NCBI RefSeq assembly: GCF_006715085.1
Contig: NZ_VFMM01000001.1
Coordinates: 2,418,001-2,482,000, forward strand
Length of the DNA stretch: 64,000 bases
Reading direction: 5' to 3'
From: Kribbella jejuensis
Lineage (GTDB): Bacteria > Actinomycetota > Actinomycetes > Propionibacteriales > Kribbellaceae
Part shown: in pieces, positions 1-64,000 of the stretch
How positions within the stretch are numbered: position 1 is the first letter of the stretch
Layout of the letters: every line of letters begins with the position of its first letter
Made by a program: the position numbers and the translations under genes
The notes under the pieces: generated by a model
Seen by the model: the letters and a program-made list of their open reading frames with translations, nothing else
Told to the model about the DNA's origin: nothing
Database searches by the model: none

Positions 1-510
1 GTGCACGTCGACGTCGACGTACGCGATCCGCTCGGCACCGTGGTCGAGCAACCACTGGATCGCGATCGCCGGGTCGTTGTACACGCAGAAACCGCTGGCC
101 TGGTTGGGCATCGCGTGATGCAGTCCACCGGCGATGTTCACGGCGTGCAGTACGTCGCCCTCCCAGACCGCGCGGGCCGCCTCGACGGAGGCGCCGGCGA
201 TCCGGGCGGAGACGTCGTGCATGTGCGGGAAGCAGTACGTGTCCGACGTACCGAGGCCGTGCACCGGGTCGGACTCGTCCGGGTCCGCACCGGCGCGCTT
301 CACCGCGGCGATGTACTCCGCGGTGTGCACGGTCCCGAGCAGCGCGTCGTCCGCGACCGGCGCCGGCACGATCTTGAGCTGATCGAGCACCCCGAGCTCC
401 CGGGCGAGCTTGATCGTCAGCTCGACCCGGATCGGACTCATCGGATGCCCACGCCCGAAGTCGTACGCCGTCAACCCGTCGTCAAAGACCAGCAACGCCT
501 CACCACTCAT
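1..510 (-). CDS. acuC: Acetoin utilization / histone deacetylase-family protein AcuC, 3' part cut off by window edge
   Basis: The first 170 codons are present; the gene runs off the left edge, so no stop is seen. Translation begins MSGEALLVFDDGL and holds the family hallmarks: a GRGHPMSPIR N-terminal block, HTAEYI, the paired catalytic histidines in GGLHHAMPNQASG, and the zinc-site strand ending YVDVDVH at the edge. Class I/II deacetylase-fold enzymes remove acyl groups from lysine; AcuC relatives act on acetyl-CoA synthetase in Bacillus (family knowledge), so that substrate is only inferred here. It lies 17 bp downstream of a small membrane protein gene on the same strand and may be cotranscribed with it. 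Confidence 0.9.
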   Translation of the reverse strand, partial: MSGEALLVFDDGLTAYDFGRGHPMSPIRVELTIKLARELGVLDQLKIVPAPVADDALLGTVHTAEYIAAVKRAGADPDESDPVHGLGTSDTYCFPHMHDVSARIAGASVEAARAVWEGDVLHAVNIAGGLHHAMPNQASGFCVYNDPAIAIQWLLDHGAERIAYVDVDVH

Positions 511-527
511 GCAAGTGACCTTAGCCG

Positions 528-842
528 TCAGGCTTCCGGAAGGGGCCTCCCGAAGCGTCGGCTCATCCAGTAGGCGCCGCGGCGAGCATGGAAGACGGTC
601 ATCAGCACGGCCCCGACGGCGCCGGCGAACAGGGCGGCCCACGGATGGGTGCCGACGTGGGCCGCCGCGAGCAGGGCGGCCGCGATCGCGAAGGCCGCGA
701 GGCCGCCGACAGCGTTGTTGGTGGCGGAGTTGCCGGTCAGATTCGGGAACTCGTGCCCGGTGATTCCGGTGACGAAGTGTGGGACGCCGTTGAGCCCCAT
801 CAGTCCGGCCAGGAAGGCCAGCACGATCGCCTGGACCATCAC
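528..842 (-). CDS. Small three-helix membrane protein of unknown function
   Basis: 104 residues, almost entirely hydrophobic. Three likely membrane segments lie at about residues 3-22, 43-62 and 68-85, followed by a basic tail (HARRGAYWMSRRFGR). Start is GTG at 842 with ATG immediately after at 839; AAGGGG upstream serves either. I recognise no catalytic motif. The gene is divergent from a TetR regulator, and both promoters lie among the mirrored dyads at 852-909, so it is the probable target of that regulator. acuC follows 17 bp downstream on the same strand. Confidence 0.7.
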   Translation of the reverse strand: MMVQAIVLAFLAGLMGLNGVPHFVTGITGHEFPNLTGNSATNNAVGGLAAFAIAAALLAAAHVGTHPWAALFAGAVGAVLMTVFHARRGAYWMSRRFGRPLPEA

Positions 843-851
843 GATCCCCTT

Positions 852-909
852 TCAGTCTACGAGCGTTGACTGAAAGCGTAACAAGAATCAGTCAACATGC
901 GTAGACTGA
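852..909. promoter_or_regulatory. Two mirrored TetR-type operators
   Basis: Two 22 bp imperfect palindromes of form TCAGTC-N10-GACTGA lie at 852-873 and 888-909. Each is nearly the reverse complement of the other, differing at two positions. The left copy lies against the membrane protein start; the right copy runs to 6 bp before the GTG at 915. This is a classic divergent, autoregulated TetR arrangement; binding by the adjacent regulator is inferred. Confidence 0.75.
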
Positions 910-914
910 ATCTC

Positions 915-1499
915 GTGACCACCAGGGCGGAGCAACGCAGGCAGACCGAGGCCCGCATCCTCACCGCGGCGCGGGAGTTGTTCGGCGAGCACGGGTTCGA
1001 CCGGACCACCGTGCGGATGGTGGCGACCCGGGCCGGCAGTGATCCCGGGCTGGTGATGCGGTACTTCGGATCGAAGGAGAAGCTGTTCGCGCAGGCCGCC
1101 TCGATCCCGCCGGACGGGGCGATCGAGGGTTCACCCGCGGAGATCGCCGAGCAACTGATCGCGGCGCTGACCGGCAAACTCGCCGAGGAACCGGCCGCCG
1201 CACTGGCCGCGCTGCGGGCGATGTTCAGTCACCCCGAGGCCGCCGCTGAGGTTCGTACGGCGATGACGGCCCAGCAACGGCAGATCGCCGAACAACTCCC
1301 CGGCGACGATGCACTGATTCGGTCCGGCGTACTCGGCGCGCTCACCCTCGGCCTGGTGATCTCCCGGCACCTGGTCAGGCTCGATGGTTTCGACGTACCC
1401 CCGGACCAACTGATGGCGATTGCCGGTCCACTGATCGAGGAGCTGGTGAAGGACGAACGGGCGGCGCGGCACCCCTCCCTGGCCGCGCCGACCCGTTAG
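915..1499 (+). CDS. TetR-family transcriptional regulator
   Basis: 194 residues from GTG 915. An N-terminal helix-turn-helix (about residues 5-50, ending VMRYFGSKEKLF) is followed by a ligand-binding domain without recognisable specificity. An in-frame ATG at 897 exists, but it lies inside the right-hand operator and would place the repressor site within the reading frame. GTG 915 fits the usual TetR N-terminus (TTRAEQRRQTEARIL) and would give a leaderless or short-leader mRNA. It is divergent from the membrane protein at 528-842, the likely regulated gene along with acuC. The ligand is unknown. Confidence 0.88.
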   Translation: MTTRAEQRRQTEARILTAARELFGEHGFDRTTVRMVATRAGSDPGLVMRYFGSKEKLFAQAASIPPDGAIEGSPAEIAEQLIAALTGKLAEEPAAALAALRAMFSHPEAAAEVRTAMTAQQRQIAEQLPGDDALIRSGVLGALTLGLVISRHLVRLDGFDVPPDQLMAIAGPLIEELVKDERAARHPSLAAPTR

Positions 1500-1669
1500 G
1501 TCCAACAGTCGATTCATCGGCGGCGGACTGCAAAGCGTTACAGGTTTTGCAAACCTGAGCCGGAAGACCGGAGAATCTGCATCGGTTCCGCCGTCATCCG
1601 ACTGCGGACAGTGAGATGCGGACTTGCGAGTACCCGACCGAGGGGCCCAAGGTTCTCCCTGTGAGGCAG

Positions 1670-2437
1670 ATGAAACCCAACCGTCGGCAGATCTTCACAG
1701 TCGGCGCAGCGGCGGCCGCGGTGACGGCGGCCGGCGCAGCCCAGACCCAGACCGCATCCGCGAACACGTCCGCGTTCACCAATGCGTTCGCCGGTGCGTC
1801 CGCGTCCACCGGGCCGTACGGCTCCGGCGTGGCCGGGTCCTGGACGAGTGCGACGCACGCGATCTCGACCGCCGCGCAGTTCCAGCGCACCCGCGAGACC
1901 AACGGCGTCTACATGTTCGGCGACAGCATCTCGGTGCAGGACGGCAAGGCGCTGGCGATCCGGCTGCTGAACCGGAACGGCACCCAGCTCGCTGTGCACA
2001 ACTGGTCCAGCCGCCCGACCTCCGGCGCGGTCGACGCGCTGCAGCAGATCGCGTCGGCGTACGGGCTGCCGCGGCGGATCCTGATGGCCAGCGGCTCGAA
2101 CGACATCTTCGACCCGCCGAAGTTCCGGGCCCAGGTCGACCGGGCAATGAGCATCGTCGGCCGGGACCGGACCGTGTTCTGGGTCAACCTGCAGGTCGTC
2201 CGCAAGGCCGTCACCGCGCCGGTGCAGCTGGCCGACCAGCGCAACAGCTCGTGGCTGAACATGCAGCTGTACGACGCGCAGGAGCAGTACTCGAACCTCC
2301 GGATCATCCGCTGGGCCGAGTGGCTCTGGGTGAAGCCGTACCGGCTGGCCAACTACCTGCGCGACGGCGTGCACCCGTCGGTGCCGCTGGGCCAGGACGC
2401 CCGCAACGAGCTGATCGTCCAATCGCTGCTAAGCTGA
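1670..2437 (+). CDS. Secreted SGNH/GDSL-like hydrolase with Tat-like signal
   Basis: 255 residues from ATG 1670. Residues 1-31 form a signal peptide with a twin-arginine motif (NRRQIF), an alanine-rich core and an ASA-type cleavage region. The mature part carries FGDSI (catalytic Ser block of SGNH hydrolases), an SGSND block and DGVHP near the C terminus (block V Asp and His). The substrate cannot be read from sequence; esterase or acyl-hydrolase activity is family inference. GTG 1661 is an alternative start. It stands alone, 4 bp before the Trp leader peptide, so transcription from here could run into the trpS attenuator. Confidence 0.78.
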   Translation: MKPNRRQIFTVGAAAAAVTAAGAAQTQTASANTSAFTNAFAGASASTGPYGSGVAGSWTSATHAISTAAQFQRTRETNGVYMFGDSISVQDGKALAIRLLNRNGTQLAVHNWSSRPTSGAVDALQQIASAYGLPRRILMASGSNDIFDPPKFRAQVDRAMSIVGRDRTVFWVNLQVVRKAVTAPVQLADQRNSSWLNMQLYDAQEQYSNLRIIRWAEWLWVKPYRLANYLRDGVHPSVPLGQDARNELIVQSLLS

Positions 2438-2441
2438 AACC

Positions 2442-2489
2442 GTGAACACCCGCATGAACACAAACTTGCAGCTGTGGTGGGCCGTCTAG
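2442..2489 (+). CDS. Tryptophan leader peptide of the trpS attenuator
   Basis: A 15-codon reading frame (MNTRMNTNLQLWWAV) with two adjacent Trp codons at 2475-2480, close before its stop. GTG 2442 or ATG 2454 could initiate. It sits 40 bp upstream of a strong intrinsic terminator and 110 bp upstream of trpS, the geometry of ribosome-mediated attenuation. The Trp-codon segment GTGGTGG can pair with CCACCAC at 2522-2528, giving the mutually exclusive helices expected. Ribosome stalling at low Trp-tRNA would favour trpS read-through (inference). Confidence 0.8.
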   Translation: MNTRMNTNLQLWWAV

Positions 2490-2528
2490 GGCGGTCCATC
2501 CCAGCGCGTGTTCGCACGCAGCCACCAC

Positions 2529-2554
2529 GGCCGCCTCACCGAGGCGGCCTTTTT
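2529..2554 (+). terminator. Attenuator terminator upstream of trpS
   Basis: Perfect 9 bp stem GGCCGCCTC/GAGGCGGCC (2529-2537 with 2541-2549), ACC loop, then five T. It follows the Trp leader peptide directly and precedes trpS, so it acts as a conditional terminator. Confidence 0.85.
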
Positions 2555-2564
2555 CATGCCCTTC

Positions 2565-2588
2565 TTCGGTGAGGCTCCCATCACCGAA
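2565..2588 (+). promoter_or_regulatory. Second hairpin between attenuator and trpS ribosome site
   Basis: Perfect 8 bp stem TTCGGTGA (2565-2572) / TCACCGAA (2581-2588), one base before the trpS Shine-Dalgarno. TCACCGA also occurs at 2536-2542 across the terminator loop, so TCGGTGA at 2566-2572 could pair with either copy. It may therefore act as an antiterminator strand or modulate ribosome access; this is inference from complementarity only. Confidence 0.5.
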
Positions 2589-2599
2589 GGAGAAAGATC

Positions 2600-3568
2600 A
2601 TGACCTCGCTTTCCGGCATCACCCCGTCCGGCCGGCTGACGCTCGGCAACCACCTCGGCGCACTCCGCCGATTCACCGACCCGGATGGCTTCTACTTCGT
2701 CGCGAACCTGCACGCGATGACGACCAAGCACGATCCCCGAAGACTCGCCACACTCACCCGCGAGTTCGCGACGCTGATGCTCGCGGCCGGCGTCCCGGAG
2801 GGCACAGTGTTCGTCCAGTCCGACGTACCCACGCACGCGCAGCTCGCGTACCTGCTCGAGTGCACGTCGTACGTCGGGGAGCTGTCCCGGATGATCCAGT
2901 ACAAGGAGAAGGGCAAGGGCCGCCCGATGACGCGGGCGTCGCTGTTCACGTACCCGTGCCTGATGGCCGCGGACATCCTGCTGTACGGTGCCGAGCGGGT
3001 GCCGGTCGGCGGTGACCAGGACCAGCACGTCGAACTGGCCCGGGACGTCGCGATCCGGTTCAACCGCGAGTACGGCGAGACGTTCGTCGTACCGCAACTG
3101 AACAAGGCAGCGCTGGCGACCCGGGTGAAGGACCTGCAGAACCCGACCGCGAAGATGAGCAAGTCCGACGCGGACGACGCGATCGGCACGATCCGGCTGC
3201 TCGACCCGGTGGACGTGATCCGCCGGCAGATCATGCGCGCGGTGACGGATTCCGAGAACGTCGTCCGGCACGACGAGCAGAACAAGCCTGGCATCACCAA
3301 CCTGCTGGACATCCTCGCCGCCTGTACCGACGGGGACCCGGTCGAGCTGGCCGCGGCGTACACGTCGTACGGCGCGCTGAAGCAGGACGTCGCGGACGCC
3401 GTACTGGCCGTCATCGAGCCGCTGCAGAAGGAGTATGCGCGACTGGCGACCGACCCGGGCGCGATCGACCACCTGCTCGCCCAGGGCCGGGACCGGGCGC
3501 TCGAGGCGGGTACGCCGCGACTCCAGGCTGCGTCCCGGGCGATGGGTTTGGCAGGATCGGCTCCATGA
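2600..3568 (+). CDS. trpS: Tryptophanyl-tRNA synthetase
   Basis: 322 residues, full family length. It is a class I synthetase that charges tRNA-Trp in the cytoplasm. The HIGH-equivalent motif is GNHLG at residues 16-20, and KMSKS (in TAKMSKSDAD) lies near residue 184. A strong Shine-Dalgarno (GGAGAAAG, 2589-2596) sets the ATG. Expression is probably controlled by the Trp attenuator at 2442-2554. The stop overlaps the next gene's start by 4 bp (ATGA), implying translational coupling to a phosphohydrolase-type protein with no obvious link to charging. Confidence 0.97.
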   Translation: MTSLSGITPSGRLTLGNHLGALRRFTDPDGFYFVANLHAMTTKHDPRRLATLTREFATLMLAAGVPEGTVFVQSDVPTHAQLAYLLECTSYVGELSRMIQYKEKGKGRPMTRASLFTYPCLMAADILLYGAERVPVGGDQDQHVELARDVAIRFNREYGETFVVPQLNKAALATRVKDLQNPTAKMSKSDADDAIGTIRLLDPVDVIRRQIMRAVTDSENVVRHDEQNKPGITNLLDILAACTDGDPVELAAAYTSYGALKQDVADAVLAVIEPLQKEYARLATDPGAIDHLLAQGRDRALEAGTPRLQAASRAMGLAGSAP

Positions 3569-4311
3569 AGATCCGCGCCGCTTCCTTTAATATCCGCAAC
3601 TCCTCGGCACCGGACGGCGAGAACGCCTGGCCGGTGCGGCGGAAGGCGACGGTGGCGGCGATCGAACACCTGGACGCGGACGTGGTCGGCCTGCAGGAGG
3701 TGCTGCCCGACCAGCTCGAGTACCTGCGCTGGCGGTTCGGCAAATACGAGATCGTCGGCGCGGGCCGGGACGACGGGATGAGTGCCGGTGAGCACTCCCC
3801 CGTCCTGGTCCGGCCCGGCGACTGGCGGATCGAGCGGTACGAGACCCGCTGGCTGTCCGACGACCCCGCTACGCCAGGCTCGATCGGTTGGGACGCCGAC
3901 CTGACCCGGATCGCGACGCTGGTCTGGCTGCGGCATCGCAACGGTACGACGGTCGGTGTCGTCAACACGCACTACGACCACGCGGGCGAGGTCGCGCAAC
4001 TGCAGTCGTCGCGGCTGATCGCGCGCTGGATCAGCGGATCGCTGCCGTGGATCGTGATGGGCGACCTGAACGCGACCCCGGACTCGCCGCCGGTCAAGAC
4101 CCTGGTCGACGCCGGGCTGCGGCTCGCCGTACCGCTGTCCGAGGGCGGCAGCTGGCACGACTTCACCGGCGCCGTCGACGACGACCGGATCGACCACCTG
4201 CTGATCACCCCGGAGTGGACCGTGACGGACGCGGCCGTCTCGCACTTCCGCCCCGACGGCCGGGTACCGAGCGACCACTGGCCGGTCGTCGCGACCTTAG
4301 AGCTTCAGTAG
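3565..4311 (+). CDS. Endonuclease/exonuclease/phosphatase (EEP) family protein
   Basis: 248 residues with the complete EEP active-site set: FNIRN near the N terminus, LQEV (catalytic Glu), a conserved His in NTHYDH, GDLNATP (Asp/Asn), DDRIDHLL and a terminal SDHWPVV. These metal-dependent enzymes hydrolyse phosphodiester or phosphomonoester bonds; nucleic acid, inositol phosphate and sphingomyelin substrates all occur in the family and cannot be told apart here. It overlaps trpS by 4 bp, and its 3' end overlaps the convergent luciferase-like gene by 15 bp. No signal peptide, so likely cytoplasmic. Confidence 0.88.
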   Translation: MKIRAASFNIRNSSAPDGENAWPVRRKATVAAIEHLDADVVGLQEVLPDQLEYLRWRFGKYEIVGAGRDDGMSAGEHSPVLVRPGDWRIERYETRWLSDDPATPGSIGWDADLTRIATLVWLRHRNGTTVGVVNTHYDHAGEVAQLQSSRLIARWISGSLPWIVMGDLNATPDSPPVKTLVDAGLRLAVPLSEGGSWHDFTGAVDDDRIDHLLITPEWTVTDAAVSHFRPDGRVPSDHWPVVATLELQ

Positions 4312-5208
4312 CACCTCTTCGCGCAGCCGCTCCAACGCCTCGAACCGCCTGTTGCCCTCACCGAGAAACGCATCCGGCACCAGCAACTCGTCGATCCCCG
4401 CGGCCGGGTACTGCGCCACCACATCCAGCACTTCCTGCGCCGACCCCATCACCACATGCGCCCCGCGGCTCTCCAACCGGGCCTTCCGCTCGCCGGCCTC
4501 GGAATCCCCGGGCACAACAACCTCCAGGAACGTCTGAGCCGACCTCCGCACCTCGCCGGGATCACGCCCGATCCGCTCGCAGCGCTCGGCGAACACCTCA
4601 CCCTTCTGAGCCGCCAGGTCCGGCCGGCCCCAGTGGTTCCACTCGTCCGCATACTTCGCGACGATGCCCAGGGCAACTTTTTCGCCCGACGCCCCGATCA
4701 GGATCGGCAACCGGGCAGGCTTCGGTTCACAGGGCGCGTCCTTCAGTTGGTAGTACTTGCCGTCGAACGTCGTGCGTTCCTGGGTCAGCAGCCCGGTGAT
4801 CACCTGACAGGCTTCCTCGAACCGCTTCAACCGCGGCCCGACGGCCGGCAACTCGATCCCGTACACCTCGTGCTCGTTGACCTGCCAGCCCGCGCCGATC
4901 CCGAGCACGAACCGGCCGCCCGCGAGCTGGTCGATGGTCGCGGCAGCGTTCGCGACCACGGCCGGATGCCGGTACGTGTTGCCGAGCACCATCGACCCGA
5001 CCCGAACGCGCTCGGTCCGGGCGGCGATGCCCGCGATCAACGCGAGGCATTCGTTGACCGGCACGCTCAGGTCGTCACCGTTCTGCATGAAATGGTCGGC
5101 GATCCAGACCCCGTGCCATCCGGTGCGTTCGGCGTACTCCGCTCCGTCGAGCACAGACTGCCAAGAACGAGCCGCGGCGGGCCACAAAGAGAAGTCCATG
5201 GGGTTCAT
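4297..5208 (-). CDS. LLM-class flavin/F420-dependent oxidoreductase
   Basis: 303 residues of the bacterial luciferase-like TIM barrel. Visible features are the N-terminal MDFSLWPAAAR strand, ADHFMQNG, a GSMVLGNTYRHPAVVA block, LGIGAGW and LPILIGASGEK. Members use FMN or, commonly in actinobacteria, F420; the substrate is unknown. ATG 5208 overlaps the stop of the upstream HxlR gene (ATGA), so the two form a coupled operon; ATG 5199 is the alternative. The 3' end overlaps the convergent EEP gene by 15 bp. A redox-sensing HxlR regulator upstream fits a stress- or xenobiotic-linked role (inference). Confidence 0.88.
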   Translation of the reverse strand: MNPMDFSLWPAAARSWQSVLDGAEYAERTGWHGVWIADHFMQNGDDLSVPVNECLALIAGIAARTERVRVGSMVLGNTYRHPAVVANAAATIDQLAGGRFVLGIGAGWQVNEHEVYGIELPAVGPRLKRFEEACQVITGLLTQERTTFDGKYYQLKDAPCEPKPARLPILIGASGEKVALGIVAKYADEWNHWGRPDLAAQKGEVFAERCERIGRDPGEVRRSAQTFLEVVVPGDSEAGERKARLESRGAHVVMGSAQEVLDVVAQYPAAGIDELLVPDAFLGEGNRRFEALERLREEVLLKL

Positions 5209-5561
5209 CTTCCCTCTTGGGCCTCGAGCACCTTCTCGCCGTTCGCTTCTGCCCACTCCGTGAGCTGGCGGATCGGGCCCATCAACGTGCGGCCGAGATC
5301 GGTCAGGTCGTACTCGACGCGGGGCGGGACGCCGCCGTAGTCGGTGCGGGTGACGAGGCCGTTGGCCTGCAGGCGGCGCAGTGTCTGGGTGAGGACCTTC
5401 TTCGAGATCCCGCCGATCAGCTCGATCAGCTCGGAATGCCGTCTGGCGTGGTCGTTGAGACCCCACAGCACGACGACCGCCCACTTGTCCGCGATCACCT
5501 CGACCGCGAGCCGAGCCGGGCAGTCGGCCAGGAAGACGTCGCCGGGTTCCAGTCCATGCAC
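5205..5561 (-). CDS. HxlR-family winged-helix regulator
   Basis: 118 residues, GTG start at 5561. It has the DUF24/HxlR signature: an N-terminal Cys in FLADCPARL, KWAVVVLWGL, then HSELIELIGGISKKVLTQTLRRLQ and a wing ending RVEYDLTDLG. The single conserved Cys14 is the residue used by several relatives (e.g. YodB, HypR) to sense quinones or electrophiles. It is coupled by a 4 bp overlap to the luciferase-like oxidoreductase and divergent from the PPOX-type gene at 5613, so it may control both. Confidence 0.88.
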   Translation of the reverse strand: MHGLEPGDVFLADCPARLAVEVIADKWAVVVLWGLNDHARRHSELIELIGGISKKVLTQTLRRLQANGLVTRTDYGGVPPRVEYDLTDLGRTLMGPIRQLTEWAEANGEKVLEAQEGR

Positions 5562-5570
5562 AGTCGTCAG

Positions 5571-5587
5571 GGTACCCAGAGGTTCCC
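5571..5587. promoter_or_regulatory. Possible HxlR binding site
   Basis: Tandem half-sites GGTACCC and GGTTCCC separated by 3 bp lie between the divergent HxlR gene and the PPOX-type gene. Position fits an operator; no family consensus match is claimed. Confidence 0.3.
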
Positions 5588-5612
5588 ACGGCGCTGGCTA
5601 GCGTTTTGTGCC

Positions 5613-6041
5613 ATGAACCTTCCCGAAAGCACCTATCGGCTCTTCGACGAGCCCAAGGACGCCACGATGATCACGATCGACCCGGACGGGTCACCCCAGG
5701 CCGCGCTGGTGTGGGTCGGGCGGGACGGCGACGAGCTGCTGATCGGCGTCGAGCAGAAGCACCGCAAGACCCGCAACCTGCGCCGCGATCCGCGGATCAC
5801 GTTGGTCGTGCAGGACGACCGGATCAGCCCGCGCGGGCTCACGCAGTACCTCGTCGTGCGCGGTACGGCGAAACTCGAGCGGGATCCGCAGCGGTACAAG
5901 GAGTTGATGGACCGGCTGAGCCAGTAGTATCTCGGCCGCGACGAGTTCCCGTTCTGGAACGAGGACGTGGCCGCGGGCGCGACCGTCGTCCGGGTGGTTG
6001 CCGACCAACTGACCGGCGAAGGGCCGTGGACGGTCAGATGA
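5613..6041 (+). pseudogene. PPOX-class F420/FMN-dependent oxidoreductase interrupted by in-frame TAG
   Basis: The frame from ATG 5613 reads MNLPESTYRLFDEPKDATMI and a split-barrel fold typical of Rv1155-like pyridoxamine-oxidase relatives (SPQAALVWV, KTRNLRRDPRITLVVQD, YLVVRGTAKL). At codon 105 (5925-5927) there is TAG, yet the same frame continues for 37 further codons (YLGRDEFPFWNEDVAAG to GPWTVR) with GC-rich third positions and ends at TGA 6039-6041, giving 142 residues, the normal family length. Either this is a recent nonsense mutation, a sequencing error, or read-through. A 104-residue truncated product would lack the last strand and helix. It overlaps the convergent gene by 8 bp. Confidence 0.72.
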
Positions 6042-6621
6042 CCAGGTGCCAGCGGAGCATGAAGGCGCCGATCGACAGCACGACGTAGAGCAGGACGAGC
6101 AGGGTGCCGATGCCGGGGCGCGGGCGGTGCCGGCGGACCCGGGAGGTCAGCGAGCGTTCGCGCAGCGCCTCCATCACGGCGGCGACCTCGGCGGTACGGT
6201 CCTTCCGGATGCCGTTGATCTCGTGCTCGTCCGGGCCGCGGGTGAGCACGACGCTGTCCTCGCCGATCTCGATCTTGCCGACGTCCTGCCAGGCGAGGCT
6301 GCGGATCAGCATGCTGGTACGTGCCTTCAGACCGGTCGGGAACAGCTCCACCCGGTACAGCACGACACCACCGGCGACCCGGACCACGGACGCGCCGATG
6401 ATCGTCAGCAGACCGACCGCGAGCATGTCGCGGGCACCCATCCACAGCCACGAGTTCAGCGCCGGGACGGCGACGAACGGCAGCACGAACAGGGCCCACG
6501 CCCACCAGGGCGCCGGGTCCAGCGGCACACGCCACGGCAGCTGCGGCAGTTCGTGCTCCTGCTGCGGTTGGACAGGTGCGGTGGCCGGCTCGACCGAACC
6601 ATTACCCATGGGCGGACTCAT
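6034..6621 (-). CDS. Membrane protein with PH-like domain
   Basis: 195 residues. A proline-rich N terminus precedes two membrane helices (about residues 38-58 and 66-90). A central beta-rich stretch (ELFPTGLKARTSMLIRSLAWQDVGKIEI) resembles the bacterial PH domain of DUF2581/PH_6-type proteins, and a final helix lies near the C terminus (GIGTLLVLLYVVLSIGAFML). Function is unknown. It ends convergently, overlapping the interrupted oxidoreductase by 8 bp, and stands upstream of no same-strand partner; proC lies 59 bp behind it on the same strand. Confidence 0.72.
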   Translation of the reverse strand: MSPPMGNGSVEPATAPVQPQQEHELPQLPWRVPLDPAPWWAWALFVLPFVAVPALNSWLWMGARDMLAVGLLTIIGASVVRVAGGVVLYRVELFPTGLKARTSMLIRSLAWQDVGKIEIGEDSVVLTRGPDEHEINGIRKDRTAEVAAVMEALRERSLTSRVRRHRPRPGIGTLLVLLYVVLSIGAFMLRWHLVI

Positions 6622-6680
6622 CCTCGAACATGGCAGGAAACCTCGGCCGGGCTACCTTAACGCCACCTGAGCAAGAGGTG

Positions 6681-7484
6681 TTACTCGGCTGCGAGAGCGC
6701 GCGAGCGATTGCGGGCGGCTTCGATCGCGGACAGGAAAGCGGCTCGCACCTTGTGGTCCTCGAGTTCGCGGACGGCGGCGGCCGTCGTACCTCCCGGAGA
6801 GGTGACGCGCTCGCGCAGCACGGTCGGGTGTTCGCCGGTTTCGCGGAGCAGCTTCGCCGATCCGACGACGGTCTGTACGACGAGGTCGGTCGCCGTACCG
6901 CGCGGAAGTCCCATGTGCACACCGGCCTCGATCATCGCCTCGACGACGAAGAAGATGTACGCCGGACCCGAGCCGGAGATCGCGGTGACCGCGTCCTGCT
7001 GCTTCTCCGGCACCCGGACCACCCGGCCGGTCGCAGCCAGCAGGCTCTCGGCCAGCTCCAGGTGGCTCTCGTCGCAGTGCGCGCCGCGGGAGATCGCGGC
7101 CATCCCCTCGTCGACCAGGGCAGGCGTGTTCGGCATCACGCGGACGACGGCGACACCTTCGGGCAGCCGCGACTCGACGAAGCCGGTACTGATACCGGCC
7201 GCGAGCGACACGATTGTCTGGGTCGGCTGAACGGCCGGGGCGATCTCGGCGAGCAGATCGGGCATGTCCTGCGGCTTCACCACGAGGACCAGCGTGTCCG
7301 CCTGTTTCGCGGCGTCCAGGTTCGACACCACGTCGACGCCGTACCGCTCACGCAGCTCGGCGGCGCGCTCCTCCCGGCGCTCGGTGATCAGGAGGTCCTC
7401 CGGTCGCCGGCCGGCCCGAATCAGCCCGGACAGCAACGTCTCCCCCATCACACCCGCCCCGAGGACGGCCACCTTTGCACTCAT
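6681..7484 (-). CDS. proC: Pyrroline-5-carboxylate reductase
   Basis: 267 residues, the usual length. It reduces P5C to proline with NAD(P)H, the last step of proline synthesis. The N-terminal Rossmann motif is VAVLGAGVMGETLLSG; VVRVMPNTPALV and the signature SGSGPAYIFFVVEAM followed by VTSPGGTTA near the C terminus are all intact. ATG 7484 is clear. It lies 29 bp downstream of proline dehydrogenase on the same strand, so synthesis and degradation genes are adjacent, an arrangement worth noting because the two enzymes run opposite pathways. Confidence 0.96.
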   Translation of the reverse strand: MSAKVAVLGAGVMGETLLSGLIRAGRRPEDLLITERREERAAELRERYGVDVVSNLDAAKQADTLVLVVKPQDMPDLLAEIAPAVQPTQTIVSLAAGISTGFVESRLPEGVAVVRVMPNTPALVDEGMAAISRGAHCDESHLELAESLLAATGRVVRVPEKQQDAVTAISGSGPAYIFFVVEAMIEAGVHMGLPRGTATDLVVQTVVGSAKLLRETGEHPTVLRERVTSPGGTTAAAVRELEDHKVRAAFLSAIEAARNRSRALAAE

Positions 7485-7513
7485 ATGCCAAAGGTTAGCC
7501 GTCCCGGTTCGAG

Positions 7514-8443
7514 CTACTTCTTGCTGATCAAGGAGCGGGCGAAGAACTGCAGGTTCGCGGGGCGCTCGGCCAGTCGGCGGACCAGGTAGCCGTACCAGTC
7601 CTCGCCATACGGGATGTAGATCCGCACGGTGTGCCCGAGGCCCGCGAGGCGGAGCTGCTCCTCGGGGCGGATGCCGTACAGCATCTGGTACTCGAAGCTG
7701 CCCGGCTTGCGGCCGGCGCGGTCGGCGAGCGCGCCCGCGATCGAGATCAGCCGCGGGTCGTGCGAGGCGATCATCGGGTAGCCCTCGCCGTTCATCAGCA
7801 CCTTCATCGCGCGCACGTACGCCTTGTCGACCTGGCGCTTGTCCTGGAACGCGACCGACTCGGGCTCCTTGTACGCGCCTTTGCAGAGGCGGACCCGGGA
7901 GCCCTCGTAGGCGAGGTCGCGGCAGTCGGCCTCGGTCCGGCGCAGGTACGCCTGCAGGACCGCGCCGGTCTCCGGGAAGTCCTGGCGCAGCTCACGAAGG
8001 ATGCCCAACGTGGAGTCGGTGGTGGTGTGGTCCTCCATGTCCAGCGTCACCGTCGTGCCTGCGTTGCGGGCGGCGTGGCAGATCGTCCGCGCGTTCTCCA
8101 GCGCGATCTTCTCGCCGTCGCCGGGCAGCGCCTGGCCGACCGCGGACAGCTTCACCGAGACCTCGGCGTTCGCGGTCAGACCGGCCGCGGCCAGCTTCTT
8201 CAGCAGGTCCAGGTACGCGTCGGCGGTCGCGGTCGCCGCGGCCGGGTCGGTGACGTCCTCACCGAGGTGGTCGAGAGTGACCCGCAGGCCGTTACTGACC
8301 AGCTTCTCGGTGGCGAGCACGGCCTCCGGAGCGGTCTCACCGGCGACGAACCGCGCGACGATGCCGCTGGACACCGGCAGCGACGACACGGCCTTCTTGA
8401 TCTGGGGGCTGCGGGACATGCCCAGCAGGACTCGCCGAAGCAC
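7514..8443 (-). CDS. Proline dehydrogenase (monofunctional PutA-type)
   Basis: 309 residues from GTG 8443, typical of the stand-alone actinobacterial PRODH. This FAD enzyme oxidises proline to P5C and feeds electrons to the quinone pool. Visible are VSVKLSAVGQ, a VTLDMEDHTTTDSTL strand, the flavin/substrate region LRLCKGAYKEPE, SHDPRLI, YGIRPEEQ and the C-terminal YLVRRLAERPAN that contacts substrate. No P5C dehydrogenase domain is fused and none is in the window. The dyad at 8531-8548 upstream may be an operator. Confidence 0.94.
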   Translation of the reverse strand: MLRRVLLGMSRSPQIKKAVSSLPVSSGIVARFVAGETAPEAVLATEKLVSNGLRVTLDHLGEDVTDPAAATATADAYLDLLKKLAAAGLTANAEVSVKLSAVGQALPGDGEKIALENARTICHAARNAGTTVTLDMEDHTTTDSTLGILRELRQDFPETGAVLQAYLRRTEADCRDLAYEGSRVRLCKGAYKEPESVAFQDKRQVDKAYVRAMKVLMNGEGYPMIASHDPRLISIAGALADRAGRKPGSFEYQMLYGIRPEEQLRLAGLGHTVRIYIPYGEDWYGYLVRRLAERPANLQFFARSLISKK

Positions 8444-8530
8444 TACGTGTTCCTCCTCGTGAACCCACGCGCGGCTGTGGTCGCCAGTGGTGTTTGCAGG
8501 TTACGCGCCTGAACCATGCTTTGCGGAATC

Positions 8531-8548
8531 GTGTGGCCCGGACCACAC
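8531..8548. promoter_or_regulatory. Palindrome between proline dehydrogenase and DUF695 gene
   Basis: GTGTGG-N6-CCACAC lies in the divergent intergenic region, about 88 bp before the proline dehydrogenase start. It could be an operator for either gene; no regulator is encoded next to it. Confidence 0.35.
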
Positions 8549-8612
8549 CACCGGTCATAGTGGTTCGTTCCACGGTCGCTGGTCGCACCCCTGGTTGGGA
8601 GAGGATGCGGCT

Positions 8613-9647
8613 ATGCCCATCTTCAGACGCCGCCGCCGGAACGCCGTGGAGGCCGACCCGATCGGCGCGTTCTGGTCCTGGTGGACGACCACCGGCAGCG
8701 CGCCCGTCGCGGACGCCGTCGCGCGCCGCGAACCGGGTGACGCGAACGCCGAACTGAACGAGCGGGTCGGCCGGATCCACCCGGACCTGGAGTGGGAACT
8801 CGGGCCCGGCCTGCACGCCGAACACGTGCTGATCGTCACCGCGGCCGGGAACCCGGCGCAACGCGCGACCGCCCGGCGCTGGCTGCGCGCGGCGCCGCCG
8901 TCCGACGACATCTGGGAGTACGCCGATCTGCGCCGCCCCGGCGCTGCCGTGACGATCCAGTTCGAGGGGCTGCCGCCGGTCGCGGTCGACGAGTCGCTGG
9001 TGTCGATCGAGCCGGACTCCGCGTCGGTGCACGTCGGCGTACACCATCCGTCATTCGCGTCGCTGTCGGTGGACGCGCAGCGGCGGGTGACGTTCCTGAT
9101 CCTCGACCTGGTGCTCGGCGAGGAGATGGTGGAGACCTGGGTCGGCGCGATCGACACGCTCCCGGATGCCCCGGCGGACGCCGTACCGGTGATGGAGCTG
9201 CTGCCGGCGGTGGCCGGGTTCGCCGCCGAGCACACGCTGGAGGACGGCAGTCCGGCCTGGAAGATGCTGGAGGGTACTCGCGACGGTCACCGGGTGATCG
9301 CGACGGCCGAGTACCCGCTGCGCTCGATCCGGCGTCCGCACCTCGACACGCATGTGGCGGTGGCGATCCGGTACCCGGTCGTCCGGGAGGACGGCCTGCC
9401 GGAGTCCGAGATGCTCGACGAACTCCGCGCGTTCGAGGACCACCTGACCGACCGGCTCGGCGGCTCCGGCAACCTGCTCGCCCACGAGACCTCCGCCGGC
9501 GTGCGCATCCTGCACTACTACACCGACGGCACCACGCCCGCCGACGCCCAACTCCGAGCCGCCACCACCGGCTGGCCGCACGGGAAAGTCACCGTCACCA
9601 GCACCCCCGACCCCGCCTGGCACAACGTCTCGCACCTGTCCGGCTGA
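8613..9647 (+). CDS. DUF695-domain protein
   Basis: 344 residues from ATG 8613 with Shine-Dalgarno GGGAGAGG. After a short basic N terminus (MPIFRRRRR) comes an acidic, strand-rich region. The last 110 residues (RRPHLDTHVAVAIRYP, LLAHETSAGVRILHYYTDG, WPHGKVTVTSTPDPAW) match the DUF695 pattern, a small fold of unknown function often found beside deacylase-like or regulatory domains. No membrane segment or signal is seen. It is followed 65 bp later by an ECF sigma factor gene on the same strand; the link is unproven. Confidence 0.75.
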   Translation: MPIFRRRRRNAVEADPIGAFWSWWTTTGSAPVADAVARREPGDANAELNERVGRIHPDLEWELGPGLHAEHVLIVTAAGNPAQRATARRWLRAAPPSDDIWEYADLRRPGAAVTIQFEGLPPVAVDESLVSIEPDSASVHVGVHHPSFASLSVDAQRRVTFLILDLVLGEEMVETWVGAIDTLPDAPADAVPVMELLPAVAGFAAEHTLEDGSPAWKMLEGTRDGHRVIATAEYPLRSIRRPHLDTHVAVAIRYPVVREDGLPESEMLDELRAFEDHLTDRLGGSGNLLAHETSAGVRILHYYTDGTTPADAQLRAATTGWPHGKVTVTSTPDPAWHNVSHLSG

Positions 9648-9655
9648 TCCGGGGT

Positions 9656-9682
9656 GCAACCTAGGAGTTCGGCCTTTCCGTC
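9656..9682 (+). promoter_or_regulatory. Candidate ECF-type promoter of the sigma factor operon
   Basis: GCAACC (9656-9661), 17 bp spacer, CGTC (9679-9682). This AAC/CGTC pair is the usual ECF -35/-10 pattern of actinobacterial SigE-like factors and lies 31 bp before the sigma factor start, which suggests autoregulation. Confidence 0.55.
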
Positions 9683-9712
9683 TTGAGGGGGAGATGGAGA
9701 GTGGAGGCGCGG

Positions 9713-10222
9713 ATGGCGGAGCGGGACCGGGAGTTCGTCGAGTTCGTCGAGCAGGCCGGAGCGGGACTGCGGCGGACGGCGTTCCTGGTGTCGGGCGACC
9801 GGCACCGGGCCGACGACATCGTCCAGGACGCGTTCTACCGGCTGTACCTGGCCTGGCCGAAGGTCCGGCGGGTCGGCAACCCGCTGGCGTACGCGCGCCG
9901 GATGGTCGTGAACGCGGCGTACGACGGAAAACGCCGGCCGTGGCGCCGTGAGGTGACGATCGCCGACGTACCGGACACGGTGGCCGGCGACGACTTCGCG
10001 CACGGGTACGCCGAACGGGACGAGGTACTCGAAGCACTGAAGTCACTCGGACCACGGCAGCGCGCGTGCGTCGTACTGCGCTACTACGAGGACCTGTCCG
10101 TCGAGCAGACCGCGGAACTCCTCGGCTGCTCGGAAGGCACCGTGAAGAGCCAGTCGGCACGGGGTCTCGACACTCTCCGACGAGCCATCGACCTCCGGCG
10201 GACGGGCCGGGCGGCGCTGTGA
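9713..10222 (+). CDS. ECF sigma factor of the SigE-like (SigE-family) group
   Basis: 169 residues from ATG 9713 (GGAGG 5 bp upstream); GTG 9701 is an alternative. Region 2 (GDRHRADDIVQDAFYRLYLAWPKV, with the PLAYARRMVVNAAYD helix) and region 4 (LGPRQRACVVLRYYEDLSVEQTAELL plus the GTVKSQSARGL helix-turn-helix) are both complete. It directs RNA polymerase to a small regulon. The stop overlaps GTG 10219, and the membrane protein behind it starts 12 bp later, so the pair looks like a sigma/anti-sigma operon. A matching ECF promoter lies upstream. Confidence 0.92.
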   Translation: MAERDREFVEFVEQAGAGLRRTAFLVSGDRHRADDIVQDAFYRLYLAWPKVRRVGNPLAYARRMVVNAAYDGKRRPWRREVTIADVPDTVAGDDFAHGYAERDEVLEALKSLGPRQRACVVLRYYEDLSVEQTAELLGCSEGTVKSQSARGLDTLRRAIDLRRTGRAAL

Positions 10223-10233
10223 AGGAGAACGAG

Positions 10234-11268
10234 ATGGAAGACGTACGCGAAGTCAGCGCCGAGCTCCACAGGCTCGCCGCCGACGAACCCCTGGAGCCCT
10301 TCGACACCACCCGGATCCTGGAACGCGGCCGCCGTGGCAGGCGCCGCCGCCGGCTTCTCGGCGTCGGCGGGGCCGCGGCCGGCGTGGCTGCCGTGGCGCT
10401 CGTGGTCAGCCTCGTGCCCAACCTGACGGCGGCCGACAAGCAGCCGACCGTCGCGGGGAGTCAGCAGCACAGCGCACTGTTCGAGCCTGTCCCTGGCGTA
10501 CCCAGCGGCGAGGACGGCGCCGATCAGCGGATCAGCAAGGAGGAGGCCACACGGCGGTGCGCGCTGCGGAATCCGCAGGAGCACCGGCAGCTGAGCGCGA
10601 CGGGCGGCTTCCGGTCGGGCAGTCTGACGACGTACGACCTGAAGAACGGTGCCAAGGAGGCGCAGTGCATCATCCCGGGCGGCGACCGGCCCACGGCGGC
10701 GCTGGTCGCGGAGGTGCGGCGGCTGCCGGCGACCGCAGACGTCGCGGGGCAGTTGAAGATCTGCTCGGTGCTGGCCTGGGTCGACGTGACGAACTGGCAG
10801 GTCGTCGCCGTGGACCGCTCGAAGGCGCTCGGTCAGGCCGTCCTGGTCGCGGTGTCACCGTCCGGCCGCAAGGCGATGAGCTGCAACCTGTTGAACGACA
10901 AGACCCTGCTCGGCGGACCTGGCAGCACGAGGTTCCTGACGCTGACCGACATTCGGGGCGACGATCCGGCGCTCGACCCGGCCGACAAATCGGCACGTAC
11001 CGACCTGTACGTGGCCGGCGGCGGTGGCGGGCCCTGCAGCACCGCCAACTGTTCGACGTACAACCTGACCGGCTGGGGACGGGTCGCCTCGAAGGACGCG
11101 ACCGACGTCCGGCTGCGGATCGGCTCCGGGCCGGTGTACAAGGTCCCGGTCAGCAAGGGCGGATGGTTCGCGTTCACCTGGGTGAACACGTCGAGGTCCA
11201 AGCTGAGCGACCACCCGAAAGTCGCCGCGTACGACCGGTCCGGGAAGCTCGTCAAGACCTTCCAGTGA
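10234..11268 (+). CDS. Membrane-anchored partner of the ECF sigma factor (putative anti-sigma/sensor)
   Basis: 344 residues from ATG 10234, preceded by AAGGAG at 6 bp. A short N-terminal cytoplasmic segment (about 38 residues, ending in an Arg-rich stretch) leads into one membrane helix at about 41-60, then a large extracytoplasmic part with about seven Cys, including a CSTANCS pair that could form a disulfide. There is no zinc-binding HxxxCxxC anti-sigma domain. Position directly behind the sigma gene makes a regulatory role likely, but sequence alone does not show sigma binding. Confidence 0.72.
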   Translation: MEDVREVSAELHRLAADEPLEPFDTTRILERGRRGRRRRRLLGVGGAAAGVAAVALVVSLVPNLTAADKQPTVAGSQQHSALFEPVPGVPSGEDGADQRISKEEATRRCALRNPQEHRQLSATGGFRSGSLTTYDLKNGAKEAQCIIPGGDRPTAALVAEVRRLPATADVAGQLKICSVLAWVDVTNWQVVAVDRSKALGQAVLVAVSPSGRKAMSCNLLNDKTLLGGPGSTRFLTLTDIRGDDPALDPADKSARTDLYVAGGGGGPCSTANCSTYNLTGWGRVASKDATDVRLRIGSGPVYKVPVSKGGWFAFTWVNTSRSKLSDHPKVAAYDRSGKLVKTFQ

Positions 11269-11275
11269 CTGCTCG

Positions 11276-11316
11276 CCCGGGCCGGATCGCCGGCAACCGA
11301 AGCGATTCGGCCCGGG
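11276..11316. terminator. Shared terminator between convergent genes
   Basis: CCCGGGCCGGATCG (11276-11289) pairs with CGATTCGGCCCGGG (11303-11316) with one mismatch. It lies between the convergent anti-sigma-like gene and ABC permease and can serve both strands. Confidence 0.65.
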
Positions 11317-11319
11317 TCT

Positions 11320-12057
11320 TCAGGCAGTCCGGCGTTTGAGGGTGGCGGCACCCAGGCCGAGGGCGGCGAGGATGAAGCCGGCCACGACCAAGGTGTCGCC
11401 GCCCGTGCCGGTGGTCAGGTCGTTGCCTTTAGCAACTCCCAGGACGGCGTCGACCGCGTAGGACAGCGGCAGGATGTCGCTGATCGCGTGCAGCACCGAC
11501 GGCAGCTGGTCGCGCGGGACGAACAGGCCGCAGAGCAGGATCTGCGGGATCATGATGGCCGGCATCATCTGCACGGCCTGGAACTCGGTGGCCGCGAATG
11601 CGCTGGCGAACAGCCCCAGGGCAGCACCCAGTACGCCGTCCAGTACGGCGACGACGCCCAGCTGCCAAGCAGCGCCCTTGATGTCCAAACCCAGCAAATA
11701 CAAGGCGATCGACACCACGACCAGCGCCTGGACGACGGCGACCAGCGCGAACGCCAGCGCGTACCCGAGCAGGAAGTCCAGCTTGGACATCGGCATCGTG
11801 AACAACCGCGACAACGTGCCGCTGGAGCGTTCGCGCAGGGTCGTCACCGACGTGACCACGAACATGATGATCGACGGGAACACCGCGAGCAGCGGGCCAC
11901 CGACCTGGTCGAAGACCGTCGGCTTGTCGTGGAACATCCACCACATCAGGCTGATGAAGAAGGCCGGCAGCAGGATCAGCATCGCCACCGTCCGGCCGTC
12001 CCGGCGCAGCTGGGCCAGCACCCTGGCCGCGATCGCGAACATCACCCGCGGAGTCAT
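11320..12057 (-). CDS. ABC-2 type transporter permease
   Basis: 245 residues with six likely membrane helices. Family features are TLRERSSGTLSRLFTMPMSKLDFLLGY (the conserved ABC-2 coupling region) and the late MIPQILLCGLFVPRDQLP stretch. ATG 12057 overlaps the ATPase stop by ATGA. With the ATPase it forms an exporter of the DrrAB/YhhJ kind; these move drugs or lipids, but the cargo here is unknown. Part of a TetR-HD-ATPase-permease operon. Confidence 0.92.
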   Translation of the reverse strand: MTPRVMFAIAARVLAQLRRDGRTVAMLILLPAFFISLMWWMFHDKPTVFDQVGGPLLAVFPSIIMFVVTSVTTLRERSSGTLSRLFTMPMSKLDFLLGYALAFALVAVVQALVVVSIALYLLGLDIKGAAWQLGVVAVLDGVLGAALGLFASAFAATEFQAVQMMPAIMIPQILLCGLFVPRDQLPSVLHAISDILPLSYAVDAVLGVAKGNDLTTGTGGDTLVVAGFILAALGLGAATLKRRTA

Positions 12058-12776
12058 CGCGCCCCCGCCTTCCGCTCGATCAACGTGAGGAACGCCTGCT
12101 CGATGTCGGTGGTCCCGACCGAGTCGAGCAGCGCCTCGGGCGTCTCGTCGGCGAGCAGCTCGCCGTCCCGCATCAGCAGCAACCGGTCGCACCGCGACGC
12201 CTCGTCCATCACGTGACTCGACACGAGCAGCGTCGAACCGGCGTCGGCCAACTCGTGGAAGAGCGCCCACAAATCCCTGCGCAGCACGGGATCCAGGCCA
12301 ACCGTTGGTTCGTCCAACACCAGCAGCTCAGGGCTGCCCAGCAACGCGACCGCCAGCGAGGCGCGCGAGCGTTGACCGCCGGACAGACTGTCCACCCGCG
12401 CGTCCGCGTGTCCGGTGAGGTCGACGGCGGCGATCACCCGATCCACCTCGGCCGCCGCGACACCGAGCACCGCGGCGAAGAAGCGGACGTTCTCCAGCAC
12501 GGTCAGATCGCCGTACACACTCGGCTCCTGGGTCACGTACCCGATCCGGCCGCGCAGCTCGGCCGCGCCGGCGGGCAGCCCGAGCACCGAGATGTCGCCG
12601 GTGACGCGGTCCTGCAGACCGACGATCGCACGGATCAGCGTGGTCTTGCCGCACCCGGACGGCCCGAGCAGACCGGTCACACTGCCGGCCCGGAGGTCGA
12701 ACCCGATCCCGTGCAGGACCTCCCGCGCACCGCGCACCACGACCAGGTCGTGGCAGCTCACCGCGTTTTTCATCAT
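12054..12776 (-). CDS. ABC transporter ATP-binding protein
   Basis: 240 residues. Walker A GPSGCGKTT, Q-loop VTQEPSV, signature LSGGQRSRASLA, Walker B LLVLDEPTVGLD and H-loop VSSHVMDEA are all intact, so it should hydrolyse ATP. The late DTTDIEQAFLTLIE-type tail is typical of DrrA-like export ATPases. The start is ATG 12776 or 12773, and both lie inside a perfect 16 bp palindrome, implying repression at the start site and perhaps a leaderless transcript. Coupled by 4 bp overlap to the permease gene. Confidence 0.94.
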   Translation of the reverse strand: MMKNAVSCHDLVVVRGAREVLHGIGFDLRAGSVTGLLGPSGCGKTTLIRAIVGLQDRVTGDISVLGLPAGAAELRGRIGYVTQEPSVYGDLTVLENVRFFAAVLGVAAAEVDRVIAAVDLTGHADARVDSLSGGQRSRASLAVALLGSPELLVLDEPTVGLDPVLRRDLWALFHELADAGSTLLVSSHVMDEASRCDRLLLMRDGELLADETPEALLDSVGTTDIEQAFLTLIERKAGAR

Positions 12777-12784
12777 ATGATGAA
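12769..12784. promoter_or_regulatory. Perfect palindrome over the exporter start codon
   Basis: TTCATCATATGATGAA is a perfect 16 bp palindrome covering the ATPase start codons. It is a likely operator for the TetR protein encoded two genes upstream, which would let that regulator control the exporter separately from itself. Confidence 0.55.
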
Positions 12785-12815
12785 TTTAGCTCGCAGCTCG
12801 CCGCGTAGCAAGAGT

Positions 12816-13385
12816 TCAGATGACCGCGTACCCGGTGGCGTCGCTGAGCGGGCCGAGCCGCGGGTCGCCGTACCGCGCCCGGAGGCCGGCGAACCGCCGG
12901 ACCTTGTCCGCCCCGAACCGCCCGACCTCGGTCGCGTACGTGTCCGCCGACACGAACACCGGTGGCATCCGCTTGCTGTGGAACTTGTCGGCGTACATGA
13001 CGAGCTCCTCCTCCGGCGTCCGCGGCAGGTAGTCGTCCACCGGGATCGGCAACCCCTGCCGGACCACGTCCTCCCGGGTGATGCCCATGCCGGTATGACA
13101 CGAGGCGAACCGGCACAGCTCGACCGGATACCCGAGCGAGGCGAGCAGCTCGTGCCCGAGTACGCCGTGCCGTACGTACGCCGACGTCTCCAGCCGGTAC
13201 ACGCCGATGTCGTGCAGCAACGCCCCCGCCCGGACGAGATCGGTATCCACGTCGAGACGGTCGTAGAACTGCGCCGCCACGTCGGCGACCAGTTCGCAGT
13301 GCTCGTACACGAGGTCGAACGCCTCGCGACTCGGCGCGTACATGCGATGCAACTCGCGGATCTCCGCGTCGCCGGGGACCTGCAT
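12816..13385 (-). CDS. HD-domain phosphohydrolase
   Basis: 189 residues. HD-domain metal ligands are visible: an early His in YEHCELV, the HD pair in ALLHDIGVYRL, later HGVLGHELL, and a His/Asp in ASCHTGMG and VMYADKFHSK. Such proteins hydrolyse phosphate from nucleotides; substrate unknown. The start ATG overlaps the TetR stop by one base (TGATG), so the two are translationally coupled. The exporter genes follow about 40 bp on. Confidence 0.87.
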   Translation of the reverse strand: MQVPGDAEIRELHRMYAPSREAFDLVYEHCELVADVAAQFYDRLDVDTDLVRAGALLHDIGVYRLETSAYVRHGVLGHELLASLGYPVELCRFASCHTGMGITREDVVRQGLPIPVDDYLPRTPEEELVMYADKFHSKRMPPVFVSADTYATEVGRFGADKVRRFAGLRARYGDPRLGPLSDATGYAVI

Positions 13386-13975
13386 CAGCCGGTCAGATGT
13401 TGCTGCAGGACCGGCGCCAACCGGTCGATCAGCGTCTCGACGTCGACCGACGCGATCGGCTCCAGACCCACCAGGTACCGGACGATGGCAGCCCCGACCA
13501 GCTGCGTCGCGACCAGACCGACCCGCAGCCTGGCATCGGGTACGGCGAGCATCTGCGAGACCGGTACGACGATCATCTGGGTGATGCCTTCACGCATCAT
13601 CCGGGCTACCTCGTCGCTGCTGAGCACGCTGCGGAACAGCGCCCGCATCCGCTGCTGGCCCTCCGCCGACTCCCAGATACCGAGGAACGCGGTCGCGATC
13701 CGGCGGCCGATCTCGTCCCGCGGGCCGTCGACGATGCGCGCCGCGATCATCCGCGGGTCCACCGGCAGCGCCAGCGCCTCGATGAACAGCTCGTCCTTGC
13801 TGTCGAAGTAGTGGTGCACGAGCGCCGCGTCGACACCGGCCTGCCGGGCGACGGCGCGCATCGAGGTAGCCTCGAAACCCTTGTCCGCAAAGGATTCCCG
13901 GGCCGCCTGGACGATCTCCCCGCGGGTGTCCGGGCCGCCCGGCCGGCGTCCCGGCGTCCGGCGTACCGGTGTCAT
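13385..13975 (-). CDS. TetR-family transcriptional regulator
   Basis: 196 residues. After a basic RRTPGRRPGG head, the HTH region runs to DAALVHHYFDSKDELF (about residues 18-65); the C-terminal domain resembles the TetR_C group with YLVGLEPIAS. It leads an operon with an HD hydrolase, ABC ATPase and permease. The palindrome at the ATPase start is a candidate binding site. Its own promoter must lie in or near the 7 bp before the isomerase stop, so it may be read through from upstream genes. Confidence 0.88.
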   Translation of the reverse strand: MTPVRRTPGRRPGGPDTRGEIVQAARESFADKGFEATSMRAVARQAGVDAALVHHYFDSKDELFIEALALPVDPRMIAARIVDGPRDEIGRRIATAFLGIWESAEGQQRMRALFRSVLSSDEVARMMREGITQMIVVPVSQMLAVPDARLRVGLVATQLVGAAIVRYLVGLEPIASVDVETLIDRLAPVLQQHLTG

Positions 13976-13982
13976 CGGGCCG

Positions 13983-14831
13983 TCACGAGGTCAGCTCCGA
14001 GATCTCGCCCTCCGGGGTGACCGCGAACGGCGTCCGGCGCGACTTCACGAAGTGCCGGCGGGTGAACTCCAGCGACTCGACCAGGTCGACCTCGCGCTCG
14101 GAGCGGCTGGTCGCGCGCCGGGTGTTGATCTCGACGATGATGTGCCCACGGAAGTCCTGCCGGGCCAGTTCGTTCAGCAGGTCGGCGGCGCGCTGCGTGC
14201 CGCGGCCGGGGACCAGGTGCTCGTCCTTCGCGGAGCCGGTGCCGTCGGTGAGGTGTACGTGGGTGAGGCTCTTGCCCATCGTCGCCGCCAGCTCGACGCA
14301 GTCCTGCTCGGCCGTGGACGCGTGCGACAGGTCGAGCGTGGTGTGCGCGTACGTCTGCTCGGTCGGGTCCCAGCTCGGCGCGTACGCCTGCAGGTCCCGC
14401 CCCGGCGCGCGCCACGGGTACATGTTCTCGACGGCCAGCGTCACACCGGTCTCGGCCTCGAGCCGGGCGATGCCCTCGACGAACCCGCGCGCGTAGTCGC
14501 GCTGCCAGCGGAACGGCGGATGGACGACGACCACGTCCGCGCCCAGCTCCTTCGCCGCCTCGGCGCTGCGCTCGAGCTTGCTCCACGGGTCGGTACCCCA
14601 GACGCGCTGCATGATCAGCAGTGTCGGCGCGTGGATCGCCAGCACCGGCAGTTGGTGGTAGTCGATCAGCCGCTGGATCGCGTCGATCTGGGTGCTCAGC
14701 GGATCGATGCCGATCATCACCTCGACACCGTCGTACCCGAGCCGGGAGGCCAGCTCGAAACCGCTGGCGGTGGACTCTGGGTAGACGGAGGCGGTGGACA
14801 GGCCGATCTTCGCGGTCGTACGGGAGTTCAT
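13983..14831 (-). CDS. Sugar phosphate isomerase/epimerase (AP_endonuclase_2 TIM barrel)
   Basis: 282 residues from ATG 14831. The xylose-isomerase-like barrel is clear: [58 protein letters not shown] and a C-terminal GHIIVEIN strand carry the acidic and His metal ligands. Reaction unknown. It follows ppx with only 4 bp between; the pairing with a Ppx/GppA gene and a Cys-rich protein on the other strand matches the order I recall for mycobacterial Rv0495c-Rv0498. Confidence 0.88.
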
Positions 14832-14835
14832 CGGT

Positions 14836-15768
14836 TCACCGGGGCTGCAGCTGGTCGAGCCTTGACAGGATGACACCCTCGCGGAGCGCCCACGGGCAGA
14901 TCTCGAGCGCGGGCAGATCGAACAGGTCCATCACCGCGTCGGCGACCAGCGCGCCGGCGGTCAGCTGCGCGGAGCGGCCGGCCGAGACGCCGGGCAGCGC
15001 GGCCCGCTCGGCGGCCGACATCTTGGTCAGCTTCGGGATCCACTCGTTCAGGTCGTCCCGGTTCAGGGTGCGCGGCACGTACGGTCCGTCGGCGGACGGC
15101 GCGGCACCGGTGATCCGGGCGAGCGAGCGGAAGGTCTTGCTGGTGGCCACGGAACGCTGGGGCTTGCCGGCCCGCAGTACCGGACCGGCGACCGCGGCCA
15201 GCTCCATCCGGATCCGGCGGCGGAGTGCGCGCACCTCGTCCTTGGCCGGCGGGTCCGTGGTCAGGCTCTCGCGGGTCAGCCGGCCGGCGCCCAGCTGGAC
15301 CGACTCCGCGACCGTCGGCTGCTCGTCCGATCCGGCCGCGATCTCCAGCGAGCCGCCGCCGATGTCGAACACCGCCAGCCGGCCGGAGGACCAGCCGAAC
15401 CAACGACGGACGGCCAGGAACGTCAGCCGGGCCTCGTCCTCACCACTGAGCACCTCGAGGTGTACGCCGGTCTCGTTGCGGACGCGGTCCAGCACCTTCT
15501 CGCCGTTCGGCGCCTCGCGCAGCGCGGACGTCGCGAACGCGAGCACCGACTCGCAGCCCTTGTCCTCGGCGAGCTCGACGGCTTCCTTGGTGAACGCGAT
15601 CAGCCCGTCGGCACCGGACTGGTCGATCTTGCCGTCCTTGTCGAGGTGCTCGGCCAGCCGCAGCTCGGTCTTGTGCGAGTACGCCGGGAGTGGCGCGGCA
15701 CCACGATGCGCGTCCACCACGAGCAGGTGGACGGTGTTGGATCCCACGTCGAGTACGCCGAGCCGCAT
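14836..15768 (-). CDS. Ppx/GppA-family exopolyphosphatase
   Basis: 310 residues. The actin-like ATPase-fold motifs are present: [16 protein letters not shown] at the N terminus, [22 protein letters not shown], and the second phosphate loop [12 protein letters not shown]. It removes terminal phosphate from polyphosphate or from pppGpp; in actinobacteria short relatives such as Rv0496 act on polyphosphate (family knowledge). At about 310 residues it lacks the C-terminal domains of E. coli Ppx. The isomerase gene follows 4 bp later. Confidence 0.93.
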
Positions 15769-15830
15769 ACCCTCACGCTACTGGACAACCGGAGTATCGG
15801 TGTGTTCGCGGTTGCGCGTAGGCTTTCCAG

Positions 15831-16571
15831 GTGCCTGAGGTTTCTCTCGACTTTCCCCGTGCCTGGGTCGAGTTCGTCGACCCCGACGACTCCGACCAGG
15901 TCTTCCGCTGCGACCTGACCTGGCTGACGTCCAACTGGTCCTGCATCTTCGGTGGCGGCTGCCAGGGGATCTACAAGGGCCGTCCGAACGACGGCTGCTG
16001 CACGCTCGGTGCGCACTTCTCCGACGCCGACGACGAGAAGCGCGTGAAGAAGTACGCCAAGGAGCTGTCCAAGGACGACTGGCAGTTCCGCAAGGAGGGC
16101 CGGACCAACGGTTGGGTCGAGACCGACGACGAGGGTGAGCGCAAGACCCGGGTCTGGGACGGTGCCTGCATCTTCCTGAACCGCCCGGGGTTCGCCGGCG
16201 GCGCCGGCTGTGCGCTGCACGGGCTGGCACTCAAGCGCGGCGTGCACTTCGTCGAGACCAAGCCGGACGTGTGCTGGCAGCTGCCGATCCGGCGGACGTT
16301 CCGCGAGGTCGAGCGCCCGGACGGCACGTCGTACACCGAGGTCGGCATCGGGGAGTACGACCGCCGCGGCTGGGGCCCCGGCGGTCACGACCTCGACTGG
16401 TACTGCACGGGCAACACCGAGGCCCATATCGCGGTCGAGCCGGTGTTCGAGTCGAGCAAGGTCGAACTGCAGACGCTGATGGGTCTCAAGGCGTACGACG
16501 TACTCGCCGCGCTGTGCCGCCAGCACCTGGACGCGGCGCGGCCGTTGCTGCCGCACCCAGCTTCTAAGTGA
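15831..16571 (+). CDS. Conserved cysteine-rich protein, possible metal or cluster binder
   Basis: 246 residues from GTG 15831. Nine to ten Cys are spread as [37 protein letters not shown] and ALC. The GGGCxGI...CC...GCALH pattern recalls DUF3109/YkgJ-type putative zinc or Fe-S proteins, which I offer as resemblance only. No signal peptide, so probably cytoplasmic. It is divergent from ppx and corresponds in position to mycobacterial Rv0495c, itself of unknown function. The 3' end overlaps the epimerase gene by 8 bp. Confidence 0.75.
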
Positions 16572-17490
16572 GCGCCTTGATCCCGGCCAGCGCGGCCTCG
16601 AAGGCGGAGTAGCGCGGACGGTAGCCGAGGAGTCTGGCCGCCTTCTCCATGGAGCAGTTGGGGCTGTGGAGGATGTGGTCGTGGGTGGTCTGCGCGTTGG
16701 GGTTGTCCTTCGCCCATTCCTCCCACGGGTGGTAGGTCAGGTTGGCCTCGTGGCCGTACCAGGCCGAGAGCTGCTCGGCGTACCCGCGGAGCGTGATCGC
16801 GTCACTGGCGACCGCGTGGAAGTTCTCTCCGATCGCGGTGGCGCGGCTGGTGATGGCCGCGGTGAAGAGACTTGCGACGTCCTCGGCATGGACCGGGTTG
16901 ATCGTCTCCAGGCCGAAGTTGGGGAGCTGGAGCTCCTCGCCCTTGGCCAGGGTGTCGTAGACGGCGCGGTCGAAGTTGCCGGCGGGGTTGATCGGCGTCC
17001 AGCCGGGACCGCAGATGTGACCGGGGTGGATCACCGTGACCGGGAGGCCGGTCCGTCGTGCCTCGGCGAGCAGGTACTTCTCGATCGCGGCCTTCTGGAT
17101 CCCGTAGTCACCCCAGGGGCGGCGCGGGGCGTCTTCCGTGGTCGGCACGGTAACACTCGGTCCGTGCACCCAGATCGTGCCGCAGTGCAGGAAGTGCTGG
17201 ACGTTTCCCCGGATGGCCTCGGTGAGCTGCCGAGCACTGTCCTCGGTGAAACAGATCAGGTCCACGACGATGTCGGGCTCGAGCTCCGCCACCCGCCGGC
17301 CGAAGGTGCCCGCGGCATCTTCCGCCTCCCGGTCCACCTGGATCCGGTCGACCTTGTCCCAGGCGGCGTCAGGCTGGTACGCCGTACGCTCGCCGCGGCT
17401 GAGCACCGTGACGTCGTGGCCCAGCTGAACCAGCTGCGGAACGAGATAGGTGCCGATATGTCCGGTACCACCGATGACGACTGTGCGCAT
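16564..17490 (-). CDS. NAD-dependent epimerase/dehydratase family protein
   Basis: 308 residues from ATG 17490. Rossmann motif [13 protein letters not shown] at the start binds NAD(P). The extended-SDR catalytic pair is altered: the region [14 protein letters not shown] replaces the usual YxxxK by YGIQK, which still keeps Tyr and Lys at the right spacing. [17 protein letters not shown] and [11 protein letters not shown] follow the family. The substrate, probably a nucleotide sugar or isoflavone-type molecule, is not evident. It overlaps the convergent Cys-rich gene by 8 bp. Confidence 0.87.
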
Positions 17491-17545
17491 GGGTCGAGCG
17501 TAGCGACACACCCTTGTACAACTTCTGTCGGTGGGGGCGGTAAGA

Positions 17546-18187
17546 ATGGCTGCCATGCGTCTGGATCATCTGTCGTACGCGTGCGGGCCGGATGGCTGCG
17601 GAGCCACGATCGAGCGGCTGTCCGCGCTGCTCGGTGCTGAGTTCGTGGACGGCGGGGTGCATCCACGGTTCGGCACGGTGAACCACATCCTCCCGCTGGA
17701 GAACGACCGGTACATCGAGGTCGTCGACGTGCTCGACCACCCCGCGTCGGACAAGGCGCCGTTCGGGCAAGCGGTCCGGGCCCGCAAGGAGCTCGGCGGC
17801 GGCTGGCTCGGCTGGGTCGTCGAGGTCACCGACATGGAGGCGATGGAGAAGCGCCTCGGCCGGCAGGCGGTGCCCGGCAACCGGCACCGGCCGGACGGGG
17901 TGAACCTGACCTGGCGGCAGATCGGCGTCAAGGGCCTGATCGCGGACCCGCAGCTGCCGTTCTTCATCCACTGGGACGACCTCGGCCAGCACCCGTCGAT
18001 CGGCGGCAAGGACATCAAGCTGACCGGCCTGGAGATCGCCGGCGACCCGACCCGCGTCACCGACTGGATCGGCCACCCCGCCGACCACCTCCTCGACGAC
18101 CTAGACGTCACCTGGGCCGGCCCCAACGGCCAACCCGGCCTAGTAGCCGCCACCTTCCAAACCCCCAACGGCCCCGTCCGCCTCTGA
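17546..18187 (+). CDS. VOC-superfamily (glyoxalase-like) protein
   Basis: 213 residues from ATG 17546 (ATG 17555 also possible). It opens with MRLDHLSYA, the metal-binding His strand of Glyoxalase_3-like proteins, and has NHILPLENDRYIEVVDV with a conserved Glu and a second His region PFFIHWDD. The tail TFQTPNGPVRL closes the second module. Members are dioxygenases, lyases or resistance proteins; activity unknown. The last 60 bp use unusually many CTA/TAG-containing codons compared with the rest of the gene. Confidence 0.82.
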   Translation: MAAMRLDHLSYACGPDGCGATIERLSALLGAEFVDGGVHPRFGTVNHILPLENDRYIEVVDVLDHPASDKAPFGQAVRARKELGGGWLGWVVEVTDMEAMEKRLGRQAVPGNRHRPDGVNLTWRQIGVKGLIADPQLPFFIHWDDLGQHPSIGGKDIKLTGLEIAGDPTRVTDWIGHPADHLLDDLDVTWAGPNGQPGLVAATFQTPNGPVRL

Positions 18188-18233
18188 GAACGGCCCCACG
18201 CGCCGTCTTCTTGAACTGTTGACGCGACGGTTT

Positions 18234-18851
18234 TCAGGCCGGTGAGGTTGCGCCGATCGCGTTGTCGATCAGTGCGACTGCTAGAGCGCCCGCATCGTCG
18301 AACGGCTGGGGGTCGTTGAGGGAGGTGGCGAGGGCGCGGGCGCCTTCGAAGAGGACAGCGAGGCGGCGTCCTAGTTCCTCGGGGTCGCCGGCTCCGGCGG
18401 CCTGCGCCGTGGCGATGAGGCTCGCGGTCAGCTCCCGCTTGTGGCGTTCGACGAAGGCAGCGGCTTCCGGCATGCCCCCCGCCGCCTCGACCGCCGTGTT
18501 GTGGAACGGACACCCGCGCAGCACCGGCCCCGCCGGATCGGCCGGCGCCGAGAACAGCGCGATCAACCGGTCGCGGGGCGGGAGATCGTCGCGCGTGAGC
18601 ACGGTCTCGATCTCGGCCGGCCCGTCCGGATCGGACTCGAGCCGTTCCAGATACGCGCTGATCAGTGCTTCCTTGCTCGGGAAGTGCTGATACAGGGTGC
18701 GGGTGGAAACCTGCGCGACCTCGGTCACCTTCGCCACCCCGGTCGCATGGATGCCGTCGCGAGCAAAGAGTTCGACGGTCGCTTTCAGGATGCGTTCTCG
18801 CGCCCCGCGCCCGCCACGCTTCGTCGACGCGGCCTCCGGTGTCACGTTCAT
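18234..18851 (-). CDS. TetR-family transcriptional regulator
   Basis: 205 residues from ATG 18851. HTH at about residues 10-58 (ARERILKATVELFARDG to STRTLYQHFPSKEALI), and a C-terminal half resembling the TetR_C group with GCPFHNTAVEA. A longer frame would start inside the operator, so ATG 18851 is preferred. It is divergent from a DUF302 protein and amidase; mirrored operators sit between them, indicating autoregulation and control of that operon. Confidence 0.9.
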   Translation of the reverse strand: MNVTPEAASTKRGGRGARERILKATVELFARDGIHATGVAKVTEVAQVSTRTLYQHFPSKEALISAYLERLESDPDGPAEIETVLTRDDLPPRDRLIALFSAPADPAGPVLRGCPFHNTAVEAAGGMPEAAAFVERHKRELTASLIATAQAAGAGDPEELGRRLAVLFEGARALATSLNDPQPFDDAGALAVALIDNAIGATSPA

Positions 18852-18856
18852 CACTA

Positions 18857-18925
18857 AAGTATAGCGATCACTGTACTTCGCGGTCAACCACCGCTACAGT
18901 CCAAAGTACAGTGATCGCTTTACTT
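18857..18925. promoter_or_regulatory. Two mirrored TetR operators
   Basis: Imperfect 22 bp sites at 18857-18878 and 18904-18925 share AAGTA and TACTT ends around a GATC core (CGATCACTGT and ACAGTGATCG). The second is the reverse complement of the first but for one base. They flank the promoters of the TetR gene and the DUF302-amidase operon. Confidence 0.75.
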
Positions 18926-18946
18926 GAAGAGGAAGTGAGCAGACGC

Positions 18947-19489
18947 ATGTCCGACCACACAGCAATCGCCGTACCGCACCAGGTCGTCCGCTGGTCGATC
19001 GACACCGGCACATCGTTCGAGGACTTCCGCAACCGGTACGAGGCAGCGGTACCCGTTCTGGACCTGCCCCGCCTGGATCAACTACGAGCCGACCGCGCCG
19101 ACTGGAACACGGTGCTCGAGGCGGCCGCGGAGAACGCTCCGCACGGCTTCCTGCGGTTCTGGAGTACCGACGTCGGCGCCACGATGCAGCTCGCCGGCAA
19201 CGCGGGCGACTGCGCCACGTACCTGATGGGCAACCACACCATCGCGGAGCAGATGTACCGCCACGACCCTGCCGTGATGCTCTACGCGCCCTTGCGAACG
19301 GCGATCCACCGCGACGCCGAGGGCACCGTCCGATTCTCGATCGACCAACCCAGCACACGCTTCTCGAGTTTCGGCAACCCAGCCATCGCCGCTGTCGGAG
19401 AAGAGCTCGACCGCAAGGTCATCCACTTGCTCAAGATCCTCGACGTCCCGGTCTCCGACGCCCTGTTCACGGACGGAGTACGCCGGTGA
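18947..19489 (+). CDS. DUF302-like protein
   Basis: 180 residues from ATG 18947 with GAAGAGGAAG as ribosome site. The region FLRFWSTDVGATMQLAGN to TIAEQMYRHDPAVMLYAPLR resembles DUF302, a small alpha/beta fold of unknown function. No signal or membrane segment. The stop overlaps the amidase GTG by 4 bp, and the operator pair upstream places both under the divergent TetR protein. Confidence 0.78.
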   Translation: MSDHTAIAVPHQVVRWSIDTGTSFEDFRNRYEAAVPVLDLPRLDQLRADRADWNTVLEAAAENAPHGFLRFWSTDVGATMQLAGNAGDCATYLMGNHTIAEQMYRHDPAVMLYAPLRTAIHRDAEGTVRFSIDQPSTRFSSFGNPAIAAVGEELDRKVIHLLKILDVPVSDALFTDGVRR

Positions 19490-20940
19490 CCCACACCGAC
19501 CCCTCGGCCATTCCCAGCAGCAACAGGCAGTTGACGGAGCTCGGTGTCGCGGCGGCTGCCGCCGCGATCCGTCGCGGCGACATCACCGCGGAGTCGTACG
19601 CCGCCGCGCTCCTCGATCAGGCACGCGCACAGTCCGCGATCCACTCGTTCGCCACCATCGACGAGTCGTCGGTACTCGCTGCCGCTTCCGCCGCGGACAA
19701 GGCACGCGCGGCCGGAGCGACCGCCCCTCTGCTCGGAGTACCGCTGGGAGTTAAGGACAGCTATCAAACCAAGGACCTACCAACGTCTCTCGGTCTCCGC
19801 TCGCTCAAGGATTTCGTCCCCCCAACCGAGGCCGAGGTCGTCACGGCAATCAAGGGCGCAGGCGCGATCGTGTTCGGCAAGAACAATCTCGTCGAGATGT
19901 CGTACGGCGTCACCGGCCACAATGCCGAGTACGGGCAGGTACTGAACCCGTACAACCACGAGCATCTGACCGGCGGCTCCTCCAGCGGCTCCGCGGCATC
20001 CGTCGCTGCGCGAATGGTCCCGGCATCCTTCGGCGGCGACACCGTGGGTTCCATCCGGATCCCGGCCGCGCTCAACGGCGTCGTGGGCTACAAGCCGACG
20101 ACAGGCAGGTGGCCGCGCGGCGGCGTCGCCCCGATCTCCCACGTCCTCGACACCACGGGACTTCTTGCGCGCCACGTCGAAGATGTACTCCTCATCGACC
20201 AGGTCGTCACCGGCCGGCTCGACGGCCCCAGCGTGGCGCGGCCGGACTTCAGCAGAACGCGGCTCGCCTACGCCCCCAAGCACCACTTGGCCCTGGTGGA
20301 TCCGGAGGTCGAGCGACTGTTCCACGAAACCGTGTCCCGGATCCGCGAAGCAGGTGCCGAAGTAGTCGAAGTCGACCTCGGTGACGACTTCACCGAGTTG
20401 GCCGATCGCACCGCGTGGAACCTCTTCCTCCGCGACACCTATGAAGCGATTTCCGCCTTCCTCGCCGAGAACGGCTACCCGGTGTCGGTCGACGACATCT
20501 ATCAGTCGCTCAAGCCACAGTTGCACGACGTGTGGAGCACGGTCGTCGTTCCCGGGAGCCCCGGGTACCTCTCGGACGAGGGCCGCGCAACCACTGTCGG
20601 CGTAGACCGCCCCGCCCTCCAGCGCCGCTTCGCCCAGGTCTTCGAACGCGAGGGCATCGACGCCCTGATCTTCCCCACGACGCCCGCGCCGGCCCCACGC
20701 ATCGCAGACCAGTGGGTGTTCACTGTCGCCGGCCAGCAGGTGGAGCACCTGTTCCTCGCGAAGAACACTGTTCCGGCCAGCGGCGCCGGCCTCCCGGGCA
20801 TCAGCCTCCCGGCCGGACTGACCAAGGCCGGCCTGCCCGTCGGGATCGAACTCAACGGACCCTGCAACCACGACCAGGAACTGTTGGCACTGGCCCTGCA
20901 GGTCGACAGCGTCCTGCCGCCACTGCCGTCTCCGGTCTGA
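19486..20940 (+). CDS. Amidase signature family enzyme
   Basis: 484 residues, GTG 19486. The Ser-cisSer-Lys triad is in place: Lys in LLGVPLGVKDSYQT, and the signature TGGSSSGSAASVAARM with the nucleophile in DTVGSIRIPAA. Members hydrolyse amides, including GatA (tRNA-Gln amidation), urea derivatives and drugs. The absence of gatB/gatC, the 4 bp overlap with a DUF302 gene and TetR control argue for a catabolic or detoxifying amidase rather than GatA. Several codons are less GC-rich than the flanking genes, but not strikingly. Confidence 0.92.
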   Translation: MTHTDPSAIPSSNRQLTELGVAAAAAAIRRGDITAESYAAALLDQARAQSAIHSFATIDESSVLAAASAADKARAAGATAPLLGVPLGVKDSYQTKDLPTSLGLRSLKDFVPPTEAEVVTAIKGAGAIVFGKNNLVEMSYGVTGHNAEYGQVLNPYNHEHLTGGSSSGSAASVAARMVPASFGGDTVGSIRIPAALNGVVGYKPTTGRWPRGGVAPISHVLDTTGLLARHVEDVLLIDQVVTGRLDGPSVARPDFSRTRLAYAPKHHLALVDPEVERLFHETVSRIREAGAEVVEVDLGDDFTELADRTAWNLFLRDTYEAISAFLAENGYPVSVDDIYQSLKPQLHDVWSTVVVPGSPGYLSDEGRATTVGVDRPALQRRFAQVFEREGIDALIFPTTPAPAPRIADQWVFTVAGQQVEHLFLAKNTVPASGAGLPGISLPAGLTKAGLPVGIELNGPCNHDQELLALALQVDSVLPPLPSPV

Positions 20941-20953
20941 CCGGCGAGCCCGA

Positions 20954-22342
20954 TCAGTGGATGTTCTCGAGTTCGCTCAGAGAGGTTTCGAGGTGGGTGA
21001 GTAGGCGTTGGAGGTGTGGGACGGTGCGGCGGCAGCCGACCAGGCCGAAGTGGAGTTGGTGGGCGTAGCTGGTGACGCTGATGTTCAGCGCCTGGCCGTT
21101 CATGACGATGCTCGCGGGGTAGAGCCCGAGCAGGCGCGAGCCGTTCCAGTACAGCGGGCTCTGCGTCGGGCCGGGGACGTTCGAGATGACGAGGTTGTAC
21201 GGCGGCGCCGTACGGCCGGCCACTCCCGGCAGGACCGCACCGGGCCCGGCGACGGCGAAACCGAGCGCGCCGACGACGAGGTTCTGGAGCGGGGTGAGGC
21301 CGGACAGGACGCTCTTCGCCTGGGCGGTCGACGCCATGATCCGGCGGATGCGCTGCTCCGGGTCGGACAGGTCGGTGGCGAGGTCGGCGATCAGCGTGGC
21401 GAGCGAGTTCCCGCCGCCCGGGCCGGTGTCCTTGGTGCGGAGGTTGACCGGAACCATCGCGGTGAGCGACTTGTCCGGCAGTGCGTTCTGCTCGAGCAGA
21501 TAGTTGCGCAGGGCCCCTGAACACATCGCCAGCAGTACGTCGTTCAACGTCGCCCCGGTGATCGCCCGTACCTTCTCCAACCGCTCGATCGCCCAGGACT
21601 GCGCCGCGAACCGCCGGGCCCCCGTCACCGTCTGGTTGAACACCGTCCGAGGCGCCCGAAACGGCATCGTCGAACGCAGCAAGCTGTTCAACCCGGCGAC
21701 CGGGAGCCCGGCGAGGCCGGCGGCGGTCTTCAGAGCGTCACCCGGCATTCGGGTCAACGTCGGCAGCCATCCACTCCCCGGCACCGGCTCGAGCGGTTCC
21801 GGCGGTACGGCGTAGGTGGCGGGCATGTGCATACGTGCGGGATCCGTGCTGAGGGTTCGTTGCATCAGGCGGAGGGCGGTGACGCCGTCCAGCAGCGCGT
21901 GGTGGATCTTGCTGTAAACGGCGAAGCGGCGGCCCTCGACACCTTCGATCAGGTGCATTTCCCACAGCGGGCGATGGCGGTCGAGCAGGGTGCCGTGCAA
22001 GCGGCTGGTGAGTTCGAACAGTTCTCGGTATCGCCCGGGACGCGGTAACGCCGACAGCCGGACGTGGTACTCGAGGTCGACCTCGTCATCCTGTTCCCAC
22101 GACCAGTACCCGAGGTCGACCGCCCGGTTCCGAACCCGCCGCGCGAACAGCGGGTTCACCTCCGGCGCCGCGAGCAGCTCCTGGTACAGCCGCGAGACGA
22201 ACTCCCGCGAACTCTCCGGGAACACCTGATCCCGCCCGGCGCCCTCCGGCAGTTCGAACAGCATCAACCCACCGACATGCATCGGCTGCTCCCGCGACTC
22301 CCCGCCCAGGAACATCGCATCCAGCGGCCCTACAGCGGTCAT
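20954..22342 (-). CDS. Wax ester synthase/diacylglycerol acyltransferase (WS/DGAT) family protein
   Basis: 462 residues from ATG 22342. The catalytic HHxxxDG motif is intact as KIHHALLDG near residue 150; PLDAMFLGGE at the N terminus, PLWEMHLIEG and the late NLVISNVPGP with a terminal SYAHQLHFGL block are all family features. The enzyme would esterify acyl-CoA to alcohols or diacylglycerol for storage lipid. It is monocistronic, 111 bp from the hexosaminidase gene on the same strand. Confidence 0.93.
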   Translation of the reverse strand: MTAVGPLDAMFLGGESREQPMHVGGLMLFELPEGAGRDQVFPESSREFVSRLYQELLAAPEVNPLFARRVRNRAVDLGYWSWEQDDEVDLEYHVRLSALPRPGRYRELFELTSRLHGTLLDRHRPLWEMHLIEGVEGRRFAVYSKIHHALLDGVTALRLMQRTLSTDPARMHMPATYAVPPEPLEPVPGSGWLPTLTRMPGDALKTAAGLAGLPVAGLNSLLRSTMPFRAPRTVFNQTVTGARRFAAQSWAIERLEKVRAITGATLNDVLLAMCSGALRNYLLEQNALPDKSLTAMVPVNLRTKDTGPGGGNSLATLIADLATDLSDPEQRIRRIMASTAQAKSVLSGLTPLQNLVVGALGFAVAGPGAVLPGVAGRTAPPYNLVISNVPGPTQSPLYWNGSRLLGLYPASIVMNGQALNISVTSYAHQLHFGLVGCRRTVPHLQRLLTHLETSLSELENIH

Positions 22343-22452
22343 CCGCGCGCGCCTCCGCTCCCGACCCGGCCCCCCATCCCTTGCCATGCTTGCCAGGCCC
22401 GGCCGGGTCGTCTACCCCTTCTAACAGGGCTGAGGGAGATTTTGTTATCCCC

Positions 22453-23880
22453 TCAGCTATCCAGCGGCCGGTAGTTCACCCCGAGCTTCTCGATCCGCTT
22501 GAGGTGCGGGCGAAGCCGGCCCAGGAACTCGTCGTACGACACCTTCGGCGAGCCCCACGCCCGCTCGGCGAACGCCGACAGCCGCGGCAGCAGCATGTAC
22601 CCGACCTGCTCCGGCCCTTCCATGTACTCGGTCCAGATCTGGCACTGGGTCCCGATGATCAGCTCCTGCTCAGCCTCCGACAGCGCCGCCGGGATCACCT
22701 CGAAGTCGTACACCTTCTCCAGCGTGATGTTGCCCCCGATCGCGAGCGGCTCGGTCGCCGGATCGCCTTGGTAGTAGTCGAAGTACACCGACTCGCACGG
22801 CGCCATCACGACCTCGTGGCCGGCCTTCGCCGCCACCACACCGCGCTCGGCGCTCCGCCACGCCATGATCACCGCGTCCTTCGGGCAGTCGGTCTCGACC
22901 ATCTCGTCCCACCCGACCAGCCGGCGCCCCTGCTCGGCCAGCACCTCCGCGACCTGCGCGGTGAACCACCCCTGCAGCTGTCCCGGCTCGCCGAGGCCGA
23001 GCTCGGCCTGCCGCTTCTGCGCCGCGTCCGATTCCGCCCACTGCACCGACGGGCACTCGTCTCCACCCAGGTGCACGTACGGCGAGGGGAAGATGTCCAG
23101 CACCTCCCGGAGCACGGTCTTCACGAACTCGACCGTCGCGTCGTTGACGTTCAGCACGTCCTCGCTGATCCCCCAGTAAGGCCGGACGGTGAGCTGCTGG
23201 TCCGGGTGGTTCCCGAGCTCCGGGTACGCCGCGATCGCCGCCTGCATGTGCCCCGGCAGGTCGATCTCCGGTACGACGGTGATCCCGCGCTCGGCCGCGT
23301 ACGCGACGATCTCGCGGAGGTCGTCCTTGGTGTAGAACCCGCCGTGCCGGATCCCGTCGTAGGTGAACTCGGTCTGGCCGTGCGACATCTTCCCGACCAT
23401 GGTGTGCTCGCGCCACGCCCCGACCTCGGTGAGCCGCGGGTACGCCTCGATCTCGACCCGCCAGCCCTGGTCGTCGGTGAGGTGGAAGTGCAGCACGTTC
23501 AGCCGGTGCAGAGCCAGTACGTCGATGACGTTCCGGACGAACTCCTTCGGCATGAAGTGCCGGGCGACGTCGAGCATCATCCCGCGCCAGCCGAACCGCG
23601 GCGCGTCCGCGACGTGCGCCAGCGGTACGGCGACCTGCCCGTCGCCGGCGTCCTCGGCGGCCTCGACGAGCTGCGCGTACGTCGTCTCCGCGTGCCGCAG
23701 CGCGTCCTCGGAGCCGGCCGTCAGGCGCGCGCCGTCGGTGCCGATGTCGATCCGGTACTCGGTGGCGTCGAGGTTCTCGACGACGTCCCGGACGGCGTCG
23801 GCGACCGGGTCGGCGGTGACCCACCGGCCCTCGTCGACGGTGAGTTCACGCGGGGCAGGAACGATCGCGATGTCGGACAT
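22453..23880 (-). CDS. Beta-N-acetylhexosaminidase, GH20
   Basis: 475 residues. GH20b-like N-terminal domain, then the barrel with RFGWRGMMLDVARHF, LNVLHFHLTDDQGWR, PEIDLPGHM and the catalytic Asp-Glu pair in VHLGGDECP. It cleaves terminal GlcNAc/GalNAc from chitin-type or glycan substrates. There is no signal peptide from ATG 23880, so it may be intracellular and act on imported oligosaccharides, consistent with a neighbouring MFS gene, though that is weak evidence. A hairpin overlaps the 3' end. Confidence 0.93.
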   Translation of the reverse strand: MSDIAIVPAPRELTVDEGRWVTADPVADAVRDVVENLDATEYRIDIGTDGARLTAGSEDALRHAETTYAQLVEAAEDAGDGQVAVPLAHVADAPRFGWRGMMLDVARHFMPKEFVRNVIDVLALHRLNVLHFHLTDDQGWRVEIEAYPRLTEVGAWREHTMVGKMSHGQTEFTYDGIRHGGFYTKDDLREIVAYAAERGITVVPEIDLPGHMQAAIAAYPELGNHPDQQLTVRPYWGISEDVLNVNDATVEFVKTVLREVLDIFPSPYVHLGGDECPSVQWAESDAAQKRQAELGLGEPGQLQGWFTAQVAEVLAEQGRRLVGWDEMVETDCPKDAVIMAWRSAERGVVAAKAGHEVVMAPCESVYFDYYQGDPATEPLAIGGNITLEKVYDFEVIPAALSEAEQELIIGTQCQIWTEYMEGPEQVGYMLLPRLSAFAERAWGSPKVSYDEFLGRLRPHLKRIEKLGVNYRPLDS

Positions 23881-23897
23881 CCGGACTCCAGGGGAAG

Positions 23898-23913
23898 GAC
23901 ATGGATTTATGTC
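23898..23913. promoter_or_regulatory. Dyad in the GH20/MFS divergent region
   Basis: GACAT-N6-ATGTC lies 18 bp before the hexosaminidase start in a relatively AT-rich 84 bp divergent region. It is not the DasR-type site I would expect for GlcNAc control. Confidence 0.3.
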
Positions 23914-23964
23914 AGGACGATTCTATAAGCCGCTTCCCTGTCAGGTTCATGAGAGGGTTTGCCC

Positions 23965-25164
23965 GTGACGAGCGAGCGGCAGCGGACAACTCTGCGGGTT
24001 CTGGTGGCCAGCAACGCGCTCGGTGGCGTCGCCACCGCCAGCGGCTTCGCGGTAGCGGCCCTTCTCGCCGAGAACGTCTCCGGCTCCACCTCACTCGCCG
24101 GACTGGTAGCCACGTCCACCACACTAGGCGCCGCCATTCTCGCCGTACCTCTCGCAGGACTGGCGCGTACCCACGGTCGAAGGGTTTCGCTGTCGGTCGG
24201 CTATCTGATCGCGTTCCTCGGCGCCGGTTTGACCATCCTCGCCGCACAGATCGGTTCACTCGCGCTGCTGCTGGCGGCAGGCTGCCTGTTCGGCAGCGGC
24301 TCAGCCTCCAACCTCCAGTCGCGGTACGCCGCCACCGACGCGGCAGAGCCCAGCCGGATCGCCCGCTCGCTCGGCCTGGTCGTCTGGGCCACCACGATCG
24401 GCGTGATCGTCGGCCCGAACCTCACCGGCGTCGGTGGCTCCATCGGTACGTCCCTGGGCCTCCTGTCGCTGGCCGGTCCGTACGTGTTCTCCGTGGTCGC
24501 CTTCGGCCTCAGTGCGGCCACGGTCTGGCTCGGGATGCGCAGCCAGGTACGCCCGGCGAAGGTGGAGCGCCAGCCGCTCGCCCAGACGTTCCGCCAGGTT
24601 GTCAGCATCCCCCACGCCCGCCTCGGCCTGCTGGCGATCGCCACGGCCCATGCGGTGATGGTCGGAGTCATGTCGATGACGTCGGTACATCTACGGCATC
24701 ACGGTGCTTCGCTGACCATCGTCGGCTTCGTCATCAGCGGTCACGTGGCCGGCATGTATGCCCTGTCTCCACTGACCGGCTGGCTGGCCGACCGGCTCGG
24801 CCGCATCCCCACGATCGGTATAGGCCTCGGCATCCTGGCCATCGCGATGACCCTGGCCGCAGTAGCCCCCGACGACGCTCACGCGCTGACAGGGCTCGCG
24901 CTGTTCACGCTGGGCCTCGGCTGGTCCGCCTGCTTGGTCGCGGGCTCCACGCTGCTGTCGCGGTCGGTACCCGACGAGATCCGTACCTCGGCCCAGGGCC
25001 TGTCCGACCTCACGATGGGCGTCCTGGCTTCGCTTTCGGGCACAGCCGCCGGTCCGGTCCTCGCTTACCTCGGCTTCCACTGGCTGGCCGTCTTCTGCGG
25101 CATCCTCCTCGTCCCGGCGGCACTGCTCGCCGCTACCACCAAGCAGGTCGTGGCTAGGGTCTGA
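23965..25164 (+). CDS. MFS transporter (12 helices)
   Basis: 399 residues from GTG 23965, preceded by GAGAGGG; TTG 23959 is possible. Twelve hydrophobic segments are evident, with the MFS loop 2-3 motif as GLARTHGRRVSL and a second copy GWLADRLGRIPTIG between helices 8 and 9. Substrate is unknown; drug or sugar efflux is family inference. It is divergent from GH20 and followed 3 bp later by a methyltransferase gene, so these two probably form an operon. Confidence 0.9.
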   Translation: MTSERQRTTLRVLVASNALGGVATASGFAVAALLAENVSGSTSLAGLVATSTTLGAAILAVPLAGLARTHGRRVSLSVGYLIAFLGAGLTILAAQIGSLALLLAAGCLFGSGSASNLQSRYAATDAAEPSRIARSLGLVVWATTIGVIVGPNLTGVGGSIGTSLGLLSLAGPYVFSVVAFGLSAATVWLGMRSQVRPAKVERQPLAQTFRQVVSIPHARLGLLAIATAHAVMVGVMSMTSVHLRHHGASLTIVGFVISGHVAGMYALSPLTGWLADRLGRIPTIGIGLGILAIAMTLAAVAPDDAHALTGLALFTLGLGWSACLVAGSTLLSRSVPDEIRTSAQGLSDLTMGVLASLSGTAAGPVLAYLGFHWLAVFCGILLVPAALLAATTKQVVARV

Positions 25165-25167
25165 CAG

Positions 25168-25863
25168 GTGAGCATCGCGGAGGGCGGGATCCCGAGCCCG
25201 AACATCTGGCACCACCCGAAGGTGTACGAGATCGAGAACCGGGCGGTCGATCCGAACGGCGTGATCGAGCCGGCGATGCGGGCGATCCGGGACTGGGCCG
25301 GCGCGACGGTGCTCGACATCGGCTGCGGCACCGGGTTCTACCTGCCGATGTTCGCGGCGACGGCGGCCCGGGTGATCGGCGTCGAGCCGCACGGCGGCCT
25401 CGCGGAGGCGGCGCGACGGCGTACCCGGGCATTGCCGAACGTCGAGGTACGGCAGGGGTCGGCGCAGCGGTTGCCGGTACCGGACTCCTCGGTGGACGTG
25501 ATGCACGCACGCTGGGCGTACTTCTTCGGACCGGGCTGTGAACCCGGGCTGGCCGAGCTGGACCGGGTGATGCGCCGCGGCGGGACGGCGTTCGTGATCG
25601 ACAACGACGGGACCCGGTCGACGTTCGGGCAGTGGTTCAGTACGTCGTATCCGATGATCAAGCCGGACGTGGTGGAACGGTTCTGGACCGACCGCGGCTG
25701 GCACCGGACACGGCTCGACATGGGCTGGCGCTTCGAGACCCGCGCCGACCTGGAGGCCGTGGTGAAGATCGAGTTCACCCCGAAGGACGCGAAGCGGATC
25801 CTCCAATCGCACACTGGCGTCGAGGTCGACTACGCCGTCAACCTGTGGAGCCGCGGCTACTGA
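25168..25863 (+). CDS. Class I SAM-dependent methyltransferase
   Basis: 231 residues, GTG start. SAM motif I is VLDIGCGTGFYLPMF; acidic post-motif VIGVEPHGG and motif II/III VEVRQGSAQRLPVPDSSVDVMHARWAYFF fit Methyltransf_11. Target unknown. It lies 3 bp behind the MFS gene, and a weak hairpin (25888-25906) follows it. Confidence 0.9.
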   Translation: MSIAEGGIPSPNIWHHPKVYEIENRAVDPNGVIEPAMRAIRDWAGATVLDIGCGTGFYLPMFAATAARVIGVEPHGGLAEAARRRTRALPNVEVRQGSAQRLPVPDSSVDVMHARWAYFFGPGCEPGLAELDRVMRRGGTAFVIDNDGTRSTFGQWFSTSYPMIKPDVVERFWTDRGWHRTRLDMGWRFETRADLEAVVKIEFTPKDAKRILQSHTGVEVDYAVNLWSRGY

Positions 25864-25934
25864 GTCGCAGCTCTTCGGCCAGGCCAGAACGCGCCTTCAG
25901 GCGTTTTGTCGGCGGCCTCAAATAGGTTGTCTGC

Positions 25935-27335
25935 ATGGCGAAATCGGCGACTCAGACCAAGGGCAAGCCGGCGTACGCGTGCTCGGAGTGTGGCTGGACC
26001 TCGGCGCGCTGGATCGGCCGGTGCGGCGAGTGCCAGGCGTGGGGCACGGTCGCCGAGGTCGGTGCGCCGAAGGCTGCCCGGATCACGGCCGGGCCGGTGA
26101 CCTCGCCGGCCATGCCGATCGCCAAGGTGTCCGCGATCGAGGCCGAGTCCCGCCCGACCGGTATCGGCGAGCTGGACCGCGTGCTCGGCGGCGGCGTCGT
26201 ACCGGGTGCGGTGATCCTGCTCGCCGGTGAGCCGGGCGTCGGCAAGTCCACGCTGCTGCTCGAGGTCGCGGCACAGTCCGCGCGCGGCGGGCAGCGCACG
26301 CTGTACGTGTCCGGTGAGGAGTCGGCCGCCCAGGTCCGGCTGCGCGCCGGGCGGACGGACGCGCTCGTCGACGACCTGTACCTGGCGGCCGAGACCGATC
26401 TCGGCGCGGTGGTCGGGCAGGTCGACGCGGTCGAGCCGTCGTTCCTGGTGATCGACTCGGTGCAGACCATGGCGCATCCGGAGGCCGACGGTGCCCCGGG
26501 TGGCGTCACCCAGGTCCGTGAGGTGACCGGCGCGCTGGTCCGGCTCGCGAAGGAGCGGCACATCGCGGTCGTCCTGGTCGGCCACGTCACGAAGGACGGC
26601 GCGATCGCCGGGCCGCGGATGCTCGAGCACCTGGTCGACGTCGTGCTGGCGTTCGACGGCGACCGGCACTCCGGGTTCCGGATGGTGCGCGCCACCAAGA
26701 ACCGGTTCGGCCCGTCCGACGAGGTCGGCTGCTTCGACATGGTCGACACCGGCATCGTCGAGGTCACCGACCCGACCGGGCTGTTCGTCTCCGAGCACGC
26801 CGAGCCGGTCGCAGGCACGTGCGTCACCGTGATGATGGAGGGCCGCCGCCCGCTGCTGGCCGAAGTACAGGCCCTCGTCGGTCCCTCGGCCGCGCCGCAG
26901 CCGCGGCGGACGACGTCCGGGCTGGAGTCGTCACGGGTCGCGATGGTGCTGGCCGTGCTGGGCAACCGGGCCGGGCTGAAGCTGACCGACCAGGAGGTGT
27001 ACGTCGCGACCGTCGGTGGGGTGAAGATCGCCGAACCGGTCGCGGACCTGTCGGTGGCGATCGCGGTCGCCTCGTCGGTGATGGACAAACCGATCCACCC
27101 CGGCCTGGTCGCGATCGGCGAGGTCGGCCTGGCCGGCGAGGTGCGCCGGGTCGGCGGGCTGGAGAAGCGGCTCGCGGAGGCGGCCCGGCTCGGGTTCACC
27201 AAGGCGATCATCCCGGCCGACGTGCCGAACCGCAGCCGTGAGGCGAAGCCGATGGACATCCAGAAAAAGTACGGCCTGCGAACCTTCGCCGCCCCGGACC
27301 TCCGCTCGGCCCTGAGCGCCGCCGGGTTGGCCTAG
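25935..27335 (+). CDS. radA: DNA repair protein RadA
   Basis: 466 residues. The N-terminal zinc finger has Cys16, 19, 30 and 33; Walker A GEPGVGKS is at 98-105; the RadA signature KNRFG is at 255-259; the C-terminal part is Lon-protease-like (KIAEPVADLSVAIAVASS, with PADVPNRSREA). It is a branch-migration ATPase of recombination. In several bacteria RadA sits beside disA and restrains DisA's cyclase activity (family knowledge); here fabH lies between the two. Confidence 0.96.
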   Translation: MAKSATQTKGKPAYACSECGWTSARWIGRCGECQAWGTVAEVGAPKAARITAGPVTSPAMPIAKVSAIEAESRPTGIGELDRVLGGGVVPGAVILLAGEPGVGKSTLLLEVAAQSARGGQRTLYVSGEESAAQVRLRAGRTDALVDDLYLAAETDLGAVVGQVDAVEPSFLVIDSVQTMAHPEADGAPGGVTQVREVTGALVRLAKERHIAVVLVGHVTKDGAIAGPRMLEHLVDVVLAFDGDRHSGFRMVRATKNRFGPSDEVGCFDMVDTGIVEVTDPTGLFVSEHAEPVAGTCVTVMMEGRRPLLAEVQALVGPSAAPQPRRTTSGLESSRVAMVLAVLGNRAGLKLTDQEVYVATVGGVKIAEPVADLSVAIAVASSVMDKPIHPGLVAIGEVGLAGEVRRVGGLEKRLAEAARLGFTKAIIPADVPNRSREAKPMDIQKKYGLRTFAAPDLRSALSAAGLA

Positions 27336-27446
27336 ACCTGCTTGTGTTCCTTGCCACAGGTGTGAGACGGGGATCAACAGCGACTGGTCCGGGAACGTAG
27401 TCTGGGTGCGCCCCCACGCCGCCGGACGACCCGCAGGAGCAGGTAG

Positions 27447-28403
27447 ATGACCGGATCAAGAGTTGTCGCGCTCGGCCACTACCAGCCCGAGCGGGTGCTC
27501 ACCAACGACGAGCTCGCCACGATGGTGGAGACCAACGACGAGTGGATCCAGAGCCGGGTCGGCATCCGGGAGCGCCGGATCGCGGCCCCGGACGAGTCGG
27601 TCGACGAGATGGCCTGGCGGGCCGCCGCCAAGGCGATCGCGAACGCCGGCCTGGACGTCACCGAGATCGACTACGTGATCGTCGCCACCTGCACCGCGAT
27701 CGACCGGTCGCCGAACATCGCCGCCCGGGTGGCGGCCCGGCTCGGCCTCGGCAACCCGGCCGCGATCGACCTGAACACCGCCTGCTCCGGCTTCGCCTAC
27801 GCGCTGGCGACCGCGGACCAGGCGATCCGCGCCGGTGCCGCGACCAAGGCGGTCGTGATCGGCGTCGAGAAGCTCAGCGACTGGACCGACTGGACCGACC
27901 GCACCACCTGCGTGCTGATCGGCGACGGCGCCGGCGCGGCCGTCCTGGTCGCCGACGAGACCGCTGACGCCGACGGGGTCGCGGGCGTCGGCCCGGTGGT
28001 CTGGGGTTCGGTGCCGGAGATGTCCGACGCGGTCCGGATCGAGGGCCGCGAGGGCCCGTTCCAGCAGGAAGGCCTGAGCGTCTTCCGCTGGGCCACCACG
28101 CAGCTGCCCGAGATCGCCCAGCAGGTCTGCGCGAAGGCCGGCCTGAAGCCCGGGGAGCTCGGCGGCGTCGTCCTGCACCAGGCGAACCTGCGGATCATCG
28201 AGCCGCTCGCGAAGCGCCTCGGCGCGGTCAACGCGGTGGTCGCCAAGGACGTCGTGGAGTCCGGCAACACCTCGGCCGCGAGCATCCCGATCGCACTGTC
28301 GAAGCTGGTCGAGAAGCGCGAGATCCCGTCCGGCGCGCCGGTGCTGTTGTTCGGATTCGGCGGCGGTCTTTCGTACGCCGGCCAGGTCATCCGCTGCCCC
28401 TGA
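27447..28403 (+). CDS. fabH: Beta-ketoacyl-ACP synthase III
   Basis: 318 residues. The Cys-His-Asn triad is visible in LNTACSGFAYAL, VVLHQANLRII and VVESGNTSAASIP; the closing GFGGGLSYAG is diagnostic. It condenses acetyl- or branched acyl-CoA with malonyl-ACP to start fatty acid synthesis. It is isolated from the other fab genes (none nearby) and inserted between radA and disA, so it could serve a secondary pathway or be a FabH paralogue rather than the housekeeping enzyme. Confidence 0.93.
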   Translation: MTGSRVVALGHYQPERVLTNDELATMVETNDEWIQSRVGIRERRIAAPDESVDEMAWRAAAKAIANAGLDVTEIDYVIVATCTAIDRSPNIAARVAARLGLGNPAAIDLNTACSGFAYALATADQAIRAGAATKAVVIGVEKLSDWTDWTDRTTCVLIGDGAGAAVLVADETADADGVAGVGPVVWGSVPEMSDAVRIEGREGPFQQEGLSVFRWATTQLPEIAQQVCAKAGLKPGELGGVVLHQANLRIIEPLAKRLGAVNAVVAKDVVESGNTSAASIPIALSKLVEKREIPSGAPVLLFGFGGGLSYAGQVIRCP

Positions 28404-28465
28404 CACGGCAGCGGTCGTCGCGTCGTACGCGGGAAATGCTTGTCGCACGGTCCGATGCACGAGCG

Positions 28466-28492
28466 GGTGCACGCGCACCTGCACACGTGTGC
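28466..28492. other. Two short palindromes upstream of disA
   Basis: GGTGC-ACGC-GCACC (28466-28479) and the 12 bp GCACACGTGTGC (28481-28492) lie in the 168 bp fabH-disA gap. They could end fabH transcription or bind a regulator; there is no T-tract. Confidence 0.3.
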
Positions 28493-28571
28493 CGGACCAC
28501 GCGGACCGGACCGGGCTGGACCGCGGATATCGGCACACCTGGCTGCTCGTAACCGCATAGACTCAGGTTTC

Positions 28572-29666
28572 GTGGCGGCGAACACGGACAAGAACAACAC
28601 CGGCGCCCGGCTGCGGGCGACGCTGGCAGCGGTCGCTCCCGGGACCGAACTGCGCGAAGGACTGGAACGGATCCTGCGGGGCCGGACCGGCGCACTGATC
28701 GTGCTCGGGCACGACAAGGCCGTGGACGCGATCTCCACCGGCGGTTTCGAGATCGACGTCGAGTTCACCGCGACCGGGCTGCGGGAGCTCAGCAAGATGG
28801 ACGGCGCGATCGTCCTCGACCGGGATGCCACCCGGCTGATCCGCGCGGCCGTGCACCTGATGCCGGACCCGGCGATCCCGACCCAGGAGACCGGCACCCG
28901 GCACCGCACCGCCGACCGCGTGCACCGGCAGACCGGGTTCCCGGTGATCTCGGTGTCGCAGTCGATGCACATCATCGCGCTGTACGTCGACGACCAGCGC
29001 TACGTGCTCGAGGACTCCGGCGCGATCCTGTCCCGCGCGAACCAGGCGCTCGCGACGCTGGAGCGCTACAAGCTCCGCCTCGACGAGGTGTCCGGCACAC
29101 TGTCCGCGCTGGAGATCGAGGACCTGGTCACGGTCCGGGACGTCGCCGCGGTCGCGCAGCGGCTGGAGATGGTCCGCCGGATCGCCACCGAGATCGACGG
29201 GTACGTCGTCGAGCTCGGGACCGACGGCCGGCTGCTCACGCTGCAGCTGAACGAACTCGTCGCGGGCGTCGCCGGCGAACGCGAACTGGTGGTCCGCGAC
29301 TACCTCCCGCCGGCCACCGGGCGGCGCGCCAAGACGGCCGACGACGTCCTGCTCGAGCTCGACGCGGTCAGCGCCACCGACCTGCTGGACATCGGCCAGG
29401 TCGCCCGCGCGCTGCAGCTCGGCGGCGCCGAACAGCTCGACGCGGCGGTGACGCCGCGCGGCTACCGGCTGCTGGCCAAAGTGCCGCGGTTGCCGGGTGC
29501 CGTGATCGACCGGCTGATCGACCACTTCGGCCACCTGCAGAAGTTGCTGGCGGCAAGCATCGACGACCTGCAGACGGTCGAGGGCGTCGGCGAGAACCGC
29601 GCCCGCACGGTTCGCGAGGGCCTGTCCCGGCTGGCCGAGTCCAGCATCCTGGAACGCTACGTCTAG
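28572..29666 (+). CDS. disA: DNA integrity scanning diadenylate cyclase DisA
   Basis: 364 residues from GTG 28572. The N-terminal DAC domain carries Asp77-Gly78-Ala79 (MDGAIVLD) and Arg110-His111-Arg112 (GTRHRTADR), the ATP-binding motifs; a linker follows, and the C-terminal helix-hairpin-helix region ([19 protein letters not shown]) binds branched DNA. It makes c-di-AMP from two ATP and is inhibited at stalled forks. Most actinobacteria have DisA as the only diadenylate cyclase. It is followed by a strong terminator. Confidence 0.97.
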
Positions 29667-29681
29667 CTACCCGCAGTCACC

Positions 29682-29717
29682 AGACGCCTCCGGTTCGTGA
29701 AAGAGCCGGAGGCGTCT
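29682..29717 (+). terminator. Intrinsic terminator after disA
   Basis: A 15 bp stem (29682-29696 with 29703-29717, one G-T pair; arms begin AGACGCCTCCGG) and a GTGAAA loop, followed by a T-rich tail. Confidence 0.85.
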
Positions 29718-29743
29718 TGTGTTTCCGGCCGCGGAGGCGAATA

Positions 29744-29769
29744 CTCCACATGGAACATTCCGTTTGGAG
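29744..29769. promoter_or_regulatory. Dyad operator ahead of the PadR gene
   Basis: A 26 bp imperfect palindrome: outer arms CTCCA/TGGAG and inner arms GGAA/TTCC (20 of 26 positions symmetric). It ends 4 bp before the PadR ATG and contains the ribosome site GGAGG at its right edge, so binding would also block translation start. Confidence 0.6.
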
Positions 29770-29773
29770 GATC

Positions 29774-30346
29774 ATGGCCGAGCTGACCCCGTTGGCGATG
29801 TCGGTGCTGGCATTGCTGAACGAGCGGCCGATGCACGCGTACGAGATGTACCAACTGCTGTTGAGCCGCCACAACAACCGGATCGTGAAGGTCCGGCCCG
29901 GCTCGCTCTACCACACGGTGGAGCGGCTGGCCGGGCAGCAGTACGTCCGCGCGATCGGCACCGAGCGCGCCGGGAACCGCCCGGAGCGGACGACGTACGA
30001 GATCACCCCCGAGGGGAACGACGCACTCACCCGCCGGGTGGAGACCGGGCTGGAGAACTTCGTCTACGAGTACCCGGTGTTCCCCGTGGTCCTCAGCGAG
30101 GCGCACAACCTGGAGGCCGACGACGCGGTCCTGCGGCTCCGCCGCCGGGTCGACGACCTGGACAAGTGGCTCGCGGACGTCGACCAGGCGATCGGTCTCG
30201 CGCGCGGCGCCGGGGTACCGGAGCGGTACTGGATGGCCGCGGACTACGTCCGGGGCCAGATCTCGGCCGAGCGGAACTGGCTCGCCACCACCATCGAACG
30301 CATCGAGAGCAAGGAACTGGAATGGCTATCCCGCAGGACACAGTGA
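29774..30346 (+). CDS. PadR-family transcriptional regulator
   Basis: 190 residues. Winged helix: LTPLAMSVLALLNERPMHAYEMYQLL, recognition helix with RPGSLYHTVERL, wing with RPERTTYEITPEG. The C-terminal helices (DDLDKWLADVDQAIGLARG) are the dimerisation arm. A dyad operator overlaps its promoter. The reading frame overlaps the following drug-exporter gene by 25 bp, a standard PadR/MFS pairing in which the regulator responds to the exporter's substrate. Confidence 0.92.
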   Translation: MAELTPLAMSVLALLNERPMHAYEMYQLLLSRHNNRIVKVRPGSLYHTVERLAGQQYVRAIGTERAGNRPERTTYEITPEGNDALTRRVETGLENFVYEYPVFPVVLSEAHNLEADDAVLRLRRRVDDLDKWLADVDQAIGLARGAGVPERYWMAADYVRGQISAERNWLATTIERIESKELEWLSRRTQ

Positions 30347-31833
30347 GGCCGGACGTGCGGCCCTGGCCGGCGTTGTGGGCGCTGGTGCTCGGTTTCTTCA
30401 TGATCCTGGTCGACTCGACCATCGTCTCGGTCGCCACCCCGGCGATCCTCGAGGACCTCGGCTCCGACGTCGGCACGGTGGTCTGGGTGACCAGCGCCTA
30501 CCTGCTCGCGTATGCCGTACCGCTGCTGATCACCGGCCGCCTCGGCGACCGGATCGGCCCGAAGAAGCTGTACCTGACCGGCCTCTCGCTGTTCACGCTG
30601 GCGTCGGTGTGGTGCGGGCTGACGAACACGATCGAGCTGCTGATCGTGGCTCGGGTGTTCCAGGGCCTCGGCGCCTCGATGATGACGCCGCAGACGATGG
30701 CGGTGATCACCCGGATCTTCCCGCCGAACCAGCGCGGCCGGGCGATGAGCCTGTGGGGCGCGACCGCCGGCGTCGCGACCCTCGTCGGTCCGATCCTCGG
30801 CGGCGTACTCGTCGACGGGCTCGGCTGGCAGTGGATCTTCTTCATCAACGCACCGGTCGGCGTGGTCGGGTTCGTACTGGCCCTGCGGCTGGTGCCGGAC
30901 CTGCCGACGCACGAGCACAAGTTCGACCTGGTCGGCGTCGTGCTCAGCGCGGTCGGCCTGTTCTTGCTGGTGTTCGGGATCCAGGAGGGGCAGAAGTACA
31001 ACTGGGGCAAGATCACCGGCCCGATCTCGGTCTGGGGCCTGATCATCGCCGGCGTCGTCGTCCTGGCGGGCTTCGTGTTCTGGCAGTCCCGCAACCGCGG
31101 CGAGCCGCTGCTGCCGCTCAGCCTGTTCAAGGACCGGAACTTCTCGCTGGCCAACGTCGCGATCACCACGGTCGGCTTCGCGATCACCGCGATGGCGTTC
31201 CCGCTGATGCTGTGGGCGCAGGCGGTCCGCGGCCTGAGCCCGACCAGATCGGCGTTGCTGCTGGTCCCGATGGCGGTCATCTCCGGCGCACTCGCGCCGT
31301 TCGTCGGGCGGCTGGTCGACCGGACGCCGCCGCGGTTCATCGCCGGGTTCGGCCTGCTCTGCTGCTCGGTGTCGATGTTCTGGATGAGCCGGGTGATCGA
31401 GCCCGACGTAGCGATCTGGCACCTGCTGCTGCCGATCGCGCTGCTCGGCGTCGCGAACGGCTTCATGTGGGCCCCGATCGGTACGACCGCCACCCGGAAC
31501 CTCCCGCTGCACCAGGCGGGTGCGGGTGCGGGCGTCTACAACACGACCCGCCAGGTCGGCGCGGTCCTCGGCAGCGCGAGTATCGCCGTACTGATGGAAT
31601 CGCGGCTCGCGCACAACCTGCCCGGGATGACCGGTGGCGCCTCCGCCGAAGGGTTCGCCGGCGGCAAGCTGCCGCAGGTGGTCCGGCAGGGGTTCAGCGA
31701 CTCGATGGCACAGTCGCTGGCGCTGCCCGCGGCGGTGCTGGTGATCGGGCTGATCGCGGCGTTGCTGTTCGCCGCCCCGAGCCACCTGCGCAAGCAACCG
31801 GCCGACGCGACCCAGCCGGTGGAAGCGTCCTGA
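30322..31833 (+). CDS. MFS multidrug exporter, DHA2 (14-helix, EmrB/QacA-like)
   Basis: 503 residues from ATG 30322 with AAGGA at 6 bp. Fourteen hydrophobic segments; motif C region is GATAGVATLVGPILGGVLVD, motif A is GRLGDRIGPKKLYL, and the first helix carries the VDSTIVSVATPAI stretch of DHA2 proteins. It exports drugs or metabolites by proton antiport. Coupled to the overlapping PadR gene. Confidence 0.93.
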   Translation: MAIPQDTVRPDVRPWPALWALVLGFFMILVDSTIVSVATPAILEDLGSDVGTVVWVTSAYLLAYAVPLLITGRLGDRIGPKKLYLTGLSLFTLASVWCGLTNTIELLIVARVFQGLGASMMTPQTMAVITRIFPPNQRGRAMSLWGATAGVATLVGPILGGVLVDGLGWQWIFFINAPVGVVGFVLALRLVPDLPTHEHKFDLVGVVLSAVGLFLLVFGIQEGQKYNWGKITGPISVWGLIIAGVVVLAGFVFWQSRNRGEPLLPLSLFKDRNFSLANVAITTVGFAITAMAFPLMLWAQAVRGLSPTRSALLLVPMAVISGALAPFVGRLVDRTPPRFIAGFGLLCCSVSMFWMSRVIEPDVAIWHLLLPIALLGVANGFMWAPIGTTATRNLPLHQAGAGAGVYNTTRQVGAVLGSASIAVLMESRLAHNLPGMTGGASAEGFAGGKLPQVVRQGFSDSMAQSLALPAAVLVIGLIAALLFAAPSHLRKQPADATQPVEAS

Positions 31834-31834
31834 T

Positions 31835-32506
31835 TCAGACCACCAGGAAGGCCTGTGCGCCGGACTGGCGGCCGTTGTACTCGGCCTTGACGACATAGGT
31901 TCCAGGCTTGGCGACCGGTTGACCCGGCAGACAGCCGGGCCTGGAACGATGCCCGTTCCACGGCACGGTCACCGCGGTTTGCTTGCCCTTGGCAACGACG
32001 AGGGTGGCGGTCGGGATCGCGCTCTCGCACTGCGTGGTGCTCCAGATCAGGTCCGTGCCGGACGTCACCGTGACGGTCAGCTTGTCGGCACCGATCGAGG
32101 CCTTGCAGCCGTCACCGGTCGGGACCAGCCGGACGACGAAGTTCAGCATCGAGCCGGAGACGATCTTCCGGTTCGCCGGCAGCGCGTCGACGTCCAGGTC
32201 CGACGCCTTGCACGGCAGGTCGGTCGGCGGCGTGGTCTTCGTCGGAGTCGGCGTCGGGCTCGGCTTGTGGGTCGCCGCGGTGGTAGCGGTCGTTGCCGTC
32301 GGCGACGGACTCGGCGTCGAGACCGGCGGCGCGGTCGCCGGGTTCTGCTGCGGGTCGGACGCGGACGCCTTCTGCGGGTCGCCGCCGCCACCGAACAGGT
32401 TCGAGAGCACGATGACCAGCACCACCACGATCGCGAGCACGAGCCCCCGCCGGAACCAGTACACGCTGGCAGGCAGGTGCCCGACCGGACGGAGCAGGCT
32501 GCTCAT
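31835..32506 (-). CDS. Membrane-anchored extracytoplasmic protein with Pro/Thr-rich linker
   Basis: 223 residues from ATG 32506. One membrane anchor lies at about residues 19-38 (GLVLAIVVVLVIVLSNLF), then a long Ala/Pro/Thr/Ser linker (about 45-100), then a folded domain with four Cys (LPCKASD, GDGCKAS, TTQCESA, GCLPG) likely disulfide-bonded outside the cell. Family unknown to me; the layout resembles actinobacterial DUF4232-type exported proteins. It ends 1 bp from the convergent exporter gene. Confidence 0.7.
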   Translation of the reverse strand: MSSLLRPVGHLPASVYWFRRGLVLAIVVVLVIVLSNLFGGGGDPQKASASDPQQNPATAPPVSTPSPSPTATTATTAATHKPSPTPTPTKTTPPTDLPCKASDLDVDALPANRKIVSGSMLNFVVRLVPTGDGCKASIGADKLTVTVTSGTDLIWSTTQCESAIPTATLVVAKGKQTAVTVPWNGHRSRPGCLPGQPVAKPGTYVVKAEYNGRQSGAQAFLVV

Positions 32507-32586
32507 GGAGCGCACTCTAATATCGGCACTGTGCTGGACCACTCAGGCTCGCCGCTGTGCACATTGTCGCGACTCCGTCGCTCCGG

Positions 32587-32684
32587 GTCATGGGGCTGTG
32601 ACTCCCGCCCTTCCCTCGTCGCTCCGGTCGCTCCGGTCGCTTCGCTCCCTCCGCTCCTCAGTCCAGGGCGGGAGGCCCCATGAC
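32587..32684. repeat. Large inverted repeat with CGCTCC-rich loop before mutY
   Basis: GTCATGGGGC (32587-32596) and CTCCCGCCC (32602-32610) are inverted as GGGCGGGAG (32666-32674) and GCCCCATGAC (32675-32684). The loop at 32619-32657 holds tandem TCGCTCCGG-like units. The right arm includes the mutY start codon. I do not recognise the family; the shape is that of an extragenic repeat or a regulatory hairpin that could mask translation start. Confidence 0.7.
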
Positions 32685-33549
32685 CGGCATCCATGACCCC
32701 GTTCTGGCCTGGTATGACGCCAACAAGCGGGTGTTGCCGTGGCGGGAGGCGGGGGCGAGTCCGTGGGCGGTGATGGTCAGCGAGTTCATGTTGCAGCAGA
32801 CGCCGGTCAATCGGGTGCTCCCGGCGTACGAGCGCTGGTTGGCGAGGTGGCCTACCCCGGCAGACCTGGCCGCAGAGGCTCCAGGTGAGGCTGTGCGGGC
32901 CTGGGACCGGCTCGGGTACCCCAGGCGCGCCCTGCGGCTGCACGCGGCCGCTCAGGCGATCGTGGAGCGTCACGGTGGCGAGGTCCCCGACGACCACGCC
33001 GCGCTGCTCGCGCTGCCTGGCGTCGGGACGTACACCGCGGCAGCGATCGCGTCGTTCGCGTTCGGCCAACGGCACGCGGTTGTCGACACGAACGTCCGCC
33101 GGGTCCTGGCCCGCTCGCTGACCGGTGTCGCGCAGCCGAGCATCTCCCCCACCGCCGCCGACCAACGGCTCGCGGTCAGCGCGCTGCCCGACGACGAGGC
33201 TACCGCCGCCCGCTGGGCCGTGGCGTCGATGGAACTCGGCGCGCTCGTCTGCACCGCCCGGACACCGAACTGTGCCGGCTGCCCGATCCGGTCCCGGTGC
33301 GCCTGGGTCCTGGCCGGGAGTCCGCCGTACGACGGTCCGCCGCGCAAGGGGCAGACGTACGAGGGCACGGACCGGCAGGCGCGTGGCCGGCTGCTCGCCG
33401 TACTGCGGTCCGCGTCGGCTCCGGTCGCGAAGGCGGAGCTGGACGCGTGCTGGCCGGACGCCGTACAACGCGAGCGCGCCCTGGACGGACTGGTCGCCGA
33501 CGGCCTCGTCGAGCCCTTGGCGCGCAGCCGTTATCGACTGCCCGGATAA
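32680..33549 (+). CDS. mutY: A/G-specific adenine glycosylase MutY
   Basis: 289 residues. It removes adenine mispaired with 8-oxoguanine. The HhH-GPD region has LQQTPVNRVLPAYERW and LPGVGTYTAAAIASFAFG, followed by VVDTNVRRVLAR with the catalytic Asp; the 4Fe-4S loop is CTARTPNCAGCPIRSRC. The C-terminal NUDIX-like recognition domain of long MutY is absent and replaced by a short winged-helix-like tail, as common in actinobacteria. Start ATG lies in the right arm of an inverted repeat, with no clear Shine-Dalgarno. Confidence 0.94.
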   Translation: MTGIHDPVLAWYDANKRVLPWREAGASPWAVMVSEFMLQQTPVNRVLPAYERWLARWPTPADLAAEAPGEAVRAWDRLGYPRRALRLHAAAQAIVERHGGEVPDDHAALLALPGVGTYTAAAIASFAFGQRHAVVDTNVRRVLARSLTGVAQPSISPTAADQRLAVSALPDDEATAARWAVASMELGALVCTARTPNCAGCPIRSRCAWVLAGSPPYDGPPRKGQTYEGTDRQARGRLLAVLRSASAPVAKAELDACWPDAVQRERALDGLVADGLVEPLARSRYRLPG

Positions 33550-33554
33550 ACGCA

Positions 33555-33587
33555 AGAAGCCGGCTCGAGCGACTCGAGCCGGCTTCT
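33555..33587. terminator. Bidirectional terminator between mutY and the FilP-like gene
   Basis: A perfect 15 bp stem (33555-33569/33573-33587, arms AGAAGCCGGCTCGAG) with a CGA loop sits between the two convergent genes. Confidence 0.85.
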
Positions 33588-33599
33588 CAGCGGGGTGTT

Positions 33600-34550
33600 T
33601 CAGTTCTTCTTGCTGCCGGTGGTGGCGTCCTCGTCGTCGTCGGCCAGCAGGTCGAGCGGCATCGCCGGGCTGCCGGACAGCGTCGCCAGCATCTGGCGGA
33701 CGTTGGTCAGCTGCGCGTTGATGCTGTCCCGGCGCTGCGTCGCGGCGGCGAGCTCACGCTCGGACTCGGCCCGGATCCGCTCGGCCTTGTCCTTCGCGGC
33801 GGCGACGATCTCCTGCGCCTGCCGGTTCGCGTCGGCCAGCTGCTGCTGGGCCAGGCGCTCCGCCTCGGACCGGGACCGGTCGGCCTCCCGCTGCACCTGA
33901 GCAGCGCGGTCGGTGACGGCGGCCAGCTGCTGCTCGGCCAGCGCGGTACGGGCGGCGAACTCCTGCTCGACCTTGCCCCGGCGCTCGGCCAGGGTGGTCT
34001 CGAAGGCGGCCGCGGCCTGCGCGGACTTGGCCCGCTCCTGCTCGTACAGCGCCTGGGCCTCGCTGCGCCGCGCGGTGGCGTCGCGCTCGGCCTCGTCACG
34101 CATGTCGTCGGCCTGGGTGCGGGCCTCCTCGAGGATCCGGGCGGCCTCGGCGTCGACCTCGCTCTTCCAGTCCAGCGAGTACTGCTCGGCCTCCTTGCGG
34201 ACCTTCTTCGCGTGCGCCTCGGCGTCGGCGACGATCGCCTCGGCGTCGGTACGCGCGCGGGTCACCAGGTCACGGGCCTCATCGTCGGCCAGCGACAGGA
34301 TCTTCGCCACCCGCTCACCGAACTCGGTGAACGTCGGGGCGCGGTCCTTGGAGTCCTCCTGGGCGGAGATGACGGCCGCTTCCGCGGCGTCCGTGCGGGA
34401 CTGCAACTCCTGGACGTGGCGCTGCAGCTGCTCGGACTGCTGCTGCAACGCGGTCAGGGAGGTGGTCAGCTCACGGATGTGCTGGTCCACCTGGGCAGGC
34501 TCGTAGCCACGCAGAACGGTGCGGAACGGGGTTGGGCTTTCACTGCTCAT
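33600..34550 (-). CDS. Coiled-coil protein of the FilP/DivIVA-like type
   Basis: 316 residues. The N terminus FRTVLRGYEPAQVDQHI is the short DivIVA-type membrane-targeting head; the rest is almost uninterrupted alanine, glutamate, arginine and glutamine coiled coil, ending in an acidic tail (DDDEDATTGSKKN). In Streptomyces FilP is a filament-forming partner of Scy and DivIVA at the hyphal tip; this gene lies directly downstream of a Scy-like one, the same order (family knowledge). A 72 bp gap separates them. Identity as FilP orthologue is inference. Confidence 0.8.
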   Translation of the reverse strand: MSSESPTPFRTVLRGYEPAQVDQHIRELTTSLTALQQQSEQLQRHVQELQSRTDAAEAAVISAQEDSKDRAPTFTEFGERVAKILSLADDEARDLVTRARTDAEAIVADAEAHAKKVRKEAEQYSLDWKSEVDAEAARILEEARTQADDMRDEAERDATARRSEAQALYEQERAKSAQAAAAFETTLAERRGKVEQEFAARTALAEQQLAAVTDRAAQVQREADRSRSEAERLAQQQLADANRQAQEIVAAAKDKAERIRAESERELAAATQRRDSINAQLTNVRQMLATLSGSPAMPLDLLADDDEDATTGSKKN

Positions 34551-34622
34551 GTTTTCCGATGCTCACTTCGATGGGTGGGTGGATCACACATTGTCACTGA
34601 CAAGGATCTGACTGTCACGTCC

Positions 34623-36821
34623 TCATCCTGATTCCCCCGTGGAACCCTCACTGGAGGACATTCCACCACCTGGGCGGAACCCCGGTACAGCGAGTGCCTC
34701 GATCACACCCGAAAGCTGGGTGAGCTCCTTGGTGATCTCATCACGGCGCTGGTTCAACGCCGCGACCCTCGCCTCGGCGTCGGCGAGAAGTTTTCGGGCC
34801 TGCGCCCGCAGGTCGTCGGCGTGCTCGCGGGCCTGCGCCTCGAGCTGCTGGGCCTCGGCGCGGGACTTGCGGATCAGTTCGTGCGACTGGCGCTGCGCCT
34901 CGGACAGGTCGTTGGCGGCGCGTTCGCGCAGTACTTGCGTACTCGCCTCGGCCTCGGCCTCGCGGCGGTTCGCGCGCTCGATGATCTCGCGGGCGTCCTC
35001 GGCGGCGGTGCTCTTCAGCCGGTCGGCGCGCAGCTGGGCCTGCTTGGTGACCTTCTCGGCCTCGCGCTTGGCCGACTCCAGGATCTGCTCGGCCTGCTCG
35101 CCGGCCGAGTACAGCGTGGTCTCGGCGAGCTGGGTGAGCTCGGCGTTCTCCTTGGCGATCGCGTCCTGGGTCTGCTTGAGCCGGCTGGTCGAACGACCGA
35201 CCACGCGGCGCAGGTGCGCGCGCTTGCGCTTCATCAGCTCGGCCGCGTCGGCAGCGGCTTGGTCGCGGATCGCCTGTGCCTCGATCTCGGCAGCGCTGAT
35301 CAGACCGTCGACGGTCTGCTTGCTCCACTGCGTCTGCCGCTCGGCCTCGGCCAGTGCCGCCTCGGCCGCCTGGTTCGCCTCTTCGACGATCCGCTGGGCC
35401 TCGGCGGCGGCCGTCCGGCGGTCGGCCTCGATCGAGTCCACGACCAGCTTGGCCTGGGCGCGGGCGTCGGCCATCAGCCGCTCGTTGCCCGCCTCGGCCT
35501 CGGCCTTGCGTTCGGCGATCTCCGCGATCGCCTCGTTCCGGAGCTTGTCGATCTCGAGCGAGATCGCGGCGAGCTTGGCCCGCTCGGTCTCCTCGAGTTC
35601 GGCGGTACGGCGTTCCAGCTCGGTCCGGTTCTCGCCGCGCAGCCGTTCGATCTCGGCATGGGCCTCGGCGATCTCGAGCCGGCACTTCTCCCGGGCGGCC
35701 TCGACCTCGCGCTCGACGGCGGCGCGGAGCTCGCTCGCCTCGGACTCGGCGCGGGCGATCAGCTCGGCCTCGTTGCGGACCGCGGCCTGCGAGACGAGTG
35801 CGGCCTGTTCGCCGGCGTCGGCGACCAGCTGCTGTGCTTCCCGGCCGGCCCGCTCCACGGCGGTCTGCGCGGACTCGCGGGCCAGCCGCGCGTCCTCGAG
35901 CAGTTCGTCGGCCTCGTCCTTCACCTGCCGGGCTTCGGCCTCCGCGGCCGCGATCCGCCGGTCGGCCGCGGCCTGCGACTCGACCCGGAGCTGCTCCGCC
36001 GCGGCTTCGCTCTCGGTCCGCAGCCGCTCGGCCGCCGCCTCGGTCTCGGCCCGCAACTGCTTGGCGGCCGCCTCGCTCTCGGTCCGCAGTTGCTCGGCGG
36101 CCCGCTCCGAATCGGCCCGCCGCTTGGCGACCTCTTCGTCGACCGCCAGCCGCAGCTGCTCGGCCGCCGACTCCGACTCCGCCTTCAACCGCTCCGCAAA
36201 GGCCGTCGCCTCGCTACGCACCCGCTCGGCCTCAGCCGTGGACTCCGCAGTCAGCTGCTCGGCCGCCGCAGCAGCTTCCCGCCGCACCCGCTCGGCCTCG
36301 GCGGTGGATTCCGTGGTCAGCTGCTCGGCGGCGGCGGCAGCTTCGCGGCGTACTCGCTCGGCCTCGGCGGTGGACTCGGCGGTCAGCTGCTCGGCGGCGG
36401 CAGCAGCTTCACGACGTACCCGCTCGGCCTCCGCGGTGGACTCCGCGCGGAGGCGGTCGGCGGCTTCGGCGGCCTCGGAGCGGACTCGCTCGGCGTCGGC
36501 CTCGGACTCGGTGCGGAGTTGTTCGGCGGCCTGCTCGGCGTCGTTCAGGACCCGCTGGGCTGCGGTCATCGCGTCCGAACGGAGCTTCTTCGCGGCGGCC
36601 TCGGCCTCGGCCTTCAGCCGCTCGCTCGCGGCCCGGATCCGGCTCGCCTCGGCGGTGGCCAGGTCGTTCTCGTGCTCGGCCTGCTCGCGGAGCGTGTCGG
36701 CGATCCGCTGCGCCCGCTCGAGCACTCCACCCGCCTGCCGCACGCCGAAGGAACCGGTGTCGGCGACCGGTTCCTGGGTCAGCGGCAGACGCGGAGCGTC
36801 CATGCGACGAGATGATTCCAT
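34623..36821 (-). CDS. Long coiled-coil polarity protein resembling Scy
   Basis: 732 residues from ATG 36821, chosen because AAAGGGGG lies 8 bp upstream; an ATG at 36866 is in frame without one. Nearly the whole protein is heptad/hendecad coiled coil, rich in Ala, Glu and Arg, with 22-residue tandem repeats at about residues 104-213. Streptomyces Scy is an organiser of apical growth and is about 1,300 residues with 51-mer repeats, so this is much shorter. It would interact with the FilP-like product and DivIVA. The nuclear-lamin-like composition and location argue for cytoskeletal function. Confidence 0.82.
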   Translation of the reverse strand: MESSRRMDAPRLPLTQEPVADTGSFGVRQAGGVLERAQRIADTLREQAEHENDLATAEASRIRAASERLKAEAEAAAKKLRSDAMTAAQRVLNDAEQAAEQLRTESEADAERVRSEAAEAADRLRAESTAEAERVRREAAAAAEQLTAESTAEAERVRREAAAAAEQLTTESTAEAERVRREAAAAAEQLTAESTAEAERVRSEATAFAERLKAESESAAEQLRLAVDEEVAKRRADSERAAEQLRTESEAAAKQLRAETEAAAERLRTESEAAAEQLRVESQAAADRRIAAAEAEARQVKDEADELLEDARLARESAQTAVERAGREAQQLVADAGEQAALVSQAAVRNEAELIARAESEASELRAAVEREVEAAREKCRLEIAEAHAEIERLRGENRTELERRTAELEETERAKLAAISLEIDKLRNEAIAEIAERKAEAEAGNERLMADARAQAKLVVDSIEADRRTAAAEAQRIVEEANQAAEAALAEAERQTQWSKQTVDGLISAAEIEAQAIRDQAAADAAELMKRKRAHLRRVVGRSTSRLKQTQDAIAKENAELTQLAETTLYSAGEQAEQILESAKREAEKVTKQAQLRADRLKSTAAEDAREIIERANRREAEAEASTQVLRERAANDLSEAQRQSHELIRKSRAEAQQLEAQAREHADDLRAQARKLLADAEARVAALNQRRDEITKELTQLSGVIEALAVPGFRPGGGMSSSEGSTGESG
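36249..36446 (-). repeat. Three 66 bp tandem repeats within the Scy-like gene
   Basis: Three near-identical 22-residue units of form AESTAEAERVRREAAAAAEQ plus two residues (residues 126-191), flanked by two diverged units (36183-36512 overall). The period equals two hendecads, which fits a right-handed coiled coil. The repeats may expand or contract by slippage. Confidence 0.85.
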
Positions 36822-37108
36822 TCCCGGCCCCCTTTCCGACAGTCCGGGTCCGAACAGCGTGCTCACGACGGTTACAACGCGGTAGACAGGCGGTAGGTAA
36901 CTGCTTCATCAGCAGTCGCGCGATCTTCCCATCGAAACCTCTGTGAAAGCGAGTCGCATCTGCATCGAGATGATCACGCTCCGCAGGACGATACGACCAA
37001 TCAGTAGCCTCCGTGCAAATCCCGCGTGTCTTCCCGGTACGCCGTACCGCCGCGGAGTACTGGCCAGTTGTCAAGAACGCGAACCGGCCTCGACCGCCCA
37101 AGGAACGC
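36822..37108. other. Gene-free stretch between the Scy-like gene and clpC terminator
   Basis: About 290 bp with no convincing reading frame. It must contain the promoter of the minus-strand Scy-like gene; a moderately AT-rich patch (TTCATCAGCAGTCGC, 36904 onward) may be part of it. Nothing else recognised. Confidence 0.5.
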
Positions 37109-37144
37109 CACCAGGGCCCCACGCCGAAGCGTGAGGCCCTGGTG
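37109..37144 (-). terminator. clpC terminator
   Basis: A 16 bp stem with one mismatch (37109-37124/37129-37144; arms start CACCAGGGCC) around a CGAA tetraloop, 13 bp past the clpC stop. Confidence 0.75.
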
Positions 37145-37156
37145 TCGGTCAGCGGA

Positions 37157-39706
37157 TCAGGAGTCCTGAACGCCGGTGCTGCCGCCGCCGGTGGTCAGGT
37201 CGCTGAGCTCGAGGTCGGACGTCGAGGACTTCTGGTTCCCGGTGAAGGTGAAGTACTCGGTCAGGCCGTCGGCGTTGACCGTGCCCTCCGGTGCCGCGTC
37301 GACCAGGACGATCTGGCCGGGGCGCAGTTCCCCGAACAGGATCTTCTCGGCCAGCACGTCCTCCACGTCGCGCTGCAACGCGCGGCGCAGTGGCCGGGCA
37401 CCCAGGACCGGGTCGAAGCCACGCTTGGCGACCAGTTCCTTCGCGGCGGGCGTCAGCTCGATGCCCATGTCCTTGTCCTTCAGCCGCTGCTCGATCTGGG
37501 CGACCATCAGGTCCACGATCTGGACGATGTCCGCCATCGTGTGCTGGTGGAAGACCACGATCTCGTCCACGCGGTTCAGGAACTCCGGCCGGAAGTGCTG
37601 CTTGAGCTCCTCGGTGACCTTCGACTTCATCTTCTCGTAGGAACCCACCGTGTCGTTGGCCTGCGAGAAGCCGAGGCTGACCGACTTGGCGATGTCCTTG
37701 GTACCGAGGTTCGTGGTCATGATGATCACGGTGTTCTTGAAGTCGACCACGCGGCCCTGGGCGTCGGTCAGCCGGCCTTCGTCCAGGATCTGCAGCAGCG
37801 AGTTGAAGATGTCCGGGTGGGCCTTCTCCACCTCGTCGAACAGCACCACGCTGAACGGCTTGCGACGCACCTTCTCGGTCAGCTGGCCACCCTCTTCGTA
37901 GCCGACGTACCCCGGAGGCGAGCCGAACAGCCGGGAGGCCGTGTGCTTCTCCGAGTACTCCGACATGTCGAGGCTGATCAGGGCGTTCTCGTCGCCGAAC
38001 AGGAACTCGGTCAGCGCCTTCGACAGCTCGGTCTTACCGACACCGGACGGGCCGGCGAAGATGAACGAGCCGCTCGGGCGGCGCGGGTCCTTCAGGCCGG
38101 CGCGGGTACGCCGGATCGAGCGGGACAGTGCCTTGACCGCGTCGGTCTGGCCGATGTACCGCTTGGCCAGCTCCTTCTCCATGTCCAGCAGCCGCGAGGA
38201 CTCCTCCTCGGTCAGCTTGAAGACGGGGATGCCGGTGGCGGTGCTGAGCACCTCGGCGATCAGCTCCTCGTCCACCTCGGCGACGACGTCCATGTCGCCG
38301 GCCTTCCACTGCTTCTCCCGCTCGGACTTGGCGTTGATCAGCTTCTTCTCGTCGTCCCGCAGCCGGGCGGCGCGCTCGAAGTCCTGCGCGTCGATCGCCG
38401 ACTCCTTCTCCCGGCGGACCGTCGCGATCTTCTCGTCGAACTCGCGCAGGTCCGGCGGCGCGGTCATCCGGCGGATCCGGAGCCGGGCACCGGCCTCGTC
38501 GATCAGGTCGATCGCCTTGTCCGGCAGGAACCGGTCGGAGATGTACCGGTCGGCCATCTGCGCGGCGTTCACCAGCGCGGCGTCGGTGATCGTCACCCGG
38601 TGGTGTGCCTCGTACCGGTCGCGGAGGCCCTTGAGGATCTCGATCGTGTGCGCGATCGAGGGCTCGGCCACCTGGATCGGCTGGAACCGGCGCTCCAGTG
38701 CGGCGTCCTTCTCGACGTACTTGCGGTACTCGTCGAGGGTGGTGGCGCCGATCGTCTGCAGCTCGCCGCGGGCCAGCATCGGCTTCAGGATGCTCGCCGC
38801 GTCGATCGCGCCCTCGGCCGCGCCGGCCCCGACGAGGGTGTGGATCTCGTCGATGAACAGCACGATGTCGCCGCGGGTGCGGATCTCCTTGAGCACCTTC
38901 TTCAGGCGTTCCTCGAAGTCACCACGGTAGCGCGAACCGGCCACCAGGGCACCCAGGTCGAGTGAGTAGATCTGCTTGTCCTTCAACGTCTCCGGGACGT
39001 CACCACGGACGATCTGCTGGGCCAGACCTTCCACGATGGCGGTCTTGCCGACGCCCGGCTCACCGATCAGGACAGGGTTGTTCTTGGTCCGCCGGGACAG
39101 CACCTGCATGACCCGCTCGATCTCGGTCTCCCGGCCGATCACCGGGTCGAGCTTCGCCTCGCGGGCGGACTGGGTGTAGTTCCGGCCGAACTGGTCGAGC
39201 ACCAGGGAGCTGCTCGGGGCATCACCCTGGGTCCCGCTGCCGGTGGTCTGGGTCTCCTTGCCCTGGTAGCCGCTGAGCAGCTGGATGACCTGCTGCCGGA
39301 CCTTGTTCAGGTCCGCTCCGAGCTTGACCAGGACCTGCGCGGCGACACCCTCACCCTCGCGGATGAGGCCGAGCAGGATGTGCTCGGTGCCGATGTAGTT
39401 GTGGCCCAGTTGCAGGGCCTCACGCAGGGAGAGCTCCAGCACCTTCTTGGCGCGGGGGGTGAACGGGATGTGCCCGCTCGGTGCCTGCTGCCCCTGGCCG
39501 ATGATCTCCTCGACCTGGGAACGAACGGCCTCGAGCGAGATACCCAGGCTCTCGAGAGCCTTGGCGGCGACACCCTCACCCTCGTGGATCAGGCCGAGCA
39601 GGATGTGCTCGGTCCCGATGTAGTTGTGGCTGAGCATCCTGGCCTCTTCCTGAGCCAGGACGACTACCCGACGGGCGCGGTCCGTAAATCGTTCAAACAT
39701 CGCCAA
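37157..39706 (-). CDS. clpC: ATP-dependent Clp protease ATP-binding subunit ClpC
   Basis: 849 residues. Two Clp_N repeats (about 5-70 and 80-145; their DNA is strikingly similar), AAA-1 with Walker A GEPGVGKT at 215-222, a UVR-type middle domain near 424-460, and AAA-2 with Walker A GPSGVGKT near 555. It unfolds substrates for ClpP, controlling stress and regulator proteolysis. A good ClgR box lies upstream. In frame, MFERF at residue 3 is an alternative start. Confidence 0.97.
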
Positions 39707-39786
39707 AGCGCTCCTTGCCTCAGAGGAGTCGGACGTGCCGTGGTGGCCGACCCCCGTACATGCAGCTTAGTCCCCGGCACCGACAG

Positions 39787-39804
39787 GCTCGCTCTCGGCG
39801 AACA
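39787..39804 (-). promoter_or_regulatory. Candidate ClgR binding site upstream of clpC
   Basis: On the clpC strand this reads TGTTCGCCGAGAGCGAGC, 81-98 bp before the start codon. It fits the ClgR consensus I recall from Corynebacterium (WNNWCGCYNANRGCGWWS) at all positions but one. ClgR activates clpC and clpP in actinobacteria. The remainder of the 334 bp gap (39707-40040) holds no gene that I can see. Confidence 0.6.
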
Positions 39805-39993
39805 CCCGATCACGTTTCCGACGGCCACCCGGGCGGCATCACAGGGGAACAACCGACCGGATCACCAGCGTGTTCCCGCCTGGCCGGATCGCAACAGCAT
39901 GTTCGCCACCAGCGAATTCCGCGGGCTACCTTCGGTGTCAGCGATCCCGCCCGACACGCCCGGTCCCACTCTGTGGAACAACCGGAATGCGGA

Positions 39994-40026
39994 CGGTCCC
40001 GGTACCCAATCGGGGAACCGGGACCG
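39994..40026 (-). terminator. lsr2 terminator
   Basis: CGGTCCCGGT (39994-40003) pairs with ACCGGGACCG (40017-40026) and inner CCC/GGG pairs extend the stem, 14 bp past the lsr2 stop. Confidence 0.65.
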
Positions 40027-40040
40027 GCGGCAGCTGAAAA

Positions 40041-40373
40041 CTACTTGGCCTCGTTGTACGCCGCGCGCACCTCGGCGGAGATCCGGCCGCGCTCGCTGAC
40101 GTCGTACCCGTTCTCCTTGGCCCAGGCCCGGATGTCCGCGGAGTCCGACGCCGAACGGCCACCACGGCCGCGGGACCGGCCCGCCGCACCGCGCCGGCCG
40201 GCCACCCGGCGGCCGGAGCCGACATATGCGGCCAGGGCGTCGCGCAGCTTGGCGGCATTCTTCTTGGACAGGTCGATCTCGTACGTCGTTCCGTCCAGCC
40301 CGAAAGTGACGGTCTCGTCGGCCTTACCGCCGTCGAGATCGTCCTCGAGAACCACCTGCACCCTTTGCGCCAT
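40041..40373 (-). CDS. lsr2: Nucleoid-associated xenogeneic silencer Lsr2
   Basis: 110 residues from ATG 40373 (AAAGG upstream). The N-terminal dimerisation half (AQRVQVVLEDDLDGGKADETVTFGLDG) is followed by a Gly/Arg-rich linker, and the C-terminal DNA-binding part has WAKENGYDVSERGRIS, with the RGR AT-hook-like motif that inserts in AT-rich minor grooves. It silences horizontally acquired DNA and shapes the nucleoid. The upstream 190 bp is unusually AT-rich for this genome, suiting autoregulation. It follows lysS in the same direction. Confidence 0.96.
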   Translation of the reverse strand: MAQRVQVVLEDDLDGGKADETVTFGLDGTTYEIDLSKKNAAKLRDALAAYVGSGRRVAGRRGAAGRSRGRGGRSASDSADIRAWAKENGYDVSERGRISAEVRAAYNEAK

Positions 40374-40563
40374 CGATGACAACCTTTCCGCGCCGAATTG
40401 TTTGCACCTGATTTGTACCGCACAAACCGGGCTCGTGTCATTCATCAACACTGCGCAGTCGTCGTGACCAAGAGTATTCGGAAGTTCGGGAACCGGCCGG
40501 ACCGGAATCAATTCGACCCTGAATTCAACGACCGGAGCCGTTGTGCTATGCAACTACCAGCAA

Positions 40564-42084
40564 TCACTCAGGGCGTAGCAACGGGAACAGAATCGTCTCC
40601 CGGATACCGGTGCCGGTGAGCAACATCACCAACCGGTCCAGGCCCATCCCCATACCACCGGCCGGCGGCATGCCGAATTCCATCGCGCGCAGGAAGTCCT
40701 CGTCCAGATCCATCGCCTCCGGGTCGCCGGCCGCGGCCTGCAACGACTGCGCGACCAGGCGATCGCGCTGGATCACCGGGTCGTTCAGCTCCGAGTACGC
40801 AACCCCGAGCTCGACGCCGTTGACGAACAGGTCCCAGGCCTCGACCAGTCCCGGAATTTCGCGGTGCGGCTTCGCCAGCGGACGCGCCGACTCCGGATAG
40901 TCGCGGACAAAGGTCGGCTGGATCAGCGTGTGCTCGCAGAGCTTCTCGAACAAGTCGACGGCGATCTCACCGGCATTCCGTCCGGGCTGCAGCTCGACCC
41001 CGTGCTGCTCGGCCAACTTCAGCAGTGTGGCCAGGTCGGTGGTCACGTCGACGGTCTCTCCGACCGCTTCGGAGAGCAGCCCGAAAAGCGTCGCGTGCCG
41101 GAACGGCTGGTCGAAGTCGATGGTCTGCCCGTCGCGTGCGGTCACCGACGTCCGGCCGATCGCGCGACCGGAGTTCCGGATCAGCTCCTGGATCAGCTCG
41201 GCCATCGTGTCGTAATCGCCGTACGCCTGATATGCCTCGATCATCGAGAATTCCGCGGAGTGCGTCGAGTCGAGGCCTTCGTTACGGAACGTCCGGCCGA
41301 TCTCGTACACCCGGTCGACGCCGCCGATCATCGCCCGCTTCAGGTCCAGCTCGAGCGCGATCCGGAGCTTCATCTCCTGGTCGAACGCGTTCAGGTGGGT
41401 GGAGAACGGCCGGGCCGCGGCGCCGCCGTTGGTCAGCTGCAGCACCGGCGTCTCGACCTCGACGAAACCGTGGTCGTCGTACGTCGCGCGCAGCGCCTTC
41501 AGCACGGCAGCCTTCGCGCGGACCATCTCCCGGGCCTCCGGGCGGACGATCAGGTCGACGTACCGCATCCGGACGCGGGCCTCTTCGCTGAGCGGCTTGT
41601 GCTCGTTCGGCAGCGGCCGGAGCGTCTTCGCGGCCATCTGCCACGCGGTCGCCTGCACGGACAGCTCACCGCGCCGGCTGGTGATCACCTCGCCCTGGAC
41701 GGCCAGCAGGTCGCCGATGTCGACGAGCTGCTTGAACCGGGCCAGCTCCTCCTCGCCGAGGTCGGCCACCGACAGCATCACCTGGAGCTCGGTCCCGTCA
41801 CCCTCGCGGAGCCGGACGAAGCAGAGCTTGCCGGTGTTGCGCAGGAAGATCACCCGCCCGGCCACCGAGACCTGCTCGCCGGTCCGGGTGTCCGGCTCGA
41901 GCTCCTGCGCGTCGTACTTCGCCCGGAGGTCCTTCAGCAGGTGCGTCCGGCCGACCGAGATCGGGTACGGCGGCACTCCCTCCGCCAGCAGGCGGTCACG
42001 CTTCTCCCGGCGGACCCGCATCTGCTCGGGCAGGTCGTCCTGCCCGCTGTCGGGGTGCACCGGGTCCACGTGTGTGTCAGTCAT
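40564..42084 (-). CDS. lysS: Lysyl-tRNA synthetase, class II
   Basis: 506 residues. N-terminal OB-fold anticodon domain (VSVAGRVIFLRNTGKLCFVRLREG), then the class II catalytic core: motif 2 FRNEGLDSTHSAEFSMIEAYQAY and motif 3 near the C terminus (GMGMGLDRLVMLLTG). It charges tRNA-Lys. In this position it is part of the conserved clpC-lsr2-lysS block. It lies 9 bp downstream of an MFS gene on the same strand. Confidence 0.97.
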   Translation of the reverse strand: MTDTHVDPVHPDSGQDDLPEQMRVRREKRDRLLAEGVPPYPISVGRTHLLKDLRAKYDAQELEPDTRTGEQVSVAGRVIFLRNTGKLCFVRLREGDGTELQVMLSVADLGEEELARFKQLVDIGDLLAVQGEVITSRRGELSVQATAWQMAAKTLRPLPNEHKPLSEEARVRMRYVDLIVRPEAREMVRAKAAVLKALRATYDDHGFVEVETPVLQLTNGGAAARPFSTHLNAFDQEMKLRIALELDLKRAMIGGVDRVYEIGRTFRNEGLDSTHSAEFSMIEAYQAYGDYDTMAELIQELIRNSGRAIGRTSVTARDGQTIDFDQPFRHATLFGLLSEAVGETVDVTTDLATLLKLAEQHGVELQPGRNAGEIAVDLFEKLCEHTLIQPTFVRDYPESARPLAKPHREIPGLVEAWDLFVNGVELGVAYSELNDPVIQRDRLVAQSLQAAAGDPEAMDLDEDFLRAMEFGMPPAGGMGMGLDRLVMLLTGTGIRETILFPLLRPE

Positions 42085-42093
42085 GCCTCAAGG

Positions 42094-43305
42094 CTAATGA
42101 AGGACCGCCTCCAGCTCCGAATCCTTTGTTCGTACGACGAGGACGCCGGCGACCGCCGCGGCCACGGCGCACGCGATGCCGCAGGTCACGAAGGTCCCGC
42201 GGGGGCCGAGGAGTGCGCCCGCCGTCCCGCCCAGCAACAAAGCCAGGATGCTGAAGGTGCGGACGGTCCCGTTGAGAGCGGCGATCACCCGGCCGCGGAC
42301 GTGCTCCGCGGACCTTGTCACGACCAGGGAGCTGGTTGCGGCGTTCAGCATTCCACTGCCGAGGCCGATGGTGGTGGCGCCGATCATCAGCGTGACGACG
42401 TTGCCGGCGAGGCCCATCAGGACCGATGAAGCACCGATTGCCGCCATACCCGCGATGACGGCCCGGGACCGTGCTCGGTCGCTGCCCAGGCGGGCTGTGT
42501 AGGCGGAGCCGGCTATGGCGCCCAGGCCTGTCGCTGCGCCTGCGGCTCCGTACAGGGCCGGGCCTAGGCCTAGCTCGCCCGTAATCAGGAAGACCTCTAC
42601 TACGTTGACCGCTTCGCCTACGACGACGAATACCCAGAGAGCCGGGACCAGGATGCGCAGGAGGTCGTCGCCCAGGATCACGCGCAGGCCGGCCATCACG
42701 CCGCCCTTCTGCGCGAGGCTCCCCGGCTCCGGACGGCGGCGGGTGCGGACGAGTTGCGCCACGAAGACCAGTACCAAGAAGGTCGACGCGTCGACGAGCA
42801 ATGCGCCGCGGCTGCCGACCGAGCCGACCAGGACGCCACCCGCGGCCGAGCCCGCCAGGGTCGCGACGCCGATCAGCGCCTGACTCGTACCGGTGGTACG
42901 GCCGACCAGTTCCTCGCCGACGATCCGCGGGATCAGCGCACCCCACGCGGGACCGGCGACCGCCTGGCCGACCTGCAACACGCAGACCAGCGCCAGCGTG
43001 TGGACCAGGTCGTGCACGAACGCGAGCCCGACGCCCGCGACGACCTGAAGCAATCCCGCCCAGACCAGCACCGTGCGCGAGTCGTACCCGTCCACGATCC
43101 GCCCCGCGAACGGGATCATCGCGACCGTCGGTACGGCGAACGCGAGCAGCAACGCGGTGACCGCCTCCGGCCCGTGCCCGTCCGAGACCCGCAGCATCAG
43201 CGCGATCATCGCGATCGAGTCACCGGCGTAGGACAGCGCCCGAGCCGGCAGGGCGAGCCGGATATCACGGTACGACCAGATCGAAGTCTGAAGTGATTGC
43301 TTCAT
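42094..43305 (-). CDS. MFS transporter (12 helices)
   Basis: 403 residues from ATG 43305. Twelve hydrophobic segments with PARALSYAGDSIAMIALM at the front and an AGRIVDGYDSRTVLVWAG loop 2-3. Probably a drug or metabolite exporter. A perfect palindromic operator begins 2 bp upstream of its start, and an ArsR-type regulator is encoded divergently on the other side. Next on this strand is lysS, 9 bp away, so read-through from this repressible promoter could affect lysS. Confidence 0.9.
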   Translation of the reverse strand: MKQSLQTSIWSYRDIRLALPARALSYAGDSIAMIALMLRVSDGHGPEAVTALLLAFAVPTVAMIPFAGRIVDGYDSRTVLVWAGLLQVVAGVGLAFVHDLVHTLALVCVLQVGQAVAGPAWGALIPRIVGEELVGRTTGTSQALIGVATLAGSAAGGVLVGSVGSRGALLVDASTFLVLVFVAQLVRTRRRPEPGSLAQKGGVMAGLRVILGDDLLRILVPALWVFVVVGEAVNVVEVFLITGELGLGPALYGAAGAATGLGAIAGSAYTARLGSDRARSRAVIAGMAAIGASSVLMGLAGNVVTLMIGATTIGLGSGMLNAATSSLVVTRSAEHVRGRVIAALNGTVRTFSILALLLGGTAGALLGPRGTFVTCGIACAVAAAVAGVLVVRTKDSELEAVLH

Positions 43306-43306
43306 A

Positions 43307-43330
43307 GTTGTGAAGCTAATGCTTCACAAC
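43307..43330. promoter_or_regulatory. Perfect inverted-repeat operator
   Basis: GTTGTGAAGC-TAAT-GCTTCACAAC, 10 bp arms, 4 bp spacer, between the divergent MFS and ArsR genes. The left edge is 2 bp from the MFS start, and the right edge is 21 bp from the regulator GTG. Confidence 0.85.
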
Positions 43331-43350
43331 TTCGTTCGTCAAGAGATAAG

Positions 43351-43926
43351 GTGACGACCGTGGTCAAGCAGAAACGGGTGGAGATCTCGGACCCGCGGGC
43401 GATCCGGGCGCTGGCACACCCCGCGCGGCAGCGGATCATCGACGAGCTTTTCAGCGGGCGGGTGCTGACGGCGACCGAGTGCGCCGAGCTCGCCGGCCTG
43501 ACGCCGTCCGCGACCAGCTACCACCTCCGGGCGCTCGAACGGTGGGGCATCGTCGAACGGGCCGAGGCCACCGGTGACGGCCGGGAGCGGCCGTGGCGCG
43601 CGCTCGGCACCGGCCTGATGATCACATCGCAATCGGACACCGCCGGGCGGACGGCCAGCCACGCGATGATGCGCAGCAATGTGGATCACCTGATGCAGCA
43701 GTTCGCCGAGCTGCCCGCCGACGACCCGTGGGAAGAGCTCAGCTCGTTCAACCGGACCCGGCTGTGGCTCAGCTTCGAGGAGGCGACCGAGCTGCACGCG
43801 CGGATGACCGCGCTGGTCGACGAGTACCGCAAGGACCGGACCGCGAGCGAGCACCCCGACGGGACGCGGAGCGTCAGCACATTGGTGGCGTTCGTACCGA
43901 CCGGGAAGCCACCGGAGCAGAGCTGA
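43351..43926 (+). CDS. ArsR-family (winged-helix) regulator
   Basis: 191 residues from GTG 43351 (GTG 43360 also possible). HTH_20-type domain: DPRAIRALAHPARQRIIDELFSGRVLTATECAEL, recognition helix TPSATSYHLRALERWGIVERAE. The longer C-terminal extension of about 100 residues has no clear metal-binding cysteine pair, so a metal sensor is unlikely. Controls the divergent MFS gene through the operator at 43307-43330. Confidence 0.88.
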   Translation: MTTVVKQKRVEISDPRAIRALAHPARQRIIDELFSGRVLTATECAELAGLTPSATSYHLRALERWGIVERAEATGDGRERPWRALGTGLMITSQSDTAGRTASHAMMRSNVDHLMQQFAELPADDPWEELSSFNRTRLWLSFEEATELHARMTALVDEYRKDRTASEHPDGTRSVSTLVAFVPTGKPPEQS

Positions 43927-43956
43927 ACCGTTAGCTGCTTGGGGGCGTATCTCGGA

Positions 43957-43981
43957 GTACCTTCGAAGTAGAGGTACTTCG
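43957..43981 (+). promoter_or_regulatory. Hairpin presenting the NfeD ribosome site in its loop
   Basis: CGAAGTA-GAGG-TACTTCG is a perfect 7 bp stem-loop (43964-43981) directly before ATG 43983, with the only purine-rich ribosome site (AGAGG) in the loop. An alternative stem GTACCT/AGGTAC (43957-43962/43972-43977) is mutually exclusive. It may instead be a DNA operator. Confidence 0.5.
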
Positions 43982-43982
43982 C

Positions 43983-44429
43983 ATGCAGTCGTGGATCCTG
44001 TGGATGATTGTCGCCGCCGTCCTCGGCACGGCCGAGTTGATGACAGCGACCTTCGACCTGCTCCTGCTCGCGATCGCGGCCCTGGCGGCGGCCGGGATCG
44101 GGGCGATCGGGCTCGGGATCGGCTTCCAGGTGGTCGCGTTCGCGATCACCGCGGGCCTGATGGTCACGCTGGTCCGGCCGGTCGCCCGCCGGCACCTGAC
44201 CGGGCACCCCGGCATCCGCACCGGGGTCGCCGCCCTGGTCGGCCGGGAGGCCGTCGTGCTCGCGCCCTGCGACCGCGACGCCGGCCGGGTCCGGATCGGC
44301 GGCGAGGAGTGGAGTGCCCGGTCGTACGACCCCGACCTGCACATTCCCGCGGGGACCCGGGTCGACGTCTTCGCTATCGAGGGCGCTACCGCCCTCGTCC
44401 ATCCCCAGGAGGAACCATGGCCGAACTGA
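43983..44429 (+). CDS. NfeD-like membrane protein
   Basis: 148 residues. Two to three N-terminal helices (WILWMIVAAVLGTAEL, FDLLLLAIAALAAAGIGAIGL) are followed by the C-terminal OB-fold with GREAVVLAPCDRDAGRVRIGGEEWSARS. NfeD proteins pair with SPFH proteins in membrane microdomains. The SPFH gene begins inside its 3' end (13 bp overlap), as expected for this operon. Confidence 0.92.
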   Translation: MQSWILWMIVAAVLGTAELMTATFDLLLLAIAALAAAGIGAIGLGIGFQVVAFAITAGLMVTLVRPVARRHLTGHPGIRTGVAALVGREAVVLAPCDRDAGRVRIGGEEWSARSYDPDLHIPAGTRVDVFAIEGATALVHPQEEPWPN

Positions 44430-45304
44430 TCATCGGGATCGTCGTCGCGCTGCTCGCCGTGGTGCTGGTCCTGCGGACCGTGCGGATCGTCCCGCAGGCC
44501 CGGGCGAGCAACGTCGAGCGCCTCGGCCGGTACCTGCGCACGCTGGAACCCGGCCTGAACGTGGTCATCCCGTTCGTCGACCGGCCCCGGCAGCTGATCG
44601 ACCTCCGCGAGCAGGTGGTGTCGTTCGAGCCGAACTCGGTGATCACCGAGGACAACCTGGTCGTGCACATCGACACCGTGCTGTACTTCCAGGTCACCGA
44701 CCCGCGGGCGGCGGCGTACGAGATCGCCAACTACATCCAGGCGATCGAGCAGCTGACCGTGACCACGCTGCGGAACGTGATCGGCGCGCTGGACCTGGAG
44801 AAGACCCTGACGTCGCGCGAGCACATCAACTCGATCCTGCGCGGGGTGCTCGACGAGGCCTCCGGCAAGTGGGGGATCCGGGTGAACCGGGTCGAGCTGA
44901 AGGCGATCGAGCCGCCGGCGTCGATCAAGGAGTCGATGGAGAAGCAGATGCGGGCCGAGCGGGAGAAGCGGGCCGCGATCCTGGCCGCCGAGGGCCAGCG
45001 GCAGTCGAAGATCCTGACCGCGGAGGGCGAGCGGCAGGCGGCGATCCTGCGCGCCGAGGGCCAGGCGAAGGCGATCGACACGGTCTTCGACGCGATCCAT
45101 CGCAACGACCCCGACCCGAAGCTGCTCGCGTACCAGTACCTGCAGATGCTGCCCGAGCTGGCCAAGGGTCCCGGCAACACGTTCTGGGTGATCCCGTCCG
45201 AGGTCACCACCGCGCTGCAGAACGTGACCAAGGCCTTCACCGGCGAAACAGCACCAAAGATTCCCTCGGAGAACGGGCACAACCCCGAAATCTCCCGGAG
45301 TTAG
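44417..45304 (+). CDS. SPFH/stomatin-family membrane protein
   Basis: 295 residues from ATG 44417 behind AGGAGGAA. One N-terminal helix (LIIGIVVALLAVVLVL), then the SPFH domain (YLRTLEPGLNVVIPFVDRP, with DNLVVHIDTVLYFQVTDP) and a coiled-coil tail of AEGERQAAILRAEGQA repeats, ending in an acidic tail. It assembles into membrane rafts and aids FtsH or transporter quality control (family knowledge). Coupled to NfeD. Confidence 0.93.
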   Translation: MAELIIGIVVALLAVVLVLRTVRIVPQARASNVERLGRYLRTLEPGLNVVIPFVDRPRQLIDLREQVVSFEPNSVITEDNLVVHIDTVLYFQVTDPRAAAYEIANYIQAIEQLTVTTLRNVIGALDLEKTLTSREHINSILRGVLDEASGKWGIRVNRVELKAIEPPASIKESMEKQMRAEREKRAAILAAEGQRQSKILTAEGERQAAILRAEGQAKAIDTVFDAIHRNDPDPKLLAYQYLQMLPELAKGPGNTFWVIPSEVTTALQNVTKAFTGETAPKIPSENGHNPEISRS

Positions 45305-45350
45305 TTGCCCGGTCACCAAATCGGTTGTTCCTCGATGTCACTATGGGTGC

Positions 45351-46010
45351 ATGGGGGAACCTCTGCTGCTCGCGCAGGCCATTGCCATCCCGACCGGTGT
45401 CGCCGTGCTGGCCTACCTCGTGGTCGGCCTCGTCATCGGCGTCGAGAGCATGGGCGTACCGCTGCCCGGTGAGACCACGCTGATCGCGGCCGCGCTGCTC
45501 GCGTCCCAGCACCACCTGAAGATCGAGTACGTCGTGCTGGCCGCCGCGCTCGGCGCGATCGTCGGCGACTCGATCGGGTACTTCATCGGCCGGAAGGCGG
45601 GCCGCAGCCTGTTCGAGCGACTCGGCCGCCGGTTCCACCACTTCTCCCCGGCCCGGATCGTCCGGGCCGAGAAGTACTTCCACAAGTACGGCGTCTGGAC
45701 GGTGTTCTTCGGCCGCTGGGTCGCGCTGCTGCGGATCTTCGCGGGCCCGATGGCCGGCATGCTGCGGATGCACTACCCGCGGTTCCTGGCCGCGAACGCC
45801 GCCGGCGGGATCGCCTGGGCGACCACGATCGGCCTGGTCGCGTACAAGATCGGCGACAACGCCGACAAGATCTTCGGCCGGGTCTCGGTCGGCGCGCTGA
45901 TCGCGATCGCGGTGGTCGCGGTCGGGTTGTTCGTCGTACACAAGGTCCGCAAGCGCCGCCGCGACCAGGCCGAGGACGTCACGCTGGAGTCCGCGTCAGC
46001 GGACGTGTAG
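45351..46010 (+). CDS. DedA-family membrane protein
   Basis: 219 residues with five or six helices. Family motifs are GVPLPGETTLIAAALLA, ALGAIVGDSIGYFIGRKAGRSL, and FFGRWVALLRIFAGPMAGML, with the conserved Arg and Gly/Pro of the re-entrant loops. DedA proteins act as flippases for undecaprenyl phosphate or phospholipids. The basic C-terminal tail is cytoplasmic. Its end overlaps the convergent lipoprotein gene by 15 bp. Confidence 0.92.
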   Translation: MGEPLLLAQAIAIPTGVAVLAYLVVGLVIGVESMGVPLPGETTLIAAALLASQHHLKIEYVVLAAALGAIVGDSIGYFIGRKAGRSLFERLGRRFHHFSPARIVRAEKYFHKYGVWTVFFGRWVALLRIFAGPMAGMLRMHYPRFLAANAAGGIAWATTIGLVAYKIGDNADKIFGRVSVGALIAIAVVAVGLFVVHKVRKRRRDQAEDVTLESASADV

Positions 46011-47291
46011 CTGCAACCCGGGCGTGGTGATCCCGTCCATCGGACGGCCGAACATCATCGCGCCCTGCACCACGATCCGGTAGACGAAGTCGCCCGGCTG
46101 CGCGGCCTTGAACGCCAGCGCGGCCCGTCCACCCCGCATCGCCAGCGCTTTGGCGTCGGTCCAGCGGCGGGTCTGCCGATTCCAGGCCTGCAGCATCACG
46201 GTGGTGTTCAGCGCCGGTGCGACCGCCACCGACACGGTCACCATCGAGCCGTGCGCCACGGCCGTGTCACCGCCGGCGAACCCGGCCGACGTGATCCGCA
46301 CGACGCTCTTCGTGTACGCCGGCCGGCTGGTCGACGTACCGGTGAACATGTTGGCCTTGGTGTTCACCGGGACGATGATCTTGTACGGCCTGCTGCCGGC
46401 CGTGGGTACGCCGATGTCGTAGTACCCGCCTGAGGTCGTCGCGCCGCGCGCCGCCGGGGTCCACCGCGAGCCGGGGGTGACCTGGGTCAGGACGACGACC
46501 GGTACGCCGGCCGGGGTGGCCCGCCTGGTCGTGCACGGAGCGTCGAGGTCGCAGTCGACCTGCTGCAGGATGACCCGGCCGCGGGCGCGGATCGGCACGC
46601 TGAACTGCGCCTTCGGCGGGACGACGCCGCTGATCGAGCTGGTCAGCCCGAGCACGTCGCCGCCGATCCGGGCGCTCCACTCGTTCTGCGTGCGGAGCTG
46701 GAAGGCGTACGGCGGTTTGATGCTCTTGATCAGCTGCTGGGTCGAGGTCGTCGCGGGACCGATCGCCTTCAGCAGCTGCCCCGGGCGGCCGACCATCGGC
46801 ACGTACCGCTGGGACTTCGTGCCCTTCACGTCCAGCGGGTCGTTCGGCGTGAAGTCCTGCGGGGCGACCGGGACCGACCACTTGATCAGTACGCCGCGGC
46901 CCTGCTGCGCGACGGTGGCTGCGCTCGGCCGGACCGGGCCGTCGGTGTCGAACACCGGTGACTTCGCCGGCTTGCTGGTCACCCCGCCCTGCGACGTACC
47001 GGTCTCGACCACGATCTTGTAGTTGCCGTCCGGCGGGAACTCCGAGGTCGGGATCTGCCACTTGTTCGGCTCGCTCGCGGGCAGGTACTTCACGTACGAC
47101 GGGCTCTCGCTGAGCACGCCCTCGATCGTGATCCGGTTGGGCCGGCCGGTGTCCTTCCAGGTGACGAGCACCGCGCCGCCCTGGGGTGCCCAGGCGACGC
47201 CGACATCGGTGGGCGCCGGGTCGGAGGCACACGCGGTCAGGCAGGTGACCCCCGCCAGTACCGCCAGCGCGCCGGCAACCGTACGCCGCAC
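45996..47291 (-). CDS. Secreted lipoprotein of unknown function
   Basis: 431 residues from GTG 47291 (GGAGG 8 bp upstream); GTG 47300 has its ribosome site too close. Signal peptide VRRTVAGALAVLAGVTCLTAC has a lipobox ending at Cys21. The rest is beta-rich (several repeated WK/YKI-type strands that could be Ig- or FN3-like) with two Cys (VDCDLDAPC) likely bonded. No enzymatic motif is visible. Confidence 0.75.
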   Translation of the reverse strand: MRRTVAGALAVLAGVTCLTACASDPAPTDVGVAWAPQGGAVLVTWKDTGRPNRITIEGVLSESPSYVKYLPASEPNKWQIPTSEFPPDGNYKIVVETGTSQGGVTSKPAKSPVFDTDGPVRPSAATVAQQGRGVLIKWSVPVAPQDFTPNDPLDVKGTKSQRYVPMVGRPGQLLKAIGPATTSTQQLIKSIKPPYAFQLRTQNEWSARIGGDVLGLTSSISGVVPPKAQFSVPIRARGRVILQQVDCDLDAPCTTRRATPAGVPVVVLTQVTPGSRWTPAARGATTSGGYYDIGVPTAGSRPYKIIVPVNTKANMFTGTSTSRPAYTKSVVRITSAGFAGGDTAVAHGSMVTVSVAVAPALNTTVMLQAWNRQTRRWTDAKALAMRGGRAALAFKAAQPGDFVYRIVVQGAMMFGRPMDGITTPGLQLHVR

Positions 47292-47421
47292 TCCGACCAC
47301 CTCCGTGCCTCACGATCGATCCGCTGAACCATACCCAGTACCGGGTACCCATCCCGTACGGCCGTTGCCGGATCGGTATCGCGGTTCTACCGTGAGAGCA
47401 GCCACAGAGGGGGGAACCACC

Positions 47422-47982
47422 ATGGCTTTCATCAGCACGCCCGAGAATCCGGCGATGTTCGAGGCGAACCGGGCCGCGGCCGGGCACATACCCAACTTCG
47501 TCCGCACGTTCGCGGCCCGTCCGGCCGTCTACGAAGCGTGGAAACAGCTGAACGGCGCGATCAAGGAGTCGATGGACCTGCGCCGCTACGAGCTCGCGAC
47601 GCTGGCCGCGGCGACCGCGCTGAAGTCCAGCTACTGCAGCCTCGCGCACGGCCAGGTACTGGCCGACAAGTTCTACACGTCCGAGGAGGTCGCCGCGCTC
47701 GTCGACGAGCCCGCGAACGACCCGGTCGATCGCGCCGTGATGGCTTTCGCCCGCAAGGTCGCACTGGGCGCCGACGCCGTCACCCAGTCCGACGTCGACG
47801 AGCTGAAGGCACTCGGCCTGAGCGACACCGACGTACTCGACATCGCGCTGGCCGCCGCCGCGCGCGCCTTCTTCTCCAAAACCCTCGACGCCACCGGCAC
47901 CCAACCCGACTCGGCCTTCAACGGCCTGCCGGACGCACTCCGCACAGCGCTCACCGTCGGCCGCCCGATCTATTCGGGCTGA
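47422..47982 (+). CDS. Carboxymuconolactone decarboxylase/AhpD-like protein
   Basis: 186 residues from ATG 47422 behind AGAGGGGGG. The AhpD-type active-site helix reads SSYCSLAHG: one Cys and the His, but the resolving Cys of the CxxC pair is missing (S-Y-C). It therefore resembles peroxidase-related CMD proteins that are unlikely to be thiol-disulfide peroxidases. Its end overlaps the multicopper oxidase gene by 13 bp. Confidence 0.82.
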   Translation: MAFISTPENPAMFEANRAAAGHIPNFVRTFAARPAVYEAWKQLNGAIKESMDLRRYELATLAAATALKSSYCSLAHGQVLADKFYTSEEVAALVDEPANDPVDRAVMAFARKVALGADAVTQSDVDELKALGLSDTDVLDIALAAAARAFFSKTLDATGTQPDSAFNGLPDALRTALTVGRPIYSG

Positions 47983-49406
47983 TTGTCCGGGCCGCCGCCC
48001 AGGTGGTACTTGGTGGTGACGCCCGTGTACATCAAGTGCGTGACCAGCCCCTGGGCGGCGTGCGGGAGGTTGTGGCAATGGTCCATCCAGATGCCGGGGT
48101 TGTCGGCGACGAACGCGATGTCGTAGGTCTCCTTGTCCTCGACGTTCAGCGAGTCCGTCCACCAGGGGCTGCCGGTCGCTCGCACTCCGTTGCGGCTGAG
48201 TACGACGACGTGGTGGCCGTGCAGGTGCATCGGATGGACCTGTCCTGAGGTGTTCTTGATCGTCATCCGGACCACGTCGCCCTCGCTGACGACGAACATC
48301 GGCACGTCCGGGTACTGGTGGCCGTTGATCGTCCACCACAGCCCAGGCTTGCCGTCGAAGAACCCGAAGTGCCGGCCGATGTCGTACCGGAACACCCGGG
48401 TCGCCTTCGCCGGGTCGAACCCGAGCGGCTTCGGCGTCCCGTAGCTGAGCAGGTCGACCCGGTCCCGCGGTTCGGTCCCCTTCGGCGCGTCACCAGTACC
48501 GATCACCAGCGTCGTCGGCCCGCCGCCGAGGCCGATCCGTACCGCGGTCGTCGTCGGCACCTCGAGATCGATCCGCCCGCCCGCGGTCACCAGTACGGCC
48601 TTCCCACGGACCTCGGTCGGCGCGTTCACGTCCGTTCCGTCGACGGCGAGCACCTTGTACGGCGCGCCGTCGACCCAGACCGCCATCGGCCCGTTGTCGG
48701 TGTTGATCAGCCGGACGCGGGCCGTCGTACCGGGTGCCTGCACGCGGCGTTCGCCGTACTCGCCGTTGACGGTCCGGATCTTGTCGTAGGTGTGCACGGC
48801 CGCGATCACGTCGGACGCGGTCGGTTGGACGACGAGTACGCCGTACAGGCCCTTCTGCACCTGCTCGTGGGAGACCTGGTGCGAGTGGTACCAGTAGGTG
48901 CCGGGCTTCTTCGCGACGAAGCGGTACACGTACGACTGGCCGGGCCGGACCGCGTCCTGCGTCACGCCCGCGACGCCGTCCTCCGCGTTCGGTACGTCGA
49001 CGCCGTGCCAGTGCAAAGTGATGCCGTCGGCAACGTTCTCGTTGTGCAGGGTGACCTGCACCAGCTCCCCCTGCCGTACGACGATTCGCGGACCGGGCGA
49101 GGTGTGGTTCAGCGTGTACCCGTCCATCGGCCCGCGGCCCGGGATGTCGAACCGCTCCTTGCGGGCCACGAGATTCGCCGCGACGTCGGGCGTCCGGTCG
49201 ACCGGACCAGTCAGCTGACTGACATCCGTACCGTGGTGGACGTGCGCGGACGCCGGTCCGCCGCCGTAGTCGGCGTACCCCATCGTCATCGCGGACAGAT
49301 CGCCGGGAATCAGGCTCCGCTGCCAGAAGAACGCGATCGGCGCCAGCAGCACCAGCGTCGCGAGGATGCCGATCAGGGCGCGCCGCGACGGCGACCGCGC
49401 CGTCAC
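47970..49406 (-). CDS. Multicopper oxidase with Leu at the type 1 copper axial position
   Basis: 478 residues from GTG 49406 (weak site; TTG 49418 possible). An N-terminal membrane or signal segment (ALIGILATLVLLAPIAFFW) leads to cupredoxin domains. Copper ligands HWHG, HSH, HPMHLHGHH and HCHNLPHAAQGL are all present. The residue five after the final His, usually Met, is Leu, which would raise redox potential. It likely oxidises Cu(I), phenols or metals outside the membrane. An upstream membrane gene is cotranscribed. Confidence 0.92.
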   Translation of the reverse strand: MTARSPSRRALIGILATLVLLAPIAFFWQRSLIPGDLSAMTMGYADYGGGPASAHVHHGTDVSQLTGPVDRTPDVAANLVARKERFDIPGRGPMDGYTLNHTSPGPRIVVRQGELVQVTLHNENVADGITLHWHGVDVPNAEDGVAGVTQDAVRPGQSYVYRFVAKKPGTYWYHSHQVSHEQVQKGLYGVLVVQPTASDVIAAVHTYDKIRTVNGEYGERRVQAPGTTARVRLINTDNGPMAVWVDGAPYKVLAVDGTDVNAPTEVRGKAVLVTAGGRIDLEVPTTTAVRIGLGGGPTTLVIGTGDAPKGTEPRDRVDLLSYGTPKPLGFDPAKATRVFRYDIGRHFGFFDGKPGLWWTINGHQYPDVPMFVVSEGDVVRMTIKNTSGQVHPMHLHGHHVVVLSRNGVRATGSPWWTDSLNVEDKETYDIAFVADNPGIWMDHCHNLPHAAQGLVTHLMYTGVTTKYHLGGGPDNQPE

Positions 49407-49435
49407 GGCCGCCGCCAATAAGTTGCCAACGGCAT

Positions 49436-49867
49436 CTATGCCGGCGTCGTGCTGGACGCTGCCGCGGCCGGTACGCCGGCCGCCCGGCGACCGGCGATCC
49501 CCGCGACCGCCATCAGCGCCAGCGCGTTCGCCCCGTGCAGCGCGCCGACGATCGGTGCGGCGAACGACGCGAACGCCAGCGCGATCTGCAGCACGACCAG
49601 GCCGAACACGTACAGCGCCCACTTGACGCCGCCGTCGACCTTCGCGAAGAACGAGACGATCAGCAGCAGCAACGCGAGCAGCGGGATCACCGACGACCCG
49701 AAGATCCCGTGCAAAGCCAGACCGGCCGGATCGCTGGAGTTCTTGTCGAACACCGCGCCGCCGTCGACGTCCTTGCCCACCGTGAAGAACCCCCAGGCGA
49801 TGAACATCGCCTGCAACACCACACTGACCGCAACCAACCCGGCCAGCACTCGATACGTAGCCCTCAT
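49436..49867 (-). CDS. Four-helix membrane protein
   Basis: 143 residues with four hydrophobic segments (about 5-27, 55-75, 83-105, 107-127), resembling DUF6220-like proteins. It lies 29 bp upstream of the multicopper oxidase gene on the same strand, so the pair probably makes one operon whose operator is at 49879-49900. Function unknown. Confidence 0.68.
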   Translation of the reverse strand: MRATYRVLAGLVAVSVVLQAMFIAWGFFTVGKDVDGGAVFDKNSSDPAGLALHGIFGSSVIPLLALLLLIVSFFAKVDGGVKWALYVFGLVVLQIALAFASFAAPIVGALHGANALALMAVAGIAGRRAAGVPAAAASSTTPA

Positions 49868-49878
49868 GGTTTCCCCCC

Positions 49879-49900
49879 ACTTCGTAGCTGCCTACATAGT
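49879..49900. promoter_or_regulatory. Dyad upstream of the membrane protein/multicopper oxidase operon
   Basis: Partially symmetric 22 bp site with arms ACT...GTAG and CTAC...AGT around the centre, 12 bp before the start codon. It is not the CsoR or CopY form; the regulator is not in the window. Confidence 0.4.
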
Positions 49901-49930
49901 GAGACAGGTCACCTCAAGGGCACAAGAGCT

Positions 49931-50695
49931 TTAGCGAAAGTTACGGGTATAGGCCTGAAAGAGGCCGCGGAGGGTGAGCAGCGGTTCGTCGTGGACCGCG
50001 GTGGTCAGCTGGCCGATGAGGAGTGGGGCGAGGGCGCCGGTGATCACGACCGGGAGGTCGTCGTCGAGCGACTGTTCGGTCCGGATCCGGGCGACCAGGC
50101 CGTCGACGAGCGCCGCGAAGCCGTGGATCGCGCCGGACTGCAGCGCCTCGACGGTGTTCCTGGCGACCACCGAGCGCGGCCGGACCAGCTCGACCCGGCG
50201 CAGTTGCGCGGCCGCCTCGCCGAGCGCGTCGGTCGCGGTTTCGATGCCTGGGGCAATCACTCCGCCGACGAACGCGCCGGCCGGGTTGACCACGTCGATG
50301 GTGATCGCCGTGCCGACATCCACCACCAGACAGGGCGCGCCGTACAGCGTCACGGCGCCGAGCGCGTTCGCGATCCGGTCCGTACCGACCTCGCGCGGGT
50401 TGTCCACGAGCACCGGCAGCCCGGTCTTCACCCCCGGCTCGACGACCACGCTCGGGACGTTGCGGTAGTACCGCGAGACGACGGCCCGGAGCTCGTGCAG
50501 CACGTGCGGTACGGCCGAACACAAGGCGATCCCACTCACCGGAGCCTCACCGGTGAGCAGACCCTGGAGCAGTACGGCCCACTCGTCCGCCGTGCGACGC
50601 GGATCCGTGCCGACCCACCAGTGCCGCTTCACCGTGCCCTCGAACACCAGGCCGACCAGCGTCCTGGTGTTCTCGACGGCGACGGTCAGCAGCAT
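49931..50695 (-). CDS. coaX: Type III pantothenate kinase family protein with altered phosphate motif
   Basis: 254 residues. ATG 50695 overlaps the nadC stop by one base. The fold markers VGTDRIANALGAV and VVDVGTAITID (metal and substrate Asp) are normal, but the N-terminal phosphate motif, normally D-x-G-N-T, is VAVENTRT: the Asp at position 6 is Ala and the Gly at 8 is Glu. Family data hold Asp6 essential, so activity may be low or lost. The enzyme would phosphorylate pantothenate without ATP feedback control. Confidence 0.88.
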   Translation of the reverse strand: MLLTVAVENTRTLVGLVFEGTVKRHWWVGTDPRRTADEWAVLLQGLLTGEAPVSGIALCSAVPHVLHELRAVVSRYYRNVPSVVVEPGVKTGLPVLVDNPREVGTDRIANALGAVTLYGAPCLVVDVGTAITIDVVNPAGAFVGGVIAPGIETATDALGEAAAQLRRVELVRPRSVVARNTVEALQSGAIHGFAALVDGLVARIRTEQSLDDDLPVVITGALAPLLIGQLTTAVHDEPLLTLRGLFQAYTRNFR

Positions 50696-51549
50696 CAGGC
50701 GTCTCGCAGATCCAGCGCGATGTCGAGGACCGGTGCGGAGTGCGTCAGCGCACCGACCGCGAGGAAGTCGACGCCGGTCTCGGCAACGGCCCGCGCACTG
50801 TCCAGCGTCAACCCGCCGGACGCCTCCAGCCTGGCCCGGCCGGCCACCTTCTCGACGGCCTCGCGGAGCAGCGGGACGTCCATGTTGTCGAGCAGGACCA
50901 GCTCGGCGCCGGACTCCACCGCGATCAGCGCGTCGTCGATCGAGTCCACCTCGACCTCGATCGAGATGTCCGGGAAGGCCTTGCGCACCAGGCGGAACGC
51001 CTCCGCGACCCCACCGGCCGCGATCACGTGGTTGTCCTTGATCAGCGCCGCGTCGGACAGTCCCATCCGATGGTTCTTCCCACCACCGCAACGGACCGCG
51101 TACTTCTCCAGCGACCGCAACAGCGGCATCGTCTTGCGGGTGTCGCGGATCACCGCACCGGTGCCCTCGACCGCGTCCACCCAGCGCCGGGTCAGCGTCG
51201 CGACCCCGCTCAGGTGGCAGAGCAGATTGAGCGTGGTGCGCTCGGCGGTCAGCAGTTGGCGGGTCTTGCCACGCACGGTCATCAGTACGTCGCCCTTGTG
51301 CACCGACGCGCCGTCGCGGACCGAGTACTCGATCTCGATCTCTTCCGGCGCCGCGACCTGGCGGAGCACCAGCTCGGCGATCTCCAGACCGGCCACCACT
51401 CCGTCGGCGCGGGCCACCAGCTCGGCGACCGACACGTGGTCCGGGTCGACGGTCGCCGTAGTGGTCACGTCGACACCCCCGGCCAGGTCCTCCTCGATGG
51501 TTGCCCGCACGAGGTCCCCGACCCACTGCCGGTCGACTGTCTCATCCAT
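50695..51549 (-). CDS. nadC: Nicotinate-nucleotide pyrophosphorylase
   Basis: 284 residues from ATG 51549 (GGAG 10 bp upstream; ATG 51558 is possible). Makes nicotinate mononucleotide from quinolinate and PRPP. ERTTLNLLCHLSGVATLT, RDTRKTMPLLRSLEKYAVRCGG, KNHRMGLSDAALIKDNH and EVEVDS are intact. It overlaps nadB by 8 bp and coaX by 1 bp, forming a nadB-nadC-coaX unit. Confidence 0.96.
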   Translation of the reverse strand: MDETVDRQWVGDLVRATIEEDLAGGVDVTTTATVDPDHVSVAELVARADGVVAGLEIAELVLRQVAAPEEIEIEYSVRDGASVHKGDVLMTVRGKTRQLLTAERTTLNLLCHLSGVATLTRRWVDAVEGTGAVIRDTRKTMPLLRSLEKYAVRCGGGKNHRMGLSDAALIKDNHVIAAGGVAEAFRLVRKAFPDISIEVEVDSIDDALIAVESGAELVLLDNMDVPLLREAVEKVAGRARLEASGGLTLDSARAVAETGVDFLAVGALTHSAPVLDIALDLRDA

Positions 51550-53200
51550 GCCGGTCATTCTCCTCGGATTCACGCGGAACAAACGTGGTGTGCGGCACAG
51601 CCTCATCGTCCAGGGTGACGTCCAGGCTGCCGAACCACAGCAGATCATCGCGGTCCGGGTGGTCCTCGCGCCAGTGCGCGCCGCGGCTTTCCTCACGGGC
51701 GGTCGCGGCCGCGATCAGCGCGGAGGCGACCGTCACCAGGTTCGTCGCCTCCCAGGCCGGTGTGCCGGGCTCACCCGCGGGCAGCTCGGTCAGCTTGCCG
51801 ATCGTGTCGCCCGCCTCGGCCAGCCCGGCCGCGCTCCGGATCACCCCGGCGCCGACAGTCATCGCCCGCTGCAGCTCCGGTACGACGTCCGCATCGACGA
51901 GTCCCGCCGTACGACGGTCCTCGACCGGCTCGCGTCGGTCCGGCAGACCGACCGCGAGGTGGGCGGCGATCCGGCGGGCGAAGACGAGACCTTCGAGCAA
52001 CGAGTTCGACGCGAGGCGGTTGGCGCCATGGACGCCGGTACAGGCGACCTCGCCGCAGGCGTACAGGCCGGGGACGGACGTTTCCCCGTTCAGGTCGGTC
52101 CACACGCCGCCGGACGAGTAGTGGCAGGCCGGCGCGACCGGGATCAGTTCCCGGACCGGGTCGATACCGTGCGAGCGGCAGGACGCCAGGATCGTCGGGA
52201 ACCGCACCCGCCACTTCTCGTCGCCGAAGTGCCGGGCGTCCAGGTAGACATGATCCTTGCCGGTAGCAAGCATCTGGCGCATGATCGCCTTCGCCACGAT
52301 GTCGCGCGGCGCCAGGTCGGCAAGCTCGTGCTGCCCTTGCATGAAGCGTTGTCCGGTGTGGTCGACGAGGAACGCGCCTTCGCCGCGGACCGCCTCGGAG
52401 ACCAACGGCTGCTGGCCTTTCGCGCTCTTTCCGAGCCAGAGCACGGTCGGATGGAACTGGACGAACTCCAGGTCGCGGACTTTCGCGCCGGCCCGCAGCG
52501 CGAGCGCCATGCCGTCACCGGTGGAAACGCTCGGGTTGGTCGTTGCCGCGTACAACTGTCCGAGGCCGCCGGAGGCCAGGATCACCACCCGGGCACGGAT
52601 CGCGCCGACACCGTCCAGTTGCCCCTCGCCCATCACGTGCAGGGTGACGCCGGCGATCGCGCCGTCCGCGGCGGTCAGCAGGTCGAGTGCGAGCGCATGC
52701 TCGATGATCCGGATGCCCTCGGCCCGCTTGACCGCGGCGACCAGAGCGCGCTCGATCTCCGCACCGGTGGCGTCGCCGCCGGCGTGCGCGATCCGGTTGC
52801 GGTGGTGGCCGCCCTCCCGGCCGAGGGAGATCTCGCCGTCGGCCAGGGTGTCGAACCGCGCACCCAGCTCGATCAGGTCGTGCACCGCCGCCGGGCCCTC
52901 GGTGACCAGGACGCGGACCGCCTCCGGATCGCTCAGGCCGGCGCCGGCGACCAGCGTGTCCTGGAGGTGCTCCTCGGGCGAGTCCTCCGGGTCGAGTGCG
53001 GCGGCGATGCCGCCCTGGGCCCACTGGGTCGAGCCGGAGGCGACGACGTCCTTCGTCACCACGAGCACGGAGCCCAGTTCGCGCGCCTTCAGCGCAGCGG
53101 TCAATCCGGCGACACCGGACCCGATCACCACCACATCGACGACGTCGGTCCAGCCAGGTTCGGGCGCAGCCAGCCGTTGCGGCACTGCGGGAGCGGTCAT
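51542..53200 (-). CDS. nadB: L-aspartate oxidase
   Basis: 552 residues. FAD-binding GSGVAGLTAALKARE at the N terminus; STQWAQGGIAAALDPEDSPEEHLQDT and the substrate-binding HFGDEKWRVRFPTIL; the C-terminal helical domain has AHWREDHPDRDD. It oxidises aspartate to iminosuccinate for quinolinate synthesis. The partner nadA is not in the window. It is coupled to nadC by 8 bp overlap. Confidence 0.96.
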   Translation of the reverse strand: MTAPAVPQRLAAPEPGWTDVVDVVVIGSGVAGLTAALKARELGSVLVVTKDVVASGSTQWAQGGIAAALDPEDSPEEHLQDTLVAGAGLSDPEAVRVLVTEGPAAVHDLIELGARFDTLADGEISLGREGGHHRNRIAHAGGDATGAEIERALVAAVKRAEGIRIIEHALALDLLTAADGAIAGVTLHVMGEGQLDGVGAIRARVVILASGGLGQLYAATTNPSVSTGDGMALALRAGAKVRDLEFVQFHPTVLWLGKSAKGQQPLVSEAVRGEGAFLVDHTGQRFMQGQHELADLAPRDIVAKAIMRQMLATGKDHVYLDARHFGDEKWRVRFPTILASCRSHGIDPVRELIPVAPACHYSSGGVWTDLNGETSVPGLYACGEVACTGVHGANRLASNSLLEGLVFARRIAAHLAVGLPDRREPVEDRRTAGLVDADVVPELQRAMTVGAGVIRSAAGLAEAGDTIGKLTELPAGEPGTPAWEATNLVTVASALIAAATAREESRGAHWREDHPDRDDLLWFGSLDVTLDDEAVPHTTFVPRESEENDRHG

Positions 53201-53222
53201 TCGGTGACGGTATCAACCGATT

Positions 53223-54050
53223 TCATCTGAGGGTGATGGAAATGTTGTCGATGAGACGGGTCAGGCCGACCCGGGCGGCGATCAGCATCCGGGCCTCCCC
53301 CGGGCCGATCACCGGGCCGAGGTCGGGGGCGCGCAGCGCGAGGTAGTCGATCTTCACCGACGGCACCGCCTCGAGCTCGGCCTGCGCGGCGGCCAGGACG
53401 GCGTCCGGTCCGTTCATCCCGGCCTTCGCGCCGGCGCTCAGCGCGCGGTACAGCACCAGCGCCTCGTCACGCTCGGTCTCGCTCAGGTACCGGTTGCGTG
53501 AGGACAGCGCGAGCCCGTCCGGCTCTCGCACGGTCGGCACCGGCACGATGTCGACGTCCATGTCCAGGTCGCACACCATCTCGCGGATCAGCGTGAGCTG
53601 CTGGTAGTCCTTCTCGCCGAACAGCGCGATGTCCGGCGCGGTCAGGTGCAGCAGCTTCGACACCACGGTCAGTACGCCGGAGAAGTGGCCCGGGCGGAAC
53701 ACGCCCTCGAGCTCGTCCGCGAGCGGTCCGGGGTGCACGGTGATCGACGGCTCGTTCGGGTACAGCTCGTCGCGGGACGGGTTGAAGACCAGGTCGACGC
53801 CCTCGTTCTTCGCGATCGCCAGGTCGCTGGCGAGCGTCCGCGGGTACCGGTCGAAGTCCTCGGTCGGCCCGAACTGCAACGGGTTCACGAAGATCGTCAG
53901 CACCACGCTGCCGTCCGGTCCGACCCGCTCGCGGGCCTCGGTCAGCAGCGCGGCGTGGCCCTCGTGCAGGGCGCCCATGGTCATCACGACGGCGCGGGGC
54001 CGGATCGCGGTCGCGGCTCGCAGTTCGGCCTTGGTCTGGGTGAGTCTCAT
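53223..54050 (-). CDS. panC: Pantothenate synthetase
   Basis: 275 residues, normal length. Condenses pantoate and beta-alanine with [15 protein letters not shown] (phosphate loop), [43 protein letters not shown] and [17 protein letters not shown] (KMSKS-like) are all intact. The upstream DUF2520 gene overlaps it by 4 bp; nadB follows 22 bp on. Confidence 0.96.
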
Positions 54051-54889
54051 CGCGGTGCCTCCCCTGTCCGGTCTGACCGGTGCCCGTCGAGTACTTCACT
54101 GAACCGTGCGGCCGTCGGCGCATCCAGCCCGTCCGCCAGCTCCACCGTCGCCCTGGCCAGCTCGGCGTAGGTGCTCCGGGTACTGCCGCGCAGTACGGCC
54201 AGGTGTGCTGCCACCGTGTCGACATCGCCCCGGGCGATCGGCCCGGTGAGCGCATGATGACCGGATCGCAGCGTGTTGTCGAGGGTTGCGGCCAGCAACG
54301 GCCGGAGTGTCGCCACCGGGTCGGTCACGCCCGCTTCCCGCAGTACGGCGACCGCCTGGGTGACGAGGGTGGTCAGGTGGTTCGCGCCGTGGACGAGACC
54401 GGCGTGGTACGCCGTGCGCTGGTCATCGGCGACCCACTGAACCTGTGCGCCCAGGGCCTTCACCAAACGCTCTACGAGGTCTCGGGCGGTGCCGGGTCCG
54501 GTAGCGGTGAACATGACGCCCTCGAGGGACACCGGGCCGCCTGGGAAGGTCATGGCTGGGTGTAGCGCGACAGGCGTCGCGTCGAGACCTGCCAGCGGTG
54601 CGAGGCCGTGTGCCCCGGACAGATGCACGACGTACTGCGCATCGGTCAGCGGGAGCGTCTGGGCGACCTGTTGGATGAGGTCGTCGGGCACTGCGACCAG
54701 TACGACGTCGGCGCGGCTGGTGACCTCGTCCGCGGACAGCACAGGTACACCGGGCAGCAGGCGGGCGCCGCGTGCCAGCGACGCGTCCGACCGCGCGGTC
54801 ACTCCGACCAGGGGATGTCCGGCTGCCGCCAAGGCTGCTCCCACGGCGGACCCGGCCCGGCCGGCTCCGATCAAGCCGATCCGTTCCAT
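54047..54889 (-). CDS. Rossmann-like DUF2520 protein, probable PanG-type ketopantoate reductase
   Basis: 280 residues from ATG 54889. N-terminal Rossmann motif [17 protein letters not shown] for NAD(P); [12 protein letters not shown]; then the DUF2520 part with LHPAMTF (family LHP signature) and the [13 protein letters not shown] helix. Francisella PanG, which reduces ketopantoate to pantoate, has this architecture (family knowledge, from memory). Its 4 bp overlap with panC, whose substrate is pantoate, supports that role. No panE or ilvC candidate is in the window. Confidence 0.8.
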
Positions 54890-54968
54890 CACTCACTCTC
54901 TTCTCGTTCCAGTCCCACGGCGGGGTACCAGACGATCTCTTTGTCAGCGTAGGTGATGAGAGCATGGC

Positions 54969-55526
54969 GTGGTGAGTGAAGTGTGGGCTGCGCGGACGGA
55001 ACTGACGGCGATCCTGATCACAGTGCCGGAGTTGGCAGCGTTCACGGATCGGTGGCGGTCGGTGTCGCGGTCGTCTGCGCGGCCGCAGGTTCCCTTGACC
55101 GAGCTCATCCCGCCGCATGTGACGGTGCTGGTCCCGTGGGTCGCCGAGCCGACGGAGGCTGATCTGGCGCGTCTTCGGGCGGCGGTGGCCGACGTACCGG
55201 CGTTCGAGCTGAGTTTTCCGAGTGCGGGACAGTTTCCGAACGGTACGGCGTGGTTGAAGCCGGAGCCGTTCGACCAGGTGCGCGGGCTGCTGCGGAAGGT
55301 GTTCGAGGCGTTTCCGGAGTGCCCGCCGTACGGTGGCGAGTTCGCGGAGCCGCATCCGCATCTGACCATCTCGTCGTCCGCTCAGGGTGGTCCGTCCGTT
55401 GTCGCCGAGGCCAACGCCGCACTCGCTGCGACGCCGGCCCCGACGGTGCGGTTGACCGAGCTGGGGCTCTGGCGGGAGGACGCTGAGGGCGTGTGGGAAC
55501 AGTTCGGCGCCGTACCTCTCAGATGA
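54969..55526 (+). CDS. 2'-5' RNA ligase/cyclic phosphodiesterase-like protein
   Basis: 185 residues, GTG start (a second GTG follows). The paired HxTx motifs of the 2H phosphoesterase superfamily are PHVTVL and PHLTIS. Such proteins hydrolyse cyclic phosphates or join RNA 2'-5'. The substrate is unknown. The stop overlaps the methyltransferase start by 4 bp. Confidence 0.88.
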
Positions 55527-56491
55527 CTTTCCGGGACGCGTGGCAGGCGGCGCTCTACGGGCCTGACGGCTTCTACCGGCGGGAGCGCCCAGCTGCTCAC
55601 TTCCGGACGTCGGTCCACGCGTCACCGCTCTTCGGGCAGGCCCTGGCGCGGTTGTCCTTTGAGCTTGACCTCCACCAGGTGGTCGACATCGGCGCCGGCT
55701 CCGGCGAACTCGGCAAGGTACTGCGAGCCACAGGCCTGACTGTCGTCGAGATCGAGTTGGACGACGACCTACCTTCTCAACTGACCGGCCTGGTAATCGC
55801 CAACGAATGGCTGGACAACATCCCGTGTGAGATAGCCGAGTGGGACGACGAAGGCGTCCCCCACTACCTCCTCCCAGACGAGACCCTAGGACCGGTAGTA
55901 GACAGCGAAGACCTCCGTTGGTTGGAACGGTGGTGGCTAAGCAGCCCCGGCGGGGGCGAGGCGTCGCGTAGGGTCGGAGTGCCCGGCGGGGCCGGGTGGG
56001 GCGTGGTGTCGGCGGGAGCTGGCCTGCCCGGTGGGCGGGCTGAGATCGGAGCGTCTCGGGATCAGGCGTGGGCCGACGTCGTCGGGCGGCTTGCGGTGGG
56101 GAGTCTCGCTGTCGCCGTCGACTATGGGCATGTGAGGGAGAACAGGCCGGCGTACGGGACGGTCACGGGGTTCAGGGATGGGCGGGAGTGTGCGCCTGTG
56201 CTGGACGGGTCGTGTGACATCACCGCGCATGTGGCGCTCGACTCGGTGGCGGCGGCGGTGGGTGGGCGGCTGATCTCGCAGCGGGATGCACTGGAAAGCC
56301 TCGGGCTGTCAGCGAGCAGGCCGCCGCTGGAGCTCGCGCATGAGGATCCAGTGCGCTACCTGTCCGAGCTGTCCTCCGCAGGTGAAGCAGCCGAGTTGCT
56401 GGACCCCTCCGGCCTCGGAGCGTTCGGCTGGGTCTGGACCGCGGTCGGCGAGGAGACAAGCCGGCGCGCAGCACGAGCCCTGTCCGCCTGA
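55523..56491 (+). CDS. SAM-dependent methyltransferase of the NDUFAF7/MidA (COG1565) type
   Basis: 322 residues from ATG 55523. SAM motif [15 protein letters not shown] near residue 55; FGQALARL ahead of it; [15 protein letters not shown], the COG1565 counterpart of the NE-D-P block; and a C-terminal [10 protein letters not shown]...[13 protein letters not shown]. The mitochondrial member methylates complex I subunit NDUFS2 on Arg85. Unusually, about 40 glycine-rich residues are inserted at 145-185. The 3' end overlaps the PH-domain gene by 136 bp. A lone nuoD follows about 2 kb on. Confidence 0.87.
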
Positions 56492-57762
56492 GCCTCCACC
56501 AGCGCCGCAGCCGCCACCTCGTCCTGGTGAAGCGCCACAGCATCAGTGGGACCGAGCGGCGTATCCACATGCACGTTGGCCAACCGCAGCCGCCGCTGCA
56601 GCGGGCCCTGCTCCAACCGCACCGACTGCGTCTTGTGGTGCAGCACAATCGACGTACGCCGGCTGATCCACCCGCGCGTAGTCACCATCACCTGCTCGTC
56701 CACGCCGTACGTGAGGTACCGCCAGCCGATCGGCCGCAACCACTTCGCCCGCTCCGGCGACGGATGCAGCTCGATCCGGCTCAGGTCGAACCCAGGCAGG
56801 ATCCGGCCGAGCACGTACGCCATCTCGGCACGGTCACCGACCGGCAGCAGCTGCGCACCCTCCATGTGGTCGTCGGCGTCGTCCTGTTTGCCGGCCACGC
56901 CGGCGATGTCCAGCTCGACCCGCGACCAGCCCAGCAACCGCCAGATCAACGGCTCAGTGATCAACAGACCCTGTACGCGCCCAGGCGGAATCGTCTGCCG
57001 CTGTACGTCGAACAGCCCGCGCTTGGTGCGCAGTCCATGGCTGGACTCCGACAGCGTGAACCCGTGGTTCCCCACGACCTGTTTCCAGATCGGCTGCACG
57101 ACGCCGAGCAGCAGCGGCAGACCGGCGAACAGACCGACATGGAAGTTCAGCACCATCGTCGCCACGATCAGCCAGATCAGGGCGCCCGCACTACCGACCA
57201 CGGTCGACGACAGCAGCGTCGCACCCAGCAGACGGCTGGTAGGAACTGTCAGCAGCGGCGGAGCAACCGCCTCCGCCTGCTGCTCGACGTCCTGCTGTTC
57301 GGCAGCCTGCTCCCCCTTCGCCCGGACCAGCAGGGTGGTGCGGAGCTGCTGCGCCTCGTCGTACCGGAAGTAGCTGAGCTTGCCGTCGCTCTTGCCGCCG
57401 CCGGCCACGTCCATCCGCAGCTCGGCCATGCCGAACAGCCGCGCCACGAACGGCTGCGCCACGTCGATCGCCTGGATCCGGTCGAACCGGATGATCCGCG
57501 TCCGCCGGAACAGGAACCCGCTGTCCACCCGGATCGCGTCGGCTGTCAGCTGCCACTTGGTGAACCACCAGGACAGTGCGCCGAGCAGGATCCCACCGAT
57601 GAGCACCGCACCCAGACCGATGCCGGCCACCGTCAGGTTCTGCCGGAGTCCTTCGTTGTTGACCAGGGCGACGGCCGCGACGACGAAGTACCCCCAGCCC
57701 TTCACGAACGGGGTCAGTGGATGGAGCCGTTCCCCGACGGTCTCCACAGCTTGCTGCGTCAC
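56356..57762 (-). CDS. Membrane protein with repeated bacterial PH (bPH_2) domains
   Basis: 468 residues from GTG 57762, coupled to the upstream PH gene by GTGA. Two helices at about 25-40 and 50-70, then a bPH_2 domain ([19 protein letters not shown]), another membrane pair, and further bPH_2 units ([34 protein letters not shown] and [23 protein letters not shown]). The layout is that of YdbT-type proteins, which in Bacillus help protect against bacteriocins. The 3' end overlaps the methyltransferase gene by 136 bp. Confidence 0.83.
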
Positions 57763-58247
57763 AGGCCCCACGCCTGCGATTGGCCGAGGGCAGAGAGGCG
57801 GTCACGCAGCCGGCCGGCCTCGTCCGGATGCAGCCCGGGGATCTTCGCGTCGGTGGCCGGGGTCGCGGTGTGCAGCTCGACCGTGGCCAGCCCGTACGCG
57901 CGCTCCAGCGGCCCGGCGGTGACGTCGACGAACTGCATCCGCCCGTACGGTACGACGACCAGCTCGCGGAACATGATCCCGTGGCTGACCAGCAGCTCGT
58001 CCTCGCGCTCGGCGTACTTCCAGGACCGCTGGTTGCGCCCGATCAGGACCCAGGCCCAGCCGAACGCCAGCGCGATCAGCACGACCGCGAGTACGCCGTA
58101 CCCCCAGCCGAGCGTCAGCCCGAGTACCACCAGCGCCACGATCGCGGCCAGGCCGGCGAAGATCGCCGCACTCAGCCGCCGCAGCGTGGCCAGCTTCGGC
58201 GAGACCGGCGTCCAACTGACATCCGAGGGTGCGAAGAGGTCATCCAC
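57759..58247 (-). CDS. Small PH-domain (bPH_2) membrane protein, YdbS-like
   Basis: 162 residues. Two helices (about 28-65) lead into a PH domain: REDELLVSHGIMFRELVVVPYGRMQFVDVTAGPLER and a VELHTATPATDAKIPGLHP tail. It pairs with the larger PH-domain protein in an operon, as YdbS/YdbT do in Bacillus. It is divergent from nuoD across the 58266-58432 hairpin. Confidence 0.86.
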   Translation of the reverse strand: MDDLFAPSDVSWTPVSPKLATLRRLSAAIFAGLAAIVALVVLGLTLGWGYGVLAVVLIALAFGWAWVLIGRNQRSWKYAEREDELLVSHGIMFRELVVVPYGRMQFVDVTAGPLERAYGLATVELHTATPATDAKIPGLHPDEAGRLRDRLSALGQSQAWGL

Positions 58248-58265
58248 GGGTCCAGCCTGTCACGA

Positions 58266-58432
58266 AAGTGTGCCGTGAACGGTGAAGGTTGAGTGCTGCT
58301 GGCGTCCAGGTGCGTGCATCGCAAGGCGGAGGAGCGTCCTCGATGCGGGTTTCATCGTGGACGCTCCTCCAACGCAGCGAGGTGCGTGCCTGGGCGTCAG
58401 CAGCGCCAAGCTGCACCGTTCACGGCACACTT
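58266..58432. repeat. 167 bp imperfect inverted repeat (long hairpin) before nuoD
   Basis: A long cruciform-capable element: 19 bp perfect terminal arms (AAGTGTGCCGTGAACGGTG at 58266-58284 and its complement at 58414-58432), a middle arm (58294-58310/58389-58405, with two mismatches), and a perfect 12 bp inner stem (GGAGGAGCGTCC, 58328-58339/58359-58370) capped by CGATG/CATCG. Six bases separate it from the nuoD ATG. It resembles a MITE-like or regulatory element; no target duplication is visible. Confidence 0.75.
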
Positions 58433-58438
58433 AGGGTC

Positions 58439-59632
58439 ATGAGCACCGAAAGAGTGGTTGGAGTCGGGGCGGGAGCTGCTGGATTCGACCCCGCGTACGA
58501 GCGGGGTGGAGCCGGTACGGACCTGCCGACGACCGACATGGTGCTCAACATCGGGCCGCAACACCCGGCGACGCACGGCGTACTGCGGCTGCGGCTGACG
58601 CTGGACGGGGAGCGGATCGCGGGCTGCGAGCCGATCATCGGCTACATGCACCGCGGCGCCGAGAAGCTCTTCGAGGTCCGCGACTACCGGCAGATCATCG
58701 TCCTGGCGAACCGGCACGACTGGCTGTCCGCGTTCGCCAACGAGCTCGGCGTCGTCATCGCCGTCGAGCGGATGATGAACCTCGAGGTCCCCGAACGTGC
58801 GGTCTGGCTGCGGACCCTGCTCGCCGAGCTGAACCGGGTGCTGAACCACCTGATGTTCCTCGGCTCGTACCCGCTCGAGCTCGGCGCGATCACGCCGGTG
58901 TTCTACGCGTTCCGCGAGCGCGAGACGATCCAGGCGGTGATGGAGGAGCTGTCCGGCGGCCGGATGCACTACATGTTCAACCGGGTCGGCGGGCTGAAGG
59001 AGGACCTGCCGTACGGCTGGCTCGGCCGCGCGTCCGCCGCCTCCGCCGCCGTCCGCAAGCGGCTGCCCGACATCGAGGAGATCATCCTCGGCAACGAGAT
59101 CTTCCGCGCCCGGACCGTCGGCGTCGGCAAGCTCTCCCCCGAACTCGTCGCGCAGTACGGCGTGTCCGGCCCGATCGCGCGTGCCTCCGGAGTCGACGCC
59201 GACCTGCGCCGCGACGAGCCTTACCTCGCGTACGGCGACCTGCAGGACGTACTGCGAGTGGTGACCCGCCCCGAGGGCGACTGCTTCGCGCGCTTCGCCG
59301 TACTGCTCGAACAGGTGAAGGTGTCGCTCGACCTGGTCGACGCCTGCCTCGACAAGCTCCGCACGCTGCCGGCCGGGCCGGTGAACGTGCGGCTGCCGAA
59401 AATCCTCAAGGTCCCCGAGGGGCAGACGTACGCGTGGACCGAGAGCCCGCTCGGCATCAACGGGTACTACCTGGTCTCCCGCGGCGACAAGACCCCGTGG
59501 CGGCTGAAACTCCGCTCGGCGAGCTTCAACAACATCTCCGCGCTGCCCGCCCTGCTGCCCGGGACGATGATCCCGGACATGATCGCGATCCTCGGCAGCA
59601 TGTTCTTCGTCGTCGGCGACATCGACAAATAG
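58439..59632 (+). CDS. NuoD-like NADH dehydrogenase subunit D paralogue (lone gene)
   Basis: 397 residues from ATG 58439. It aligns with the complex I 49 kDa/NuoD subunit: [34 protein letters not shown]-like region [12 protein letters not shown] and the C-terminal GDIDK. The quinone-site His46 is kept and Arg72 matches the bovine Arg85 methylation site, but the quinone-site Tyr (bovine Tyr108) is Trp95. No other nuo gene is nearby. It probably is a second, standalone NuoD as found in Streptomyces. The role in respiration is uncertain. Confidence 0.9.
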
Positions 59633-59642
59633 GCGGAGGCGC

Positions 59643-60359
59643 TCAGAACTCGCGGTTGGCCACCGGCGGCCGATGGGCTGCGGCGATCAACGCCTGGAGC
59701 TTGGCCACCGGCACCGGCTTGCCCGGGTCCGCGTGCCCGCCGACCCGCTGCTGCGGCGTCGACGGCTGGGCCAGGTACGGCGTGACGTACGCCTGCGTCT
59801 CGGTCTCGAACCGCCAGCTCTCCGACAGCGGTCCGACGTCGACCACGTCGAAGCCCAGGGTCTGGATCAGCGTGGTGGCCGACGCCTTGGCGGCCTCGTC
59901 GTTCCCGGCGATCGGCAACGCACTGCGATCCGGCGCATCCGCGGGCCGCGCGAGCGTGATGATGTTCCGCGCGCTGATGTTGTTGAAAGCCTTGACCGTG
60001 TGGGCCTCGGGCAGGTGCTCCTGCAGCAACTCGGCGGTGGTGACGAGCTCGCGGTCCAGCCGCTCGATCCGGCCGTCCCGGCTCGGGTAGTAGTTCATCG
60101 TGTCGATCACCACCTTGCCCGCGAACGGCTCCACCGGCAGCTCGGCGTACCGGCCGAGCGGGATCGTCACCACGACCCAGTCCCCGGCCCGGACGGCCTC
60201 CTCGACGGTCGCGGCGCGGAACCCGATCTCGCGCGCCTTGTCCGCGAGGCTCTCCGGGCCGCGCGAGTTCGCCATCACCACCTCGATGCCGGCCTCGGTC
60301 GCGAGCCAGCTGAGCGCCGAACCGATGTTGCCACTACCGATGACTCCCAGGGTCGCCAC
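59643..60359 (-). CDS. NADPH-dependent F420 reductase-like / NAD-binding protein
   Basis: 238 residues from GTG 60359 (GGAGGAGG upstream). N-terminal LGVIGSGNIGSALSW, then MANSRGPESLADKA, VVIDTMNYYPSRDG and TVKAFNNISARNI, characteristic of F420-dependent NADP oxidoreductase (FNO) relatives. The cofactor or substrate is unproven. It ends 10 bp from the convergent nuoD and is divergent from an Rrf2 regulator whose operator sits between them. Confidence 0.85.
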   Translation of the reverse strand: MATLGVIGSGNIGSALSWLATEAGIEVVMANSRGPESLADKAREIGFRAATVEEAVRAGDWVVVTIPLGRYAELPVEPFAGKVVIDTMNYYPSRDGRIERLDRELVTTAELLQEHLPEAHTVKAFNNISARNIITLARPADAPDRSALPIAGNDEAAKASATTLIQTLGFDVVDVGPLSESWRFETETQAYVTPYLAQPSTPQQRVGGHADPGKPVPVAKLQALIAAAHRPPVANREF

Positions 60360-60374
60360 AGCGCCTCCTCCGAA

Positions 60375-60397
60375 TATGTATGATTCAAAGATACATA
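60375..60397. promoter_or_regulatory. Rrf2-type operator
   Basis: TATGTAT and ATACATA arms separated by 9 bp in the 55 bp gap between the divergent reductase and Rrf2 genes. The AT-rich site is conspicuous in this GC-rich context and likely controls both genes. Confidence 0.65.
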
Positions 60398-60414
60398 ATC
60401 GAGGGAGGACGACC

Positions 60415-60849
60415 ATGGCGGACCTGCGGTTCAGTACGGCGATGCGCGCAATGCTGCTGCTCGCCAATGCCGCGCGCAACGGCACGCCGCTGGTCAGTTC
60501 CGCCCAGCTCGGCGAGTGTCTGGGCACCAACGCGAGCTTCGTCCGGTCGTTGCTCGCTCCGCTCTTCCAGGCCGGGCTGATCGAGACGGTCCGCGGTCGC
60601 AACGGCGGTGTGCGGCTGGCCGGTGATGCGGCTGGCATCACGCTGTCGCAGGTGCATCAGGCCAGCCTGTGCGGGAAACGGCTGTGGGACTCGCGGCCGG
60701 ACGAGCTCGGCGGCAACGCGATGGCGATCCGGGTCGAGCACTACTTCGACCGGCTCAACGACGAGGCCGCGGCGGCGGTGGCCGGCGTGCTGTCCCGGCA
60801 GACCCTGGCCGATGCTCTCGGCGCCTGCCTGGATCCGGTGCCGGACTGA
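60415..60849 (+). CDS. Rrf2-family transcriptional regulator (cluster-less type)
   Basis: 144 residues. Winged HTH: FSTAMRAMLLLANAARNG, VSSAQLGECLGTNASFVRSLLAPL, RGRNGGVRL wing. The conserved three-Cys Fe-S set of IscR-like members is missing; only scattered Cys remain, so it resembles YwnA/CymR-type regulators. Divergent from the reductase. Confidence 0.88.
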   Translation: MADLRFSTAMRAMLLLANAARNGTPLVSSAQLGECLGTNASFVRSLLAPLFQAGLIETVRGRNGGVRLAGDAAGITLSQVHQASLCGKRLWDSRPDELGGNAMAIRVEHYFDRLNDEAAAAVAGVLSRQTLADALGACLDPVPD

Positions 60850-60853
60850 GGAA

Positions 60854-61627
60854 TCAGCCCTCGATCAGCTCCAGCAGTTGGTCGCGCAGGCCCGCGGCAA
60901 CGGCGAAGACGCCGCGGGAGTCGGGGGTGTGGTCGGTGCCGTCGAGGTCCAGGACAGTGACGCCTGCTTCGCGGCAGATCGCTACGCCGGCCATGGTGTC
61001 CCAGGGCTTGTTGGAGAACATGACGAGGGCGTCGAAGAACCCGTTCGCGGTCCAGGTCAGCGCGGTGGCCGCCGTACCGATCATCCGCAGGCGCTGGGCC
61101 CGCGGGTACAGGCGCTGGGTGAGGGCGATCCGGTCGGCGTTGACCTGTTCGGCGTTCGGGCCGACCGCATAGTCGCCGACGGCAACCAATGCCTCGGACA
61201 GCTCGGTGCACTGGCTGCCGCGGATCGGCTTGCCGTTGCAGGTCGCGCCCAGTCCCTCGGCCGCGGCGTACGTCGTGTTCAGCGCCGGGTGGTCGATGAC
61301 ACCGGCGACGGCGCGGCCCTCGTGGATCAGGCCGAGCGAGATCGCCCAGAGCGGTACGCCGTGGACGAAGTTCACCGTGCCGTCGATCGGGTCGAGCACC
61401 CAACGCGTCCCGTCGGTCGCGCCGCCCTCCTCCTCACCGAGCACGCCGATCTCCGGCGTCTCCCGCTCGAGAAACCCGCGCACCTCCCGCTCCACCGCAA
61501 AATCCACCTCGGACGCCATGTCCCGATCCCCCTTGAACGTGAGCTCCCCAGGCCCCATCCGCTCGGTCACCCCCCGCCCAACCTCAACCGCAGCCCCGGC
61601 AACCTTGAGCAACTCAGCAAGATCCAT
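60854..61627 (-). CDS. Inositol monophosphatase-family phosphatase
   Basis: 257 residues. Metal-site motifs GEEEGG, LDPIDGTVNF and PWDTMAG are intact. It dephosphorylates inositol phosphate or histidinol phosphate, or similar. In actinobacteria relatives include HisN and SuhB; nothing here distinguishes them. It ends 5 bp from the Rrf2 gene. Confidence 0.9.
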   Translation of the reverse strand: MDLAELLKVAGAAVEVGRGVTERMGPGELTFKGDRDMASEVDFAVEREVRGFLERETPEIGVLGEEEGGATDGTRWVLDPIDGTVNFVHGVPLWAISLGLIHEGRAVAGVIDHPALNTTYAAAEGLGATCNGKPIRGSQCTELSEALVAVGDYAVGPNAEQVNADRIALTQRLYPRAQRLRMIGTAATALTWTANGFFDALVMFSNKPWDTMAGVAICREAGVTVLDLDGTDHTPDSRGVFAVAAGLRDQLLELIEG

Positions 61628-61672
61628 ACCCCAGAACCTACGTGCTGCCGCCTGCCGACGGTCCGACAGGTT

Positions 61673-62068
61673 CTACGCGGTGCCCAGGGCGCGGCGTTTG
61701 CGGCGCCAGGCTGCTGCGGCGGCTACGGTGCCGATGGCCAGTAGGCCGGCGCCGGCGGCTTGGCCGATCTTGATCGGGCAGCCGGAGGCACAGTCGGGGA
61801 TTTCGTAGGGTTGGCCCGGGTTCAGTTCGTGGGTCTCGTCGGCGGAGACGTACGCCTCGTCGGCCGGGAACGGGAACCCCTCGGGGTTCAGCAGGCGGTA
61901 CCAGTACAGGTCGTCCCACGCCTTGCGGCGGCACGTGACGTTGACCGACGGCGACTCGTACGGCGTCGGGCCGAGCTGCCCGATCGGCAGGTGATCCTGG
62001 TTGTAGACCGTGACATGGCCGTTCGGGTCGTTCATCGTCACAGCGGGATAGCGCGCGTCGAGCCCCAT
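61673..62068 (-). CDS. Small protein with C-terminal membrane anchor
   Basis: 131 residues from ATG 62068 (ATG 62035 is possible). N-terminal part has WDDLYWYRLLNPEGFP and three Cys, then a C-terminal helix (GAGLLAIGTVAAAAAWRRKRR) with a basic end, so the bulk faces outside or inside depending on insertion. No family recognised. Confidence 0.6.
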   Translation of the reverse strand: MGLDARYPAVTMNDPNGHVTVYNQDHLPIGQLGPTPYESPSVNVTCRRKAWDDLYWYRLLNPEGFPFPADEAYVSADETHELNPGQPYEIPDCASGCPIKIGQAAGAGLLAIGTVAAAAAWRRKRRALGTA

Positions 62069-62090
62069 GACCGAAGTATGGGGCGGGAAC

Positions 62091-62531
62091 TCAGGAAGCG
62101 GCCAGGCCTCGCAGCTTGAGGTCCACGACCGTCGGCGCGTCGGCCTGGGAATGCTTGTCGCCCGCGGCAACCACAGTGGCGACCTCCTGGTCGATCTTGT
62201 CCAGCCGCTCGTCGATCTTGTCCAGCCGGCGCTGCATCAGATCCACGAACTCGGCGTTCTCGACGACCCGCGCACTGGTGATCCGCGAGTACTCCTGGGC
62301 GACCTGTGCGCGCTCGTCGGAATGGGCCAGCCGCTCGACCAGCAACTGGTGCCGGAACAGCACGGAGGCAGCGATCGCGACCAGCACAGCCCCACCCGCG
62401 GCGGCCCGGAGAATCCACGCGTTCTGTGAGAACAGCGCGACACTCACACCCAGGCAGACAACGATCAGCAGACCATTGGCGACGGTGAGAACTGTGGTCC
62501 TGGTTCGACGGCGGCTACCCCTTGACCCCAT
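62091..62531 (-). CDS. Membrane protein with C-terminal coiled coil
   Basis: 146 residues from ATG 62531. A basic head, two adjacent helices (about 18-60), then a long coiled coil with LDKIDERLDKIDQEVATVV. Function unknown. It follows DUF3180 on the same strand. Confidence 0.65.
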   Translation of the reverse strand: MGSRGSRRRTRTTVLTVANGLLIVVCLGVSVALFSQNAWILRAAAGGAVLVAIAASVLFRHQLLVERLAHSDERAQVAQEYSRITSARVVENAEFVDLMQRRLDKIDERLDKIDQEVATVVAAGDKHSQADAPTVVDLKLRGLAAS

Positions 62532-62542
62532 GGGTCGCCATG

Positions 62543-63055
62543 TTAAGGGGTTTCGTCGGGGTCCTCGGGAATGCGACACGCACGTTCGAGCAACAATCCG
62601 GCCGTGACGACCAGCACTGAGATCACCGCCGCGGCACCGGCCATGATCACCCGGTTACGAGGCCCCGAGAAGCCCATCGCTTGCACGAAGCTTAACGCGA
62701 ACCCTGCGTAAACACCGGCGCACAACGCGCCGACAAAAGCACTCGCCTTCCCGATCATCAACAGGAAGACCGCGCGGCTCGGCTCGATCCGTTCCCGGCG
62801 TACCTGCAGGCGCTGGTGGGTGTTGCGGGCCGCCGCGAACAGCAGCGCGGCCAGGAACGCCCAGGCGACCAGCGTCAGCCAGGACACCGCCGGCGCCACC
62901 CCACCGCCGGCCTCAACCGCCTTCACCAGCGTCACGCCGATCGCGACGCCGAGCACGGCGATCGCGATCAGCAGCCGGCGCGACGTCGGCCGCACCGAAC
63001 CCGAGGGCGGCTGCTGCTGTGGTGCCCGGCCGGGCTCGGGACCGCCGGACACCAC
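62543..63055 (-). CDS. DUF3180 membrane protein
   Basis: 170 residues, GTG 63055 overlapping the folK stop by one base. Four helices; basic cytoplasmic loop RRERIEPSRAVFLLMIGKASA. DUF3180 is found next to folK in many actinobacteria; function unknown, perhaps linked to folate or cell envelope. Confidence 0.84.
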   Translation of the reverse strand: MVSGGPEPGRAPQQQPPSGSVRPTSRRLLIAIAVLGVAIGVTLVKAVEAGGGVAPAVSWLTLVAWAFLAALLFAAARNTHQRLQVRRERIEPSRAVFLLMIGKASAFVGALCAGVYAGFALSFVQAMGFSGPRNRVIMAGAAAVISVLVVTAGLLLERACRIPEDPDETP

Positions 63056-63612
63056 TACTGCAGCTCGATGTCGAGCTTGGTCACACCGTCGGTACCGACC
63101 TTCGCGAGCAACTCGGAGACCGGGCCGTGGCCCGGCAGTACGGCGTCCCGCTCGATGTCCAGCCACGGCGCCAGCACGAACGCGCGCTCGTGCGCCCGCG
63201 GGTGCGGGATGGTCAGCTCCTCGGTCTCGATCGTCTTCTGCCCGTAGGTGATCAGGTCGATGTCGAGGGTCCGCGGCGCGCCCGGCACGCTGCGCTCGCG
63301 GCCGAACGCCTCCTCGACCGCGTGCGCGCGCTCGAGCAGCAGATCGACGGCCAGCGTGCTGTCCGCGAGCAGCACGATGTTCAGGTACGGGCCCGACTCC
63401 TCCGGGCCGCCGACCGGTTCGGTCTCGTACACCGGCGAGACCTCGACCACCACGACGTCCGGGGTGTCCCGCAGCGCGTCGACCGCGCCCTGCAGGTTCG
63501 CCTCACGGTCGCCGAGATTGCTGCCGAGCGACAGGATCACCTGCCGGATCGGCTTCAGGCCGCCGCTCAGCGTGTCGGCGTCGATGACGTGGGGACTAGG
63601 GGTCTCGGTCAC
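63055..63612 (-). CDS. folK: 6-hydroxymethyl-7,8-dihydropterin pyrophosphokinase
   Basis: 185 residues, GTG 63612, overlapping folB by 4 bp. ILSLGSNLGDREANL, SPVYETEPVGG, PYLNIVL and RTLDIDLITYG plus IPHPRAHERAFVLAP are complete. It transfers pyrophosphate from ATP to the dihydropterin in folate synthesis. About 20 extra residues precede the family start. Confidence 0.95.
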   Translation of the reverse strand: MTETPSPHVIDADTLSGGLKPIRQVILSLGSNLGDREANLQGAVDALRDTPDVVVVEVSPVYETEPVGGPEESGPYLNIVLLADSTLAVDLLLERAHAVEEAFGRERSVPGAPRTLDIDLITYGQKTIETEELTIPHPRAHERAFVLAPWLDIERDAVLPGHGPVSELLAKVGTDGVTKLDIELQ

Positions 63613-63971
63613 GAGGATTCTCCGGCTCTGCGCTGCACGGTCAGGACAACGTCGTCGAACGGCACCGTGATCGGCGCCGAGGGTTTGTGGATGGTCACGG
63701 CCGTCGCTGTCACGCGCTCGTCGGCGAGACAGAGATCGGCGATGCGCTGGGCGAGGGTCTCGATCAGGTCCACCGGGTCGTTCTCGATCGCGTGGTGCAC
63801 CCGCTCGGCCACCACCCCGTAGTCCACGGTGTCGGCCAGGTCGTCGGAGGCCGCCGCGGCCCGGGTGTCCAGCTCCAGCCGGACGTCCACGACGAACTCC
63901 TGTCCGTCGGCCCGCTCGTGCTCGAACACCCCGTGGCGCCCGAACCCGCGGATGCCCCGGATCTCGATCAC
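63609..63971 (-). CDS. folB: Dihydroneopterin aldolase
   Basis: 120 residues from GTG 63971. IRGIRGFGRHGVFEHERADGQ, the conserved DTVDYG with Tyr, and HKPSAPI (catalytic Lys) are present. It converts dihydroneopterin to 6-hydroxymethyldihydropterin, the FolK substrate. Coupled to folK by GTGA; the upstream gene ends within a few bases. Confidence 0.95.
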   Translation of the reverse strand: MIEIRGIRGFGRHGVFEHERADGQEFVVDVRLELDTRAAAASDDLADTVDYGVVAERVHHAIENDPVDLIETLAQRIADLCLADERVTATAVTIHKPSAPITVPFDDVVLTVQRRAGESS

Positions 63972-63972
63972 A

Positions 63973-64000
63973 TCAGGAGGCAGCGCTCTGGGACCGCTCA
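63973..64000 (-). CDS. Possible 3' end of an upstream gene (folP expected by synteny)
   Basis: The last eight codons (ERSQSAAS) and TGA at 63975-63973 would end a gene entering from the right edge, overlapping the folB ribosome region. Too little remains to identify it; in related actinobacteria folP precedes folB. Confidence 0.3.

Follow-up and report, generated by a model that had tools for sequence, protein, structure and literature searches.

A Trp-type NuoD encoded near a MidA/NDUFAF7-type methyltransferase in Kribbella probably belongs to a second, 11-subunit complex I as its displaced D subunit

A nuoD gene that stands apart from all other nuo genes raises the question of which enzyme its product belongs to. 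The window analyzed here, a 64,000-nucleotide stretch of Kribbella jejuensis DNA, contains such a gene, termed nuoD2, together with a methyltransferase gene that had been placed ~2 kb away and that we measured 1.9 kb upstream (Table 1). The original prediction took NuoD2 for an isolated paralogue, perhaps a regulatory or alternative-acceptor subunit, matured by its neighbor. Our comparisons of sequence and gene content suggest a better explanation, namely that a second complex I, complete with 11 subunits, probably has NuoD2 as its displaced D subunit.

Table 1. Positions of the genes and key codons of the nuoD2 locus in the window
Feature	Position	Strand	Basis or remark
MidA/NDUFAF7-type (COG1565, PF02636) protein methyltransferase	55523..56491	+	Pfam, profile, AlphaFold model; proposed Arg72 dimethylation
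Protein with bPH_2 domains	56356..57771	-	Pfam; adjoins the next gene; neighbor only
Bacterial PH-domain protein (bPH_2)	57759..58247	-	Pfam; between methyltransferase and nuoD2; neighbor only
NuoD2, putative D subunit; second complex I of the Trp type with 11 subunits	58439..59632	+	Pfam PF00346; starts with ATG, 397 aa, stop codon included
His46 codon CAC	58574..58576	+	T. thermophilus His38, quinone contact
Arg72 codon CGC	58652..58654	+	Bovine NDUFS2 Arg85, NDUFAF7 target in mitochondria
Trp95 codon TGG	58721..58723	+	T. thermophilus Tyr87/bovine Tyr108, quinone head-group contact

NuoD2 belongs to the NuoD/49-kDa family, as revealed by its match to the Pfam domain Complex1_49kDa (E 1.3e-71) and by alignment to PDB chains, where 54 distinct sequences match and the majority are 49-kDa subunits. 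In these alignments, chain 4 of T. thermophilus is offset from NuoD2 by -8, and the mouse NDUFS2 precursor by +46; subtraction of its leader, which we take to be 33 residues long, yields Arg85 and Tyr108. The codons and the solved chains thus bear out the predicted residues, with His46 and Arg72 kept and Trp95 in place of Tyr. Since only the His of the canonical quinone-contacting His and Tyr is present, NuoD2 is a variant of its family whose quinone site is not canonical. It is 87-97% identical within the genus and 40% identical (over residues 26-321) to housekeeping NuoD of the 14-subunit type. At the position of Arg72, the housekeeping NuoD of the same genome carries Thr.

The Pfam, profile, and structural matches agree that the neighboring methyltransferase is of the COG1565 type, as had been proposed. 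It matches Methyltransf_28 (E 9.6e-10), and a 26-sequence profile of it matches 4F3N (COG1565; 3e-22), 1ZKD (2e-16), and 5ZTZ (an NDUFAF7 homologue; 4e-9). The six best PDB matches of its AlphaFold model are COG1565/MidA structures, so that both profile and fold place it in this family. The family alignment keeps a glycine-rich motif and an N-E-x-x-D segment, which we take to be the functional motifs of MidA/NDUFAF7 methyltransferases. The enzyme therefore resembles NDUFAF7/MidA in fold, profile, motifs, and a candidate Arg target in a linked NuoD, but it is shorter (322 aa versus 387-432 aa for the solved chains) and only 16-22% identical to them. According to PMC3829151, human NDUFAF7 methylates the Arg equivalent to Arg72 (NDUFS2 Arg85), and according to PMC8042128, Paracoccus NuoD is methylated at the same Arg.

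Searches of the genome uncovered two copies each of NuoD, NuoB, NuoH, and NuoA. As predicted, no other nuo gene was placed in the window, where searches for these four families found NuoD2 only. The description of NuoD2 as "lone" holds for its locus and not for its genome, given that NuoA2, NuoB2, and NuoH2 were mapped by Pfam to 2283-2296 kb, with no NuoD there, and that the second nuo set to which they belong (A, B, C, and H through N) lies 180-200 kb from nuoD2. Two additional antiporter-type genes are also part of the set, as are C2, I2, J2, K2, and L2. The antiporter domains of L2 and the Fer4 domain of I2 were recognized by Pfam and the two extra antiporter-like genes by tblastn, which does not distinguish M from N; C2, J2, and K2 were assigned from their ORFs by eye and, as queries, match their counterparts in intact operons. 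NuoB2 carries the LACC, GSC, and PGC motifs (ligands of Fe-S cluster N2), and NuoI2 has Fer4 and dicluster domains (Pfam; two 4Fe-4S). Counting NuoD2 in the window, the gene complement is A, B, C, D, H, I, J, K, L, M, N. Dedicated E, F, and G genes are absent from the set as judged from E and G, which were queried at the set loci: the NuoE (E1) and NuoG (G1) queries gave no match in the set itself (L010, L287, and L288) or in L170-L175, L180-L185, L189, L232, and L234. A second nuo set is also present in Streptomyces.

In two relatives (L232 and L234), A-B-C-H-I-J-K and the antiporter genes are contiguous, and the only gene missing is D, precisely where it would stand between C and H. In deep Actinomycetota, the order is A-B-C-D-H in the 13 regions read, with D in the slot between nuoC and nuoH. 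It is because the second set lacks D in its own genome and in relatives, and because the slot is filled in deep lineages, that we regard NuoD2 as the likely displaced D. Indeed, NuoD2 (≥77% identity) and NuoB2 (≥82%) occur in the same 50 of the 117 genomes of the order, all 117 of which have at least one NuoB.

The residues that face each other in NuoD and NuoB are switched as a pair. Second-type NuoD reads His-Arg-Trp at the three key positions and housekeeping NuoD reads His-Thr-Tyr, while the facing position of NuoB is Thr in 39/39 copies that resemble NuoB2 most closely and Arg in 18/18 actinobacterial copies that resemble the housekeeping NuoB most closely. The pairs are thus mirror images (D Arg/B Thr versus D Thr/B Arg). 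By alignment, the switched NuoB position is Arg83 of T. thermophilus Nqo6, which is described as the compensating Arg in PMC8042128.

We analyzed 222 distinct NuoD copies, taken from fetched loci and gathered mostly by similarity to NuoD2, so that the counts give fixity within types and not type frequency. Because a first sorting had relied on the scored residues themselves, it was repeated by identity and by a tree in which the three key positions were masked. In this tree, a single branch separates 164 copies from the rest, and all 164 have Arg and Trp; the remaining 58 copies read are all Tyr. By identity, 152 of the 153 copies at least 46% identical to NuoD2 are Arg-Trp and one is Thr-Tyr, and 34/34 copies at least 48% identical to the housekeeping NuoD are Thr-Tyr. 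A separate tree places NuoD2 and 45 other Trp-type NuoD on one side of a branch with support of 100/100. Both trees are unrooted and thus give one Trp/Tyr change without its direction, and the sequences of one family (f2, probably Propionibacteriaceae) form long branches in both, which makes the exact placement of that family unsure. Outside the phylum, the check for Trp covered three plasmid-borne NuoD (Paenibacillus, Halobaculum, and Pararhizobium), all with Tyr, and a few alignments to PDB chains. At the level of sequence, Trp is therefore a mark of a whole NuoD clade and not a local change, in line with the expected fixity of Trp in this type.

The expectation that COG1565 genes accompany this NuoD also held up. 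In the order, PF02636 was found in 55 of 117 genomes, all 55 of them with D2-type NuoD (the 50 with NuoD2 and NuoB2 plus 5 more), i.e., in 55/73 genomes with D2-type NuoD versus 0/44 others; among these 44, G023 and G071 each have four weaker NuoD-like matches, and G071 has two NuoB. Across the phylum, PF02636 was found in 57 of 83 D2 genomes versus 11 of 163 others, with a Fisher p of 1.7e-24 that overstates independence since the genomes are related. These 83 were defined by a cut at 44% identity (E about 1e-101), with G152, G137, and others unread for Trp; the NuoD of the first genome below it (G333, L197) is Arg-Tyr. The methyltransferase lies within 12 kb of NuoD2 in 35 of the 57 phylum genomes having both. 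Among 11 genomes with PF02636 and no D2, the 7 read have Arg-Tyr NuoD (G205, G292, G312, and G359 are unread). In each PF02636 genome for which NuoD was read, a copy of the Arg type is present. Conversely, 26 of the 83 D2 genomes have no PF02636 match and keep Arg where read, which implies either that Arg is kept independently of this enzyme family or that another enzyme serves. Of 14 named control genomes, 11 have NuoD and 3 have PF02636; E. coli has NuoD, which retains the Arg, and no PF02636.

At the level of individual loci, tblastn detected the methyltransferase near NuoD2 in 72/80 named loci; 6 of the 8 others are shorter than 15 kb, and two (L112 and L129) are longer. The layouts vary: the gene is upstream on the same strand, downstream and convergent (the pair converges in 14 of the 72), directly upstream in f2/g2, or shortly 3' of the last antiporter gene in four deep operons (L171-L174), in which no match to nadB or panC was obtained. 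In the lineage of the window, both genes lie in a nadB-panC neighborhood, and two opposite-strand genes between them mean that they do not form one operon. We rejected a chance neighborhood on account of the co-occurrence and the linkage across these layouts. Together with the fixity of Trp and the Thr at the target site of the housekeeping NuoD, the co-occurrence favors the predicted partnership of the two proteins.

It could be argued that the methyltransferase has another substrate, its closeness to nuoD2 being an inherited neighborhood and the co-occurrence a result of common ancestry. The lack of a shared transcription unit in the window, as in numerous relatives, the presence of nadB and panC as further neighbors, the 26 D2 genomes that lack PF02636, and the inflation of the Fisher p by related genomes all fit this idea. 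We nonetheless consider it unlikely, given that the linkage survives varied layouts, including the four deep operons, that a MidA/NDUFAF7 homologue, whose human member methylates the same Arg (PMC3829151), is among the closest structural relatives of the enzyme, and that an Arg-type NuoD was present wherever NuoD was read in PF02636 genomes.

A swap in which NuoD2 takes the place of the housekeeping subunit in the 14-subunit enzyme under certain conditions, and so alters its quinone site, is less probable still. Although NuoD2 is full-length with intact N2-side motifs and the same genome holds a housekeeping cluster, its Arg would face the Arg of the housekeeping NuoB, whereas NuoB2 has Thr, and this clash led us to reject a swap subunit. 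Moreover, NuoD2 keeps company with NuoB2 in the same 50 genomes, though NuoB is universal in the order, and the second set is short of D alone. A decaying or moonlighting paralogue that has lost its role in electron transfer is just as improbable. The separation of nuoD2 from other subunit genes, its split into two reading frames in one genome (G002, L049), and the loss of the quinone His in f2 might point that way, but the identity within the genus and the fixity of Arg and Trp in the D2-side copies led us to reject decay, and the ten other second-set subunits are present in the genome.

As a whole, the best explanation is probably that NuoD2 works in the 11-subunit complex I and is matured by the linked methyltransferase. 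This type, with A, B, C, D, and H through N and no NADH module (E/F/G), is found deep in Actinomycetota. Most likely, the methyltransferase would dimethylate Arg72 beside cluster N2 during assembly, and the methylated Arg72 would lock NuoD2 to its own NuoB2, with Thr at the facing position. Electrons would pass from a donor via NuoI2 and NuoB2 to a quinone, the presumed acceptor, in a pocket with Trp for Tyr; the alternative acceptor of the original prediction is also conceivable. Because the housekeeping NuoD has Thr, we infer that the methyltransferase, unlike NDUFAF7/MidA, serves the second complex I only.

The deep lineages resemble known 11-subunit complex I-like enzymes (nuoABCDHIJKLMN; Desulfitobacterium and cyanobacterial/chloroplast NDH-1; PMC11238625) in the order A-B-C-D-H-I-J-K followed by antiporter genes and in having no E/F/G. 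The second set differs from them in Trp for the quinone Tyr (cyanobacterial NdhH has Tyr at the Trp95 position in the PDB alignment), in the displaced D of the window lineage, and in the linked MidA-type methyltransferase. Housekeeping NuoD from the 14-subunit complexes of Actinomycetota and Thermus is of the same subunit family and differs in the residues described above, as does its NuoB.

A reduced set occurs in f2, consisting of B-C-I plus D2; the quinone His is lost, Trp is kept, and no second NuoH was found in this family. Since Trp persists there despite the loss of His and with no NuoH2 found, it may have a role other than quinone binding. In 18 f2 genomes, a second, D2-type NuoD occurs without PF02636 (6 were read). 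When the D2 loci from six f2 genomes lacking PF02636 were searched for the N-E-x-x-D motif, none was found, but the negatives are weak because the same search overlooked the methyltransferase that tblastn detected at L051, L053, and L054. We tentatively suggest, as a possibility somewhat short of even, that Actinomycetota hold an old, separate complex I clade that works without the quinone Tyr, with Trp in its place and with cluster N2 tuned by a methyl-arginine particular to the clade, and that f2 has a form stripped of the membrane arm to a soluble, non-quinone B-C-I-D Fe-S module that keeps Arg and Trp.

The quinone Tyr is called strictly conserved and central in proposed proton-transfer mechanisms in PMC8119997, and its replacement by Trp across the Arg-Trp clade means that such a residue has been naturally replaced in a whole lineage. 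A large natural Trp clade beside a Tyr-type complex I in the same cells lets the role of Tyr be tested. In addition, one genome combines a Thr-type NuoD with an Arg-type NuoD that has a linked methyltransferase, and the NuoB residues mirror them, which makes for a natural experiment on Arg methylation. Literature searches of titles and abstracts, mostly of open-access papers, returned none on Trp-type NuoD or on its linkage to a methyltransferase. Apparently orphan actinobacterial nuoD genes, of which a scan confirmed at least 581 stretches, would gain a placement in a specific complex.

The NuoD of the window (NuoD2) is a full member of the Complex1_49kDa family. The original prediction described it as an isolated NuoD in which the methylatable Arg is kept and the quinone Tyr is changed to Trp, and alignment to solved chains bears out these residues: Trp95 corresponds to T. 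thermophilus Tyr87 and bovine Tyr108, Arg72 to bovine Arg85, and His46 to His38, with the codons as predicted. The isolation holds for the locus but not for the genome, where a second nuo set without D exists. Own-genome searches of the 7.5-Mb Kribbella jejuensis genome (G000) revealed two copies each of NuoD, NuoB, NuoH, and NuoA; one of each lies in the housekeeping cluster, and the second NuoB, NuoH, and NuoA lie together with no NuoD beside them. The second set runs on a single strand as A2, a ~8-kb gap occupied by other ORFs, B2, C2 (which overlaps B2), two unrelated genes, H2, two more unrelated genes, I2, J2, K2, L2, and two further antiporter-type genes. Read from these genes, ten non-D subunits are present, 180-200 kb from NuoD2; searching the second-set genes of G000 for NuoE and NuoG gave no match. 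The best reading of NuoD2 is therefore not an orphan but a subunit of a second complex I whose gene has been displaced. According to an excerpt of PMC11238625, it is unknown what donates electrons to 11-subunit complexes. Judged by eye and not by search, the genes between C2 and H2 are acetyltransferase-like and NmrA-like, and one of those between H2 and I2 is sigma-factor-like.

Features discussed and their positions
Feature	Sequence	Position	Strand	Remarks
tRNA	window	16726-16809		one tRNA, type undetermined (ARAGORN)
Methyltransferase gene	window	55523-56491	+	
Two bPH_2 (PH-domain) genes	window	56356-58247	opposite to nuoD2	adjoin nuoD2
nuoD2	window	58439-59632	+	397 aa, ATG start; Complex1_49kDa E 1.3e-71
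Second nuo set	G000:C1 (L010, L287, L288)	2275-2296 kb		broken by unrelated genes
Second nuoB, nuoH, nuoA	G000	2283-2296 kb		
Housekeeping nuo cluster	G000	2335-2345 kb		
Extra nuoD of a relative (G081)	L228	C1:141300-142900		Thr-Tyr type, besides its own two; 78% identity to G000 housekeeping NuoD
nuoD2 of a close relative (G002)	L049	9475-10678		matched in two frames, residues 1-314 and 312-397; either a frameshift or a sequencing error
Second nuoB, then nuoC, nuoI of family f2	L279-L286	~8900-11100		eight regions

Two relatives, L232 and L234, carry an uninterrupted second set (A-B-C-H-I-J-K plus three antiporter genes) that lacks only D, between C and H. In deeper Actinomycetota, a Trp-type NuoD occupies that slot (A-B-C-D-H-I-J-K-...) in the 13 regions read, which we picked from the phylum matches to NuoD2 (L170-L175, L180-L183, L185, L186, and L189; the sequence of L184 ends after H). 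The methyltransferase gene follows shortly after the last antiporter gene in L171-L174, and in L176-L179 it stands next to a D2 on stretches that gave no match to any other nuo gene. These arrangements suggest that D and the methyltransferase have both long accompanied the second set. In the lineage of the window, both lie away from that set and still close together. The deep phylum families f19, f34, and f50 (e.g., L180, L182, L183, and L185) carry A-B-C-D-H-I-J-K-antiporter sets with Arg-Trp NuoD, and the genomes of these sets gave no PF02636 match; the Arg may be unmethylated there, or another enzyme may act.

A residue switch links NuoD2 to its own NuoB. According to an extract of PMC8042128, most other complexes carry this Arg but T. 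thermophilus a Thr, and the same space is taken up by Arg83 of Nqo6, the NuoB-type subunit, a residue that is Thr in Yarrowia. Both states occur within G000: the housekeeping proteins combine HTG in NuoD with Arg at the Nqo6 Arg83 position of NuoB, and the second pair combines HRG in NuoD2 with Thr in NuoB2. Among the distinct copies fetched, all 39 NuoB most similar to NuoB2 have Thr, and all 18 actinobacterial ones most similar to the housekeeping NuoB have Arg; in two outgroup genomes (Paenibacillus and Pararhizobium), a Thr in NuoB goes with an Arg-type NuoD. On structural grounds, NuoD2 would therefore pair with NuoB2, and it is the only G000 NuoD to offer the methyltransferase its known target.

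The 222 distinct NuoD copies comprise 164 Arg-Trp, 34 Thr-Tyr, and 24 Arg-Tyr (residues at the Arg72 and Trp95 positions), and none is Thr-Trp. In a tree of 83 NuoD, 46 Trp-type rows form one side of a branch (support 100/100) and 15 Thr-Tyr rows one side of another (100/99); with the three key positions masked, the 222-copy tree likewise places the 164 Arg-Trp (99) and the 34 Thr-Tyr (100) each on one side. Given that Trp-type rows sit on one branch side in both trees, a single change between Trp and Tyr fits the sample, its direction in these unrooted trees needing a root. The two complexes presumably draw on one shared menaquinone pool in the cell, so a difference in quinone type is unlikely to account for the Trp. 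The quinone Tyr is called strictly conserved in a passage of PMC8119997, to which the Trp clade is an exception.

The predicted COG1565 family of the neighboring methyltransferase was confirmed by sequence profile and AlphaFold model. The single sequence matches Methyltransf_28 at only E 9.6e-10; a profile from 26 sequences matches 4F3N and 1ZKD (COG1565/DUF185) as well as 5ZTZ, an NDUFAF7 homologue. The six best PDB matches of the model (mean pLDDT 89) are these three and sister entries (E 7e-16 to 3e-12), and the seventh drops to E 2e-3. Low model confidence at residues 147-163 coincides with an insert mostly absent from the other 25 aligned sequences.

The guessed NuoD-methyltransferase partnership is well supported by comparative genomics. 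A set of 50 among the 117 genomes of the order carries D2-like NuoD (at least 77% identity to that of the window), and exactly this set carries NuoB with at least 82% identity to NuoB2. PF02636 occurs in 55, namely those 50 and five of family f2 (probably Propionibacteriaceae), in which a more distant D2 lies directly beside it. A further 18 f2 genomes have a second NuoD (38-45% identity) without PF02636, all six read being Arg-Trp. PF02636 is found in none of the remaining 44, among which G023 and G071 list weaker extra NuoD-like matches, positions not shown; G014, G041, and G082 gave weak methyltransferase matches in a single-protein search and are not among the PF02636 matches. A draw of 246 genomes from the phylum yielded 57 with both, 26 with D2 only, 11 with PF02636 only, and 152 with neither (Fisher p 1.7e-24, which ignores relatedness). 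Both genes share one contig in 38 of the 57 and lie within 12 kb in 35; seven of the 11 PF02636-only genomes were read, all with Arg-Tyr NuoD. Among 14 named control genomes, NuoD occurs in 11 and PF02636 in three, E. coli having NuoD and lacking PF02636. The methyltransferase turned up in 72 of 80 named loci (Kribbella, Streptosporangiaceae, Actinomadura, Streptomyces, Kitasatospora, Aeromicrobium, and others); in 58 it lies upstream with the same orientation, and in 14 it is downstream and convergent. Kribbella loci, and many of those from Actinomadura and Streptomyces, also keep the bPH_2 pair beside nuoD2.

We postulate that the methyltransferase most likely dimethylates Arg72, before or during the meeting of NuoD2 and NuoB2, and that this would stabilize N2 together with the contact between D and B in the second complex. 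The sequences themselves show its composition, the empty D slot, the residue pairing, and the linkage to the methyltransferase; methylation, assembly, and the electron acceptor are what we infer here. NDUFAF7 is described as acting in the same way in human cells in an excerpt of PMC3829151. Taken singly, the components all belong to known kinds; as far as our searches show, the Trp clade, the linked methyltransferase, the displaced D, and a membrane-less derivative are new variants.

This likely derivative is found in f2. The 12 f2 genomes examined have two NuoB and one NuoH each, the CC motif being kept in all 12 second NuoB read. In the eight regions fetched, NuoC and NuoI follow the second NuoB, and no membrane-arm query matched. 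NuoI and NuoB have 104 and 132 aa in one f2 genome (G048), compared with 182 and 185 aa in G000. The f2 NuoD2 is located elsewhere, away from B-C-I; it keeps Arg72 and Trp95, and His46 is replaced by Thr, Ala, Pro, or Ser in all 11 read. Most likely, f2 has a B-C-I-D module that is membrane-less and has ceased to bind quinone, possibly a soluble remnant of complex I. Since the Trp survives in f2 NuoD2 without His46, its role may not be quinone binding only.
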